A stretch of 48,804 bases of DNA from Alphaproteobacteria bacterium (lineage in GTDB: Bacteria; Pseudomonadota; Alphaproteobacteria; Caulobacterales; Maricaulaceae), in the NCBI GenBank assembly GCA_024278915.1, contig JAJRSG010000301.1, positions 1 through 48,804 on the forward strand. Reading direction: 5' to 3'. The position numbers and the translations under genes are program-made. Within the stretch, counting starts at the first letter, position 1; each line of letters starts with the position of its first letter. The notes under the pieces are model-generated. The model saw only the letters and a list, made by a program, of their open reading frames with translations. It was not told where the DNA came from and did no database searches. Below are positions 1 to 48,804 of the stretch, piece after piece.

Positions 1-505
1 TACCTGTTTGGATGGCCACTTCGCCGGAGGCTCGAACACTGGCGGCTAAAATAGGGCCGAGGATAATATCGGCACCATCTTCAACAGCTTTGTTGGCGGC
101 GATATATGCACCTTGTGGTGTACCTTCGCTGTCATAGGCCAGGAGCAATACATCGTCTTCTTCTCTGGCAAATAGGGCGAGTTCTGCCGCTTGTAACATG
201 GAATTTGCCTCGTCGCGCAGACGTGATGATTTAGCTGAAAACGGGAGGAGAATAGCCACTCTTTTTAGGCTGTCCCCATCCATGAAGGCAGGGGTGAGGC
301 CCGTAAAGTTGGTTGGCTCTTGGGTTTCTGGCTGCGCCGTCTCGGGGTTTGGAATATCAGTGGTAGGGCGCTCTGGCCCGGGGCGAACAACAACAGGGGG
401 TTGGTAGCTTCCAGGGTTGGTCTGGCCTTGCGGGTTCGTTGGTGATGTTGTTGCACAGGCATTTAGCAAGAAAGCGCCCAAGAACAGCGCAATAAATGTC
501 TTCAT
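1..505 (-). CDS. LppC/LpoA-like penicillin-binding protein activator, lipoprotein (partial, C-terminus outside window)
   Basis: The ORF track misses this gene because it runs off the left edge. On the minus strand I read a lipoprotein signal (MKTFIALFLGAF then LLNAC lipobox), a Pro/Thr/Gln-rich linker of about 60 residues, and then the start of a periplasmic-binding-protein fold (KRVAILLPFSAKSSRLRDEA, later AYDSEGTPQGAYIAANKAV and GADIILGPILA). This is the arrangement of the LppC family, relatives of LpoA, an outer-membrane activator of penicillin-binding proteins; family members often sit divergent to rsmI, as here. About 168 codons are present. An in-frame upstream ATG at 553 has a better ribosome site (AAAGG, 7 nt) and would add 16 residues before the signal peptide, but would leave only 17 bp to rsmI. 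The start is therefore uncertain. Confidence 0.8.
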   Translation of the reverse strand, partial: MKTFIALFLGAFLLNACATTSPTNPQGQTNPGSYQPPVVVRPGPERPTTDIPNPETAQPETQEPTNFTGLTPAFMDGDSLKRVAILLPFSAKSSRLRDEANSMLQAAELALFAREEDDVLLLAYDSEGTPQGAYIAANKAVEDGADIILGPILAASVRASGEVAIQTG

Positions 506-570
506 GTGTTTTAACAGGCTCGCTTTGAGAACAGAAACTGGATACACTTGCATAAAATAACCTTTAATTT

Positions 571-1497
571 ATGGACATGCTTGTGCCCAACGCCTTTGAT
601 AACAACTCTAATCACCCTCGCGCTAATCCGCAAGATGTCAATGTATATGCGCCGCACCTGCAAACATTGGCAGAAGGGTTGTATTTAGTGGCGACTCCTA
701 TCGGCAATCTCCGCGATATTAGCCTTCGCGCTTTGGATATCCTAGCCAGTGCAGATCTGGTGCTGGCCGAAGATACCCGCGTCAGCCGTAAATTATTTAC
801 GCATTACGGCCTTAAAACACCATTATCAGCATATCATGACCATAATGCGGCAAAGCGAGTGCCAAATTTGGTTGAGCGCATGAAAAACGGTGAAGCGATT
901 GCATTAATTTCTGATGCAGGCACGCCGATGGTGTCCGATCCGGGGTATAAACTCGGACGTGCGTGTATTGGCGCAGGGGTAGATGTGGTGGCTGTGCCGG
1001 GGGCCAGTGCCGTGTTGGGTGCTTTGGTTGTTTCCGGTTTGCCGTGTGACAAATTTATGTTTGCGGGGTTTTTACCTGCCAAATCAGGGGCTAGACAATC
1101 CCAATTTCAGGCTTTGATCGATGTGCCGTCAACACTGGTTTTTTATGAAAGCGCAGGTCGGTTATCGGCAATGTTAAAAGATGCGCTTCAAGTGCTTGGA
1201 GAACGACAGGTCGTTGTGGCTCGTGAACTGACAAAAAAATATGAAGAAGTGCTTCGAGGGTCTTTACCGGAAATGATTGAGCAATTGGACGGCGAAAAAC
1301 TAAGGGGCGAAATTGTTGTCTTGATTGGCCCACCAGCCGCCCAGAGTACATGGGACGAGGCTCAAATCGAGGAAGCCTTGCGGTTACGAATACCGAATGT
1401 CGGCGTTAAACGGGCGAGCGAAGAGATCGCTGTTTTGGCAGGTCAAAAAAAACGAGATGTTTATATGTTGGCTCTAAAATTAAAAAATGAAGATTAA
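571..1497 (+). CDS. rsmI: 16S rRNA (cytidine(1402)-2'-O)-methyltransferase RsmI
   Basis: RsmI uses S-adenosylmethionine to 2'-O-methylate C1402 of 16S rRNA in the decoding centre. The family hallmarks are clear: LYLVATPIGNLRDIS near residue 37, LAEDTRVSRKL, the SAM-site stretch ALISDAGTPMVSDPG, and FVPGASA-like AVPGASAVLGAL. The length of 308 aa includes about 35 extra N-terminal residues before the conserved core, so the true start could be later, though no better start with a clear ribosome site was seen. It lies divergent to the LppC-like lipoprotein and overlaps the downstream yraN by 11 nt, the usual alphaproteobacterial arrangement. Confidence 0.96.
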   Translation: MDMLVPNAFDNNSNHPRANPQDVNVYAPHLQTLAEGLYLVATPIGNLRDISLRALDILASADLVLAEDTRVSRKLFTHYGLKTPLSAYHDHNAAKRVPNLVERMKNGEAIALISDAGTPMVSDPGYKLGRACIGAGVDVVAVPGASAVLGALVVSGLPCDKFMFAGFLPAKSGARQSQFQALIDVPSTLVFYESAGRLSAMLKDALQVLGERQVVVARELTKKYEEVLRGSLPEMIEQLDGEKLRGEIVVLIGPPAAQSTWDEAQIEEALRLRIPNVGVKRASEEIAVLAGQKKRDVYMLALKLKNED

Positions 1498-1852
1498 GGG
1501 GCGCAAACAGGCAGAAAAAAGAGGGCGCCGCGCCGAATGGTTGGCGGCGATGTTTTTGCGGTTAAAAGGGTATAAAGTTCTCGAAACCCGTTTTAAAACA
1601 AGCGGCGGGGAAATTGATATTATTGCTAAAATGGGGCAGACCCTCGTTGCTGTTGAAGTGAAACAACGACCAAATTTGCAACTTTCCCATGATGCTCTTA
1701 CGGCCACAGGTTTGCGGCGAATAGAAAATGCAGCGGCGGCGTACCAAGAAAACCACGCAAATTTACACGAACTTGATTTGCGGTTTGATGCTATATTTGT
1801 ATTGCCAAATTTGCGAATACATCACCTTAAGGACGCATGGCGTGCCTATTGA
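1487..1852 (+). CDS. yraN: YraN family (UPF0102) nuclease-fold protein
   Basis: This 121-aa protein has the UPF0102 pattern: an N-terminal basic segment (GRRAEWLAAMFLRLKGYKVL), the acidic GGEIDIIAK motif near residue 41 and VAVEVKQRP near residue 55, which together make the PD-(D/E)xK-like E-x-D ... E-x-K active-site signature. Members resemble Holliday-junction resolvase-type nucleases, but the cellular role is not firmly established. It overlaps the rsmI stop by 11 nt, indicating translational coupling, and its last 7 nt overlap the convergent 3' end of recF. Confidence 0.92.
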   Translation: MKIKGRKQAEKRGRRAEWLAAMFLRLKGYKVLETRFKTSGGEIDIIAKMGQTLVAVEVKQRPNLQLSHDALTATGLRRIENAAAAYQENHANLHELDLRFDAIFVLPNLRIHHLKDAWRAY

Positions 1853-2982
1853 GGTGTGAGCGCTGCATCCTCTACTTTGAACATCTGGGCGCGGTCTTTG
1901 AAGGCAGAGAACAGGGATTTGTCGGTGCCAGTCATGAAGACTTGCGTGCCAAGGGCAAGCAGGTTTTCGGTCAAGGCTGCTCGGCGGTTTTCATCCAAAT
2001 GGGCTGCGATTTCGTCCAGAAGAAGAATGGGGGTGCGCAAGGGTTGTGCACGGGCATGGGCAAGAATGAGACCTATGAGGAGGGCTTTTTGTTCGCCAGT
2101 GGAACATTCTGCCGCTGGCATGTTTTTGCTACGATGAACAACGCAGAGGTCGCTCTTGTGCACACCTCGTAGGGTGCGCCCCGCACTTTTGTCAAGTGCT
2201 CGGTCTTTTTGGAGTTGGGCTTTGATAAACCCATAGACATCGGTTTCTTCAGCTCCGCTTTGATAGAGAGCTTCGGCCTCCCCATCTAATGAAATGACGG
2301 CTTTGGGGAAGCTGTCTTCGGCACTGTCTTCGATTTCTGCTTGGAGTTTACAGAGGGTTTGCCAACGGGCTTTGGCGATTTTTGCTGCGTTTTCCGCCAT
2401 GTCGGTTTCCAAGGCATCAAACCAATAGGCATCATCAATATTATCGGCAAATAATCGCCCACGTTCTGCTCTGGCTTTGTCATAAACAAGGTGGGCGCGG
2501 CCATGAGCCGGAGCATGGACCAGACATAAACGGTCAAAAAACTTTCGGCGGTCTGCGGGGGCACCACTAAACAATCTGTCTTGGGCGGGGGTAAGCCAGT
2601 TGACGGTGAGGTGGGTCGCCAGATCCGTTCCGCTAGCATTTTTACCGTCGATACGAATTTGGCGACGGGTCGGTGCGTCCGGTATTTGTCCGGTGCCAAT
2701 TTTTACTGGCTCAAGAAGATCATCAGAAGCGCCCGTTAACACGGCAGATACAGCCCAATGGTGGGAAGTTGTATCATTTTCCCGTCTGGCAATATCTCCA
2801 AGCTTTGCTCGTCGTAAGCCACGTCCAGGCGAGAGGAGGGAAACAGCTTCTAGCAGGTTGGTTTTACCTGCGCCGTTTTCACCAAATAACACAACCGGTC
2901 GCCCGTCAAATTGGGCGGCGAGATTTGGGTAGGAGCGAAACTGGGTTAAAAAAAGCTTTTCTATAAACGGCGTCTTGGCCAC
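1846..2982 (-). CDS. recF: DNA replication/repair protein RecF
   Basis: RecF is an SMC-like ABC ATPase that with RecO and RecR loads RecA at gaps behind stalled forks. Visible features are the N-terminal LTQFRSYPN motif, Walker A GENGAGKT at residues 34-41, the ABC signature region STGEQKALLIGL and Walker B PILLLDEIAAHLD near the C-terminus. The length of 378 aa fits the family. The start is GTG. It begins 7 nt after the dnaN stop codon, so the two are almost certainly co-transcribed and coupled, a classic pairing. Confidence 0.97.
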   Translation of the reverse strand: MAKTPFIEKLFLTQFRSYPNLAAQFDGRPVVLFGENGAGKTNLLEAVSLLSPGRGLRRAKLGDIARRENDTTSHHWAVSAVLTGASDDLLEPVKIGTGQIPDAPTRRQIRIDGKNASGTDLATHLTVNWLTPAQDRLFSGAPADRRKFFDRLCLVHAPAHGRAHLVYDKARAERGRLFADNIDDAYWFDALETDMAENAAKIAKARWQTLCKLQAEIEDSAEDSFPKAVISLDGEAEALYQSGAEETDVYGFIKAQLQKDRALDKSAGRTLRGVHKSDLCVVHRSKNMPAAECSTGEQKALLIGLILAHARAQPLRTPILLLDEIAAHLDENRRAALTENLLALGTQVFMTGTDKSLFSAFKDRAQMFKVEDAALTPQ

Positions 2983-2989
2983 AAAGATT

Positions 2990-4093
2990 TTATACCCGTA
3001 ATGGCATCAAAACAAACAAAACCCCGTCGTCGTCCGGGTCTTTGACCAGAGCAGGCGCGGCTGGATCTGCGAGTTGAAAATGAATGTCTTGAGCGCCAAT
3101 TTGTGCGGTAACATCCAAAATGTATTTGGCGTTAAAACCGATTTCCAGCGGCTCACTGTCATAATCAACCATCAGGTCTTCATTAGCATTGCCGTGTTCG
3201 GGGTTATTGACGGCAAGGGCAAGGTTGTCTTTTTCCAAGGTCAATTTAATCGAGCGGGATTTTTCAGCAGAGATGGTCGCAACCCGATCAACAGCAGCGG
3301 TAAAGACTTTGTTGTCGATAACCAATTGCTTGTCATTTGCTTTCGGGATGACGCGGTCATAATCGGGGAATGTCCCGTCTATTAGTTTGGAAGTCAGAAC
3401 TGCGGAGCCGACTTTAAAGCGAATTTTAGCGTCTGATACAGAAAGCTCAATCGCGCCGTCATAGCCGTCGATAAGGCGGCGAAGTTCAGCCACAGTTTTA
3501 CGGGGAATAATAATGCCCGGTAAACCTTGTGCGCCAGCAGGGAGAGGCATTTCAGCCAAGGCCAGACGGTGACCATCGGTGGCGACGGTACGAAGTTTGC
3601 CTTCTGCGGCGTGGAAATATATGCCGTTGAGATAATAGCGGGTTTCTTCTGTGGAGATGGCAAAACGTGTTTTGTCAATCAAGCGGGCGAGGGCAGGTGC
3701 TTCCATAGAAAAATTATGAGTGAACCCGTCTGCGGTCATTTTTGGGAAATCGCCCGGCGGTAATAATGGCAAGGTAAAGTGCGAACGGCCTGCGTCTACT
3801 TCGAGACGCCCGTCGGCGCTAATCATCAGGGAAACTTCTGCGCCGTCAGGGAGCTTTCTGGCAATATCATACAGGGTGTGGGCGGGCGCGGTAACGTCGC
3901 CAGGAGCTGAGATATTGGCACCTGCTGCTTCGGTAATTTCAATGTCCAAATCCGTTGCGGTGAAATGAATGCTGTCGCCATCGGCGCTCATTAAAACATT
4001 CGACAAAATCGGAATTGTATTGCGGCGTTCCACAACATTTTGCACATGACCAAGAGCGGAGAGCAAATTTGCACGTTCCATAGAGAATTTCAT
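2990..4093 (-). CDS. dnaN: DNA polymerase III beta sliding clamp
   Basis: The beta clamp is a ring-shaped dimer that tethers DNA polymerases to template. The 367-aa product shows three similar clamp domains, an N-terminus typical of the family (MKFSMERANLLSALGHVQNVVERRNTIPILSNV) and the C-terminal VLMPLRV ending. It heads the dnaN-recF pair. Unlike many bacteria, dnaA is not directly upstream but about 8 kb away on the same strand. An AGGTCC ribosome site precedes the ATG. Confidence 0.98.
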   Translation of the reverse strand: MKFSMERANLLSALGHVQNVVERRNTIPILSNVLMSADGDSIHFTATDLDIEITEAAGANISAPGDVTAPAHTLYDIARKLPDGAEVSLMISADGRLEVDAGRSHFTLPLLPPGDFPKMTADGFTHNFSMEAPALARLIDKTRFAISTEETRYYLNGIYFHAAEGKLRTVATDGHRLALAEMPLPAGAQGLPGIIIPRKTVAELRRLIDGYDGAIELSVSDAKIRFKVGSAVLTSKLIDGTFPDYDRVIPKANDKQLVIDNKVFTAAVDRVATISAEKSRSIKLTLEKDNLALAVNNPEHGNANEDLMVDYDSEPLEIGFNAKYILDVTAQIGAQDIHFQLADPAAPALVKDPDDDGVLFVLMPLRV

Positions 4094-4572
4094 AACGGAC
4101 CTATTTATTTAACGAGTAGTGATTCTACTACCACTTATACATCCTTAACCATAGTAGAAAACCCGGCAAGCCCCAAGTGTTTTTTCGCCGTGTGGATGGA
4201 TGTGTGGGTAAGGAACAGCATATTGAACAAGCGAGCCATGATTGCTAACAAAATGAGGCTTTGTCTGGCTGAAAATTAGCTGTTTCGCATGTACAAGGTG
4301 TTTGTTTACTAAATGTGTTGCCCTATCGTTACTCACAACTAAATTGCTCAAAAGGCTATTACGAGAGTGGATATGAAGGGGTTTATTAAAAACAAGGTGT
4401 GGAGTAATATTAAGTTTTGTGGCGATAGGTTGGGAGATTGTTGCTAATAACTTAATGGATTGAATGAAATCGGCTATTTTATCTTGATGTATTGAATATT
4501 TAGGTATAATGCTGAATAAACTAGAAAATATGTAAAAAAAATACAAAAAATAGAGTTTAGATAGAGGTTTGG
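4094..4572. other. AT-rich non-coding gap upstream of dnaN, with degenerate DnaA-box-like sites
   Basis: No convincing gene was seen; the 150-aa minus ORF here is low-complexity and overlaps rloA. The half nearest rloA is very AT-rich. Near dnaN there are near-matches to DnaA boxes (consensus TTATNCACA): TGTGGGTAA at about 4202-4210 (8 of 9 on the reverse strand), and weaker TTATACATC and TGTGGATGG. The gap must hold the promoters of dnaN (leftward) and rloA (rightward). Confidence 0.35.
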
Positions 4573-5865
4573 ATGTTGGTTGAATTTTCTGTATCAAATT
4601 TTAGATCAATTTCAAAGAAAATCACTTTTTCTGCGGTAGCCAGTTCGGGTGCAGTGAAGAGTTCTCGTTTAACTGTGGATACTGGTAATTCTCTTGCGCC
4701 ATCACTGTTAACTAGTGCCGTCACTTTTGGTCCAAATGCCTCTGGTAAATCATCATTTATACGGTCAGTTAAGTTCTTCAAAAATTTAGTCAAACACTCG
4801 GCTCAAGATCGGACGCATGGGGACAAAATCAATTACTCACGTAATAAACTTGCAAAGGGTTTTGTAAAAAAACCTAGTGAGTTTGAAATTATTTTTATCC
4901 ATAAAAATGAGTTGTTTCAGTATGGGCTTAAGATTAATAATGATAAAATTTTGGAAGAGTGGTTGTTTGCAAGGCATTCAAAGCATTTAAGCCGAACTAG
5001 AAATGTTTTTTATCGTAAATTTGTATCTAAAAAAGAAGGCTATTTTTGGGATGTAAATGATAGCCAACTTCCAGGAGAAAAAGAAACTTGGAAAAAGGCA
5101 ACAAGAGATAATGCGCTCTTTCTTTCAACAGCAGTACAGCTGAATTCAAAATATTTACAAAAACCCTTTGAGTGGATTTGTGATTATCTAGAAATTATTG
5201 GAGCAAATGAACGAGTAGCACACAATTTCACCGCTAAGCTTTTATTTGAAAAAGAAGATAAAGGTCAAATTTTGGATTTAATGGAGGCATTAGATTTACA
5301 CATAACAGGCTTCCGAGTTGAAAGCCATAAAATGAAACTTCCACAGAGCGCTAAAGATATGTTTTCTGAAAAGTTGCTTGAGAAATTTTCTAGAGAGGCA
5401 AAAGATCAGCGTGATTATCGTGTGTTTATGGAGCACAAAAATCAAAGTGGGGAAGTCATTGAGCTTTCCTTGAATGAAGAGTCTGATGGAACCCAGGTTC
5501 TATTTGGCTTGGCGGGGGCAATTTTTGATGTATTGGAAAATGGATATACGCTCTTCATTGACGAGTTAAGCAATAGCTTGCACCCCTTGGCGTTAAAAGG
5601 GCTTGTAAGTATATTTCATAATGAAAAGTTAAACAAAAGAGGTGCGCAACTATTTTTTACAAGTCATGAGACATCAATTATTTCGAAAAATTTTATGCAC
5701 AAAGATCAAATTTGGTTTATTGATCGCCTAGATGGTGTCTCGACACAACTGAGGCCAATGTCAGATTATAGCGTTCGTGAAATTTCAGCCTTTCAAAGAT
5801 CATATTTAGGCGGAAAATATGGTGCCTTGCCAAATATTAGAGAGCTAGATAATGTCGGCTCGTAG
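4573..5865 (+). CDS. RloA-like AAA/ABC-type ATPase of an RloAB (OLD/PARIS-like) defence pair
   Basis: This 430-aa ATPase belongs to the AAA_15/AAA_21 type of ABC-class ATPases. Residues 1-20 show the FSVSNFRSI start typical of the class; Walker A is GPNASGKS at 53-60; near residue 300 come the signature-like EESDGTQVLFGLAG and Walker B YTLFIDELSNSLHP; the switch histidine is in LFFTSHETSII. The middle third is a divergent lid or coiled region. The downstream gene, a RloB-type Toprim protein, overlaps it by 14 nt, so the two are translated together. Known relatives (RloAB next to type I restriction loci, and AriA/AriB of PARIS) are anti-phage systems in which the ATPase senses infection and the Toprim partner acts as nuclease; that role here is inferred. 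The coding is visibly more AT-rich than the flanking housekeeping genes, suggesting transfer. Confidence 0.85.
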   Translation: MLVEFSVSNFRSISKKITFSAVASSGAVKSSRLTVDTGNSLAPSLLTSAVTFGPNASGKSSFIRSVKFFKNLVKHSAQDRTHGDKINYSRNKLAKGFVKKPSEFEIIFIHKNELFQYGLKINNDKILEEWLFARHSKHLSRTRNVFYRKFVSKKEGYFWDVNDSQLPGEKETWKKATRDNALFLSTAVQLNSKYLQKPFEWICDYLEIIGANERVAHNFTAKLLFEKEDKGQILDLMEALDLHITGFRVESHKMKLPQSAKDMFSEKLLEKFSREAKDQRDYRVFMEHKNQSGEVIELSLNEESDGTQVLFGLAGAIFDVLENGYTLFIDELSNSLHPLALKGLVSIFHNEKLNKRGAQLFFTSHETSIISKNFMHKDQIWFIDRLDGVSTQLRPMSDYSVREISAFQRSYLGGKYGALPNIRELDNVGS

Positions 5866-6568
5866 CGACAAATTACACTCAAAAAGAAAAGCAAAAACCA
5901 CAAAAAATTTAAAACGTCGTGCTGCTAGCTTGGTTCCCAATAAGAGGATGTTACTTGTATGCGAGGGTGAAGTAACCGAGGTCGAGTATTTTAAACACCT
6001 GAAATATTCACTAAAATTAGCAAATATAGATATTGACATATGCGGTAAAGAGTGTGGTTCTGCTCCAACTTCAGTGGTGAAATATGCTAAAAGTCGCGCT
6101 ATGTCAGAAGGGCCACACACAGATGGTGGATATAATGATGTGTTTTGTATATTTGACAGGGACGCGCATGTTGATTTTGAAAAAGCGAAAAGTCAAATAC
6201 TTGAACTAAACAAGCCAAATTCTAAATTTTACGCTGAAACTATGTATGCTGTTTGGTCAAATCCGTGTTTTGAGATATGGTTGCTATTTCATTTTCAATA
6301 TACTCGAAGTCCATTTGTAGCTATGAGGCGTAAATCGTCGGGCGACTGTGTGACGCAAGAGTTGAAAAAGTGCGCATCTTTTAAAAAGTTCTCAAAACAT
6401 ATTACCCGAGAAAATTTCAATGAATTAAGTGATCGTTGGGATGATGCATTTGTAAATGCGAAAAAAGCATATGCTGATTATAAGAAAATAGGTGAGCCCA
6501 ACCCATCTACAAAAGCGCATTTTCTAGTGGAATATTTAAAAAACCCGAGTAAAGGGTACCATGGGTAG
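5852..6568 (+). CDS. RloB family Toprim-fold protein (probable effector of RloAB)
   Basis: The 238-aa product matches the RloB family (PF13707-type). A basic N-terminal tail is followed by RMLLVCEGEVTEVEYF, with the Toprim catalytic glutamate region at residues 37-40; the DxD motif lies in FCIFDRDAHVDF at 101-104; the family-specific NPCFEIWLLFHF block is at 137-148. Toprim proteins of this kind are metal-dependent nucleases; in the related PARIS system the partner AriB cuts a tRNA, but the target of RloB is not established. It is the second gene of a two-gene unit with the ATPase upstream. No restriction-modification genes adjoin it, so the pair stands alone between dnaN and panC. Confidence 0.87.
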   Translation: MSARSDKLHSKRKAKTTKNLKRRAASLVPNKRMLLVCEGEVTEVEYFKHLKYSLKLANIDIDICGKECGSAPTSVVKYAKSRAMSEGPHTDGGYNDVFCIFDRDAHVDFEKAKSQILELNKPNSKFYAETMYAVWSNPCFEIWLLFHFQYTRSPFVAMRRKSSGDCVTQELKKCASFKKFSKHITRENFNELSDRWDDAFVNAKKAYADYKKIGEPNPSTKAHFLVEYLKNPSKGYHG

Positions 6569-6585
6569 AGTTTTCTAACTAAGAA

Positions 6586-7437
6586 CTAAATTTTGCAATT
6601 ATCGATTAGGCGCACGCCTTTACAGGTGGCGGCGATGAGGAGGCGGGCTTGGTTTTTATCGAGGGAATGGGGGAGTATTTTCAGGGTTTTGGCATCGGCG
6701 ACACTGACATAATCAACACTGCTAAATCCTGCTGATAATAAGGCCTCGATTGCGGTATCTGTGGCGTGTTTAATATCCGCGCCTGCTTTAATTTCTTTGG
6801 CGCAAGCGCGCATAATTCGGTTCAAATGCCCGGCAATCGCTCGGCCTTCTTGGTCAAAATATTGGTTGCGAGAGGACATGGCTAGTCCGTCTTTTTCACG
6901 CATGATCGGCGCGCCAATAATTTTTACTGGAATATCAAGGTCGGATGTGATGCGGCGAATGGTTAAGAGTTGCTGATAATCTTTTTCTCCGAATACGGCG
7001 ATATCGGGTTGCACGCGGTTGAGTAACTTAGTGACGATCAAGGCAACTCCGCCAAAAAAATGCGGCCGGTAATCGGTTTCAAGGCCAAGGGCTGCTCCGC
7101 CCACATGCAGGCTAGTGGCATGATGTTCACCGTATAAGCTACCCTTTGGGATATAAACCAAATCACAGCCAGCGACTTGCAACATTTTGGCATCTTTTTT
7201 TTCAGTGCGGGGATAACTTCCGAGATCTTCGCCTTCGGCAAATTGTGTGGGGTTTATATAGATACTGGCAATGATTTTATCGGCGTGTTTTTTTGCCTTG
7301 GTAATTAAGGAAAGATGCCCCGCGTGGAGAGCGCCCATGGTCGGGACAAACCCGATCGTTTTTCCCGCCAATCGCCATTCGCTCACTTGTTGGCGAAGTT
7401 GTTTTTCTGTGGTGACGATAAAGCGTGGTTGCGGCAT
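6586..7437 (-). CDS. panC: Pantothenate synthetase
   Basis: PanC joins pantoate and beta-alanine with ATP to make pantothenate, the precursor of coenzyme A. The 283-aa sequence has the HIGH-like PTMGALHAGHLSL at residues 32-44, IYINPTQF, the FGEKDYQQL block and the KMSKS-like MSSRNQYF. It is 23 nt downstream of the dacA stop with a GGAGAAAAGG ribosome site, so it is probably co-transcribed with dacA. The pathway continues with coaBC at 29.8 kb. Confidence 0.97.
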   Translation of the reverse strand: MPQPRFIVTTEKQLRQQVSEWRLAGKTIGFVPTMGALHAGHLSLITKAKKHADKIIASIYINPTQFAEGEDLGSYPRTEKKDAKMLQVAGCDLVYIPKGSLYGEHHATSLHVGGAALGLETDYRPHFFGGVALIVTKLLNRVQPDIAVFGEKDYQQLLTIRRITSDLDIPVKIIGAPIMREKDGLAMSSRNQYFDQEGRAIAGHLNRIMRACAKEIKAGADIKHATDTAIEALLSAGFSSVDYVSVADAKTLKILPHSLDKNQARLLIAATCKGVRLIDNCKI

Positions 7438-7460
7438 GTGCCTTTTCTCCGATTAGCCGT

Positions 7461-8645
7461 TCAAGATGGAGATACCACTAAGCAGGAAAGGGCACGGGCC
7501 GCAAGAGTTTTACACACGCTGACCGCCTTTTGGTGAGAGAGTTCGCCGAGGCGTGCCCGGTAAATCATGCCATTCCTGCGCTTTACGGGTAGCACATAGC
7601 CGCTGGCACCTGCCACCATTAACCCTTGGTCCGCCTGTGCTGTTATTAGGACATTTTGCGCTGCGCCCAAAGTGGAATAAGCCCCGATTTGCACAGTCCA
7701 GTTTTTGAGGGGTGTGCGATAGGCGGCTTGCAAGACGTAATTTTGTGTTGGTTTCGGGAGGGTGTGGACTGTGCGCTGGGTTGCGCTTGTATTTAAGGCG
7801 AGGTTCGGGTTAAAGGTTTTAGCTTCATTCTTTGCAATGACGTCAAACCCCCGTTCAATCAGGTCAGTCATATGTTGGTCACGGGAACGACCGGTGGCTC
7901 CGCCAAGCACGACAGCGATAATGCGGTGCTCATTTCGTTTGGCCGAGAGCACCAGATTATAACCCGAGTCAATAGTATATCCAGTTTTAAAACCGTCCAC
8001 ACCTTCTACTTTTCCCAGAAGGCTATTATGGGTTTTATAGGTGCGGCCTTGATAGGTGAAAGTGGGTCTGGAAAAATATCCGTAATATTTACTGTGGTTG
8101 GCAAGCAGGGCTTGGGCTAATTTGGCCATATCGCGGGCGGTTGTTACTTGTGCAGGATTTGGCAGGCCGTGGGGGTTCATAAAAACGGTCGAGCGCATGC
8201 CGAGGCTTTGGGCCTTTGCATTCATTTGCGCGGCGAATTCATCTACGGAACCACTGAGCCGCTCGGCGAGAACCACAGCGGCGTCATTTGCGGAGCGCAC
8301 GGTCAATGCTAATATGGCCTGTTCGACCCCGATGGTACGTCCTGCCTTTAATCCAAGTTTGACAGGGGCCGTACGGGCTGCCCGCGCCGAAACGATCATT
8401 GGTTCATGTAAGTCGATTTCGCCTTTTTCCAACGCATCAAAGGCAAGGTAGAGGGTCATCATTTTGGTCAAGGAAGCGGGATAGCGCGAGCTTTCGATTT
8501 TTCGGGCATGCAAAATTTCCAAACTATCGGCGTCTACAATAATGGATGCGTATTTATTGGCTTTTGCGTTGGCGTCGATACTGACGGAAAGGCACCCCAA
8601 ACCTAGTGTGAAAACCATCAAAAATTTGATAAAATAACGAAACAT
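7461..8645 (-). CDS. D-alanyl-D-alanine carboxypeptidase (S11, PBP5/6-like) with C-terminal SPOR domain
   Basis: This low-molecular-weight penicillin-binding protein trims the terminal D-Ala of peptidoglycan stem peptides in the periplasm. From the ATG at 8645 it begins with a signal peptide (MFRYFIKFLMVFTLGLGCLS, cleavage near DANA). The serine peptidase motifs are SLTK at 58-61, SAND, and KTGYT. The last ~80 residues (NWTVQIGAYSTLGAAQNVL) form a SPOR domain, which binds denuded glycan at division sites. The track's start is a TTG 17 codons upstream, which would put a non-signal leader first; the ATG is preferred. It is divergent from clpS. Confidence 0.93.
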   Translation of the reverse strand: MFRYFIKFLMVFTLGLGCLSVSIDANAKANKYASIIVDADSLEILHARKIESSRYPASLTKMMTLYLAFDALEKGEIDLHEPMIVSARAARTAPVKLGLKAGRTIGVEQAILALTVRSANDAAVVLAERLSGSVDEFAAQMNAKAQSLGMRSTVFMNPHGLPNPAQVTTARDMAKLAQALLANHSKYYGYFSRPTFTYQGRTYKTHNSLLGKVEGVDGFKTGYTIDSGYNLVLSAKRNEHRIIAVVLGGATGRSRDQHMTDLIERGFDVIAKNEAKTFNPNLALNTSATQRTVHTLPKPTQNYVLQAAYRTPLKNWTVQIGAYSTLGAAQNVLITAQADQGLMVAGASGYVLPVKRRNGMIYRARLGELSHQKAVSVCKTLAARALSCLVVSPS

Positions 8646-8745
8646 GTGTTTTGGGTAGAGCCGCAGTTTTACAATATGGTTAACGCGGATTAACAAATTG
8701 CATAAATGGTCTTTTATCTTTGGAAAAACCCCCTATCTTATACGA

Positions 8746-9105
8746 ATGACAAAACTAAACTTTATACCGACAAAACTTGGGCCAGACCGCGAAGATGACG
8801 ACGGTGCCGGGACTGAACGGGGGGTGGCGACCAAAACGCGCCCTAAAACTAAAAAACCGTCTCAATACAAAGTCATTTTGCTCAATGATGATTATACGCC
8901 AATGGAGTTTGTTGTGAGTATCCTCATGGGAGTATTTAAGCGCTCCCAAGAAGAAGCCACTAAAATCATGCTTGCCGTGCACCAAAAAGGGGTAGGTGTT
9001 TGCGGTATTTATACCTTTGAAGTGGCAGAAACCAAGGTCGGGCAAGTTATGGACGCGGCCAAGAGAAATCAGCATCCCTTGAAATGCACACTTGAAAAAG
9101 CATAA
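8746..9105 (+). CDS. clpS: ATP-dependent Clp protease adaptor ClpS
   Basis: ClpS delivers N-degron substrates to ClpAP. The core is recognisable: [19 protein letters not shown], then [16 protein letters not shown] and [13 protein letters not shown], ending with HPLKCTLE. The track ORF starts at a TTG at 8698; the ATG at 8746 gives the normal family length (119 aa) and the usual charged, disordered N-tail. It lies 48 nt upstream of clpA, its working partner, in one operon. Confidence 0.96.
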
Positions 9106-9153
9106 GGGAAATCCCATTTTAAAGGGATAAGATAGCAAAACAGGAAACACAAA

Positions 9154-11502
9154 ATGGCATCATTTTCGCCGATACTTGAAGAAACCATTCACCGCGCTTT
9201 GACACTCGCCAGTGACCGCAAGCACGAATTGGCGACGTTGGAGCACTTGTTGTTAGCTATGGTTGACGACAAAGATGCTAGTGCCGTGATGGAGGCCTGC
9301 GATTTAGACCTAGAAAGTCTGCGCGCTGACCTGACTTTGTATTTAGACGAAGATTTATCTTCCCTTGTTGTAGAAGATTTCGAAGAAGCCCGGCCAACGG
9401 CTGGGTTCCACCGGGTTATTCAACGGGCGGTTATCCATGTGCAAAGCTCTGGTCGCGAAGAAGTTACGGGGGCGAATGCCTTAATTGCTCTCTTTGCAGA
9501 ACGGGAAAGCCACGCCGTCTATTTTTTACAAGAACGGGATATGACCCGCTATGACGCCGTCAATTATATTTCCCACGGTATCTCCAAAAATGGTGATGCG
9601 CCGCAAACAAGGCCTGTTCTTGGACAGGGGAATGAGGGCGAAAGCGAACAAGGCAAGCAAACGGAAGATCCGCTTGATGCATATTGCGTGAACCTGAACG
9701 AAAAAGCCAAGGAAGGCGGTATTGATCCGTTGATTGGCCGCGAGGAAGAAGTGGCGCGCTGTATTCAAATTTTGGCGCGTCGCCGTAAAAATAATCCATT
9801 ATTGGTCGGAGATCCGGGAGTTGGTAAAACAGCCATTGCCGAAGGGATTGCTCGCCAAATCATTAATGGGAAAACCCCGGATGCTTTAAAAGACGCCACG
9901 ATATACGCTCTGGATATGGGCGCACTTTTGGCGGGTACTCGCTACCGTGGGGACTTTGAAGAACGCCTGAAATCTGTGATGAAACAATTGATGGATATGG
10001 ATGATGCTATTTTATTCATTGATGAAATTCACACCATTATTGGCGCAGGGGCGACAAGTGGCGGGGCGATGGATGCATCCAACTTGCTTAAACCTGCTTT
10101 GCAATCTGGTAAATTGTCTTGCATGGGATCGACCACCTATAAGGAATACCGACAGCATTTTGAAAAAGACCGTGCTTTGGCAAGACGGTTTTTAAAAGTG
10201 GATGTGTCTGAACCGTCAGCCGCCGATACAGTCAAAATCTTGAAAGGTCTTAAATCCTATTTCGAAGATTTCCATAATGTCAGTTATACAGCCGAAGCGA
10301 TTGAAAGCGCAGTGGACTTAGCTGTGCGCCATATTACTGATCGCAAACTACCCGACAAAGCCATTGACATTATTGACGAGGCGGGAGCATATCAAAAATT
10401 ATTACCGGTGAAAAAAGGTAAAAAAGCAACCAAAAAAACCGTGACTATCAAAGACATTGAATTGGTAATTTCCAAAATCGCCCGCATTCCTACGAAAACG
10501 GTTTCGCGGGATGATACCAAGGTTCTCAAATCTTTGGGCAATGATTTGAAGCGGGTAGTGTTTGGCCAAGACGCGGCGGTTGAAAAAGTAACCAGTGCCG
10601 TGAAATTGGCGCGCGCAGGCTTGCGTGAACCAAATAAACCGATCGGCTCTTATTTATTCTCTGGGCCAACTGGCGTCGGTAAAACCGAAGTTGCCAAGCA
10701 GTTGGCAGAGGCTCTGGGTCTTGAGCTATTACGCTTTGACATGAGTGAATATATGGAACGTCATACGGTATCTCGTTTATTGGGCGCGCCTCCTGGGTAT
10801 GTTGGCTATGATAATGGTGGTCTTTTAACCGATCAGGTCAATCAATTCCCACATTCTATATTATTGTTGGACGAGATCGAAAAAGCGCATCCTGATGTTT
10901 ATAACATTCTCTTGCAGGTGATGGATAATGGTACGCTGACCGATAGTAATGGTCGCGCTGTTGATTTCCGAAATGTTATTCTGATTATGACCACCAATGC
11001 AGGTGCCGCCGATGCAGCTCGTACGGAAATCGGCTTTGGCCGTGCAGATGGTGTTAGCGACGAGGACGAAAAAGCCATTAAACGCTTGTTTACGCCTGAA
11101 TTTAGAAACCGTTTGGATGCGACCGTGAAATTTGATCCTTTGGATAAAACGTCTATCGCCAAAGTGGTGGATAAATTTATTATCCAGTTAGAAGCTCAGT
11201 TGTCGGACCGGAAAATTTTGTTTGAATTATCGAAAGGTGCGACCCAGTGGTTGGCGGATAAAGGGTATGATAAACGCTATGGCGCCCGTCCCCTTTCGCG
11301 GACTATTCAAGAGCACATCAAAAAACCGTTGGCTGATGAAATTTTGTTTGGCAAATTGAAAAAAGGTGGCCTTGTGAAAATCAGTGTAGACCGTAAAAAA
11401 GATGAGCTGAAGTTCACGATCTTGAAACCGGAACAACTAAAAATCGAAGGTAAAAACAAGGGCAAAGGATTACCTGCCCCCAAACCTAAGGAAGATGCTT
11501 AG
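9154..11502 (+). CDS. clpA: ATP-dependent Clp protease ATP-binding subunit ClpA
   Basis: ClpA is the hexameric unfoldase that feeds proteins to ClpP. The 782-aa protein has an N-terminal Clp repeat domain (residues 1-140), a first AAA+ module with Walker A GDPGVGKTAI and Walker B ILFIDEIHTIIGAG, and a second with GPTGVGKTEV and ILLLDEIEKAHPDV. It also has the P-loop-specific IGFGRAD helix that in ClpA/ClpX contacts ClpP. It lacks the long middle coiled coil of ClpB. A ribosome site (AGGAAACACAAA) precedes the ATG; clpS is just upstream. Confidence 0.98.
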   Translation: MASFSPILEETIHRALTLASDRKHELATLEHLLLAMVDDKDASAVMEACDLDLESLRADLTLYLDEDLSSLVVEDFEEARPTAGFHRVIQRAVIHVQSSGREEVTGANALIALFAERESHAVYFLQERDMTRYDAVNYISHGISKNGDAPQTRPVLGQGNEGESEQGKQTEDPLDAYCVNLNEKAKEGGIDPLIGREEEVARCIQILARRRKNNPLLVGDPGVGKTAIAEGIARQIINGKTPDALKDATIYALDMGALLAGTRYRGDFEERLKSVMKQLMDMDDAILFIDEIHTIIGAGATSGGAMDASNLLKPALQSGKLSCMGSTTYKEYRQHFEKDRALARRFLKVDVSEPSAADTVKILKGLKSYFEDFHNVSYTAEAIESAVDLAVRHITDRKLPDKAIDIIDEAGAYQKLLPVKKGKKATKKTVTIKDIELVISKIARIPTKTVSRDDTKVLKSLGNDLKRVVFGQDAAVEKVTSAVKLARAGLREPNKPIGSYLFSGPTGVGKTEVAKQLAEALGLELLRFDMSEYMERHTVSRLLGAPPGYVGYDNGGLLTDQVNQFPHSILLLDEIEKAHPDVYNILLQVMDNGTLTDSNGRAVDFRNVILIMTTNAGAADAARTEIGFGRADGVSDEDEKAIKRLFTPEFRNRLDATVKFDPLDKTSIAKVVDKFIIQLEAQLSDRKILFELSKGATQWLADKGYDKRYGARPLSRTIQEHIKKPLADEILFGKLKKGGLVKISVDRKKDELKFTILKPEQLKIEGKNKGKGLPAPKPKEDA

Positions 11503-11525
11503 GACGGGTTCATTGTAAAATTTGT

Positions 11526-11548
11526 AAAATGCCCCTAGTTGTCTAGGG
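11526..11548 (-). terminator. Hairpin overlapping the paiB-like stop codon, weak terminator candidate
   Basis: CCCTAG-TTGT-CTAGGG forms a 6-bp stem across the stop codon of the PaiB-like gene. On the minus strand it is followed by GCATTTTAC, only a short T run, so termination is possible rather than certain. Confidence 0.35.
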
Positions 11549-12143
11549 CTATCATGGCATCCACAATTGGATTGTTTTTGAGTTTTTTTACAATTTTTTT
11601 ACGCATACTTATGGGTTTGTTTTGGCTTATTTTAGTCGTGCCTTTTAGAACGTCTACTTTCATTTCGAAACCGACAATAGCACGGAGCAGGGCCTCAAAC
11701 TTGCCGTCTTTCATTTTTGAACGTGTCCACATGGGTTTGGGTAAAAGTTGCTGTTCGGATTGTTTCGATAAACCGTCCAGTTGCTTGATAAGTTCGTTAA
11801 TCCCTAACTCACGGACAATTCCTTCACATTCTACAGATAGATAATTCCATGTTGGAACTTGATCTGGAGTTTCGTACCAATCTGGTGAAATATAAGCGTT
11901 TGGTCCTGTGAATATGCACAGACATTTATGTGAATCTAAGAGCGTTTTACAGATCGTATTATTTCGGGCTAAGTGAAAAGATATGAAAATTTCCTTAGCG
12001 CGCGTTTCTATCAGGATGGGTGCATGGGTTACTTGTGGATTCCCATCTTTGGAAACGGCAACAAGCAATCCAAGTGGATGGTCTTTAATCCTATTGATAA
12101 GAACTAAAGGGTCTGTTTCATGAAATAATTTACTTGGGTTCAT
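11535..12143 (-). CDS. PaiB family FMN-binding negative transcriptional regulator
   Basis: The 202-aa protein matches the PaiB family: KLFHETDPLVLINRIKDHP at the N-terminus, GLLVAVSKDGNPQVTHAPIL, then the ARNN region and FTGPNAYISPDWYETPDQVPTWNY, a highly characteristic block. PaiB proteins have a split-barrel FMN-binding fold; Bacillus PaiB is reported to repress sporulation and protease genes, but in proteobacteria the role is unknown and it may act as a flavin enzyme. It sits alone between clpA (convergent) and dnaA (same strand, upstream), with no clear operon partner. Confidence 0.88.
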   Translation of the reverse strand: MNPSKLFHETDPLVLINRIKDHPLGLLVAVSKDGNPQVTHAPILIETRAKEIFISFHLARNNTICKTLLDSHKCLCIFTGPNAYISPDWYETPDQVPTWNYLSVECEGIVRELGINELIKQLDGLSKQSEQQLLPKPMWTRSKMKDGKFEALLRAIVGFEMKVDVLKGTTKISQNKPISMRKKIVKKLKNNPIVDAMIALDN

Positions 12144-12185
12144 ATTTTATAACTACAGAAGAGTTTAAATGAGTAAACCTTAAGC

Positions 12186-13736
12186 TTAGGCTTTTAGCAA
12201 TTCGATCACGGTTTCGACACTGGTGTTAAGAGCAGGGTCGGTTTTGCGTAAAGCTTCGATGCGTTTGACGGCATGGATTACGGTTGTGTGGTCGCGACCA
12301 CCGAAACGTCGGCCAATATCGGGTAAGGAACGGGTGGTCAATTGTTTGGATAGGTACATTGCTACTTGTCGTGGACGTGCAATGGCACGGGCTCGACGTT
12401 TGGAAAGGATTTCGTCCATAGAGATATTAAACTCTTTGGCGCAGGCCCGCTGAATTTTATCAACGGTAGGCCGTGCATTACTGCTGTAGCGAGAATGAGC
12501 GAGAGCGTCTTGTACGCTTTCTAAAGTGAGCGGTTTCCCCAAAAACTCTAGACGGGCAACAACTTGGGAAAATGCCCCTTCAAGGTCGCGCGGTGTTGCA
12601 TTAATGCGGGCGGCCAGATGATCGCGGGCATTTTGCGGCATGGCAAGGCTCGGATATCCGTTCTTTCGGCGGCGTTCGATCAAGCGGTCTAAGATACGCA
12701 AGCGCAGTTCATAATCGCACGATGTAATATCACATAATAATCCGCCGCATAGGTAAGATTTTAGCCGTTCTGAAGCGCGGTCAATGGCGTGTGGATGGCG
12801 ATCCGTGGCAAGCAGGATTTGTTTGCCATCATCGACCAGAGCGATGAGCGTATGAAGAAGCTCTTCTTGAGAACCAGGTTTGTCAGCAATAAAATGGGCA
12901 TCATCAATGATGAGCATGTCCACATCCCGCAGACCAGTTTTAAAGGCTTCGATTGCTGTGCGGCCTTGAGAACGAACTGACTGGACAAAATTTGCAACAA
13001 AATCTTCTGCTGAAATTAATTTAACCCGCCGTCCTGGATTATGTTCAATGGCGGCCTGTTTAATCGCATAAAGCAAATGGGTTTTCCCCATGCCGTGCGG
13101 GCCGTAAATAAGGACGGGATTATAGAGACACTCACTGGAGCTAGCGATTCTTCGAGCGACGGCATAGGCAAGCTCGTTAGAGGGGCCGACAACGAAATTA
13201 TCAAAAGTAAAACGGCCTCGATTGTTTTCGTTTTCACTACCTGCCACATGTCCCGCCGTTGGCATGGCTTTGGCGATTGGCGCAAATGAGGGTGTTTTCG
13301 TTGTGTTTCGTTTGGGGTTTGCCCTAAATGTAGAATTGGCGGCGTTATTGGGTTTGCTGGCTTTGACCTCTGTGGCGGCACAAATTTCTACGTCGCGGAC
13401 GTCGTGCCCTGCCCATAGTGTTCGTACCAAATCACCGTATTTACTGTCGATACGTCCGGCAACGAAACGGGATGGTGCTGTAAGGGCGACAGAGGTTTCA
13501 TTTTCAGATTGAAACGAGAGCTGACCAGTCCAGGACTTATGCACGCGCTCACCTAATTTACCGCGAAGTTCGTCTTGTACGGCGTGCCAGATGTTTTCTG
13601 CAGAACTGGCTGAATTTTCAGGGTTTTGGGCGCGGATCGTGGCAAATTCGCCTTGCTGGTTAGCAGGGTGTGCGGACATTTGCTCTTGGGCAATGTTTTT
13701 CTTATCGTCACGCACGTCAGTCAAATTTTCCCCCAA
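12186..13736 (-). CDS. dnaA: Chromosomal replication initiator DnaA
   Basis: DnaA binds DnaA boxes at oriC and opens the duplex. The 516-aa ORF has domain I (ENIWHAVQDELRGKLGERV), a Ser/Lys/Asn-rich linker, the AAA+ domain with FTFDNFVVGPSNELAYA, Walker A GPHGMGKTHLL and DMLIIDDAHFI, and the domain IV helix-turn-helix RFGGRDHTTVIHAVKRIE. Walker B reads DDAH rather than the common DDVQ. The track's start is TTG; an ATG 19 codons later (13679) is a reasonable alternative, and no start has a strong ribosome site. The gene lies upstream of the PaiB-like gene and downstream of rpsT on the same strand. Confidence 0.97.
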   Translation of the reverse strand: MGENLTDVRDDKKNIAQEQMSAHPANQQGEFATIRAQNPENSASSAENIWHAVQDELRGKLGERVHKSWTGQLSFQSENETSVALTAPSRFVAGRIDSKYGDLVRTLWAGHDVRDVEICAATEVKASKPNNAANSTFRANPKRNTTKTPSFAPIAKAMPTAGHVAGSENENNRGRFTFDNFVVGPSNELAYAVARRIASSSECLYNPVLIYGPHGMGKTHLLYAIKQAAIEHNPGRRVKLISAEDFVANFVQSVRSQGRTAIEAFKTGLRDVDMLIIDDAHFIADKPGSQEELLHTLIALVDDGKQILLATDRHPHAIDRASERLKSYLCGGLLCDITSCDYELRLRILDRLIERRRKNGYPSLAMPQNARDHLAARINATPRDLEGAFSQVVARLEFLGKPLTLESVQDALAHSRYSSNARPTVDKIQRACAKEFNISMDEILSKRRARAIARPRQVAMYLSKQLTTRSLPDIGRRFGGRDHTTVIHAVKRIEALRKTDPALNTSVETVIELLKA

Positions 13737-14116
13737 GTGTCCATGCTGGCTTAAAAGGCTTAAGCCATTGTAATATATAGTAATAATGTTAAATCCAGTT
13801 AGAAAGGTGGTGTATTCTTCCCGGTTTTCATAAAGAAAGCATCCCCCCGAGAGACACCAGCTTGTGCCCTTTTAAAGACGGTTTTTTAGGCTTCGTCAAC
13901 GGGCAAAATTTACATTTTTTGCTAACATTGCACTTGACTCTAAAAAACGTAAATTTCACGGGCACTTGGCAGAAAAATAAATTGCAGAAACTTTAAAATT
14001 TTATTTTTCCCCTGTACGGTTAGGGGGGGCAAGAAAGTACAACCTTCGCAATCAATCTACAGAATGGAAAATTTGAGACTTTTTCTATGAAATTTCCGGT
14101 ATTTTACCGTCAGCCA
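13737..14116. promoter_or_regulatory. Non-coding region upstream of dnaA with an inverted repeat
   Basis: There is no gene in these ~380 bp. A perfect 7-bp inverted repeat GGCTTAA-AAGGC-TTAAGCC (13748-13766) lies 12 nt upstream of the dnaA start and could sit in its 5' leader. A TATATT box occurs about 20 bp farther up. I see no good DnaA boxes, so this does not look like oriC. The middle part is AT-rich with runs such as TTAGGGGGGGC. Confidence 0.4.
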
Positions 14117-14142
14117 ATAAAAAACCCGGCCTATAGCCGGGT
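14117..14142 (-). terminator. Rho-independent terminator of rpsT
   Basis: On the minus strand ACCCGGC-TATAG-GCCGGGT forms a 7-bp GC-rich stem with a 5-nt loop followed by TTTTTATT, about 45 bp after the rpsT stop codon. Confidence 0.9.
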
Positions 14143-14186
14143 CATATATATCATTTCCCATTTACAGGGGGGATGATTGAATATTT

Positions 14187-14450
14187 TTAGCCGAGAGCTT
14201 TAACGCGTTTCGCAAGGCGAGAAATTTTACGAGCGCCTGTGTTTTTGTGGAAGATCCCTTTGCTGACAGCGCGCATTAATGCAGGCTCTGCGTCTGCAAA
14301 AGCAGTTTTGGCAAGTTTTGCGTCGCCTGCTGTAATTGCGTCTTCTACTTTGCGTAGTTCGGTGCGAACCGCAGAACGGCGGTTCTTGTTAATTGCAGTT
14401 TTGCGTTCCATTTTGCGTACGCACTTTTTTGCAGATGATGTATTTGCCAT
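14187..14450 (-). CDS. rpsT: 30S ribosomal protein S20
   Basis: S20 binds 16S rRNA early in 30S assembly. The start at 14450 ([17 protein letters not shown]) gives 87 aa, the family length, with a GAGG ribosome site; the track's 112-aa version adds a spurious N-tail. The protein is Lys/Arg/Ala-rich with the [19 protein letters not shown] ending. In alphaproteobacteria rpsT typically lies upstream of dnaA, as here. It has its own promoter and terminator. Confidence 0.97.
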
Positions 14451-14465
14451 AATATCCTCGTATAT

Positions 14466-14478
14466 GCTGCGATGCAGC
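14466..14478 (-). other. Small hairpin in the rpsT 5' leader
   Basis: GCTGC-GAT-GCAGC is a perfect 5-bp inverted repeat between the inferred transcription start and the ribosome site. E. coli S20 controls its own translation, so a leader structure could matter, but no link is shown here. Confidence 0.3.
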
Positions 14479-14493
14479 GAATTTTGAACTGCG

Positions 14494-14522
14494 CGTATAA
14501 CCCTAAGGCAACCCTGCGTCAA
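14494..14522 (-). promoter_or_regulatory. Probable sigma70-type promoter of rpsT
   Basis: On the minus strand TTGACG (14522-14517) and TATACG (14499-14494) are separated by exactly 17 nt, placing transcription start near 14487 and a leader of about 37 nt before the rpsT ATG. Confidence 0.65.
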
Positions 14523-14546
14523 CACCCTTATGCGGTGTTTATTCCT

Positions 14547-15323
14547 CTATTTGTGTGTGAAATGCGGTGTGCGTTTCTCAGCGAATGCCGCCATGCCTTC
14601 TTTTTGGTCTTCCGTTGAAAACATGGATTGGAATAACCGACGCTCGAAATGTATACCTTGGGTCAAAGTTGTCTCGAATGCCGTATTCACGGCCTCTTTG
14701 GTCATCATGGCGATTGGGCGGGATTGATGAGCGATTTTGCCAGCGGCGTCCATGGCCGTTTCCATCAATTCGTCAAGAGCCACCACCCGTGAAACCAGTC
14801 CGCATGCATGGGCTTCCGGTGCCTTCATCATCCGCCCTGTGAGGCACATATCCATTGCTTTGGCTTTCCCGACGGCGCGGGTGAGCCTCTGGGTGCCGCC
14901 TGCGCCCGGCATTACGCCGAGGTTAATCTCTGGCTGACCAAATTTTGCATTGTCAGCAGCAATGATGAAATCGCACATCATGGCAATTTCACAACCACCA
15001 CCTAGTGCATAACCAGCAACGGCAGCAATGATTGGTTTGCGAAAACGAGCGACAGCCTCCCAATACAGACCAAATACATCATGTTCATACATGCCAAGGA
15101 ATGTACCCTCTTGTAATTCTTTAATGTCGGCACCGGCTGCAAAAGCTTTTTCGGAGCCAGTAAGGATGACACAGCCAATTTTATCGTCAGCTTCCAATTT
15201 TGCCAATGCTTGCGCTAATTCCATGGTTAGCTCATTACAGAGCGCATTTAAAGCTTTGGGGCGGTTGAGTTTGATAATGCAAACGCCACCTTCTTTGGTC
15301 ACTTCTAGGGTATTATAGGCCAT
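14547..15323 (-). CDS. Enoyl-CoA hydratase
   Basis: This crotonase-fold enzyme hydrates trans-2-enoyl-CoA in fatty acid beta-oxidation. With the start at 15323 (MAYNTLEV, ribosome site GGAGAGGA, 6 nt spacing) it is 258 aa, the standard size. Landmarks are IIKLNRPKALNALCNELTM, the CoA oxyanion loop KAFAAGADIKEL, AAVAGYALGGGCEIAMMCDF, and AKFGQPEINLGVMPGAGGTQRL, which contain both catalytic Glu positions of true hydratases. It is conserved next to mutM and rpsT in many alphaproteobacteria. Confidence 0.95.
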   Translation of the reverse strand: MAYNTLEVTKEGGVCIIKLNRPKALNALCNELTMELAQALAKLEADDKIGCVILTGSEKAFAAGADIKELQEGTFLGMYEHDVFGLYWEAVARFRKPIIAAVAGYALGGGCEIAMMCDFIIAADNAKFGQPEINLGVMPGAGGTQRLTRAVGKAKAMDMCLTGRMMKAPEAHACGLVSRVVALDELMETAMDAAGKIAHQSRPIAMMTKEAVNTAFETTLTQGIHFERRLFQSMFSTEDQKEGMAAFAEKRTPHFTHK

Positions 15324-15384
15324 ATTTGTCCTCTCCATTTGGATAGAAGCGCGTTTTAGACTCAAGTTCGAGAAGAGTCACGGA

Positions 15385-16227
15385 CTAAATTTGGCAATGA
15401 GGGCAGTAAAATGTAGAGCGCCCAGACTGTTTTACCCGCTGAATTTCATGGGGGCAGTCTGTGTTCGGGCAGGCATCATTTTCGTGGCCATATACTTTAA
15501 AGCGGTGTTGGAAATAACCGAGTGCCCCGTCAACGGCGGCAAAATCCTTTAAGGTGGAGCCACCGGCCTTAATGGCGATTTCTAAAACGGTCTTGATTTC
15601 TGTGCTTAATGCCTCGCATTCAGCCTCCGTTAGGTCGCATGATTTTCGCAAGGGCGAGATGTGGGCATCAAATAAAGCTTCGCACACATATATATTTCCA
15701 AGCCCCGCCACAATCCGTTGATCTAGTAAGGCCGTTTTAATGGGTGCTTTCTTTTTGGTGAGGGCTGAAAATAAAGCTGGCCCGTTAAAGCTGTTAGAGA
15801 GAGGTTCGGGGCCAAGTTCTGCCATGCGCCCTTGCTCGCCATTTGCTAATAATTCCATAAAACCGAAACGCCGTGGGTCATTATAGACAATCAAGGGGGC
15901 TTCTTTACCGCTCATGGTGAAAACAACATGGTCATGTTTGGGGTTGGTGTTGCCACTGTCGGCGGGCCAACTACCTTCCTCAATGCTAAATCGTCCAGAC
16001 ATGCCGAGGTGCATGAGTAACGTTTCCCCGCTTGAAAGTTCGGCGACCAAAAATTTGGCACGGCGGCCAAGGTGGGTCAGGGTTTTCCCTTCCAGACGTT
16101 TAATGAAATTTTCAGGGAAAGGAAAACGGATGTCTTTGCGGTTGAGGACGACGGACGTGAATACGCGGCCTTCCATTACAGGGGCAAGGCCGCGTTTTAC
16201 GGTTTCAACTTCCGGCAATTCAGGCAT
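15385..16227 (-). CDS. mutM: Formamidopyrimidine-DNA glycosylase (Fpg)
   Basis: MutM excises 8-oxoguanine and ring-opened purines and nicks the abasic site. The N-terminal catalytic PELPEVETV follows Met; later come [21 protein letters not shown], the H2TH region [21 protein letters not shown], and the C-terminal zinc finger (CPNTDC ... FYCPHCQ). At 280 aa it appears full-length. It is divergent to ubiE. Confidence 0.97.
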
Positions 16228-16269
16228 AGTTTCCTTTGTATTTTGTCTCTAATGGGATTAGATAAAACC

Positions 16270-17037
16270 ATGACACAAGAAAAGACAATAGATTTCGGAT
16301 TTAAAACAGTTCCTGAGTCCGAAAAGGCAGGCCATGTTCGCGAAGTATTTGATAGCGTGGCTTCCAAATATGACTTGATGAATGATGCCATGAGTATGGG
16401 GATCCATCGGGTATGGAAAAACATGGCCATGGCCAAAATCAACCCGCAACCAGGAGAGATTATTGTCGATGTGGCTGGTGGTACAGGTGATCTGGCACGG
16501 CGGTTTATTACACGAGCAGAAAAAGTGCGGATGCGGCGCGGCGGGGAACCTGCCAAAGCATTCGTAAGTGATATTAACGCAGAAATGCTATTGGCGGGGA
16601 TTGATCCGCGCAAAGATGCCGGCATGGATATGACCCGCGTCTGTGGGGATGCTCAATGCTTGCCATTTCCTGATAACTTTGCTGATGTGATCACCATTTC
16701 ATTTGGCATTCGCAATGTGACCGACCGAGACGCGGCTCTACGTGATTTTCGTCGTGTTCTTAAACCGGGCGGGCGGTTCTATTGTCTTGAATTTACCACG
16801 CCGCCAACCGAATGGTTGCGCAAGTTTTACGACATGTATTCCTTTGCTGTTATCCCGCCCATGGGCGGTGTACTAACTGGTGATCGCGATAGCTATCAAT
16901 ATTTGGTGGAAAGCATTCGCAAGTTCCCGAAACAAGAAAAATTCGCAGGCATGTTAAAATCGGCAGGCTTTGGTCGTATCAATTATCAAGATTATAGCGG
17001 CGGAATTTGTGCATTGCATTGGGGGTGGAAAGTTTAG
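16270..17037 (+). CDS. ubiE: Ubiquinone/menaquinone biosynthesis C-methyltransferase UbiE
   Basis: UbiE methylates the benzoquinol ring in ubiquinone synthesis using SAM. Family motifs are [40 protein letters not shown], motif [15 protein letters not shown], and the [35 protein letters not shown] block (quoted in parts). The track start lies inside mutM; the ATG at 16270 gives about 255 aa, and the ATG at 16252 is an alternative. Its 3' end overlaps the convergent small membrane protein by 4 nt. It acts with ubiB at 28.3 kb. Confidence 0.96.
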
Positions 17038-17414
17038 ACGACTTTCATCATGCCGAGGGCGAAGCCTGATAGGTAGGAAAACATCCAGACGGACCAGACA
17101 AAGAGAGTTAATTTATGAAAGCCTCTTAGCGCTTTTTCGTCGCCTTTACTCAAGGCAATTACGGCCCATACTAAATGAAACACCATTAGGCCAAGACTGA
17201 TAAACCCCATTATCGCATGGGGGGTAAAGACAACGCCACCGACATATGTATAGGTCAATATGGTTGCCAAGCTATCTACGATCACGCCGCAGACAAATAT
17301 CCATACATGTTTGGGTTTAAGTGTTTTTGCCCGAAACTCAGACCAAACCCCGAAGGTATAAAATACCATGGCGGTCGTAAACAGTACAACAGAGACAATG
17401 AGTAAGATAGGCAT
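17034..17414 (-). CDS. Small four-helix membrane protein, HsmA/TIGR03987-like
   Basis: The 126-aa protein is almost all hydrophobic, with about four transmembrane segments: residues 3-22, 38-60, 66-88 and 100-122. The N-terminal pattern [26 protein letters not shown] resembles the HsmA family (TIGR03987) of small membrane proteins of unclear function. It is convergent with ubiE (4-nt overlap). No good ribosome site precedes the ATG. Confidence 0.65.
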
Positions 17415-17519
17415 AGGAGAAGGTTATCATGTCCCCTGTCAATATGCCAACATTAGTTATCAAAACGGTACGTTTTTAAGACAAATCTCTAAACTGGTTT
17501 CCTCACTCCATCGGGGAGG

Positions 17520-18131
17520 TTAGGATTTGTCTTCGTTCACAAGCTCTGCCCGTTTCATATCCTCACGGGTGTTGATGTTGAAAAACGGGTCTTGGACATT
17601 GTGAGCTGGGAAGGGGATGTATTGTACGGGATGAGAGGCCAAAAACACACCAACTTTATAGGTATCACCTGCTTGTAAGAACTCTTGTAGCTCTTTATCC
17701 AAAGCGGTTGGCCAGAGGGCGCTGACGCGGTGGTGTTGGTCTTGGACTTGGGGAATAGCAATGGTGTTGGCATTTGCGTTGCTGAGCTTTGCTGCCCAAT
17801 CATAGGGGAGGAACGGTGTGTCGGCTGGGGTGGTAAAGACACGGGAATAGCCACGTTCTTTGGCCCATTTCATGGCAGTTAAGACACCAGAAAGTGGCCC
17901 CATATTTGGCATGTCGTCCATAAGGTTCTGCACATTTTCTCCCAGCCACATATCTTGGTGGAGATTATTGAGGGCCAACTCTGCGCATTGCGGGGAGGCG
18001 CGTTCCATGACATGATGTAAAAGTGGTTTTCCGCCCAGCAAGGCTGATAATTTATTGCTGCCAAAGCGTTTTGAGCGTCCGCCGCACAAGATCACACATG
18101 GGTATTTTTCGGGTGCCATCTTGCGAGTCAA
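17520..18131 (-). CDS. mobA: Molybdenum cofactor guanylyltransferase MobA
   Basis: MobA attaches GMP to molybdopterin to form the MGD cofactor. The N-terminal nucleotide-binding loop is CVILCGGRSKRFGSNKLSALLGGKPLL; TTPADTPFLPYDWAA carries the metal-binding Asp; DPFFNINTREDM is a typical C-terminal block. At 203 aa the length fits. Its start overlaps the moeA stop by 4 nt (ATGA), making the third gene of moaC-moeA-mobA. Confidence 0.95.
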   Translation of the reverse strand: MTRKMAPEKYPCVILCGGRSKRFGSNKLSALLGGKPLLHHVMERASPQCAELALNNLHQDMWLGENVQNLMDDMPNMGPLSGVLTAMKWAKERGYSRVFTTPADTPFLPYDWAAKLSNANANTIAIPQVQDQHHRVSALWPTALDKELQEFLQAGDTYKVGVFLASHPVQYIPFPAHNVQDPFFNINTREDMKRAELVNEDKS

Positions 18132-19339
18132 AGGGATTTGAGAAACATGATATCTACCTTGTCACCAACAGACAAAGCTGGTGCTTGCGGTTTTCTGACC
18201 AGTAAGCAATTGGCGGTGATAAAGGGCGTGATGAGGGAGCTGTCCTGACGGGGGTAAGGGGTTACTTGTAAGGTGCCGTTAGGGTCAATGTCTGCACTGG
18301 CTCTGATATATTCGGTTCGCCATGTACTGGCGGGCATGGGGGTGGTGACCTGTGCAGTGACGGTGGATTTCACCGCTTGCAAAATACCGTTGAGGGCTAA
18401 GATTAGCGGTTTTAAAAAGACTTGCGCGGTGACAAGCGCCGAGGCCGGATTGCCGGGAAGACCCAATACATATTGCGCGCCTAATTTACCGCACCAAACG
18501 GGTTTGCCGGGTTTAACGGCGACTTTGGCAAAGGACTGAACAAATCCCATTTCGTTGAAAACGCTGCGCATATAATCGCGGTCGCCAACGGACGCCCCAC
18601 CAATGGGCAGTAAAATATCGGCGTCTGAAAGGCTCTCGATACATGCTTGGATCTCTTTTGGGTCGTCTTTGCAAATATTGGTGAAAATCGCCTCTGCACC
18701 CCATGCTTCGATGAGTGGCGCAAGGCCATATGGATTGGAGCTGATGACGCTGCCAAGTGTGGTGGTTTCGCCCGGCTCAATTAGTTCGTCGCCATTGGCG
18801 ATGATGGCAAGCTTAGGTCGCTTGTAAACATGAATATGCCCATGGTTGGCGGCTGATAATAAAGCAATTTCATAAGCGCCCAGATAACAGCCCTGTTTTA
18901 AAATTACATCGCCTTCTGCAAAATCAATCCCTGCTTTTCTAATATGGCTCGCGGGGCTGATGGGTTGGGTGAGGGTAATTTTTGCCCCGCTCGCGTCAAC
19001 GTTTTCTTGCATGATGACATGGTTGGCACCTGGTGGGACCGCGCCGCCAGTAAAGATGCGCACACATTCGTCTTTGCCAACTGTGCCAGCAAAAGGTGCG
19101 CCAGCGGGCGCTTCGCCAATCAGGGTGAATATTGAACCTTCGCCGTGGTCTGGCTCAAGGCAAATGGCATAGCCGTCCATGGCAGAAGCATCAAGCGGTG
19201 GCAGGCTAACCTGCGCGCAAGCATCTTGTGCCAACACATGCCCATGGGCATGTGCGATCGGGGTGTTTACTTTGCCGAGAGTTTTGGCCAGCTGCAAAAT
19301 GATGTTTTGTGCTTCTGTTACACTGATGAGATTAGCCAC
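18128..19339 (-). CDS. moeA: Molybdopterin molybdenumtransferase MoeA
   Basis: MoeA inserts molybdate into adenylylated molybdopterin. Seen are [13 protein letters not shown], the PAGAPF and [19 protein letters not shown] blocks, [16 protein letters not shown] and [11 protein letters not shown]. The track starts at a TTG inside moaC; a GTG at 19339 with AGGA six nt upstream is better, giving 403 aa and a normal N-terminus ([15 protein letters not shown]), overlapping the moaC stop by only 8 nt. Coupled to mobA downstream by a 4-nt overlap. Confidence 0.94.
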
Positions 19340-19817
19340 CTGATTTCCTATATGTTCCTGATTTTCCACCGGACTTTTCAAGCAGCTCGACCCGCTCGAT
19401 GATCATGGCCTTATCGACCGCTTTAAGCATGTCATAAATGGTAAGGCAAGCCACGGATACAGCCGTCAAAGCTTCCATTTCTACGCCGGTTTGCCCAGAT
19501 GTTTTGACACGGGCCATAACGGTTAGGCCCGGTAAATGATCATCTATATTAATTTCGATCTTAACGCCGCTAATGGGAAGGGGATGACAAAGAGGGATAA
19601 GATCTGCCGTTCGTTTTGCGCCCATGACGCCGGCAATTTCTGCCACAGTAATGACATCTCCTTTTTTTGCTTTGGCGGATTTTACCAAGGCGAGGGTCGT
19701 ATTTTCCATACGCACCATGCCCGTCGCAATTGCTTGGCGGTCTGTCTTGGCTTTGGCCGAGACGTCGACCATATTTACGCGCCCGTCAGCGTCAAAATGG
19801 GTGAGTTTATTTGGCAT
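19332..19817 (-). CDS. moaC: Cyclic pyranopterin monophosphate synthase MoaC
   Basis: MoaC completes the first step of molybdopterin synthesis after MoaA. The start at 19817 ([22 protein letters not shown]) gives 161 aa. The family blocks [17 protein letters not shown] and [23 protein letters not shown] (in part) are clear. An alternative ATG lies four codons upstream. It heads moaC-moeA-mobA. moaA, moaE and moaD are not in the window; moeB is at 33 kb. Confidence 0.95.
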
Positions 19818-20017
19818 TATTTTTCTCATGTTTCTATGTGCAGGATAAAATACATGGTTTGAAGTCGGTGTCTAGCATTTGAAGGGCTTATTATAATGCC
19901 ATTGCTGAGTAACTAGGGTTATTTGGGTAAATGTATGTAATTACGTGGATTTAATTATATTTTAAACTTCAAACTGTAATAGATTTGATTGTTGGGGCGT
20001 GGGGTAATGCTAATAAA

Positions 20018-21382
20018 ATGAAAAATTTCGAAAATTTTCTTCGAATTGATGAATTGGCTCGTACTAGTGATGTTATGCGCGCCCGTGCTGTGTACGCAAT
20101 TGGTCTTTTATTCCTTGTCTCTCAAGTGGCTAATCTTGCTCTTATGTCCTACACATATGGTTACTGGACACTTGACCATTGGATCAGTGTTGGCGTGTGC
20201 GCTAGCGTTATGGCTTTGATCGTGATGCTTCGATTTACAAAACAGTTCGCCTTTTTTGCCGGATTTTATTCCTTGCTAATGCTTGTTGGTATTTTTATGT
20301 CTTCAAATACTGATTTCACTGGCATCAATTCGTCTCTGATACCATTCTTAATTGTGGGTGCTGTTATCAATGGTTTTATCAGTGGTTGGCGTTCAACCTT
20401 GGCATTTTGGGGGTTAGGAGCGGGGTTAATAACAGTCTTATATTACAATTCTGCGGCTGCACCTACTGGCGCATTGTTTGATCCAGAACTGTTTCGCGCT
20501 CGTAATTTTCAGAGAGCTGCGCAAGCACAAATTTCATTTGGCCTTGTTTCGATGATTGTTATGGCGGCAAGTCAGCATATGCATTCTGCATTTTCCCAGT
20601 TGGAAAATAAGATTGAAGAGGTGGAGCATTTAAGTGGGGAAAGAAATAAATTTCTGGCTAATATGAGTCATGAACTTCGTACGCCTCTTAATGGGATTAT
20701 GGGGTTTAGCGAGTTATTATCGCGAGCCGCCCTGAACCCTGAACAGGAAAAATACGCAGGCATTGTCAATAGAAGTGCCAACACTTTGTTGGCAATTATT
20801 AATGACGCATTGGATATTTCAAAACTGGATGCTGGAAATTTCAGGCTAAAACAACAACCATTTGATTTAATCGAACTGATGCAGTCCGTGATCCAACTTT
20901 ATCAGCCAATCGCCATTAAAAAGGGTTTATTGGTGGGCATGCAATTTTCACCAGATATTCCTCGTCATTATATTGGAGACGAAGCCAGAATTCGCCAGGT
21001 TCTAAATAATCTTACAAATAATGCTTTGAAGTTTACGCAGCAAGGTTCTGTCAATATAAGCGTCGAGGTTTCAGGATATACAGCCTCACGAGCTATCGTG
21101 AAAATTTCGGTTATCGATACAGGCGTAGGGATTGCACAAAAAGATATAAAAACTGTGTTCAAAAGGTTTGCCCAAATTGATAACCCTTCTATCTCAAGTG
21201 CTGAGGGTACAGGTCTAGGTTTAGCAATTTGTAAGGATATTGTCGGGCATATGGGGGGAGAACTCCATCTTGAAAGTGAGTTGGAAAAAGGTTCGATATT
21301 CTCATTTAGCTTGGATTTGTCTGTTGTTAGATCTGCAAGTCCAGCCGCTCAGGAAACGAAAAAAATCGTTCAAGCTGCCTAG
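20018..21382 (+). CDS. Membrane-bound sensor histidine kinase (HisKA-HATPase)
   Basis: The N-terminal ~190 residues hold about six hydrophobic segments forming an undescribed membrane sensor. After a short coiled stretch (QLENKIEEVEHLSGERNKF) comes the HisKA domain with H-box FLANMSHELRTPLNGIMGF, then an HATPase with N-box NLTNNALKFT, G1 DTGVGIAQKD and G2 GTGLGLAICKDI. There is no receiver domain and no response-regulator gene next door, so it is an orphan kinase. The track's TTG start adds 11 residues; the ATG at 20018 is chosen. Confidence 0.9.
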   Translation: MKNFENFLRIDELARTSDVMRARAVYAIGLLFLVSQVANLALMSYTYGYWTLDHWISVGVCASVMALIVMLRFTKQFAFFAGFYSLLMLVGIFMSSNTDFTGINSSLIPFLIVGAVINGFISGWRSTLAFWGLGAGLITVLYYNSAAAPTGALFDPELFRARNFQRAAQAQISFGLVSMIVMAASQHMHSAFSQLENKIEEVEHLSGERNKFLANMSHELRTPLNGIMGFSELLSRAALNPEQEKYAGIVNRSANTLLAIINDALDISKLDAGNFRLKQQPFDLIELMQSVIQLYQPIAIKKGLLVGMQFSPDIPRHYIGDEARIRQVLNNLTNNALKFTQQGSVNISVEVSGYTASRAIVKISVIDTGVGIAQKDIKTVFKRFAQIDNPSISSAEGTGLGLAICKDIVGHMGGELHLESELEKGSIFSFSLDLSVVRSASPAAQETKKIVQAA

Positions 21383-22428
21383 CTTACCCAATTCACCCAT
21401 CTTCCATGATAATCCGCGCGGGCGAGGGTTGTTGTTTGTCCGCCCGGATACATAGTGAGGGTGAGTACTCCGCCCGGTTCTTGACCGTCCGCTTCAAAGC
21501 TTAATCTGGCTAGCGGTGCGGTTTCGGTGGCGCGTGCCCCTGCGGCTTTGATGATCATTTCGCCTTGTCGCTTTAAATTTTCAGGGAAATATTGCCATGC
21601 AATGGTGTGGTAAATGACGTGTACAGCGCCTTCATGTGACGTGGACAGGCGGTGTTGGAGCCAGTCAATGGCGTCCATTTTATCGACTTGGTAGGGATAT
21701 TGCGCTGCGAGATCAAAAGCGGCCTTTGTGCGGGTAATTCGCTCTGGTTGATCTGCCCATAAATAGGAAAGCAGGTTGGTGATCTGGCTTTGGTCACTTA
21801 GATCTGTCGGGTTGAGGTCACATCCGCGCCGTTCAAGTATTCGAATGTCGTGTGTCGGCGGTGTTGGTCCTTTCCATTGGGGTGCTAACGTGACTGGAGA
21901 GGTTTTATTACCCCATGTTTGTCCACCGAAAGCATAATGGTAATGCTGCCAGTTTAAATTCAATCCTGCACTGGCACCAAGTTCAGAACAAACCAGAGGT
22001 AAGTTATGGGTGCGATCTGCAATGGTGAGAAAACCGGGGAGAAGGATGGCTGAACGTCTGACCTCATTGGTCTGGGGCGGGCTTTTCAGTTGGCGCAAGA
22101 TGGCAGGGGCATGATTTGCAAAAGCGGTTTGCAAGGCCTCCCAAAGCTGGGCATCGGTTTTGCTTTTGTCGTGTGGAGGGTAAACTTCGCTTAGTTCCGA
22201 GCACCTGTCTTGTAGCACCAAATGATGCAGGGCGCCCATTAAACGTAAGGGGACATTATCTCCACTCGCCGTGACATCGCCTTCCCAGTTAAAGAGAACT
22301 TTTCCGAGATCTGTTTGAGGGGTCAAATATTGCGCCAGCATCTCTCCCCAACGCGCCATGAATGGGGACCCTAAATTTTCAGCATGCATGGCTTGGATGC
22401 GAAATGCTTTGGTTAGTTGGTGGCTCAT
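21379..22428 (-). CDS. DUF2332 family protein
   Basis: The 349-aa protein has the DUF2332 opening (FRIQAMHAENLGSPFMARW), the block VCSELGASAGLNLNWQHYHYAF and later HVIYHTIAWQYF; ends with a typical GGVLTLTMYPGGQTTTLARADYHG. The GASAGLN stretch looks like a degenerate methyltransferase SAM loop, but no activity is established. It overlaps the upstream isoaspartyl peptidase by 4 nt (ATGA), so the two are one operon. Its 3' end overlaps the histidine kinase gene by 4 nt. Confidence 0.88.
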   Translation of the reverse strand: MSHQLTKAFRIQAMHAENLGSPFMARWGEMLAQYLTPQTDLGKVLFNWEGDVTASGDNVPLRLMGALHHLVLQDRCSELSEVYPPHDKSKTDAQLWEALQTAFANHAPAILRQLKSPPQTNEVRRSAILLPGFLTIADRTHNLPLVCSELGASAGLNLNWQHYHYAFGGQTWGNKTSPVTLAPQWKGPTPPTHDIRILERRGCDLNPTDLSDQSQITNLLSYLWADQPERITRTKAAFDLAAQYPYQVDKMDAIDWLQHRLSTSHEGAVHVIYHTIAWQYFPENLKRQGEMIIKAAGARATETAPLARLSFEADGQEPGGVLTLTMYPGGQTTTLARADYHGRWVNWVS

Positions 22429-23291
22429 ACCTTCACTTGGACATGACCATGTTCATCAATCCATCCTCTGCGCATGCCTTGAGAATTATGAGGGAAAACG
22501 GGTAGGCCAAATTTTCCAAGGGCAATGACACCACCGTAACCGCCTTGCACCCCCATGTCGTCAATGGCACCTTGGGCGGCGCTTTCTAGGGAAAAATTTC
22601 CGTACCGCATGCGCGCGGAAATATCGGCAGCAATGGCGGCTTTGATGAAATATTCGCCTTGACCGGTACATGAGACAGCCACGCGTTGATCTGCCCATAC
22701 GCCAGCGCCAGGTAAGGGGCTGTCGCCAACTCGTCCTTGCATTTTGCCTAGCAAGCCACCTGTTGAAGTGGCGGCGGCCATATTGTCTTGATGATCGCGG
22801 GCGACAACGCCAATGGTCCCTGTATCTAAATCTTCAGGCAGGCGGGTAATGCCTTGCACAATGTAATAATCGAGGGGGTTCGTGATTTGCGTGCAATTTT
22901 GGGCGCTGGCGAAATTTTCGGCGCCACGCCCCGCTAACATTACATGAGGTGTGTTTTCCAACACTTTGCGGGCTACGCGAATTGGGTTTTTATATCCCTT
23001 CATTGCCGCTACGGCACCAATATTTCTGTTGGCACCGTCCATGATCGAAGCATCAAGCTCATATTCGCCGGCGCTGTTGGGGCCGGTGCCTTTGCCCGCG
23101 ACATAAAGTCCCGAATTTTCTAGCAATACAGCCAGTTCTTCTACCACATCCAGAGCGCAAGCTCCCTCTATCAACATGGCTTTGCCCTTTGCCATGACTT
23201 GCTCAAGGTTTTGAAGTTGCTCGGCTTGTTCTTTATAAACATAATTGCCAGCCCCACCGTGAACAGCGAGGGCGATAGATGTGTTTGCCAT
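22425..23291 (-). CDS. Isoaspartyl peptidase / plant-type L-asparaginase (Ntn hydrolase)
   Basis: This enzyme self-cleaves to expose a nucleophilic threonine and hydrolyses isoaspartyl dipeptides and asparagine. It begins with MANTSIALAVHGGAGNY; the cleavage site is in DTGTIGVVARD with Thr of GTIG becoming the N-terminus of the beta subunit, followed by AAATSTGGLLGKMQGRVGDSPLPGAG (quoted in part), the substrate-binding loop. The start at 23291 is preferred to the track start 21 codons upstream. It lies upstream of and overlaps the DUF2332 gene. Confidence 0.93.
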   Translation of the reverse strand: MANTSIALAVHGGAGNYVYKEQAEQLQNLEQVMAKGKAMLIEGACALDVVEELAVLLENSGLYVAGKGTGPNSAGEYELDASIMDGANRNIGAVAAMKGYKNPIRVARKVLENTPHVMLAGRGAENFASAQNCTQITNPLDYYIVQGITRLPEDLDTGTIGVVARDHQDNMAAATSTGGLLGKMQGRVGDSPLPGAGVWADQRVAVSCTGQGEYFIKAAIAADISARMRYGNFSLESAAQGAIDDMGVQGGYGGVIALGKFGLPVFPHNSQGMRRGWIDEHGHVQVKV

Positions 23292-23383
23292 AATAATCTC
23301 ATGATTTTTAAAAAATAGTTTTGTGATTTTAGCTGAACTTAGTAGTGTCTGCAAATCGTAATTATTAGCTAACAGAGGCCATC

Positions 23384-24169
23384 ATGGAATTATCAAAAAA
23401 TATCGCAGCAGTCGTCACCGGCGGAGCATCTGGTCTCGGGGAAGGGACTGCAAGATTACTTGCTGCCAAAGGCGTAAAAGTGGGCATTTTTGATATGAAT
23501 GAAGAGCGCGGCGAGAAAGTAGCTAAAGAAATTGGCGGTGTCTTTGCGCGTGTTGATGTGTCCTCCGAAGAAAGTGTGGACGCAGGCTTTGCCGCCGTGC
23601 GGGCGGTGAATGGCCAAGAAAGAATTATGGTCAATTGCGCCGGAATTGCTGGGGGCATGAAAACGGCAAGCCGTGACCGTAAAACTGGGGAAATTCGCCC
23701 TCATGATTCTGGTTTCTTTGCTAAAATCATTAATGTAAACCTTATCGGCACTTTCATGTGTGTGGCGAAATCTGCGGCAGGGATGATGTCATTAGAGCCA
23801 ACGGATCCAGATGGGGAACGGGGCGTTATTGTCAACACAGCTTCGGTTGCCGCTCAAGACGGGCAAATTGGACAAGTGGCTTATGCGGCTTCCAAGGGGG
23901 GTATTTTATCAATGGCATTACCTGTTGCGAGAGATTTGGCTCGTGAAGGTATTCGGTGCAACACGATCTTACCGGGATTTTTCGAAACACCGATCTATGA
24001 ACAAATGAAGCCAGAGGTCAAAGAGGCCTTGCGCGCTTATGTACAATTTCCAGCCCGTTTCGGTACAACGGAAGAATATGCCAAGCTGGTCGCGACTTTG
24101 TGTGAGCAAACCTATATTAATGCTGAACACATCCGTGCCGACGCAGGCGCTCGCATGCCGCCACGTTAG
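23384..24169 (+). CDS. SDR-family dehydrogenase, 3-hydroxyacyl-CoA dehydrogenase type II-like
   Basis: This 261-aa short-chain dehydrogenase has the TGGASGLGEGTA nucleotide-binding loop, NCAGIAGG, Ser in NTASVAAQDGQ and catalytic YAASKGG. The inserted loop after NCAG (TASRDRKTGEIRPHDSGF) and the ending RADAGARMPPR match the HSD17B10-like 3-hydroxy-2-methylbutyryl-CoA dehydrogenase group, so a role in branched-chain or fatty acyl-CoA oxidation is likely. An AGAGG ribosome site precedes the ATG. Confidence 0.88.
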   Translation: MELSKNIAAVVTGGASGLGEGTARLLAAKGVKVGIFDMNEERGEKVAKEIGGVFARVDVSSEESVDAGFAAVRAVNGQERIMVNCAGIAGGMKTASRDRKTGEIRPHDSGFFAKIINVNLIGTFMCVAKSAAGMMSLEPTDPDGERGVIVNTASVAAQDGQIGQVAYAASKGGILSMALPVARDLAREGIRCNTILPGFFETPIYEQMKPEVKEALRAYVQFPARFGTTEEYAKLVATLCEQTYINAEHIRADAGARMPPR

Positions 24170-24196
24170 TTTTGATCCGAACGGGGGCGCTCGCTT

Positions 24197-25141
24197 TTAT
24201 AAGGTATTTCTGAAAGCTGCCAAAAACATATCCAATTTGTCTTTGGGGAGATGATTAATCCCGGCGGCACCGGTACGCCCGCCACCACTTGGGAACTGAA
24301 TGCACAATGTGTCTGCATGTTGTGGGGCGGTTAATTTGGCCCGCACTGATACCGTAAACCCTCCTTTGCGGTTATGGGTCAGGACGGCATGGGCGTGGCC
24401 TTGATCTTGGTTGGCAATGGCATTGCCGAAACTGCCTGATATTCTGCGAGCCCACGGGGCATCGTCAAGTAAAATTACATGGGGGGCGATGGCTTTCGCA
24501 GATTTAGCTTTGCGCATATCGTCGGCAAACCCGTTTTGTAAGGTGGCGAAAATATCAGGACGTGCCTGCAAGCAATCTTGTGGTGTTTGAAAGGGAAGAA
24601 GGTATTCAAAAAGCGTCGCAGGTGGAAAATGTAAATCAGAAATATGACTGCCATAGCCATTGTAATTCAGAAGCTCGCCGAATGTTTTAAGATTCTGCCT
24701 GTCTTGTGGGTTAAGGTTGATTTTATCCGCTAAGGCGGCCGCGCTCTTTATCATATTGTCGCCATAAGCACCAACAATCGCCCAGTCGGAATATTCACCG
24801 TCCAGACATTTGTTGACAAGTAAGGACGTGCATATGGTGGGTCTTGTATCAATAACGGCAAATAGGTTTTCGTGTGAAGGAATATCGCCTGCATTATGGT
24901 GGTCAACATAGAAAACATGTGCGCCGGTGATGAGGGCTCTTTGAAGTCCTTTTTGGTTGACGCGCATGGAGACATCTAACACGGTTAATTGGTCGTCTTT
25001 CTTTGGTTTTATATGGTTTAATAGGTCAATGTCGCGTTTGACACCTGTTATCAGATTAGCTTGTCTGGGTTCTGCCAAGCGGAGTTGTAAGAGGGCACAT
25101 ATGCCATCGGCGTCTCCGTTGAAAATATCATAGGCTGCCAT
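24197..25141 (-). CDS. DHH superfamily phosphoesterase
   Basis: The start at 25141 (MAAYDIFNGDADGICAL) has an AGGGA ribosome site; the track start is 12 codons upstream. The DHH signature is complete: DGDAD-like NGDADG near residue 8, LDVSMRVN, the VDHHNAG motif and a C-terminal GGGRTGAAGINHL, the DHHA1-type substrate loop. Such enzymes hydrolyse short oligonucleotides, cyclic dinucleotides or similar phosphodiesters; the substrate cannot be told. It is convergent with the SDR gene. Confidence 0.82.
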   Translation of the reverse strand: MAAYDIFNGDADGICALLQLRLAEPRQANLITGVKRDIDLLNHIKPKKDDQLTVLDVSMRVNQKGLQRALITGAHVFYVDHHNAGDIPSHENLFAVIDTRPTICTSLLVNKCLDGEYSDWAIVGAYGDNMIKSAAALADKINLNPQDRQNLKTFGELLNYNGYGSHISDLHFPPATLFEYLLPFQTPQDCLQARPDIFATLQNGFADDMRKAKSAKAIAPHVILLDDAPWARRISGSFGNAIANQDQGHAHAVLTHNRKGGFTVSVRAKLTAPQHADTLCIQFPSGGGRTGAAGINHLPKDKLDMFLAAFRNTL

Positions 25142-25217
25142 GTTGTTCCCTATTAAACTCGCTTGCATTCTTAGCACAGGCTTGCGACTATAGGAAAAGT
25201 AAAAATATCATAAGAAA

Positions 25218-27494
25218 ATGGGGGATCGCGTGCAGTCTTTGAAAATTGGTTTGTGTGTTGCGAGTTTAGTTTTATCTGGTTGTGGATCAGGAGAAACGGC
25301 AAAATTGGCGGCGTCACACGTGGTAAAACCCGGTGATCTGACGCCTGCTATCATCCATTCAGACCCTTCTTTGTCGGGACCGACCCTTTCCAAGCCCCGT
25401 ATATCACCTGACGGGAAAATGGTGACGGTGTTGCAAGGGCGCGACAGCGATGCCAACCAACAAGATTTATGGGCTTATGATTTGGCGACTGGCAAATCAA
25501 AATTACTCGTGAGTTCTACGGATTTATTGGGGGCGCCAGAAGTTTTGTCGGCCGAAGAGAAAAACCGCCGCGAAAGGGCACGGGAATATGGCAAAGGCAT
25601 TGTATCTTATAGTTGGGATGCCAAAAGCGAGCAAATTCTGTTTCCGCTCGGCGGGGACGTTTATATTTATAATTTGAAAACAAGAACGGCGACGCAAGTC
25701 ACCAATACCGAAGGGTTTGAAACCGATGCCCATATTTCGGACTCGGGGAATTATGTCACCTATGTTCGTGGGAATGAATTATATGTAACCGATTTGACCA
25801 ATGGTCGGGAGCGCCAACTTTCGTTCGGGGCTACCGATGTCATTCGCAATGCTACCGCGTCATTCGTGGTTCAGGAAGAATTGGATCGGGCAACTGGGTA
25901 TTGGATGTCTCCTGACGAAACCAGAATCGCCTATACACAAATTGATGAGAGCCCCATTGCCATTGAAAACCGTATCGAGTTTTCACAATCTGGTGTTGAA
26001 ACTGTGGCGCAGCGTTACCCATTTGCAGGTACGCCGAACGCGACGGTGAAATTGGGTGTTGTTAGAACTTATGGTCGTCGCACGGTTTGGGTTGATATTG
26101 GACAAGAGAAAGACATTTATCTCGCCCGTGTATATTGGAGCCAAGATAGCCAACATCTATATGTAGGGGTTTTGTCGCGGGATCAAAAATCCTTGAAAAT
26201 GTTAGACGTTAATCCACGTACGGGTACAAGTCGTTTAATGTTCGAAGAAACTTCTCCCACATGGCTAAATATTAGGGGAGAGTTTACGGCGCTTGCGGAC
26301 GGTGGTTTCTTGTGGAGTTCTGAACGCAGCGGATTTCGCCATATTTACCGCTACGGCGCAGGCGGTGTGGATCCCATTCAAATCACCGAAGGGGAATGGC
26401 CCGTTTCCAGAATTAGATGTGTGAATGAAAAAAGTGCAAAAATTTATTTCACAGGTTGGCAAGAAACACCTCTCGAACAACATGTCTTTAGCGTTGGTTT
26501 TGACGGTCGTGGTTTACAACAACTCTCCAAAGGAGCAGGGCTGAATAGCGCAAGTTTTTCTGATAATTGCCTGAGTTATATCGGCACATTTTCCAATAAA
26601 ACGACCCCGCCGCAAACTCGTGCCTATCGTAATACAGGCGAGCCGCTGATCTGGTTAAATGAAAATAAGTTGGATGATCACCATCCATATGCTCCCTATC
26701 TTGACTCTCATATCACGCCACAATTCGGCCAATTGGAAGCGGCAGATGGTACCAAATTGGACTATGCCCTATATAAGCCAAAAGATATTGCACCCGGTGA
26801 AAAACGGCCTGCGATCACCATTGTTTATGGTGGCCCCGGTGTACAAAGGGTACATAATGGCTGGGATAGTAAAGGCTATTTGCCACAACTTTTTGTCGAT
26901 AACGGCTTTGTTGTTTTTCTTTTGGATAACCGTGGGGCTGCCAATCGAGGCAAGGCTTTCGAAGATCACCTTTATCGTGCCATGGGGAAAGCCGAAGTCG
27001 TTGACCAGAGTGTGGGGGCAAATTTCCTCAAACGTCTCCGGTTTGTCGATCCTGACCGTATGGGGGTTTATGGGTGGTCATATGGTGGTTATATGAGTTT
27101 GCATATGCTTGCCCAAACCGACCTGTATAAATCTGGTGTGTCTGGCGCGCCGGTTACGGACTGGCGACTATATGATACGGCCTATACGGAGCGTTATCTT
27201 GGTGATCCAAATCCGGGTGCGAAAAATTATACTAAAGGGTCATATGAAGACGGAGATGTATTTACTCATATTGACGGCCTGACTGAACCATTCCTGCTAA
27301 TCCACGGTATGGCAGATGATAATGTGGTGTTTCGGCATTCCATTATGTTGATGGGCGAGATGCAAAAACGGGGCCGTCATAATATGCGGATCATGACCTA
27401 TCCAGGGGAGAAGCACGGCTTTAGGTCACGGGAAAATAAAATTCACCGAGACCAGCAAATTCTGGATTTCTTTTTAGAAACTTTGGGGGAATAA
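25218..27494 (+). CDS. S9 family peptidase, dipeptidyl peptidase IV-like, lipoprotein
   Basis: The N-terminus is a lipoprotein signal (SLKIGLCVASLVLSGC), so it is probably anchored in the periplasm. Residues ~60-480 form the DPP-IV eight-bladed propeller (SYSWDAKSEQILFPLGGDVYIY in part, FVVQEELDRATGYWMSPDE with the Glu pair that binds the peptide N-terminus). The alpha/beta hydrolase domain carries GWSYGGYMS (nucleophile), MADDNVVF (Asp) and EKHGFR (His). At 758 aa the length fits DPP-IV, which removes X-Pro/X-Ala dipeptides. It is divergent from the DHH gene. Confidence 0.95.
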   Translation: MGDRVQSLKIGLCVASLVLSGCGSGETAKLAASHVVKPGDLTPAIIHSDPSLSGPTLSKPRISPDGKMVTVLQGRDSDANQQDLWAYDLATGKSKLLVSSTDLLGAPEVLSAEEKNRRERAREYGKGIVSYSWDAKSEQILFPLGGDVYIYNLKTRTATQVTNTEGFETDAHISDSGNYVTYVRGNELYVTDLTNGRERQLSFGATDVIRNATASFVVQEELDRATGYWMSPDETRIAYTQIDESPIAIENRIEFSQSGVETVAQRYPFAGTPNATVKLGVVRTYGRRTVWVDIGQEKDIYLARVYWSQDSQHLYVGVLSRDQKSLKMLDVNPRTGTSRLMFEETSPTWLNIRGEFTALADGGFLWSSERSGFRHIYRYGAGGVDPIQITEGEWPVSRIRCVNEKSAKIYFTGWQETPLEQHVFSVGFDGRGLQQLSKGAGLNSASFSDNCLSYIGTFSNKTTPPQTRAYRNTGEPLIWLNENKLDDHHPYAPYLDSHITPQFGQLEAADGTKLDYALYKPKDIAPGEKRPAITIVYGGPGVQRVHNGWDSKGYLPQLFVDNGFVVFLLDNRGAANRGKAFEDHLYRAMGKAEVVDQSVGANFLKRLRFVDPDRMGVYGWSYGGYMSLHMLAQTDLYKSGVSGAPVTDWRLYDTAYTERYLGDPNPGAKNYTKGSYEDGDVFTHIDGLTEPFLLIHGMADDNVVFRHSIMLMGEMQKRGRHNMRIMTYPGEKHGFRSRENKIHRDQQILDFFLETLGE

Positions 27495-27555
27495 TCAAAA
27501 TTACGATTTTAGCGAAGTGAATAAATCTAGTTGACTACTTTTCATGCCGCTCGGT

Positions 27556-28134
27556 TTAGCGTTGCGTATTTTGTTCTAGGTCCCATGTGCGGTCAATAGA
27601 GGTTGCGTTGGCATTTGCTTTATATTCTACCTTGATCTGTGAGTAGGTAATCGAAATTTTCTCCATAGGCCAAGATTTACCATCTTCAGCCTCGGTTTTA
27701 ATCGATTTAATGGAGGCGTTTTCTAGCTCTATCTTATATTCTTGACCGTTTTGTTTAAATTCCATTTCTATCTTTGGAATGTGTTTGCCATTGGCAACAT
27801 GCAAGAACAAATCAGGGGAGGCCTTGTCAACCCGCTTGGTAATCACAATATCTGAAAAAATCGCACGCCCACCAGTTCTTCCCCCCGTTTGGCTTGCTTT
27901 ATTTGATTGCCTGATGCGAGAAGAAAAACTGTGTATCTCAATCCAGTTTCTATAGCCCGTATGGGTGCTTTCGCCCTGTATGCCTTCTATTTTAATATAG
28001 CCGATCGTATCTGTTTTTATCGTTGTGGTCATTGGTCGAGCATTCAAGCGGGGCATTTGCTGTGCATCCGCCAACGTCGGTGTCATTGTCACCAGTCCCA
28101 AACCGATAAAAAATAGGGAATAATATTTCAACAT
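27556..28134 (-). CDS. Exported Hcp-like protein (T6SS tube protein family) with Sec signal peptide
   Basis: Residues 1-25 (LKYYSLFFIGLGLVTMTPTLADA) are a Sec signal. The rest matches the Hcp family: GYIKIEGIQGESTHTGYRNWIEI near residue 46, SFSS, then FSDIVITKRVDKASPDL and ISITYSQIKVEY, the beta-barrel edge strands. Hcp normally forms the type VI secretion tube in the cytoplasm and has no signal peptide. No other T6SS gene is in the window, so this is an orphan, exported homologue of unknown function. A GGAGAG ribosome site supports the start. Confidence 0.85.
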   Translation of the reverse strand: MLKYYSLFFIGLGLVTMTPTLADAQQMPRLNARPMTTTIKTDTIGYIKIEGIQGESTHTGYRNWIEIHSFSSRIRQSNKASQTGGRTGGRAIFSDIVITKRVDKASPDLFLHVANGKHIPKIEMEFKQNGQEYKIELENASIKSIKTEAEDGKSWPMEKISITYSQIKVEYKANANATSIDRTWDLEQNTQR

Positions 28135-28269
28135 TATAGCTCTCCATTCTCATCTGGGAGCATACGCCCCTTGTTGCGAAAGAGCAAGATAGCAGTTAGG
28201 ATCCGCTGTATTAAAAAAGGTACGAAACACCCTCTCGCTTTTAAATTTATCCTCTGCTAAGAGGGCAGT

Positions 28270-29829
28270 ATGAAAACCATTGCGACATTTTTCCGGCTAT
28301 TTTACACCGCGTTTATCTTGGCACGGCATGATGCGTTGGTGCCGGCTGAATATGCGAAATCTGTCCCATGGTTTGTGCGGTTTATTGGCTGGTTTTCCCG
28401 TCTTTTTGCCAAAAGAAGCCGCGCCAAAAATCCTGGCGAAAGATTGGCGCTTGCCTTGGAAAGCCTTGGGCCTGCCTACATCAAATTTGGACAAATTTTG
28501 GCCACTCGGTCAGATATGCTGGACGAAGAATTTATTCGTGGCCTATCCCGCCTGAAAGATAAAGTCCCGCCCTTTAGTATGGCACAGGCTGAATTGAGGT
28601 TGCAAAAGGACCTTGGCAAGCCTTGGCAAGAGGTGTTTAAAACTTTCTCTGAACCCGTTGCAGCGGCTTCGGTTGCTCAAGTCCACAAAGCAGAACTGAT
28701 GAGCGGTGAGCAAGTTGCCGTAAAGATATTACGTCCGGACATTCACCGTTTGATGGCTAATGATATTGACGTGCTTCGCATGGTGGCGGCGGTGGCGCAA
28801 AAATTTGTTAAATCCCTCGATCGGTTAAAGCCCACGCTCTTTGTAGAAACTGTATCACGGGCGGTATCTCTGGAACTGGATTTACGTTTGGAAGCCGCCG
28901 CCGCCAGTGAGATTGGCGAGATTGCTACGGAAACAGGTTTGTTTCGCGTGCCTGCGCTTTATTGGCATCTTAGTACTAAAAATATCATGGTCATGGAATG
29001 GATTGACGGCATTTCCCTGTCAGATGATGCGGTGCTGACCGATCCAAAAATTGACCGCAAAGCGCTTGCTGTCACGATTATTCAAAGTTTCCTAGCCAGT
29101 GCGTTTGATTACGGCGTGTTTCATGCGGATATGCATGAGGGCAATCTGATTATAGATGAAAACGGCAAGCTGACTTTGTTGGATTTTGGTATCCTTGGCC
29201 GCTTAAGTGCAGAGGAACAACGTTTTCACGCTGAAATTCTATACGGGTTTTTAGAGCGAGATTATCTGCGCATTGCCGAGGTGCATTTTGAGGCAGGCTA
29301 TGTGCCTAGTCACCACACCATTGAAGATTTTGCTTCCGCATTACGGGCCGTTGGGGAGCCGATTTTTGGGAAAACATCTGATCAGGTTTCCATGGCAAAA
29401 GTACTGTTGCAATTGTTCGAGATAACCGAAATTTTTGACATGCAAATGCAGCCGCAACTCATCATGTTACAAAAAACAATGATGCAGGCCGAAGGCGTTG
29501 CACGCCGGCTTGATCCGGAATTTGACATGTGGGAAGCTTCCCGCCCCATCGTCGAGGCAAGCCTACGGCGTGAATTGGGCCCGGAAGGTCGCATTGGCGA
29601 TTTTATGGCAGACCTGCGCCGCTTGCAAAAAACCATGAAAGCTATGCCTGAAGCCGCCGATAATATGGCCGCTCTTGCTAAGGCTTGGCGTGCAGGAGAG
29701 ATCGATTTGTCAGCGATGCCACCGCATCGCCCTGTAACAAAACCGCGAGGTTTGCTGAAAGGGTTTGCATGGGCAGGGGCTGGTGCTGTATTACTCTATT
29801 TTGGATTATTGGCAGCAGGACAGATTTAG
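28270..29829 (+). CDS. ubiB: Ubiquinone biosynthesis regulatory kinase-like protein UbiB
   Basis: UbiB is an ABC1/ADCK atypical kinase-like ATPase of the inner membrane needed for ubiquinone hydroxylation. Landmarks are LGPAYIKFGQILATRSDMLDEE (KxGQ motif, in part), AAASVAQVHKAEL, the VAVKILRP lysine, HADMHEGNLI and LLDFGILGRL (DFG), and a C-terminal transmembrane helix GAGAVLLYFGLLAAG. At 519 aa it is full-length. It opens a six-gene tight operon; coaBC starts 4 nt after its stop. Confidence 0.96.
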   Translation: MKTIATFFRLFYTAFILARHDALVPAEYAKSVPWFVRFIGWFSRLFAKRSRAKNPGERLALALESLGPAYIKFGQILATRSDMLDEEFIRGLSRLKDKVPPFSMAQAELRLQKDLGKPWQEVFKTFSEPVAAASVAQVHKAELMSGEQVAVKILRPDIHRLMANDIDVLRMVAAVAQKFVKSLDRLKPTLFVETVSRAVSLELDLRLEAAAASEIGEIATETGLFRVPALYWHLSTKNIMVMEWIDGISLSDDAVLTDPKIDRKALAVTIIQSFLASAFDYGVFHADMHEGNLIIDENGKLTLLDFGILGRLSAEEQRFHAEILYGFLERDYLRIAEVHFEAGYVPSHHTIEDFASALRAVGEPIFGKTSDQVSMAKVLLQLFEITEIFDMQMQPQLIMLQKTMMQAEGVARRLDPEFDMWEASRPIVEASLRRELGPEGRIGDFMADLRRLQKTMKAMPEAADNMAALAKAWRAGEIDLSAMPPHRPVTKPRGLLKGFAWAGAGAVLLYFGLLAAGQI

Positions 29830-29833
29830 ATTT

Positions 29834-31048
29834 ATGAGCGAGAAGCGGATTGTTTTAATCATTGCAGGGGGAATAGCGGCATTTAAGTCTCTATTGCTCA
29901 TTCGCTTGCTTTCTAAACGCGGCATTAAAACAACAACGATTCTTACCAAGGCAGGCGCAGAATTTGTCACGCCTTTATCGATCGGTGCGCTGAGTGGCGA
30001 ACGTGTGTTTACGGATTTATTTTCGTTGTCAGATGAAGCCGAAATGGGCCATATCGAACTGTCCCGTAGTGCCGATTTGGTTGTTGTGGTACCTGCAACG
30101 GCTGACCTCATGGCCAAAGCGGCGAATGGCCTCGCCAATGATTTAGCCAGCACCACTTTGCTAGCAACGGATAAACGGGTTCTTTATGCACCCGCAATGA
30201 ATGTGCGGATGTGGGAACATGCGGCCACACAAGAAAATATTGAAACTTTACGCACACGCGGCGCGTTGTTTGTCGGCCCTGTTGAAGGGGATATGGCCTG
30301 TGGAGAATATGGTTTTGGCCGCATGGTCGAACCAGAACAGATTGCAGACGCGATCGAGAAAGCCCTAGCGGGGATCACCCATATTGATGATTTGGCGCCA
30401 AAGCCGTTAAAGGGAAAACACATTTTGATCACGGCAGGGCCAACACGGGAACCGATTGATCCTGTTCGGTACCTTTCCAATCATTCTTCGGGCAAGCAAG
30501 GATATGCGATTGCACGGGCGTGTGCGGAACTCGGTGCAAATGTGAGTCTGGTATCTGGCCCTGTTTCAATCACGCCGCCGCAAGGAGTAAATATGGTCTA
30601 TATTGAAACGGCTCGTGATATGCTCGCTGCGTGCGAGGCGGCCTTACCTGCAGATGTGTTTATCAGTGTCGCTGCTGTCGCAGATTGGCGCGCTATGAAT
30701 GCGACTTCACAAAAAATTAAAAAAGACGGTACACAGATTGCGCCGCTTGAACTGGCGGAGAATCCCGACATTCTCAAAACCTTGTCATCCCATAAAAACC
30801 GTCCGTCATTAGTGGTAGGCTTTGCGGCGGAAACAAATGATGTGACGTCACATGCACAGGCTAAATTGGCCAAGAAAAAATGTGACTGGATTATCGCTAA
30901 TGATGTGTCTGGTGATGTGATGGGGGGGGACCATAATACTATGATTTTGGTCACAGAAAATCAGATTGAACCTTGGCCCTTGATGTCCAAACAAAAAGCG
31001 GCAGAAAAATTGGCCGCCATAATTGCCAAGGAAATAGGCGCTCTATGA
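29834..31048 (+). CDS. coaBC: Bifunctional phosphopantothenoylcysteine decarboxylase/synthase CoaBC
   Basis: The CoaC half (residues 1-180) makes 4'-phosphopantetheine by decarboxylation, with the catalytic His in MGHIELSRSADL and PAMNVRMWEH; the CoaB half ligates cysteine, with LITAGPTREPIDPVRYLSNHSSGK (in part) and the VGFAAET and DWIIANDV motifs. The start at 29834 (MSEKRIVLIIAGGIAAFK) replaces the track start inside ubiB; 404 aa is normal. The stop overlaps the next ATG (ATGA). Confidence 0.96.
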   Translation: MSEKRIVLIIAGGIAAFKSLLLIRLLSKRGIKTTTILTKAGAEFVTPLSIGALSGERVFTDLFSLSDEAEMGHIELSRSADLVVVVPATADLMAKAANGLANDLASTTLLATDKRVLYAPAMNVRMWEHAATQENIETLRTRGALFVGPVEGDMACGEYGFGRMVEPEQIADAIEKALAGITHIDDLAPKPLKGKHILITAGPTREPIDPVRYLSNHSSGKQGYAIARACAELGANVSLVSGPVSITPPQGVNMVYIETARDMLAACEAALPADVFISVAAVADWRAMNATSQKIKKDGTQIAPLELAENPDILKTLSSHKNRPSLVVGFAAETNDVTSHAQAKLAKKKCDWIIANDVSGDVMGGDHNTMILVTENQIEPWPLMSKQKAAEKLAAIIAKEIGAL

Positions 31049-31545
31049 AAATTCACCTATGTTTAATCACCGGTATTTTTGCCGCAGGGTTTATGTCTGC
31101 ACCTGCTATGGCTGATGACAATATTGCCGCTTGTGAAATTGTTGTGATGCGCCCAGTGATCGCCAATGAGGCAAGTGAAGCCGATACTCCTATGGTCGCC
31201 AGATTTTATCCGGCAGAAGAATTCATTTTCTCGGTATTCGCCAGTGACACGGGGCCAATACGCGAAGTAGATGGGCAACCAATCAGGGCGGTGATGTGTA
31301 CGCGAAATAATGTGATCCCCACAGAATTTGACTTGAAAATTATTCGCACAGATATCCCTCTGCATTTGTCACAAAATTTCGATAGCCCAGACAGCTCTTT
31401 AATGTCGATTAGGAAACAGGACGGTGTTTATATCTATACCTATGCGGGGGCGGAATTAAGCACGGAAGATATGGAAGTTTTGAAAATACGTCTTGATAAA
31501 TTAAATGAACCTGCCAAAAAAGATGAACTTGATAAGGGGGGCTAA
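31045..31545 (+). CDS. Exported hypothetical protein in the ubiB-dut operon
   Basis: Not recognised. The start at 31045 overlaps the coaBC stop by 4 nt. Residues 1-22 are a Sec signal peptide ([20 protein letters not shown], cut after MADA-like AMA-DD), leaving about 144 residues with two cysteines (ACEI, VMCTRN) that could form a periplasmic disulfide and a charged C-terminal tail ([11 protein letters not shown]). Position in a strongly coupled operon argues that it is a genuine gene. Confidence 0.75.
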
Positions 31546-31546
31546 A

Positions 31547-31993
31547 ATGCTGAAAATTGAACTGAAGAAACTAGATAATTTTAAAGATCTTGATCTCCCT
31601 GCGTATGAAACAAATTTGGCTGCGGGGGTAGATCTACGGGCTGCTATAGAGGGCAATCTGGTTCTGGAACCGGGTACTCGTTCATTAATCGCAACGGGTC
31701 TTGCGATGGCATTACCTGCTGGTTATGAAGCGCAAATTCGCCCCCGCTCAGGGCTTGCCTACAAACACGGCATTAGTGTGGTTAACTCACCCGGTACCAT
31801 TGATGCGGATTATCGGGGCGAAGTGAAAATATTACTGATTAATCATGGGGATACACCGTTTACCATCGAACGTGGCGACCGCATTGCACAAATGGTAATT
31901 GCGCCTGTAACACAAGCAAATTTCATGGTGGTTGACACATTAAGTGAGACCAAACGTGGCAGTGGTGGTTATGGTTCCACCGGTGTAAAATAA
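31547..31993 (+). CDS. dut: Deoxyuridine 5'-triphosphate nucleotidohydrolase
   Basis: dUTPase hydrolyses dUTP to dUMP, preventing uracil in DNA. The five trimeric dUTPase motifs are present: [37 protein letters not shown] and the C-terminal [10 protein letters not shown]. The start at 31547 (MLKIELK, ribosome site AAGGGGGG) gives 148 aa, the family length; it begins 1 nt after the preceding stop. coaBC-dut linkage is common in proteobacteria. Confidence 0.97.
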
Positions 31994-32003
31994 GGATTGC
32001 GTG

Positions 32004-32951
32004 ATGACGAAAGACGGAACACCCGGACGAGGAAAAATCTATAATTCAATTTTGGAAACCATCGGGGATACTCCCTTGGTACGCTTGCCGAATTTGAATG
32101 AAGATCTACATGTGGATTTGCTTTACAAGCTCGAGTTTTTCAATCCGGGCGGCAGTGTCAAAGACCGGATTGCCTTGTACATGGTGGAAGACCTAGAGAA
32201 ATGCGGCGCTTTGTTACCCGGCGGTACAATCATCGAACCCACTTCTGGAAATACCGGTATTGGCCTCGCTTTGGTAGCCGCCGCAAAAGGCTATAAAACG
32301 ATATTTGTCATGCCGGAAAGCATGTCCATAGAGCGTCGTAAAATGACCGCCTTTTTAGGGGCTGAGATTGTGCTGACTTCGGCAGAAGAAGGTATGGAAG
32401 GGGCCATCGCCCAAGCCAATAAAATGTGCGATCAAATTAAAGGCTCGGTTGTTGCCGGACAATTTTCCAACCCTGCAAACCCCGAAGCCCACAGACGCTC
32501 GACGGGGCCTGAAATTTGGAATGATACCAAGGGTAAGGTGGATGTGTTGATTGCAGGCGTTGGTACGGGTGGCACAATATCTGGTGCGGGAAAGTATTTA
32601 AAACTGCGAAATCCAAAAATTAAAGTCATTGCGCTTGAGCCGAGTGGAAGCCCGTTCATGTCTAAGGGAGAAAAAGGGCCGCATATGATTCAAGGGATCG
32701 GAGCAGGTTTTAAACCCGATGTGCTTGATATGACGCTAATTGACGAAGTCATTTGTATTGATAATGATACATCATTTGAGACCGCTAAATTGGCGGCCAA
32801 AACAGATGGGGTGCCTGTGGGTATTTCTTCTGGTGCTGCGATTGCGGCCAGCCGTGAAATCGCGTCTCGAAAAGACATGCAAGGGAAGACAATTGTTACA
32901 ATTTTGCCAAGTTATGCAGAACGGTATTTATCAACTGCCTTGTTTGAATAA
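32004..32951 (+). CDS. cysK: Cysteine synthase A (O-acetylserine sulfhydrylase)
   Basis: This PLP enzyme makes cysteine from O-acetylserine and sulfide. It shows IGDTPLVRLPNL, FFNPGGSVKDRIA with the PLP lysine, EPTSGNTGIGLA, and the phosphate loop GVGTGGTISGAGKYL. The track uses a GTG at 32001; the adjacent ATG at 32004 is better placed after TAAGGA. It is 315 aa. It follows dut by 10 nt and precedes moeB by 5 nt. Sulfur supply is a plausible link to the neighbouring MoeB/ThiF-type gene. Confidence 0.95.
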   Translation: MTKDGTPGRGKIYNSILETIGDTPLVRLPNLNEDLHVDLLYKLEFFNPGGSVKDRIALYMVEDLEKCGALLPGGTIIEPTSGNTGIGLALVAAAKGYKTIFVMPESMSIERRKMTAFLGAEIVLTSAEEGMEGAIAQANKMCDQIKGSVVAGQFSNPANPEAHRRSTGPEIWNDTKGKVDVLIAGVGTGGTISGAGKYLKLRNPKIKVIALEPSGSPFMSKGEKGPHMIQGIGAGFKPDVLDMTLIDEVICIDNDTSFETAKLAAKTDGVPVGISSGAAIAASREIASRKDMQGKTIVTILPSYAERYLSTALFE

Positions 32952-32956
32952 TTCAT

Positions 32957-33715
32957 ATGACCCCCGAAGAAGTCCAGAGATATAGCCGACAAATCTTGCT
33001 CAAAGAAATTGGTGGTGTTGGACAAAATGCTTTAAAGGCGGCCCGTGTTTTAATTGTTGGTGCAGGGGGATTAGGGGGGCCAAGTGGGCTATACCTTGCG
33101 GCGGCGGGTGTCGGTAAAATCGGAATCATTGATGATGACTATGTCGAGCTTTCTAATTTACACCGACAAATCCAATTTAAAACGGCAGATATTAGCGCGT
33201 CAAAAGTAGACAGCCTTGGCAATTCACTGCGGCAGCTAAATCCGCATATTGTCACGGGGCATCACTTTGAACGCCTTACGGACGAAAATGCAATGTCCAT
33301 ACTCAAGGACTATGATGTGGTTCTCGATGGGTGTGATAATTTTCAGACACGGTTTGCAGTTAACAAAGCTTGTCTTTCCTTATCAATTCCCTTGGTTTCC
33401 GGCGCTCTTGGTCGATTTGACGGGCAGTTGTCAGCATTTAAAAATGACGGGCAATCAACCTGTTATCGATGCTTTGTGCCTCATGAACCAGAGGGCATCG
33501 AAAGCTGTGCTGCTGTCGGGGTGTTAGGCGCAATGGCCGGGATGATCGGCTCTATGATGGCATTAGAGGCCATGAAAATTATAACGGGAGCAGGGGAGCC
33601 ATTGTATAATAAACTGTTCTTGTTTGACGGTCTTTCGGCAAATGCTCGCACAATAAACCTGCCTCGCGACCCATCTTGTCCAGCGTGTTCATCCGCAAAT
33701 ATTTTGGCGAGGTAG
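32957..33715 (+). CDS. moeB: MoeB/ThiF/HesA-family adenylyltransferase
   Basis: An E1-like enzyme that adenylates the C-terminus of a sulfur-carrier protein (MoaD or ThiS). It shows RYSRQILLKEIGG, the nucleotide loop IVGAGGLGGPSG, DDDYVELSNLHRQIQF with the Arg finger, and the zinc Cys pairs (CYRCF and CPACS). At 252 aa it lacks the rhodanese domain of MoeZ. The MoeB role is favoured by the moa/moe/mob genes in the region, but ThiF cannot be excluded. It is the last gene of the operon. Confidence 0.9.
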   Translation: MTPEEVQRYSRQILLKEIGGVGQNALKAARVLIVGAGGLGGPSGLYLAAAGVGKIGIIDDDYVELSNLHRQIQFKTADISASKVDSLGNSLRQLNPHIVTGHHFERLTDENAMSILKDYDVVLDGCDNFQTRFAVNKACLSLSIPLVSGALGRFDGQLSAFKNDGQSTCYRCFVPHEPEGIESCAAVGVLGAMAGMIGSMMALEAMKIITGAGEPLYNKLFLFDGLSANARTINLPRDPSCPACSSANILAR

Positions 33716-33871
33716 AAACAAAACAACCCTCCTCTGATGTGTGGTTCAGAGAAGGGTTGCTTCTAGTACAACACCGCAAAGAGCTGGGGAGTTCTTGGGT
33801 CTTGTACGCGCCCCGGTTCAAAATCAAATAATAGCTGCAATCAATTATTTGAAAACCGGATTCAAACTTAG
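33716..33871 (-). ncRNA. Candidate stand-alone small RNA gene, about 155 nt
   Basis: Between convergent moeB and the hydroxyacid dehydrogenase lies a complete-looking small transcription unit. It has a promoter (TTGAGA-16-TAAAAT), a hairpin CCGGTT..CAAATAAT / ATTATTTG..AACCGG (33804-33859), a second helix GTACAA/TTGTAC closing a loop rich in CCC and CUC, and a terminal hairpin AACCCTTCTCTGA / TCAGAGGAGGGTT followed by GTTTTGTTT. No ORF fits. It does not match what I remember of 6S, SRP, tmRNA or RNase P RNA. The strand is set by the promoter and the T run. Confidence 0.5.
33720..33758 (-). terminator. Terminator hairpin between moeB and the hydroxyacid dehydrogenase
   Basis: AACCCTNCTCTGA and TCAGAGNAGGGTT form a stem of about 12 pairs with one mismatch and an 8-nt loop. 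The T run is good on the minus strand (GTTTTGTTT) and weak on the plus strand (GCTTCT). It may stop both the small RNA and moeB transcripts. Confidence 0.7.
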
Positions 33872-33877
33872 GCTAAT

Positions 33878-33905
33878 ATTTTACCAGATTTGCGAAATTT
33901 CTCAA
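33878..33905 (-). promoter_or_regulatory. Sigma70-type promoter of the candidate small RNA
   Basis: TTGAGA (33905-33900) and TAAAAT (33883-33878) with a 16-nt spacer, each one base from consensus. It lies after the dehydrogenase stop codon and points away from that gene, so it can only serve the small RNA. Confidence 0.6.
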
Positions 33906-33921
33906 GTTAAATAGGAAGAAT

Positions 33922-34908
33922 CTATTCAGGAGGTAAAACTCGGTCAGGACATCTATGCCCATCTACGAAGGCACGGATGTTAATCATGACCTTTTCGCCC
34001 ATTTCAATTCGCGATTCCAAAGTTGCCGAAGCAATGTGGGGGGTTAGGATGACATTCGGGAGTTCCAAGAGGCCAGAATTGACTTTTGGTTCGTTTTCGT
34101 AAACATCAAGGCCTGCTCCGGCAATTTTTTTATTGGCTAAGGCTTCGGCCAAGGCGGCTTCATCAATAATTTCACCGCGAGACACATTAATCAAAATTCC
34201 GTGGCTTTGCATTTTGGCCAAGCGGTCTGCATCAAACAAATGATGGGTTTGGGGGGTATAGGGGCAGTTGATCGAAACCATATCAACAGTGCCGAGCATC
34301 GCGTCCAAATCGTCCCAATAACGTGCACCAAGCTCGCTTTCGATAGGGGCGGATAGGGGGCGGCGGTTGTGGTAATGCACACCGAGGCCGAATGCGTGGG
34401 CGCGCCTTGCGACGGCCTGCCCAATCCGGCCCATGCCGACAATCCCTAGCTTTTTACCGCGAACCCTTTGACCTAAAATACCTGTCGGTGTCCAGCCTGA
34501 AAACCCACCTGTACGGACGAGCTTGTCTGCTTCGACCAATCGACGCGGAACGGCCAAGATGAGCGCTAGAACAAAATCTGCTGCATCTTGGGTCAGTACA
34601 TCAGGGGTATTGGTGATCAAGATACCTTTATCGTGGGCAGCTTTGCGGTCAATATGATCTGTGCCTGCACCAAAATTTGCAATCAGCTTTAGGTGTGGGC
34701 CAGCGGCTTCGATAATGTCTTTGTCAATATTGTCGGTGAGGGTGGGTACCAGTACATCGGCTTGCTGCACGGCTTCGATGAGTTCTTGTTTATTAAAGGG
34801 ACGATCGTCGGGGCGCAGGCGAGCTTCAAACAAATCGCTTAGCCGCTCATGCACGGTATCGGGTAGTCTTCTGGTGACAATTATTTTTGGCTTTTGTGAT
34901 GATGTCAT
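33922..34908 (-). CDS. D-2-hydroxyacid dehydrogenase (glyoxylate/hydroxypyruvate reductase-like)
   Basis: An NAD(P)-dependent reductase of 2-oxoacids. It has the NAD loop LGIVGMGRIGQAVARRA, catalytic Arg in NVSRGEIIDEAAL, Glu in VYENEP and His in LTPHIASAT. The N-terminal pattern KIIVTRRLPDTVHERLSDLF resembles GyaR-type glyoxylate reductases and D-glycerate dehydrogenases; exact substrate unknown. At 328 aa it is complete and appears monocistronic. Confidence 0.92.
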   Translation of the reverse strand: MTSSQKPKIIVTRRLPDTVHERLSDLFEARLRPDDRPFNKQELIEAVQQADVLVPTLTDNIDKDIIEAAGPHLKLIANFGAGTDHIDRKAAHDKGILITNTPDVLTQDAADFVLALILAVPRRLVEADKLVRTGGFSGWTPTGILGQRVRGKKLGIVGMGRIGQAVARRAHAFGLGVHYHNRRPLSAPIESELGARYWDDLDAMLGTVDMVSINCPYTPQTHHLFDADRLAKMQSHGILINVSRGEIIDEAALAEALANKKIAGAGLDVYENEPKVNSGLLELPNVILTPHIASATLESRIEMGEKVMINIRAFVDGHRCPDRVLPPE

Positions 34909-35039
34909 GGGGCTAAAATGCCTGCCTGTGTGTATTAAGCAAGTAAAATATGTGTGCTAGGGCAATTTATGTTTGAAAATTGGGCTTGGCAAATTCACTT
35001 TGTTTACGGCTCATTTATTCTCTTGTATTATGGCAGAGA

Positions 35040-35675
35040 GTGACGTTGCACGGTAAGGCTCAAGGTTTGCAAAAAATTCTATGGATATGTTTGGCGGTGA
35101 TTTCCAGCCAACCGTTTTGTGCCTTGGCGCAGAGCAAACCGGATATGTCGGGCCAATCAATCCAGATGCCCCAGAATAATTCCGTCGCGAACCTCGCCAT
35201 GGACGTGCCGGGGCCGCAAGACAAATTATTCCATGATTTCGTTCGCGTGCAGGCGAAGAATACGCCGTCTGGTTTTCGGGTGCCGCGTTTTGTCTCTTTA
35301 AAATACGGCACCTCGAACGGGCGAACCGGCCCAAGTCGCGGTCATCCGGTGGCGTGGCGATATAAACGCAAGGGTTTGCCCATGATTGTTGTGGCCGAGA
35401 CCGAGTTGTGGCGCAAAGTTCGTGATGTGAACGGGGATGAAAGCTGGATGGATCGGCGATTGTTAACAGGCAAGAAAATGGTTTTGGCCCGTACAGAAAT
35501 TATTCTGCATGCAAAACCTCGCTCAGACTCAAAGCGGCGGGCCATTGCCCTTAAAGGCGCCTTGCTAGAACTACATACCTGTGAGAACGGGCGTTGGTGT
35601 CTCGTAAGTTCACCAGGTGGCAATATGGCCGGTTATGTCCCTAAAACTCTTCTCTGGGGCGCTCAGACCTTATAA
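35040..35675 (+). CDS. Exported SH3-domain protein
   Basis: The product has a signal peptide (LQKILWICLAVISSQPFCALA) then two bacterial SH3-like repeats: FVSLKYGTSNGRTGPSRGHP followed by VAWRYKRKGLPMIVVAETELWRKVRD (in part), and a second in ILHAKPRSDSKRRAIALKG. This layout is common for periplasmic SH3 proteins beside the hydroxyacid dehydrogenase in alphaproteobacteria, presumably cell-wall binding. The track starts at TTG 34980; a GTG at 35040 gives a better signal peptide and 211 aa, so that start is used with moderate certainty. Confidence 0.83.
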   Translation: MTLHGKAQGLQKILWICLAVISSQPFCALAQSKPDMSGQSIQMPQNNSVANLAMDVPGPQDKLFHDFVRVQAKNTPSGFRVPRFVSLKYGTSNGRTGPSRGHPVAWRYKRKGLPMIVVAETELWRKVRDVNGDESWMDRRLLTGKKMVLARTEIILHAKPRSDSKRRAIALKGALLELHTCENGRWCLVSSPGGNMAGYVPKTLLWGAQTL

Positions 35676-35715
35676 CCATAATGCAGTGTGCTTACGTTTC
35701 TTCTGTTCTTACTAC

Positions 35716-35747
35716 GGAAAGTGAAAGAGATTTTTTCTTTCATTTCC
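35716..35747. terminator. AT-rich hairpin after the SH3 gene
   Basis: GGAAA-G-TGAAAG and CTTTCA-T-TTCC pair around a T-rich loop about 40 bp after the SH3 gene stop. There is no clear T run after it, so a terminator role is tentative. Confidence 0.35.
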
Positions 35748-35821
35748 AATATGTTGTAAACCTTTGATTAACCATGTTTCGTTTAAGGGCGTATTTTTCT
35801 TTCAAACCTGATGGTGCGTAT

Positions 35822-35843
35822 AGAGTTTATTAATCATAACTCT
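35822..35843. promoter_or_regulatory. Inverted repeat, possible operator of the RHH-like gene
   Basis: AGAGTT-10-AACTCT, perfect 6-bp arms, ends 13 nt before the ATG of the RHH-like gene. An autoregulatory operator is inferred only from position. Confidence 0.35.
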
Positions 35844-35856
35844 CTAAGGCGCCCTT

Positions 35857-36201
35857 ATGACCACACAAATTGCCGTAGAAATGATGATTGAGCCGGGGGC
35901 CGAGAAGCTTATCGGGCAAATGGGCCGTAAATTAAAGACCAAAGCCAGATCAAAGGTGCTCGACCGTGTCATCACTCATCTTCGCGATACACAGCATAGT
36001 TCCGATATTGCTGCATGGTTTAGCGAAGAGCGGTTTTTGGCTTCGCGGCGGACAACCGTGCGACTTTCGCCGGAAAATGCAGATTACACCCAAACATTAG
36101 CAGAAGTGACAGGGCGTGGGCGGCCGTCTATACTTCTTGATATTGTCTATTTAGCAGCCAGTAAGATGGCGCGGGAAGATTTTGAAGCATTACGCGGGTA
36201 G
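35857..36201 (+). CDS. Unknown protein with a ribbon-helix-helix-like C-terminal half
   Basis: Not firmly recognised; 114 aa. Residues 67-110 (TTVRLSPENADYTQTLAEVT then GRGRPSILLDIVYLAASKMA) have the strand-helix-turn-helix rhythm of a ribbon-helix-helix DNA-binding domain. The N-terminal half (GRKLKTKARSKVLDRVITHL) is basic and helical. It has an AAGG ribosome site, and the next gene starts 9 nt after its stop, so the two form a unit. It might be a DNA-binding regulator or an antitoxin-like protein; neither is shown. Confidence 0.6.
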   Translation: MTTQIAVEMMIEPGAEKLIGQMGRKLKTKARSKVLDRVITHLRDTQHSSDIAAWFSEERFLASRRTTVRLSPENADYTQTLAEVTGRGRPSILLDIVYLAASKMAREDFEALRG

Positions 36202-36210
36202 GGGGAAATT

Positions 36211-36903
36211 ATGAGCAGCACAACATTGTCCATATATGCAATGGCCATCTCGATTATTGCTCTGGCTTCGCAGATGATTTTTGGCGTGATGTCGACACGG
36301 CGGGCCATTCGCGAAACGGAACGGCAAATTGCTGAGACGAAGAAACAGGAAAAATTACACGCCGTCAGTGCCGAAGAAACCTATAAGGCGGAAGTGCGTG
36401 ATTGGGGGCGTAGTGTGGTGCGGGCCATGGCCATGGCACAGCAGTTATGTAAAATTGACCCCACAAAATTTGTCACTTCTGATTACGATCTGCAAAGGGC
36501 AGAAACTGTCGCCACCTTGCGGGGGTTGCTGGATAAGGCAAAATGGTTGTTCCCTAATCTGGCGGTACCGTCGCGCGAAGAAGAGGGGTGGCAAGAAGAT
36601 CATAAACGCCGCTTGTCGGCGCTGGAAAGTATTCTGCACGCTTACCATGTTCTGGATACGGTCAAGGCGGATAACAAGGAAAGTCGCGATCGCTGCGTGG
36701 GAAATATGAGAAACCTCCGTAAGCAATTTGTTCGCGAGATGCGCCGTGCTGTGGACCCGCAAGTCCGTGGCGAGGATATCGAACGCTTGATGATCGAAGT
36801 GGGAGAAGAAATGGTGATGGAAAAAGAACAAGCCGAACCAGTTCAACCAGACGAACCCGTCACCCCCATTGGCCCCGGCGAGTCCAGTGTCATGCGGAAA
36901 TGA
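36211..36903 (+). CDS. Unknown protein with one N-terminal membrane helix and a helical cytoplasmic body
   Basis: Not recognised; 230 aa. One hydrophobic segment (residues 5-27, LSIYAMAISIIALASQMIFGVM) is followed by a charged coiled-coil-like stretch (RRAIRETERQIAETKKQEKL), a helical domain with many Trp/Arg, and an acidic proline-rich tail (QAEPVQPDEPVTPIGPGE). A GGGGGAAATT ribosome site precedes the ATG. It is the second gene of a two-gene unit with the RHH-like protein. Confidence 0.7.
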   Translation: MSSTTLSIYAMAISIIALASQMIFGVMSTRRAIRETERQIAETKKQEKLHAVSAEETYKAEVRDWGRSVVRAMAMAQQLCKIDPTKFVTSDYDLQRAETVATLRGLLDKAKWLFPNLAVPSREEEGWQEDHKRRLSALESILHAYHVLDTVKADNKESRDRCVGNMRNLRKQFVREMRRAVDPQVRGEDIERLMIEVGEEMVMEKEQAEPVQPDEPVTPIGPGESSVMRK

Positions 36904-36963
36904 ACCTAATCAACGGTTAAATATCCCGCCTGTTATTTTTACCAAAATTGCTTTAAACAATAG

Positions 36964-37797
36964 CTAGTCGATACCCAAACTTGCTTTTAGTGGCGCTTCT
37001 TGCGGCATGGCGATGGCGTGGAAGCCGCCGTCGACGTGGTGCGTTTCGCCAGTACAGCTTGTGCCGAGAGAAGACAATAGATAGAGAGCCGCGCCGGCAA
37101 CCCCTTCTAGTTCTGTGTGCTCTTGCATGGCGGCGGTGGCTTTATTAAAGCGGAACATGTGACGCCCAGAGCCAATGCCAGCGGCGGCCAGCGTTTTAAT
37201 CGGGCCAGCCGAAATGGCATTTACCCGAATACCGCGCGGGCCGAGATCGGCGGCGAGATAACGGGTGCAGGCTTCGAGAGCCGCTTTGGCAACGCCCATT
37301 ACATTGTAATTTGGCACAACCCGTTCAGAACCAAGATATGTCATGGTAATCATGGATCCACCTTCAGACATCATGTGGGAAGCGCGCCGCGCTGCATCCA
37401 CAAAGCTATAGGCGGAAATATTCAGTGCAGAGGCAAAGCCGTCCCGCGTTGTGTTATCAATGAACGATCCTGCTAATTGGTCTTTTCCGGCAAAAGCAAC
37501 GGAATGGACGAGGAAATCAATTTCGCCCCATGTATCTTTGAGGGCGGCAAAACAAGCATCCATAGAGGCATCGTCGGTAACGTCACACGGCACGATGATG
37601 GGCGAGTTAACGCTTTCGGCGAGCGGTCGCACACGGCGCTCAAGCGCGTCGCCTTGATAGGTGAAGGCAAGTTCTGCACCTTGAGCCGCTAGTTGCTCGG
37701 CGATGGCCCAAGCAATGGAGTTTTTATTGGCAACGCCCATAATCAGTCCACGTTTGCCTGCCATTAAAGTTCCGGTTGGAAAATTTCGATTTGCCAT
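36964..37797 (-). CDS. fabI: Enoyl-[acyl-carrier-protein] reductase (NADH) FabI
   Basis: FabI reduces enoyl-ACP in the last step of fatty acid elongation. It shows the divergent SDR loop GLIMGVANKNSIAWAIAEQ, VHSVAFAG, and the Tyr-x6-Lys pair in VPNYNVMGVAKAALEA. It is 277 aa, with an AAGGAT ribosome site. It is convergent with the unknown two-gene unit and divergent from the TerC-family gene. Confidence 0.96.
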   Translation of the reverse strand: MANRNFPTGTLMAGKRGLIMGVANKNSIAWAIAEQLAAQGAELAFTYQGDALERRVRPLAESVNSPIIVPCDVTDDASMDACFAALKDTWGEIDFLVHSVAFAGKDQLAGSFIDNTTRDGFASALNISAYSFVDAARRASHMMSEGGSMITMTYLGSERVVPNYNVMGVAKAALEACTRYLAADLGPRGIRVNAISAGPIKTLAAAGIGSGRHMFRFNKATAAMQEHTELEGVAGAALYLLSSLGTSCTGETHHVDGGFHAIAMPQEAPLKASLGID

Positions 37798-37944
37798 AAT
37801 GTATCCTTTTATCTTTTATCTAATTTAGGGACGAAGGCACGCAAAGGCCAGAGACGATTTAAAAATAATCGTAATATTTTGATGAGGCTTTACGCCGGAG
37901 GGCAAATCAGGCTAGAGTCGCCCCCTAGATTCTGGGAGGATATT

Positions 37945-38787
37945 ATGGCTGAACTTTTTACCCTGCAAAGCATGTTGACCTTACTCATGTTGATTTTACT
38001 CCAAGCGGTTCTCGGCTTTGATAACCTTCTCTACATTGCCATTGAAAGTAACAAGGTTGGTAAAGCCAATGCGGCCAAAGTGCGCCGCTGGGGCATTGGT
38101 CTGGCGGTGGTATTTCGGATTATCCTGCTGATGATCATTGTCAAAATGTTTGATATGTTGTCCGGCGAATTGTTTAGCATCTCCTTACATAAAATTATCG
38201 AAGGCCATTTCACATTACAATCCCTTGTCACTCTGTTTGGCGGCGCGTTCATTATTTATACGGCCATCAAAGAGATTAGCCATATGCTGACCGTTGACCA
38301 TATCGAACACGGCGAAGGCGCCAGTAAAAACTCGGTGGTCAAAGCCATCGCTTTTATCGTCTTGATGAACCTCGTTTTCTCTTTTGACAGCATCCTGTCT
38401 GCCATGGCCATTGCCAGCGAGAAAACCGCAGCAGGGGTTACGGTTTATAATGTCCCCCTGATGGCGATTGCGATTATTGTTTCGGGCATTGCCATGATGC
38501 TCATGGCCGATGTGGTGACAGACTTCCTCAAGAAAAACCGTATGTACGAAGTCATGGGTTTGTTTATCTTGTTTTTGGTAGGCGTGCTATTGGTCACCGA
38601 AGGTGCCCATCTTGCCCATTTGACCCTGTTCACTTTCCCGATCGAAGCCATGTCAAAATCAAGCTTCTATCTGGTGGTGGGTGTCTTGGTAATTACCGAC
38701 ATTATCTCGTCTAAATACCAAAAAAGGTTATGGGCCCAAAGAGAGCGTGAAATCCACGGCACCTATGATGCAGGCGGGGAAGCCTAA
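37945..38787 (+). CDS. TerC family integral membrane protein
   Basis: The TerC family comprises membrane proteins with a conserved FDN motif, linked to metal-ion or tellurite resistance and manganese export. Here LQAVLGFDNLLYIAIESNKV is near residue 18-37, a second acidic motif is VFSFDSILSAMAIA, and about seven to eight hydrophobic helices follow. The start at 37945 has a strong GGGAGG ribosome site, giving 280 aa; the track adds 22 spurious residues. The C-terminal tail is short and charged. Confidence 0.92.
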   Translation: MAELFTLQSMLTLLMLILLQAVLGFDNLLYIAIESNKVGKANAAKVRRWGIGLAVVFRIILLMIIVKMFDMLSGELFSISLHKIIEGHFTLQSLVTLFGGAFIIYTAIKEISHMLTVDHIEHGEGASKNSVVKAIAFIVLMNLVFSFDSILSAMAIASEKTAAGVTVYNVPLMAIAIIVSGIAMMLMADVVTDFLKKNRMYEVMGLFILFLVGVLLVTEGAHLAHLTLFTFPIEAMSKSSFYLVVGVLVITDIISSKYQKRLWAQREREIHGTYDAGGEA

Positions 38788-38910
38788 TACGGTCATCCTC
38801 AGGCTTGATATGGGATTTTACCATTTGGGCACGCCCAGCATTTAAACAATAAGCTTCCCGCCTTCGCTGGCATGACACAAGGTGAAGACGTACCCACTAC
38901 CCCACCCTTC

Positions 38911-39022
38911 CGCTCATCCCCGCGCAGGCGGGGATCCAGATTTTCAGGTATGGCGTGTCTCCTCGTCTTGTTGGTATAATCCGAGATAACCAACTGGATC
39001 CCCGCCTGCGCGGGGATGAGCG
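38911..39022. repeat. Pair of perfect 29-bp inverted REP-like repeats
   Basis: CGCTCATCCCCGCGCAGGCG... at 38911-38939 is exactly reverse-complemented at 38994-39022, with 54 bp between. Each arm is itself near-palindromic (CCCCGC..GCGGGG). The form is that of REP/BIME-type interspersed repeats. A degenerate relative (CCCGCCTTCGCTGGCATGAC) lies just upstream at about 38857-38877. Confidence 0.85.
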
Positions 39023-39052
39023 GGGTGAGGGGGATATGCCCCCCGTGACACC

Positions 39053-39122
39053 CCACATACAATCCACCAGCACAGATAGCGCCGCGCGGTCGCGCGGCGG
39101 GTTGTTTCTGGATTGTATGTGG
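39053..39122. repeat. Long inverted repeat with GC palindrome near the 3' end of the unknown minus gene
   Basis: CCACATACAATCCA (39053-39066) is repeated inverted as TGGATTGTATGTGG (39109-39122), enclosing GCCGCGCG-GT-CGCGCGGC. It ends just before the stop of the minus gene at 39128. It could fold as a transcript end but has no T run. Confidence 0.7.
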
Positions 39123-39127
39123 CTGGC

Positions 39128-39928
39128 CTAGTCTGGCCATTCCTGTGGGGTTGGCGTCTCTATTGGCGGCCTGTTGTCTGGTCGCCACGCGGGGGTGTGC
39201 TCCCCTTCATTAGGGCAATCTTCATTTGTTGTTTCCGGCACGGTTTGCGGTCGGTGCACATAACTCGCCGCCAATTCATCGGGCCAAAATACCACGGCGG
39301 GTACAGCCCGACACATGCCGCCACCGATGGGCGGGCGCGGTGTTTCGTGACCGTCTTGATGAACGGGTTGCTTCGCCACGCGGGATGATGTCGGGCGACG
39401 CCCGTTGATGGTTTGGGAAATATAGGGCAAGCGGTACCAGTTTCTGACCTGATAGCGAGCGGCGGTTTTACGCCCCACCACGGGCGAGGCGCTGCGGTTT
39501 TGATGGCGCGTGGTTTCGATCGGGGCCATCTCTTGGCGGGGGTTATTAGCTTGGATTTGAGCGGCAAGCCGCCTGTCTTGCCATATGTCGATACGGGCTT
39601 CTCCGATCAAGGCACGAAGGTGGGCGCGCCGCGCGGGGCAGCTTAATACCCATTCGCGTACCCGCAGGCAAAGGTTAGCGATTTCGCCCGCCCGACGTTG
39701 TCTGTCCATGCTGGCGTATTCCCGTTGGTTCGCCGCCAAACGCTTGGCATAGAAAGCCGTGCGTTCTTCGCGCATCCACCGGATAGTGATCTGTCTCGCT
39801 TCGCCCAACAGGCGCGAAAACTTAGCCACCAATTTCCCATACACCCCACAAATCGCCCCCATGGTCTCTACATCCACAGAGCCACAAGGTTCCCGCATGT
39901 CCATAATTTCCTGATAATCAAGGTTCAT
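39128..39928 (-). CDS. Unknown 266-aa protein, Arg/Pro-rich C-terminal half
   Basis: Not recognised. The N-terminal ~125 residues look like a folded helical domain (GAICGVYGKLVAKFSRLLGE, WMREERTAFYAKRLAANQRE). The C-terminal half is low in hydrophobics and rich in Pro/Arg/Thr. The long open frame, GC-rich against AT-rich neighbours, favours a real gene, but overlapping long ORFs in other frames and lack of a clear ribosome site reduce certainty. It is flanked by repeats on both sides. Confidence 0.5.
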   Translation of the reverse strand: MNLDYQEIMDMREPCGSVDVETMGAICGVYGKLVAKFSRLLGEARQITIRWMREERTAFYAKRLAANQREYASMDRQRRAGEIANLCLRVREWVLSCPARRAHLRALIGEARIDIWQDRRLAAQIQANNPRQEMAPIETTRHQNRSASPVVGRKTAARYQVRNWYRLPYISQTINGRRPTSSRVAKQPVHQDGHETPRPPIGGGMCRAVPAVVFWPDELAASYVHRPQTVPETTNEDCPNEGEHTPAWRPDNRPPIETPTPQEWPD

Positions 39929-40018
39929 ATGAGAACCATACCGTACAAGCAGAAACCGTGGATAAGGTTTTTTGGGGGTGGCTAAGTTGCTAGAACGCCT
40001 AATGTCTTGGTTGTCCTT

Positions 40019-40036
40019 AAAGCGGACGTCCGCTTT
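40019..40036. repeat. Perfect 18-bp palindrome
   Basis: AAAGCGGACGTCCGCTTT is its own reverse complement. Together with the AATGTC about 20 nt upstream it resembles degraded interspersed repeats seen in proteobacteria; this likeness is from memory. Confidence 0.6.
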
Positions 40037-40135
40037 TCAAAGCAACCGTTCGACCTGCATTTTATTAAGGCCCATTGTGCAATGAATGAAACTTCCTATG
40101 TATAAGTTCTTAGTGAATTTAAGGGGTCGCGAGCT

Positions 40136-40816
40136 ATGCCATTCTTAAAACGTAATCGCATACTTATTGCATTCTTTTTCATCATCGTTCTTGCGGGATC
40201 GTTGTTTTGGTTTGACTCGAAATATACTCCGAAAGCAAATGCGCGTTCTTGCAAGATATATCAAGCTTATTACGCAAACCTTGAAGAAGATCTTCCGCAC
40301 ATTTTTCGCCCTATTTCAAATTCAATTCCTGTTGATCCCATAAATAAGAGTTTTGAATTATTTCCATTTTTCGATCGTGACACAGGCAAACGGGAAATAG
40401 TTAAATCAGAGTATTTTTCAAAACCATATGAGAAAATAGTTTACGAAAAATTTGCGTTTGATTCAGCGAGCATTTTTAAAAATTCAGTTTTATCCGCTCC
40501 CCAAGACATTAGATCGTGTTTTCACGGGGTAATAAATGCACCTACCATTTCAATTCTTCCTGCAAAAACAATTGAATTTCTTAGATTTGGAGCACAACCC
40601 TTTAAGAACGAAGACGGCTTAACACCCGCATTTAATGCCAACTTCCTCACCGTTCACGAATTATCTTCACCTTTGATCACAAATGATAATAAATATGGTT
40701 TGATATTCGTTGAGTCATACTGTGGCCCACTATGTGGACACGGTGGTTACTTTTTGTTTGAAAACATAAACGGCGACTGGAAACAAATAGGATTTCACTC
40801 ACGCTGGGTTTCGTAA
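40136..40816 (+). CDS. Unknown exported or membrane-anchored protein
   Basis: Not recognised; 226 aa. A hydrophobic N-terminal segment (ILIAFFFIIVLAGSLFWF) after RKR-type basic residues could be a signal anchor. The rest is soluble, with four to five cysteines including CGPLCGHGGYFLFEN near the C-terminus, followed by DWKQIGFHSRWVS. The gene is AT-rich relative to the core, consistent with acquired DNA. Confidence 0.65.
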   Translation: MPFLKRNRILIAFFFIIVLAGSLFWFDSKYTPKANARSCKIYQAYYANLEEDLPHIFRPISNSIPVDPINKSFELFPFFDRDTGKREIVKSEYFSKPYEKIVYEKFAFDSASIFKNSVLSAPQDIRSCFHGVINAPTISILPAKTIEFLRFGAQPFKNEDGLTPAFNANFLTVHELSSPLITNDNKYGLIFVESYCGPLCGHGGYFLFENINGDWKQIGFHSRWVS

Positions 40817-40892
40817 CGAAGTTAAGGTTTCTATTTTTTCGTTTCCGCTATTACTTCTATACTTAAAGTGCACTTCTCCCCAACAGTGGATC

Positions 40893-41498
40893 TTATGTAG
40901 TATCCAATGAATACGTCCTAGAACTGTTGTCGTAGCATTTAGTTTTAAAGCTATAATTATCTATCCATTCGATGCCGTGCAATTCCGAGTCTTCAAGCGA
41001 AACGGTTTTAATTTCAGGCAATGGAAGCACCAGAGGATTGCTAAAGTCATACACTCTAACTTCATATGGGCAGGCCCAGAAACAACCAATTACTGCTAAG
41101 CTTTCACCGCTAGGAGAAAAATAAAAATCAGACCAAATGAACCCATCCTCAGGAGGGCTGTAACTTTTCATCTTCTTCGACGACAAATCAATCACAGTCT
41201 GCCCCCCACAAAGAACCTCTCCGCCAACCAAATACTCCATATTTTCGTTTATGAGCCATTCATGAAAAAAGCTGTGATAGTCCGTAAAAAAATCGAACAT
41301 TAACTCATTGGATTGGTTGTCAAAAACTCTAACCTTCGTGACCGTCCAGTTAACTTCAGGCTTACTTTGTAGATATCCAACAGTTTCCACCTTGTAACTG
41401 CCAGTTGGTGAAGTAGAGCTTGATCGACTTCCTGCGATTATTTTTTTGGGGTCGAAAAATTTCTTTATTTCTGATCTCGATATCAAAATATTGTTCAT
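40893..41498 (-). CDS. Unknown protein, propeller-like motif
   Basis: Not recognised; about 201 aa from the ATG at 41498 (the track uses a TTG eight codons upstream). The stretch SDFYFSPSGESLAVIGCFWA followed by YEVRVYDFSNP resembles one blade of a WD/TolB-type beta-propeller, and no signal peptide is seen. AT-rich, with no ribosome site of note and no operon partner. Confidence 0.6.
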   Translation of the reverse strand: MNNILISRSEIKKFFDPKKIIAGSRSSSTSPTGSYKVETVGYLQSKPEVNWTVTKVRVFDNQSNELMFDFFTDYHSFFHEWLINENMEYLVGGEVLCGGQTVIDLSSKKMKSYSPPEDGFIWSDFYFSPSGESLAVIGCFWACPYEVRVYDFSNPLVLPLPEIKTVSLEDSELHGIEWIDNYSFKTKCYDNSSRTYSLDTT

Positions 41499-41613
41499 AT
41501 AGCTGTATGTATTACATTTCAAAACTCAAGTATAGAGTCCGCTTCTGCCTCCAAAGCAAACGCCTCATTCGTTGTTCATGTTTGTGTAGGTGGGCGTCTC
41601 GTCAATTGCCTCA

Positions 41614-41642
41614 CTGGATCCCGCCTTCGCGGGGATGAGCGG
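41614..41642. repeat. Solo REP-like repeat, variant of the 38.9-39.0 kb repeats
   Basis: CTGGATCCCGCCTTCGCGGGGATGAGCGG matches the right arm at 38994-39022 with a few changes. Confidence 0.75.
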
Positions 41643-41671
41643 AAACTTGGTGTTGAGTTGAGGTGGAGAGA

Positions 41672-42412
41672 TTAGCCCTTAATAAAATGTTCTAGGGCTT
41701 CCGAGAGGTGGGCGGCGAGTTTGGTGGCTTTTGGGTCTGTGTCGATTAGGTCTTGGCGCACTTCCAGTGTGATATGGCGCAGGCCACGGGGGAGGACATG
41801 GCGGTCCATGGTGTGGTTTAGTTTCAAGGCAGAATAGGGTTCATTCAGGCCGATGCGGTAGGGGTGAACCTGTTAGATTTCTGTCTTGACCGCTTGCGCT
41901 TTGTCTTCGTCCACTTTCCACAACAGGCCGATATCTAGTTCGCGGCGTTTGCCTTGGCTTGGCTTTGGGGTGAAACTGTGAATAGAGATGATTAAGGGGT
42001 CAATGAAACGGTTCACCGCCGCGTCAATTTGTTGTTCCAAGACCCGGTGATAGGGTTCGTAATAATTATCGATGCGGGCGTGACGTTCCGAATTGGTCAA
42101 GTTTTGGTTACCGGGGATCAAGGTGCCGTCACTGATTTCTGGGATCAGGCCGGGGTCGTTTACATCCCGATTAGGGTCGATGAGCAGTCGGGTAAAACCG
42201 GCGAGAAGTCCGGCCGCGCCAAAGGTTTTGCAAAATTCCTGTGTCAGTTTCGCCGCGCCAATGTCCCACCCGATATGGCGGTTTAGGTCTTGGGCAGTAA
42301 GGCCCAGATTGTGATATTTTTGCGGAACAGCATTGGTGGCGTGATCGCAAAAGCAGAACACGGGCGAGCCTGATTTTTCAGGCAAAACAATGGTGGGGAT
42401 GTCTTTATCCAT
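41672..42412 (-). pseudogene. N-formylglutamate amidohydrolase family gene with one in-frame stop
   Basis: The family hydrolyses N-formylglutamate or similar N-acyl amino acids. The N-terminal 179 codons carry CDHATNAVP, LNRHIGWDIGAA, GFTRLLIDPNRDVN and IISIHSFTP. A TAA at 41873-41875 then interrupts, but the same frame continues for 66 more codons with the proper family C-terminus (HPYRIGLNEPYSA, then LRHITLEVRQDLI), ending at 41672. Total 246 sense-equivalent codons is the usual size. One base change (for example GAA or CAA to TAA) explains it; no frameshift is needed. The truncated product would lack the C-terminal part of the fold. Confidence 0.85.
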
Positions 42413-42451
42413 AGGGCAGACTTATGGCGGGTTTCGTATGAAGTAAAGGGT

Positions 42452-43588
42452 TTATATGCCGACGAGAGTTTCTTTCACCAGATGGTCGACAACGGCTTTT
42501 AGGGCGTCTTCTTTGTTGGCTCCTTTTTGGGTTTCTCTCTCATACACTTCCACTTGTCGGAAGGCGCTGGAGCCGCGCTCAATGATGGTGCGGGTGTGGA
42601 GAAGTTCTTTCTCGCAGCCCAAGGCTTGGGCGTGTTGCATTAAAAACCCGACCAGTTCTTCATTTAGTTCTTTGAACGGTTTGCATTCGCCTTTGCCAAA
42701 GTCGATCAATTTGCCTTTCACGCCGAACCTTTGGGCCAGCCAGCGGTTCTCTGCGATCAGCAGTGCCGGATAGATGCGCCATTTAATATTGCGCTCTTTG
42801 AGGTGTACAAACATGCGGGTCAGGCATTGATACATGGCGACAATGGCCAGCGTGTCTTCCATGCGCGTACACATGTCACAAATGCGCGCTTCCAGAGTGG
42901 GGAAACGTACAGAGGGGCGAATGTCCCACCATAATTTAGAAGCATCTTCGATGACGCCGGCGCCCACGAGCGTACCGACCAAGCGTTCATATTCGCCGAT
43001 GGATGTCATGGATTCGGGAATGCCGGTGCGGGGCATGCCGTCAAATACGGACAGGCGGTAAGATTGCATGCCCATAATATCTCCTTCCCAAAACGGCGAG
43101 GAAGTGGTCAGGGCCAACATGTGCGGCAGGAAATACCGCATTTGGTTCATCACATCGATACGCATGCCGGGGTCAAGGATTCCCACATGTACATGGGTGC
43201 CACAAATCAACATGCGGCGGATGGCTCCTTGCAAGTCCTTGTCCATTTTGGAATAGCGTTCGGCCCGTGTGGGTTGTTGCTCGCGCCATGAGGTAAAAGG
43301 ATGGGTGCTGGCCGCCATGAGTTGCAGGTCAAACTTTCCGGCAATGTGGGAAAGCGTGCCGCGCATATGGGTCAGGTTTTCTCGTACATCGTCGAGGTTC
43401 TGGCAAATCGGCGTAGCGATTTCGATTTGGCATTGCAAGAATTCTGGCGTTACATGATCGCCAAGGGCTTCTTTACAGGCCTTGAAAAATTCTTCGGGAG
43501 GTTGGGCGGCGGCGGCGCGCGTTTCTGGATTCACAAGTAGATATTCTTCTTCCACACCCAGTGTCGGCCAAAAATCATCTAAACGCAT
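42452..43588 (-). CDS. YbdK-type carboxylate-amine ligase (glutamate-cysteine ligase family 2)
   Basis: The 378-aa product from 43588 (MRLDDFWPTLGVEEEYLLV, ribosome site GGGGGG) has the family motifs GVEEEYLL, FLQCQIEIATP, CGTHVHVGI, the SPFWEG loop and ISSFEARICDM-like FPTLEARICDM. Such enzymes have weak glutamate-cysteine ligase activity; the natural substrate is not known. The track's start 40 codons upstream is not supported. It lies 39 bp upstream of the N-formylglutamate amidohydrolase pseudogene, on the same strand. Confidence 0.92.
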   Translation of the reverse strand: MRLDDFWPTLGVEEEYLLVNPETRAAAAQPPEEFFKACKEALGDHVTPEFLQCQIEIATPICQNLDDVRENLTHMRGTLSHIAGKFDLQLMAASTHPFTSWREQQPTRAERYSKMDKDLQGAIRRMLICGTHVHVGILDPGMRIDVMNQMRYFLPHMLALTTSSPFWEGDIMGMQSYRLSVFDGMPRTGIPESMTSIGEYERLVGTLVGAGVIEDASKLWWDIRPSVRFPTLEARICDMCTRMEDTLAIVAMYQCLTRMFVHLKERNIKWRIYPALLIAENRWLAQRFGVKGKLIDFGKGECKPFKELNEELVGFLMQHAQALGCEKELLHTRTIIERGSSAFRQVEVYERETQKGANKEDALKAVVDHLVKETLVGI

Positions 43589-43731
43589 AAAACCCCCCAT
43601 TTTGATTGCAGAATAACAGAAAACCTTCATTTGTAAAATGGCTGAAATTAATGGTTTTATTGTCTTGAGCCGCGGCCTGAAAAGATGTATCCCCTTGCGC
43701 ACTGCCAAACCACTAGGCAGAACATGGATAT

Positions 43732-43825
43732 GGTGAGGTGGCCGAGTGGTTTAAGGCGCACACGTTTTTATGGCTTGACCATAAAAACCATCTATGTTTG
43801 AAAGCGTGCGCTTATCTGAAACCAC
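43732..43825 (+). repeat. Duplicated tRNA-Ser 5' half running into a large imperfect hairpin
   Basis: The first 30 nt (GGTGAGGTGGCCGAGTGGTT...) are identical to positions 1-30 of the tRNA-Ser gene 122 bp downstream. From 43746 on the sequence folds into a hairpin: GTGGTTT/AAACCAC, GCGCAC/GTGCGC and TTTTTATGG/CCATAAAAA around CTTGA. GAAAGCGTG, part of the 3' anticodon stem, follows an insert of about 35 nt. There is no T arm or 3' acceptor, so it is not a functional tRNA. Confidence 0.75.
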
Positions 43826-43853
43826 TTTGGTTAAGTGCAGAGTATAAATGATT

Positions 43854-43944
43854 GGTGAGGTGGCCGAGTGGTTTAAGGCGCACGCTTGGAAAGCGTGTGT
43901 GCGTTAATAGCGTACCGTGGGTTCGAATCCCATCCTCACCTCCA
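43854..43944 (+). tRNA. tRNA-Ser (anticodon GGA)
   Basis: The cloverleaf is complete: acceptor GGTGAGG/CCTCACC, D arm GCCGAGTGGTTTAAGGC, anticodon stem-loop CACGC-TTGGAAA-GCGTG with anticodon GGA (reads UCC/UCU), a long variable arm typical of class II tRNA-Ser, T arm GTGGG-TTCGAAT-CCCAT and an encoded CCA. The discriminator base is T (U73), where tRNA-Ser usually has G. It ends the core region and borders the accessory segment. Confidence 0.95.
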
Positions 43945-44284
43945 CTCCCTTCTCGTACAAACCTACTGACAATGTCCACGTTCCGATCCGAAGGCGAGAG
44001 CGAAAAGCGCAGAAGTTTCGATCGATAAAAGTTACACAAAGATGGTGATCCGCTCACCGTCAAATCTACAACTTATTTCACCTCAGATGTCATTTAATCT
44101 CAAGACATTCATTTCGAAAATTCAGACATCAAGCCCAAAAGCAGTGGAATGTTGTAACGGCATCAGTGTACGCTTAGAAAAAGAACACAGGCCAAAACTC
44201 AACCGACCTCGTCTACTTGACAAAGCCGTCGGCATATAAGGAATAGTTTCGGTTACTGTCACCGTAATTAAAGCCGATGCGACT
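43945..44284. other. Non-coding stretch after tRNA-Ser with repeat remnants
   Basis: No gene was supported. It contains CTGACAATGTCC at about 43964, a weak echo of the MITE end, one copy of the 26-nt palindromic repeat (44242-44267), and TTGTAACGGCATCAG (44152-44166), found inverted beside the second MITE. The sequence looks like degraded mobile DNA. Confidence 0.4.
44242..44267. repeat. 26-nt palindrome-containing repeat, copy 1
   Basis: AATAGTTTCGGTTACTGTCACCGTAA; copy 2 at 47719-47744 differs at one base. The core GGTNACTGTCACC is an imperfect palindrome. Confidence 0.8.
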
Positions 44285-44650
44285 TCATCCAACATCAGCT
44301 ACGTTGCTGGCTTCTATGATTTTTTCTAGCTCGGAATAATATAAACCTTGGGCACACGTATCTAAGTCAAAAAACAATTCCCAAAAACCATCTTCCAACC
44401 ATGCCTTTGGAGCAAATTCAATCAGGCCGTTTTTAAATTTCTTTATTTTCCAATTACTCGGAGGCGTGTCATCAATAATATCAAAATCTTTGATAGGAAA
44501 CATTGCAGGAATAGCATTGTTCTCTGTTACTAACCGTAAATTAATACAATTCCCAATTTCGATTTCGAGAGAAATCACATCGTAAACCTTTTCAGGTACC
44601 AGCCAACCTAAATGATGTTTAGAAATTATTTTTTTTAAAGTCACTTTCAT
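44285..44650 (-). CDS. Unknown 121-aa protein
   Basis: Not recognised. Begins MKVTLKKIISKHHLGWLVPE and is acidic, with FPIKDFDIIDDTPPSNWKI in the middle; soluble, no signal peptide. Size and character recall small immunity-type proteins, but no family can be named. AT-rich, within the mobile segment; no neighbour in the same unit. Confidence 0.55.
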   Translation of the reverse strand: MKVTLKKIISKHHLGWLVPEKVYDVISLEIEIGNCINLRLVTENNAIPAMFPIKDFDIIDDTPPSNWKIKKFKNGLIEFAPKAWLEDGFWELFFDLDTCAQGLYYSELEKIIEASNVADVG

Positions 44651-44756
44651 GTATAGTCTACCTAGAATTAAAAACTACTTTATAGTCAGAACCATAGTAA
44701 ATTACACCTTCAGAGTTTTGGTAAAAATGAACCTGAAAATTTCCCGACGGTGATTT

Positions 44757-44973
44757 GGCATTGTCAGAGGAAAGTCTTTAGTTTGCAAGATTTGATTTTA
44801 GCATGAACTTAGGCTGCAATTTGTCTCCATTCGGCAAGCGCTAAATCTCGATATTTCTTGAAAATATCTCTGCCTGATCGTTATGGTGTTTTGTGGTATT
44901 TAAATAAATTGCTCATGACAAATGTCTAGCTATCAACTATTTATCAATTATGAATTTTCCTCTGACAATGCCC
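44757..44973 (-). mobile_element. IS6-like MITE, copy 1 (internally deleted insertion sequence)
   Basis: About 217 bp with inverted ends GGCATTGTCAGAGGAAAG / TTTTCCTCTGACAATGCCC. Read on the minus strand it retains a transposase start (MSNLFKYHKTP, then a stop) joined to a C-terminal remnant (FKKYRDLALAEWRQIAA then stop). The N-terminus and the GGC-TGT type ends suggest the IS6 family. It is the inverted partner of copy 2. No target duplication is obvious. Confidence 0.8.
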
Positions 44974-45044
44974 ACATAGGACCGAATTTCTAAATAAGGC
45001 TGACCGTGTGATAACGATAGGACAAGGCCAATAGCTGAGCCTTT

Positions 45045-46619
45045 TTATAGTTTATTAAGTTTGATTTGCGTTGGTGGAAGTTGAACTGGCGTACTGCAAT
45101 TTTGAACATAAGTAGTTTCTTTTTCTTCGACTAGCAGAATGAGTGTAATTTCTTTATTTTTACCGCAAGCGTCAATAGTGTAATCAATGTATTCATTTGT
45201 CTCGTTTACTGGGTCGATACCGTCCAGGCTTTTAATAATAGGCGAGGACTTGAATGGGTCACACGAAGAAACTGCATATAAGCGATTTTTTTGATCAACC
45301 CCAACACCAAAAAACTCTCCGCAAGCGGATAAGACTATAGCTTGGGTTGCTGCTATTTGGAGACTAAAAGTTGATGGTGTTATTTTATCGAATTCTGCTC
45401 CTTGCTTTTCGAATTGAGCTAAAATCTCGTCCCAGCGACTCGTCCCTTGACCTGAAACGATTGTTTCTATGGAACTCAGGGCATTTAAGTTTGAAGACTT
45501 AATGATAGAATTGAATTTAGACGATAGCTCTATCTCTTCTTCAGGAGCTTCCCAAAGCTGGCGCCATAAATCGAATTCTGTATGGTCTTCATTTTTTATC
45601 TGGAAGTCTCTGATTGCAATCCAATTCATGAATGCCCCACATGTATACCTAGATCTACTTTTTATTGAGCCTATGGCATCCTTCATAGAAAGGTGCCGCA
45701 ACATATTGCTGCAATTATTATATGCTCTTTCTAGTTTTTTCTCGATTGTGATCTCAGGTTCAGATAGCTTCGAAGTCGCGTGCCAAGAGGCATATTCAGC
45801 AGCCCCCTCGTGGATCCACCAATTACTCGACTGTTCCGCTGCTTTAGGTGTCCACAGATGAAACAGCTCGTGAGCAATGAAGTCCTTTGAATTTGATATG
45901 TATTTTTTTGTTGGTCTGTAATTGTCCGGAAAATGATACCTCAGGAAAACTACACCATTTTGGGTCGTATCACCTCGATTAAACGACTTCTCAGATGGTT
46001 TACCCAATACAATTATTAGTGGTTTTTGATCGGGGACACTTGACATTTGCTCCGAATAATATGTTAAAATTTCATCGGTAAAGGAGAATAGGTTTTGTTC
46101 AAATTCCTTTGGTAGCGAAACACCTTTGAGCCAATCAAACCTTTCTGAGGTCGCAGATATTGATCCCAACAATAGATATCCATTAAAATTATGTGATCTT
46201 TCAAATTTTGTTTGAGTGCCTGATAGAGCTGTGTAGACAATTGAACTGACTCTGCCATTAGGCAAAACGGGCGGCGCGTATAGCACGTAAGTATTTTGTG
46301 AAATCTCGGTTAATAATGGATAAATTGAATTCTCTTCTTCTACATCTAATTCAATTGATAATTGGAAGTTACTTTTTGGATTTTCGAATTTAAGAACTCC
46401 ATCAGTGATTTTTCCATCTGGGGTTTGAATTTTTGCAGATGGATTCCTGTACCCCGGTTCAGTGAATTCGATAAACGCCCTTGGTTGACCCAAGGCATAA
46501 TTTATCACTATTCCGCTATCAGTTTCGAATATCTCGATTGTGCTATTGTTTTTGGGTGAGTTACACGAAGATAGAAGAAAATATAAGATTGTAAGTGTTA
46601 TAAGTGTTCCACGGGCCAT
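45045..46619 (-). CDS. Lipoprotein with gluzincin (M1/M61-like) metallopeptidase motif
   Basis: The 524-aa product starts with a lipoprotein signal (LITLTILYFLLSSC). A beta-rich N-terminal half is followed by AHELFHLWTPKA near residue 250 (HExxH zinc motif) and WWIHEGAAEYASW 20 residues on (the third ligand Glu of gluzincins). Order and spacing resemble M61 glycyl-aminopeptidase-type enzymes. No substrate can be named. It is the only gene between two inverted MITE copies, like cargo. Confidence 0.75.
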   Translation of the reverse strand: MARGTLITLTILYFLLSSCNSPKNNSTIEIFETDSGIVINYALGQPRAFIEFTEPGYRNPSAKIQTPDGKITDGVLKFENPKSNFQLSIELDVEEENSIYPLLTEISQNTYVLYAPPVLPNGRVSSIVYTALSGTQTKFERSHNFNGYLLLGSISATSERFDWLKGVSLPKEFEQNLFSFTDEILTYYSEQMSSVPDQKPLIIVLGKPSEKSFNRGDTTQNGVVFLRYHFPDNYRPTKKYISNSKDFIAHELFHLWTPKAAEQSSNWWIHEGAAEYASWHATSKLSEPEITIEKKLERAYNNCSNMLRHLSMKDAIGSIKSRSRYTCGAFMNWIAIRDFQIKNEDHTEFDLWRQLWEAPEEEIELSSKFNSIIKSSNLNALSSIETIVSGQGTSRWDEILAQFEKQGAEFDKITPSTFSLQIAATQAIVLSACGEFFGVGVDQKNRLYAVSSCDPFKSSPIIKSLDGIDPVNETNEYIDYTIDACGKNKEITLILLVEEKETTYVQNCSTPVQLPPTQIKLNKL

Positions 46620-46685
46620 TCAGAGCTCTCCCAAAAGATGAAGCTCTATAAAAGACTTATCCGCCGATGGTGCAATATATTTTAT

Positions 46686-46903
46686 GGGCATTGTCAGAGG
46701 AAAATTCATAATTGATAAATAGTCGATAGCTAGACATTTGTCATGAGCAATTTATTCAAATACCACAAAACATCATAACGATCAGGCAGAGATACTTTCA
46801 AGAAATATCGAGATTTAGCGCTCTCCGAATGGAGACAAATTGCAGCTCAAACTCACACCAAAATCCTATCTTGCAATCAACTAACTTTCCGCTGACAGTG
46901 CCC
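46686..46903 (+). mobile_element. IS6-like MITE, copy 2
   Basis: About 218 bp, the reverse-complement homologue of copy 1, with ends GGGCATTGTCAGAGGAAAA and TTTCCGCTGACAGTGCCC. It keeps ATGAGCAATTTATTCAAATAC and the same C-terminal remnant (FKKYRDLALSEWRQIAA). The sequence differs at scattered positions, so the copies are not freshly made. Nothing else is seen in the flanks (46620-46685, 46904-46926). Confidence 0.8.
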
Positions 46904-46926
46904 TGATGCCGTTACAAAGCCACCGT

Positions 46927-47316
46927 TTACGCCTTTAGATTTTTTGCAATCCATTTCGTTAAATCAAGTTCTGATAAATTGCCTGAAGCCAATTTCATAA
47001 ATGTGTCGTATTTTTCAGTTTGGCAAGTTTTTAATTTTGCGTTGTTTAGATGCAAAAATAGCTGGCAAACGATTAAAGCTGTACGTTTATTGCCGTCTAC
47101 GAACGGATGGTTCATGGCAATACCGTAGGCATAACTTGCGGCTAAAGCGGCAAGGGAGGGTTTGGGATTTGAATAATGGTAGAGGCTTTTGGGCTTACTC
47201 AAAGCAGATTCGAGAAGCCCATCATCTCTAATACCTTCACCACCGCCATGCTCAGCTAGCTGTCTTCTGTGGATGGCTAATACAACATCATTCCGCACCC
47301 AGTTTAATTCTCTCAT
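46927..47316 (-). CDS. doc: Death-on-curing (Doc) family toxin
   Basis: Doc toxins are Fic-fold kinases that phosphorylate EF-Tu and stop translation. The 129-aa sequence carries the Fic-type motif HPFVDGNKRTA, preceded by GIRDDGLLESALSKPKSLYHY and followed by a helical C-terminus. The ATG immediately follows the antitoxin stop (TAGATG), so the pair is translationally coupled. The partner is AbrB/MazE-type rather than Phd. Confidence 0.93.
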   Translation of the reverse strand: MRELNWVRNDVVLAIHRRQLAEHGGGEGIRDDGLLESALSKPKSLYHYSNPKPSLAALAASYAYGIAMNHPFVDGNKRTALIVCQLFLHLNNAKLKTCQTEKYDTFMKLASGNLSELDLTKWIAKNLKA

Positions 47317-47541
47317 CTATTCTGCAAGCTTTTTAAGAGCGTCGCGGTCCTCACGCATAATCAACTCTGCGGCCTCTATTTGCATGGAAAAGCTAGGGTC
47401 ATAAGGCGTGAGCTCTATACCGCTAGGTGTTTCAATCACAAATAGGGTGTCCCCTTTTTCTACGCGGAGTTTTGATAAAATTGCTTTTGGTAACACAATA
47501 CCTGTTGAGTTACCCACGGTAGTTATTTTTAATGCAGTCAT
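47317..47541 (-). CDS. AbrB/MazE/SpoVT-type antitoxin
   Basis: The 74-aa protein has the swapped-hairpin AbrB DNA-binding domain at residues 4-45 (ITTVGNSTGIVLPKAILSKL and EKGDTLFV); the acidic/helical C-terminal tail would bind and neutralise Doc. A strong AAGGA ribosome site precedes it. It is the first gene of a two-gene operon and probably represses that operon through the palindrome just upstream. Confidence 0.9.
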   Translation of the reverse strand: MTALKITTVGNSTGIVLPKAILSKLRVEKGDTLFVIETPSGIELTPYDPSFSMQIEAAELIMREDRDALKKLAE

Positions 47542-47560
47542 TATGTTTTCCTTATTGTGT

Positions 47561-47578
47561 TTATAACATACGTTATAA
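47561..47578. promoter_or_regulatory. Palindromic operator candidate of the AbrB-Doc operon
   Basis: TTATAAC-ATAC-GTTATAA, perfect 7-bp arms, lies 20 bp upstream of the antitoxin ATG in the promoter region, where AbrB-type antitoxins autoregulate. Confidence 0.6.
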
Positions 47579-47686
47579 CAATAAGAAAGGCAACCCTAGT
47601 GATAGATTAAACTTTAGTCTGGCTCTTGTCACTGCCTCCAGTGCGTCTGTAATTTCCAGAATAACAATGCGTGCAAGTCGAGCCAT
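47573..47686 (-). pseudogene. Possible remnant of a REP-associated tyrosine transposase N-terminus
   Basis: A 37-codon minus-strand ORF begins MARLARIVI, matching the start usual in RAYT/Y1-type transposases (MARLARVV.PG), but the following residues do not continue in that way. It lies just downstream (minus strand) of palindromic repeat copy 2, where such transposases carry their REPs. Only nine residues support this. Confidence 0.3.
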
Positions 47687-47718
47687 ACTATCCACTTACC
47701 CTGTATCTTACATAACAC

Positions 47719-47744
47719 AATAGTTTCGGTAACTGTCACCGTAA
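47719..47744. repeat. 26-nt palindrome-containing repeat, copy 2
   Basis: AATAGTTTCGGTAACTGTCACCGTAA, the same orientation as copy 1 at 44242-44267 and 3.5 kb from it. Confidence 0.8.
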
Positions 47745-47832
47745 CTCCAGAGCAGAGAAATCACTGCAGAAGTTCGTGTCAATCCACGCCCAGTTACACA
47801 ATCACTTTAACCATGAAAGGCACTTAAATTAT

Positions 47833-47948
47833 AGAGAAAATTTCAAGAAATGCCGAGATCAAGCACTAGCCGAGTGGAGGAAAATTGCAGCCTAAGTTTA
47901 TGTCCAAATCAAATCTTGCAAACTACCTGCTTTCCTCTGACAATGCCC
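47833..47948 (+). mobile_element. IS6-like MITE, copy 3 (right part only)
   Basis: Matches the C-terminal half of the other copies (FKKCRDQALAEWRKIAA then stop) and ends with CTTTCCTCTGACAATGCCC. The left half is missing and the sequence is more diverged. Confidence 0.7.
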
Positions 47949-47950
47949 CC

Positions 47951-48445
47951 TCACGATAGTTGTTTAAGTTTCTTCAAACGTGTAGAAATGAAAAATATGC
48001 CAATTGGCAAATAGACATATAAAAGGAAAGTGCCAAATACATTTGTACGTTTATTAAAAACTTCTTTTTCTGAATATGCTAGTGCTTTAGCCGCGAGGAA
48101 TAAAGTACACACAAAAGAAAGACAAAATAACGCTCCCGTGATACCGGCAAACCTATCTACTAAAGCACTTGGTTCAAAGTAGTGAAAAATATTCAAAGAA
48201 ATTGCACTCCCTAAGAAAAACCCACTTGCAGAAAATAATATTTTATACCTCTTTAAATATAGTGCTTTGTGATGGCCTTCCTTGATGGTCTTTATTGATA
48301 CTAATGCCCAATAATAGTGCAATGTAATTATGATGAATAACATTGCACCATACGCTAGCTTGGAAAAAACATTAATTTGCATGGCATATAAAACTGGTGT
48401 CAGAATGATATACAAAAGATAAATGAATAGGGTAATATTTTTCAT
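47951..48445 (-). CDS. Unknown four-helix membrane protein
   Basis: Not recognised; 164 aa with hydrophobic segments at about residues 5-21, 30-48, 70-86, 95-117 and 140-155, and lysine-rich loops. It starts after an AAGGA ribosome site, 12 nt past the stop of a truncated upstream gene fragment, so it was probably once the second gene of an operon. It is AT-rich. Confidence 0.65.
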   Translation of the reverse strand: MKNITLFIYLLYIILTPVLYAMQINVFSKLAYGAMLFIIITLHYYWALVSIKTIKEGHHKALYLKRYKILFSASGFFLGSAISLNIFHYFEPSALVDRFAGITGALFCLSFVCTLFLAAKALAYSEKEVFNKRTNVFGTFLLYVYLPIGIFFISTRLKKLKQLS

Positions 48446-48457
48446 GTTATCGTATCC

Positions 48458-48642
48458 TTAGAAGCAATATGAATTTGCTATAGCATTCGCAGCTCTATCG
48501 AGATCAATACCAACCTTAGCATTAAGACCAAAAAGTACTGCAAGGTTAAATGAAACTCCAAAGAAAGCATCAATTTCTTTTGTAGTAACTAGCGGTGCTG
48601 CTTTGATATTAAAAATTTCATCTGAAGTTCTTATACTCGTAC
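48458..48642 (-). pseudogene. C-terminal fragment of a gene cut off by a MITE/IS3 insertion
   Basis: The minus strand is open for about 60 codons (RTSDEIFNIKAAPLVTTKE ... DRAANAIANSYCF) and ends with TAA at 48458, but there is no start; it runs into the MITE end at 48643. It was the gene upstream of the membrane protein. Family not identified. Confidence 0.6.
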
Positions 48643-48663
48643 GGGCATTGTCAGAGGAAAGTT
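48643..48663. mobile_element. IS6-like MITE, copy 4 (end only)
   Basis: GGGCATTGTCAGAGGAAAGT is an exact MITE end; the rest is replaced by an IS3-type element, which begins at 48664. Confidence 0.7.
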
Positions 48664-48804
48664 TGAACCGCCCCGGGTTTGCCGGAGGCTGTTTAGTTTA
48701 AGTTATGCTGCTTTCGGGACTTTGTCTAGGTTTGCATAATAATTTTCCTCTGCTTCTGCGGGCGGGATATTGCCAATCGGCCCTAGTATCCTTTTGTGAT
48801 TGAA
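48664..48804 (-). mobile_element. IS3 family insertion sequence, right end (partial)
   Basis: The element starts with TGAACCGCCCCGGGTTTGCC, a typical IS3-family terminal repeat, and runs off the window. Its transposase gene is on the minus strand, with its stop at 48703. Confidence 0.8.
48703..48804 (-). CDS. IS3 family transposase (OrfB), C-terminal 33 codons only
   Basis: The minus strand reads FNHKRILGPIGNIPPAEAEE then NYYANLDKVPKAA and a stop, the C-terminus of the DDE transposase OrfB of IS3-family elements (GPIGNIPPAEAE is diagnostic). The N-terminal part lies outside the window. The stop is 39 bp inside the element's end, as usual. Confidence 0.85.
   Translation of the reverse strand, partial: FNHKRILGPIGNIPPAEAEENYYANLDKVPKAA

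Follow-up and report, generated by a model that had tools for sequence, protein, structure and literature searches.

A C-rich-loop small RNA family of the Maricaulaceae associated with a D-2-hydroxyacid dehydrogenase gene, with a probable role in trans

Described small RNAs and the locus in Maricaulaceae

The general-stress small RNA (sRNA) GsrN of Caulobacter crescentus is a structured molecule in which an exposed C-rich loop pairs with G-rich mRNA sites; it is transcribed from a sigma-T promoter, its homologues are usually located by ecfG/nepR/phyR, and BLAST matches to it are limited to Caulobacteraceae (PMC5869019). NfeR1 (alpha-r14) of rhizobia has three hairpins, a housekeeping promoter and an anti-Shine-Dalgarno C-rich unpaired motif, with CCUCCUCCC in all three hairpins (PMC10746234). 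In Rhodobacter, CcsR1-4 (cuckoo RNAs) are four homologous RNAs encoded behind a DUF1127 gene (PMC10253847). Our literature search returned almost no sRNA work for Maricaulaceae. Here we analyzed a stretch of 48,804 nucleotides from a member of this family (hereafter the window), in which an unrecognised sRNA gene had been predicted from the sequence. The gene, of about 156 nt, occupies 33716..33871 on the minus strand, with its start placed according to the promoter and its end according to the terminator. As the original prediction stated, it fills the gap between two convergent genes: a moeB/ThiF-family gene on the plus strand (32957..33715; PF00899, E 6.9e-75) and a D-2-hydroxyacid dehydrogenase gene on the minus strand (33922..34908; PF02826, E 2.6e-61). 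Since the RNA lies downstream of the dehydrogenase gene and on the same strand, its terminator probably serves that gene as well.

The sRNA comes from the same order as GsrN (Caulobacterales in GTDB) and also has an exposed C-rich loop (CUCCCCAG / UCCCCCAAUU). However, its promoter is of the housekeeping type (TTG - 16 nt - TG - TA) rather than the sigma-T (EcfG) type, and its neighbours are moeB/cysK and the dehydrogenase gene instead of ecfG/nepR/phyR, a location to which C. crescentus itself is an exception. With NfeR1 it shares the three hairpins, the housekeeping promoter and the anti-Shine-Dalgarno C-rich unpaired motif, but there is a single CUCCCC motif, in one C-rich loop, where NfeR1 has CCUCCUCCC three times; it also differs in the invariant loop of its first hairpin and in having no Rfam match. 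The CcsR RNAs are stress sRNAs made with their upstream gene, which resembles the 3' untranslated arrangement found in other genera (see below), whereas the RNA family described here is single copy, lies behind the dehydrogenase gene and a metallo-beta-lactamase-fold gene, and has no DUF1127 neighbour according to Pfam and tblastn searches. No Rfam 15 family, including SRP, tmRNA, RNase P and the alphaproteobacterial sRNAs held there, scored above its gathering threshold, in agreement with the earlier failure to match the RNA to 6S, SRP, tmRNA or RNase P RNA, and a permissive search gave chance-level matches only. The 6S RNA covariance model (RF00013), which recovers Caulobacter 6S as a control, gave no match, and none of the members of the wider family is present in Rfam. 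By the features tested, the RNA is not a member of 6S, GsrN, alpha-r14 or CcsR. Our analysis points to a real RNA family that is new and of a functional kind already known, for which a trans-acting antisense role may be proposed.

Structure and conservation within the genus

Inspection of the minus strand upstream of the sRNA revealed the layout TTGAGA-16-(TG)-TAAAAT, with the -35 hexamer at 33900..33905 and the -10 hexamer, preceded by TG (extended -10), at 33878..33883. This promoter match is by itself not significant (3 found vs 1.3 expected), but the spacing of the TTG is kept in most relatives: TTG - 15-17 nt - TA with a preceding TG was found in 10/15 sequences of the genus, and weaker versions in the remaining ones. 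The predicted transcript (33871-33716, minus strand) folds at -58.2 kcal/mol (z -6.25), with none of 200 shuffled sequences being as stable, and the plus-strand fold of 33716-33871 is weaker (z -4.79). Three hairpins, all on the minus strand, are obtained. H1 (33812..33860), defined by fold and covariation, exposes the loop AUUGCAG (33835..33841), a possible second pairing site that is invariant in 15/15 sequences. H2 (33766..33807), defined by fold and covariation, presents the C-rich, anti-Shine-Dalgarno-like loop CUCCCCAG (33784..33791), the putative target-pairing seed, in which CCCCAG is invariant in 15/15 sequences of the genus. H3 (33720..33763), also defined by fold and covariation, is an intrinsic terminator with an 18-bp stem and a conserved CCACACA loop, and is followed by a U-rich tail whose last bases (GUUUUGUUU) are at 33716..33719; a simple terminator scan did not flag it. 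The hairpins originally described as CCGGTT..AACCGG and GTACAA..TTGTAC, the promoter elements, and the strong terminal hairpin followed by GTTTTGTTT are thus all present in the sequence. In the genus alignment both the AUUGCAG and the CCCCAG loops are 100% invariant, while the arms of H1 (0.70-0.78) and the 5' leader (0.61) vary. An extra 5' hairpin between promoter and H1, which the window lacks, was noticed by eye in a subclade (L006, L008, L009, L011, L012, L014 and L015); it has a GNRA tetraloop and an apparently covarying stem (GCA-GAAA-TGC / GTA-GCAA-TAC).

A DNA similarity search of 99 genomes located the sRNA in 13/13 other genomes of the same genus, a Robiginitomaculum-like genus of Maricaulaceae whose named records are Robiginitomaculum/Hellea-like marine MAGs, and in none of the remaining genomes. 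There is one sRNA place per genome of the genus, with the exception of G008, where two near-identical copies (L014, L016) are each followed by moeB and cysK; we attribute this to probable MAG redundancy (redundant contigs) and discarded it as a duplication. A structure-blind MAFFT alignment (A1) gave the same three hairpins as the fold, and 97.0% of 669 cells could pair. This share falls to 87.4% for the opposite strand, which indicates that the minus strand is the RNA. Compensatory change, on both sides of the pair, was observed in 15/45 pairs; compensatory cells amounted to 57, where shuffled alignments gave 20.4 and slid structures no more than 13, and the covariation score was 0.327, against 0.196 and at most 0.106, respectively. 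The hairpins are therefore conserved and covarying in relatives, and this, along with the absence from Rfam, supports the independent sRNA gene that had been predicted. It is conservation (13/13 genomes, compensatory changes and a conserved promoter), and not the promoter match alone, that places the sRNA above chance. The small RNA is real, far beyond chance. Sequence comparison shows a non-coding RNA, structured and present in single copy, that is strongly selected and does not depend on the genes around it.

A wider family and the history of the locus

Model R1 weakly matched two genomes of another genus, again beside the dehydrogenase gene, and a related core consisting of GGGGCGCG, a hairpin with a (U/C)CCCCCAAUU loop and a terminator was found downstream of that gene in other genera. 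A covariance model (R2) was built from five such core sequences, with the Robiginitomaculum-like genus excluded. R2 had matches in 27/137 genomes of the family, those in five genera carrying the shared context or core; run unfiltered on chosen loci, it found 9/9 genus-1 loci, six of them outside its earlier matches and the window, at 32.1 bits, among the nine. Since each genus member tested is recovered by a model made only from other genera, the core, consisting of H2 and the terminator, extends across the family, and the conserved gene neighbourhood gives independent support to the R2 core matches. In the window, the R3 and R2 matches delimit the core common to four other genera (GGGGCGCG linker, H2 and H3) at 33716..33820 on the minus strand. 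Compensatory changes affect 27/30 pairs of a combined alignment (A6), with a score of 0.774 vs 0.261 when shuffled, although A6 was fitted to the model and A1 is the cleaner covariation test. With model R3 the window scored 68.4 bits (E 1.5e-12); in a search covering the order (398 genomes) and the class (385 genomes), true members scored at least 56 bits, in five Maricaulaceae genera, the background lay at about 38 bits or less, and nothing convincing was found outside Maricaulaceae. On these searches, the RNA core is a Maricaulaceae-specific family present in five genera.

R2 and R3 matches at about 38 bits or less, whether in other genera, in other families or elsewhere in the class, were rejected, those inspected being terminators without the shared context. 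Two outside-genus matches of a collection-wide pattern scan, in a Planctomycetaceae (L048) and an uncultured alphaproteobacterium (L051), fail model R1 and are attributed to chance. A weak R3 match in another genus (L110; G119, 61914-62005) has CCCCCAAUU in a hairpin loop and lacks the shared gene context; it is either chance or a distant relative.

The common gene order is dehydrogenase, metallo-beta-lactamase-fold gene (PF00753), RNA, and in four other genera the core begins about 10-35 nt past the stop codon of the metallo-beta-lactamase-fold gene. In the Robiginitomaculum-like genus this gene is kept in three genomes, and is lacking in the window and in most others. In another genus, the stretch ahead of the RNA contains at most remnants of it in two genomes. 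Decayed remnants were seen upstream of an intact RNA in this second genus (L055/L071 and L056/L072), clearly in L071 by tblastn and merely suggested by eye in L072. The ancestral position of the RNA is behind the dehydrogenase and metallo-beta-lactamase-fold genes. The short distance to the stop codon in the four other genera, the location of the RNA downstream of the dehydrogenase gene on the same strand, and the lack of an evident terminator between these two would fit an RNA that is no more than the elaborate 3' untranslated end of the dehydrogenase operon with its terminator, an mRNA-stability element with no role in trans. We consider this unlikely, given that the RNA has its own promoter, conserved within the genus, that a terminator has no need of invariant loops, and that the RNA is retained where the upstream genes have disappeared, have decayed or lie at another place: the dehydrogenase gene is not within 7.8 kb in G008 and L040, nor is the metallo-beta-lactamase-fold gene in G008. 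The RNA is also present in G007 and G010, where moeB was not found downstream.

H1 and the own promoter were seen only in the Robiginitomaculum-like genus, including the species that retain the metallo-beta-lactamase-fold gene, and so appear to be older than the loss of that gene. A possible, still tentative history of the stand-alone sRNA would begin with a C-rich hairpin-terminator in the 3' untranslated region of the dehydrogenase/metallo-beta-lactamase-fold operon in Maricaulaceae, which in the Robiginitomaculum-like genus would have acquired a promoter of its own, together with a second hairpin bearing an invariant loop, before surviving the loss of its carrier gene; in another genus it would, in parallel, have been kept after that gene decayed. 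The direction, from 3' untranslated region to stand-alone gene, is what we infer from these arrangements.

Proposed mode of action

We favour, with some confidence, a free-standing, Maricaulaceae-specific sRNA acting in trans by antisense pairing. Transcription would start at its own housekeeping-type promoter, probably with additional read-through from the dehydrogenase gene, and would end at H3 and the U-tail. The C-rich H2 loop (CUCCCCAG) would pair with G-rich stretches of target mRNAs, mostly ribosome-binding sites, and so probably turn these mRNAs on or off, and the invariant H1 loop AUUGCAG could be a second pairing or a protein-binding site. Regulation in trans is suggested by the exposed C-rich loop, the precedents of GsrN and NfeR1, and the presence of an hfq gene in 14/14 genomes. 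That the RNA is expressed and pairs in trans, the direction in which it regulates and a contribution of Hfq are matters of inference. Against this reading, the H2 loop is CCCCAGCUC in the Robiginitomaculum-like genus vs CCCCCAAUUG in other genera, and with a width of only some 4 nt in the predicted fold it could pair only if the apical stem were partly opened.

Perfect loop complements (GCTGGGGAG) upstream of ATG were searched for in the 14 genomes; plain duplex energies, which take no account of internal structure, gave no useful information. Around 22 distinct sites next to an ATG were obtained, more than in the reversed control, and no target was conserved among them. Complement sites were shared in two genes only, one being an internal coding site and the other the leader of a LysR-type regulator, present in three related genomes and absent from other orthologs, with no ortholog found in the window's genome. 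This leader (L137, L144, L158; leaders L162-L164) contains AGCTGGGGAG, which complements the sRNA loop perfectly over 10 nt, in three sister genomes only (G002, G007 and G012); a further G-rich repeat is present as well, and the ribosome-binding site is GGGGAG.

The invariance of the loops, including AUUGCAG, which has no obvious target, could also reflect protein contacts in a sponge or 6S-like RNA rather than antisense pairing, and a search of this genome with the Rfam 6S model gave no 6S RNA. However, with about 92% of the genome present, a missing 6S is uninformative, and the three separate hairpins do not form the 6S-type long-range 5'-3' helix with a central bubble; such a protein-binding RNA seems quite improbable. 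A small-protein-coding or dual-function RNA is hardly credible and coding potential was rejected, for although short frames of 12-31 codons occur in most sequences, none is common to them, the G008 copies have none, the frames are broken by indels and the changes follow base pairing, which upholds the earlier statement that no ORF fits.

The preferred reading, a trans-acting antisense sRNA, concerns a well-supported, unlisted RNA family that is now added to marine Maricaulaceae and is ready for an Rfam entry. Beyond the original prediction, which proposed no mechanism, this work adds the wider family, its history beside a metallo-beta-lactamase-fold gene and the motifs kept invariant in the loops. 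As related genomes still preserve intermediate stages, the family could be used to test how 3' untranslated sRNAs become independent genes, and also how anti-Shine-Dalgarno loops evolve (CCCCCAAUU vs CUCCCCAGCU).

Follow-up and report, generated by a model that had tools for sequence, protein, structure and literature searches.

A conserved structured unit with a partial tRNA copy and an antisense segment upstream of tRNA-Ser(GGA) in the Hellea/Robiginitomaculum family

The window, as the whole analysed stretch of 48,804 nucleotides is called here, carries an intact tRNA-Ser(GGA) gene with an encoded CCA at positions 43854–43944 of the plus strand (ARAGORN; Rfam RF00005, 60.7 bits). On the same strand, a copy of nucleotides 1–30 of this tRNA, comprising the 5′ strand of the acceptor stem, the D-arm and the 5′ strand of the anticodon stem, lies at 43732–43761 with 100% identity to 43854–43883; no tRNA was called at this half copy by ARAGORN. 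The initial annotation had described an exact copy of the tRNA-Ser 5′ half 122 bp upstream of the tRNA, which was borne out and could be extended to a direct repeat of 31 nt with no mismatches (43731–43761 and 43853–43883, start-to-start spacing of 122). The half copy is referred to below as region 1 and the first 45 nt of the tRNA as region 3. On the minus strand, genes for an N-formylglutamate amidohydrolase (PF05013) and a GCS2 carboxylate-amine ligase (PF04107) occupy 41873–43708, with the 5′ end of the GCS2-type gene apparently directed towards the tRNA-Ser(GGA) leader, here as in several relatives. A Fic/Doc-family protein (PF02661) is encoded approximately 3 kb downstream of the tRNA (46927–47541, minus strand). 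Directly upstream of its gene a 74-aa AbrB/MazE-like ORF was recognised by eye, the two being likely to form a Doc-type toxin-antitoxin pair.

A candidate tRNA promoter (TTGAGC-17 nt-TATCCC) was placed by eye at 43665–43693 (+), 5′ of the whole unit, by analogy with relatives that are free of the element, such as L008, where TTGAGC-17-TATCCC stands immediately 5′ of the tRNA. A consensus scan gave no call for this promoter in the window; tRNA-type promoters were also seen by eye 5′ of the corresponding leader in relatives. It is followed by leader 1 (43694–43731, +), a sequence with partial likeness to leader 2 (AAACCACT...GCAGA...), the two leaders being near identical at L011, L065, L074 and L082. 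Between region 1 and the tRNA lie hairpin H1, with a 10-bp stem and a 5-nt loop (43764–43788, +), which was identified as an inverted repeat and from covariation among relatives; an antisense segment, region 2 (AAGCGTGCGCTTATCTGAAACCACT; 43802–43826, +), found from inverted repeats and duplex energies to be complementary to the half copy and to tRNA nucleotides ~11–34 (AAGCGTGCGC, AAACCACT); hairpin H3 of leader 2 (CACTT TGGTT AAGTG; 43823–43837, +), which reads CCTCGG..CCGAGG in other genera; and the end of leader 2, up to the tRNA 5′ end (43838–43853, +), delimited by sequence and, in relatives, by its evolving in concert with leader 1. The second leader and the promoter 5′ of the copy go beyond the initial annotation, as does the finding that the 3′ side of the hairpin is antisense to the real tRNA and not to the copy alone.

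The three stems of 7, 6 and 9 bp that had been proposed for the remade sequence are present, with slightly different lengths of 8, 6 and 10 bp. The stem AGTGGTTT/AAACCACT pairs 43745–43752 with 43819–43826, the stem GCGCAC/GTGCGC pairs 43756–43761 with 43806–43811, and H1 is a perfect hairpin of 10 bp (GTTTTTATGG-CTTGA-CCATAAAAAC, 43764–43773 with 43779–43788). Pairing of regions 1 and 2 competes with H3. The 121-nt RNA was predicted to fold with −35.8 kcal/mol against −27.4 kcal/mol for shuffles (z −2.5), with 3 of 200 shuffled sequences folding equally well.

The whole unit occurs a single time in the window genome. In a comparison of 63 tRNA genes drawn from the window genome and from genome G030 (G030's own tRNA-Ser(GGA) being absent from the 30 G030 loci taken in), only tRNA-Ser(GGA) was found to have an upstream copy of its 5′ end, of 30 nt, the next longest being 9 nt. 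In the same set its leader was also the one most antisense to the tRNA that follows (z −5.9). It should also be noted that a tRNA-Ala(GGC) of G030 (L179), which has no half copy, is preceded by a leader with rather strong complementarity to it (z −4.1). A tight Gln-Pro-Asn tRNA cluster with low scores, down to 36 bits, was also observed (L061; G000:C306:4219-4460) and is possibly phage-derived.

Of 20 leaders that carry the half copy, 16 were significantly antisense to nucleotides 1–45 of the tRNA (p ≤ 0.023), and none of 20 lacking it reached p < 0.05; for the window leader the z-score was −4.0. Duplex energies showed region 2 to be complementary to both region 1 and region 3, the match to the tRNA reaching into the anticodon-arm GCTT and running somewhat beyond that to the half copy. 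Three genomes (G005, G099 and G102) carry the H2-AAACC-H3 module without the half copy, and in these the GTGC loop is altered: the loop GCGTGCGC is replaced by GCCTTCGC, GCCTTTGC or GCCTACGC in leaders without a half copy, where GTGC would match GCAC of the tRNA. The consequences for the tRNA were predicted in silico. With the half copy removed from antisense leaders, the probability of the tRNA acceptor stem fell below 0.15 in 10 of 20 sequences and was 0.7 in the window, compared with 0.83–0.98 for four natural leaders without a half copy. For the element alone, regions 1 and 2 were paired in 13 of 20 predictions (0.98/0.99 in the window). When the tRNA was added, the antisense moved to the tRNA in many predictions (0.71 in the window), and the equilibrium predictions had the half copy capturing the tRNA 3′ strand in many cases, that of the window among them. 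Addition of the half copy rescued the predicted anticodon stem in some sequences only. The full-length prediction for the window gave a misfolded tRNA, the energies used ignoring tRNA tertiary contacts, modifications and co-transcriptional order.

To place the unit among its relatives, the sequence upstream of tRNA-Ser(GGA) was read in about 70 genomes. The same layout was found before this gene in approximately 20 genomes from six genera (g1, g6, g9, g12, g18 and g19) of the family of Hellea and Robiginitomaculum, the Robiginitomaculaceae (name per PMC11556061); both Robiginitomaculum antarcticum DSM 21748 and Hellea balneolensis DSM 19091 have the element. In the relatives, which the initial annotation had proposed to search for the hairpin, the whole unit recurs, with the common order of leader 1, GGTGAGGTGGCCGAGTGGTTTAAGGCGCAC, H1, antisense, H3 and tRNA. 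At six loci (L010, L011, L012, L019, L068 and L071) the 5′ part of the D-arm is swapped for another short stretch before the sequence returns to GGTTTAAGGCGCAC. A covariance model of the unit (R1) matched 19 family genomes, always at the tRNA-Ser(GGA) locus and never at a second one, the few minus-strand rows representing the same places on the opposite strand. Outside the family the model gave no matches in 299 genomes of the order under strict filters. One pattern match in a Methylococcaceae sequence (L070) was dismissed as chance, lying in an apparently protein-coding region with no tRNA nearby.

Mapping presence and absence onto a RecA tree required at least 11 changes, with the element scattered over deep branches. 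The element would thus appear to be old and often lost, as expected for a unit between direct repeats, yet kept in many lineages. Several degraded copies occur in the genus of the window genome (G006, G007 and G009), and in G096 the half copy and H1 remain while the antisense is eroded. In G106 (L110) a divergent pseudo-tRNA-Ser (AGTGAGGGGGCCGAGCGGTCGAAGGCG...) is located approximately 147 nt 5′ of tRNA-Ser(GGA), with more tRNA-like sequence (a D-arm and a stretch resembling an anticodon arm), a 10-bp hairpin without mismatches (GGCCAAAAGC TTT GCTTTTGGCC) and two more hairpins before the tRNA; this version may represent an intermediate stage of the element. Genome G084 was the only one of the family noticed to have two tRNA-Ser(GGA) loci (L103 and L104), both with H2/H3-like hairpins in their leaders and a degraded half copy.

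The half copies share lineage-specific changes of the tRNA, such as GAGCGG in G030 and AGTGAGG in G086. The likeness reaches beyond the tRNA: 14 leader nucleotides before the half copy and before the tRNA were compared and showed an identity of 0.70 within genomes versus 0.50 between genomes, with none of 2000 permutations as high. As these leader letters are alike within genomes, the two copies evolve in concert, and gene conversion or exchange thus explains why the half copy is identical, at least in part. It follows that the exactness of the half copy is by itself no evidence of function. As to origin, the best reading of the sequences is an ancient tandem partial duplication of the leader together with the tRNA 5′ half, which would have taken place within the Hellea/Robiginitomaculum family. 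The suggestion of a tRNA-derived repeat made in the initial annotation holds in this sense of origin, the leader and 5′ half being repeated and evolving in concert, and fails in the sense of a dispersed repeat, which was rejected as model R1 gives one locus per genome.

The part of the unit that is not tRNA-derived, from the half copy to the end of the antisense, was 69.7% identical between genera, compared with 50.6% for the 70-bp flanks upstream of the unit, 48.9% for those downstream of the tRNA and a shuffled background of approximately 48%. This value was obtained with 16 less eroded sequences, four eroded variants from the genus of the window genome being left out, and from genomes that had been chosen by the half-copy motif and not by the spacer. 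This spacer is out of reach of conversion from the tRNA gene. Within H1, double-sided changes were seen in 6 of 7 pairs, counted as sequences and not as events, and covariation over the whole structure was 0.328 compared with 0.148 for shuffled and at most 0.10 for slid alignments. The pairing of half copy and antisense (P1) was kept in 89% of cells and hardly varies, so that it is not proven by covariation. A cloverleaf-like, three-hairpin fold (M1) and a long-hairpin fold (M2) fitted equally well.

The chief rival to a functional leader is a relic without function, left by tandem partial duplication of the tRNA precursor, in which the half copy stays identical through gene conversion or unequal exchange and H1 is palindromic through template-switch replication errors. 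This is a possibility to be taken seriously, though we would sooner decide against it. The concerted evolution that reaches leader letters outside the tRNA (0.70 vs 0.50), the lineage-specific tRNA changes common to both copies in G030 and G086, the many losses on the RecA tree and the case of G096, with its half copy kept and antisense eroded, are all as such a relic would have it. However, the spacer lies beyond conversion by the tRNA and has stayed alike across deeply diverged genera whose flanks are at background, a neutral 120-bp unit between 30-bp direct repeats should go quickly and this one persists in six genera, and strong antisense is found only alongside the half copy. A decayed tandem tRNA gene is disfavoured by the same spacer conservation (69.7% vs 49–51% for the flanks), the spacer not drifting as the flanks do; no neighbouring pair of tRNA-Ser(GGA) genes, and so no intact tandem of the kind the initial annotation had envisaged in relatives, was found among the matches listed for 118 family genomes. 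The judgement that the remade sequence is unlikely to have arisen by simple decay is upheld by its conservation between genera where the flanks are not conserved.

It is improbable that the leader instead works in trans after its cleavage, be it as a small RNA, tRNA-Ser mimic or sponge binding, for example, SerRS, a tRNA-modifying enzyme or, through its antisense, the mature tRNA. The conserved hairpin, the segment antisense to the D-arm and the anticodon arm, and co-transcription, as suggested by the upstream promoters, would suit such an RNA, and a tRNA sponge derived from a 3′ transcribed spacer is known in E. coli. The unit is, however, strictly linked in cis, at one locus per genome beside its tRNA, and no small RNA family was matched. 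Mimicry of tRNA-Ser, which had been raised in the initial annotation, finds a basis in the 5′ half and the conserved remade structure but not in the remainder, as both the T-arm and the 3′ acceptor strand are missing. In the genus of the window genome the insert could conceivably be in the main a second promoter in H1, arising by promoter duplication (TTGACC-16 nt-TATGAA/TTTGAA), and a second promoter there is possible: H1 of the window overlaps a promoter-like TTGACC-16-TTTGAA, CTTGACC in H1 is common to G000, G006 and G009, and the apparent promoter of G005, a genome without the half copy, is a CTTGACC-16-TATGAA that can be aligned with it. As the main explanation of the insert this is very unlikely, given that most other genera have the loop ACA, ATA or TAT and no such promoter, and that the consensus scan gives no call in the window. 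An integrated element at the tRNA, in remnant or minimal form and with the 5′ half as its attachment-site duplicate, is scarcely credible. Direct repeats of the tRNA 5′ half do flank a short insert, and relatives with and without the unit both exist, but the repeats reach into the leader and vary between genomes, unlike an att core, only 91 bp separate them, without integrase, cargo or any ORF of at least 80 aa, and the unit is structured and conserved. Phages and plasmids yielded ordinary tRNA-Ser only and a pattern search of viral contigs gave no matches, and in the family genomes the unit is present once per genome and always at the same gene; the remnant of attachment-site recombination put forward in the initial annotation was rejected after these searches.

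We regard the unit as a conserved leader that forms part of the tRNA-Ser(GGA) precursor and acts in cis, with a 1-2-3 layout, a reading that the conservation and the fold predictions leave us holding at about an even balance. The unit most likely belongs to the tRNA-Ser(GGA) precursor transcript, as suggested by the promoters placed by eye, and the arrangement probably affects folding or maturation of this precursor; a role in cis on folding of tRNA-Ser(GGA) or its maturation by RNase P would be the best-supported one. Pairing between leader and tRNA can hinder bacterial RNase P (PMC9433436). In the proposed mechanism the transcript would present leader 1, region 1, H1, region 2, H3 and region 3 in that order. 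Regions 1 and 2 would pair first during transcription, keeping region 2 off the tRNA, which could then fold and be cut by RNase P. Where region 1 is absent, displaced or untranscribed, region 2 may pair with the tRNA at its D- and anticodon arms, trapping the precursor in a non-tRNA fold. The leader might in this way tune or insulate maturation of one tRNA, much as an attenuator would, with a copy of the tRNA serving as the protector; the switch step, like any signal, is hypothetical. It is a more speculative proposal, and one we put forward tentatively, that this constitutes self-mimicry, in which the upstream copy of the 5′ half competes with the tRNA for the built-in antisense and makes the precursor bistable, a tRNA-level attenuator. 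If true, such an attenuator is so far confined to one tRNA in one family. Bacterial tRNA supply is usually ascribed to promoters and degradation, and a conserved leader able to keep a single tRNA folded or unfolded would, if real, be a new control point affecting codons UCC and UCU. Even if the switch is wrong, what is left is a conserved structured RNA element new to Rfam and a clear case of a tRNA and its partial copy evolving in concert.

The element is unlike any Rfam family. A cmscan at E ≤ 1 over 41000–46500 and 43640–44060 returned, apart from the tRNA, only an sX4 hit below threshold and a weak plastid match; the sX4 hit (RF02223, 40.2 bits against a cut-off of 70) was discarded, the aligned part being tRNA-Ser itself. 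A literature search found no description of the element in the library consulted. The T-box riboswitch (RF00230) is likewise a leader RNA with tRNA recognition and alternative folds; it differs in preceding a synthetase or amino acid gene, whereas here the next gene downstream is the tRNA, and cmscan gave no T-box match. A tRNA pseudogene or tandem duplicate resembles the unit in its probable origin, a partial duplicate of leader and tRNA, but the 3′ part here is a new, conserved and covarying structure and not a decayed tRNA, and no intact tandem ancestor is among the matches listed. The nearest relative in kind we take to be the RtT repeats of the E. coli tyrT operon (RF00391), which are repeats of 100–200 bp adjoining a tRNA gene, each with a piece of the tRNA and co-transcribed with it. 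The RtT repeats lie 3′ of the tRNA and contain its 3′ end, in contrast to the unit described here, which lies 5′ and combines nucleotides 1–30 with an antisense; the RtT covariance model had no match by cmscan. Pre-tRNA leaders that slow RNase P (PMC9433436) are similar in that pairing between leader and tRNA would hinder maturation, and different in that a few nucleotides pair with the 3′ RCCA, compared with approximately 20 nt pairing with the D- and anticodon arms here and a protecting copy upstream. In layout the unit resembles 1-2-3 attenuators: region 2 is complementary to both regions 1 and 3, and its predicted pairing with one or the other would decide whether region 3 takes its productive fold. 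The differences are that a tRNA takes the place of the terminator or ribosome-binding site as region 3, and that region 1 duplicates it exactly.
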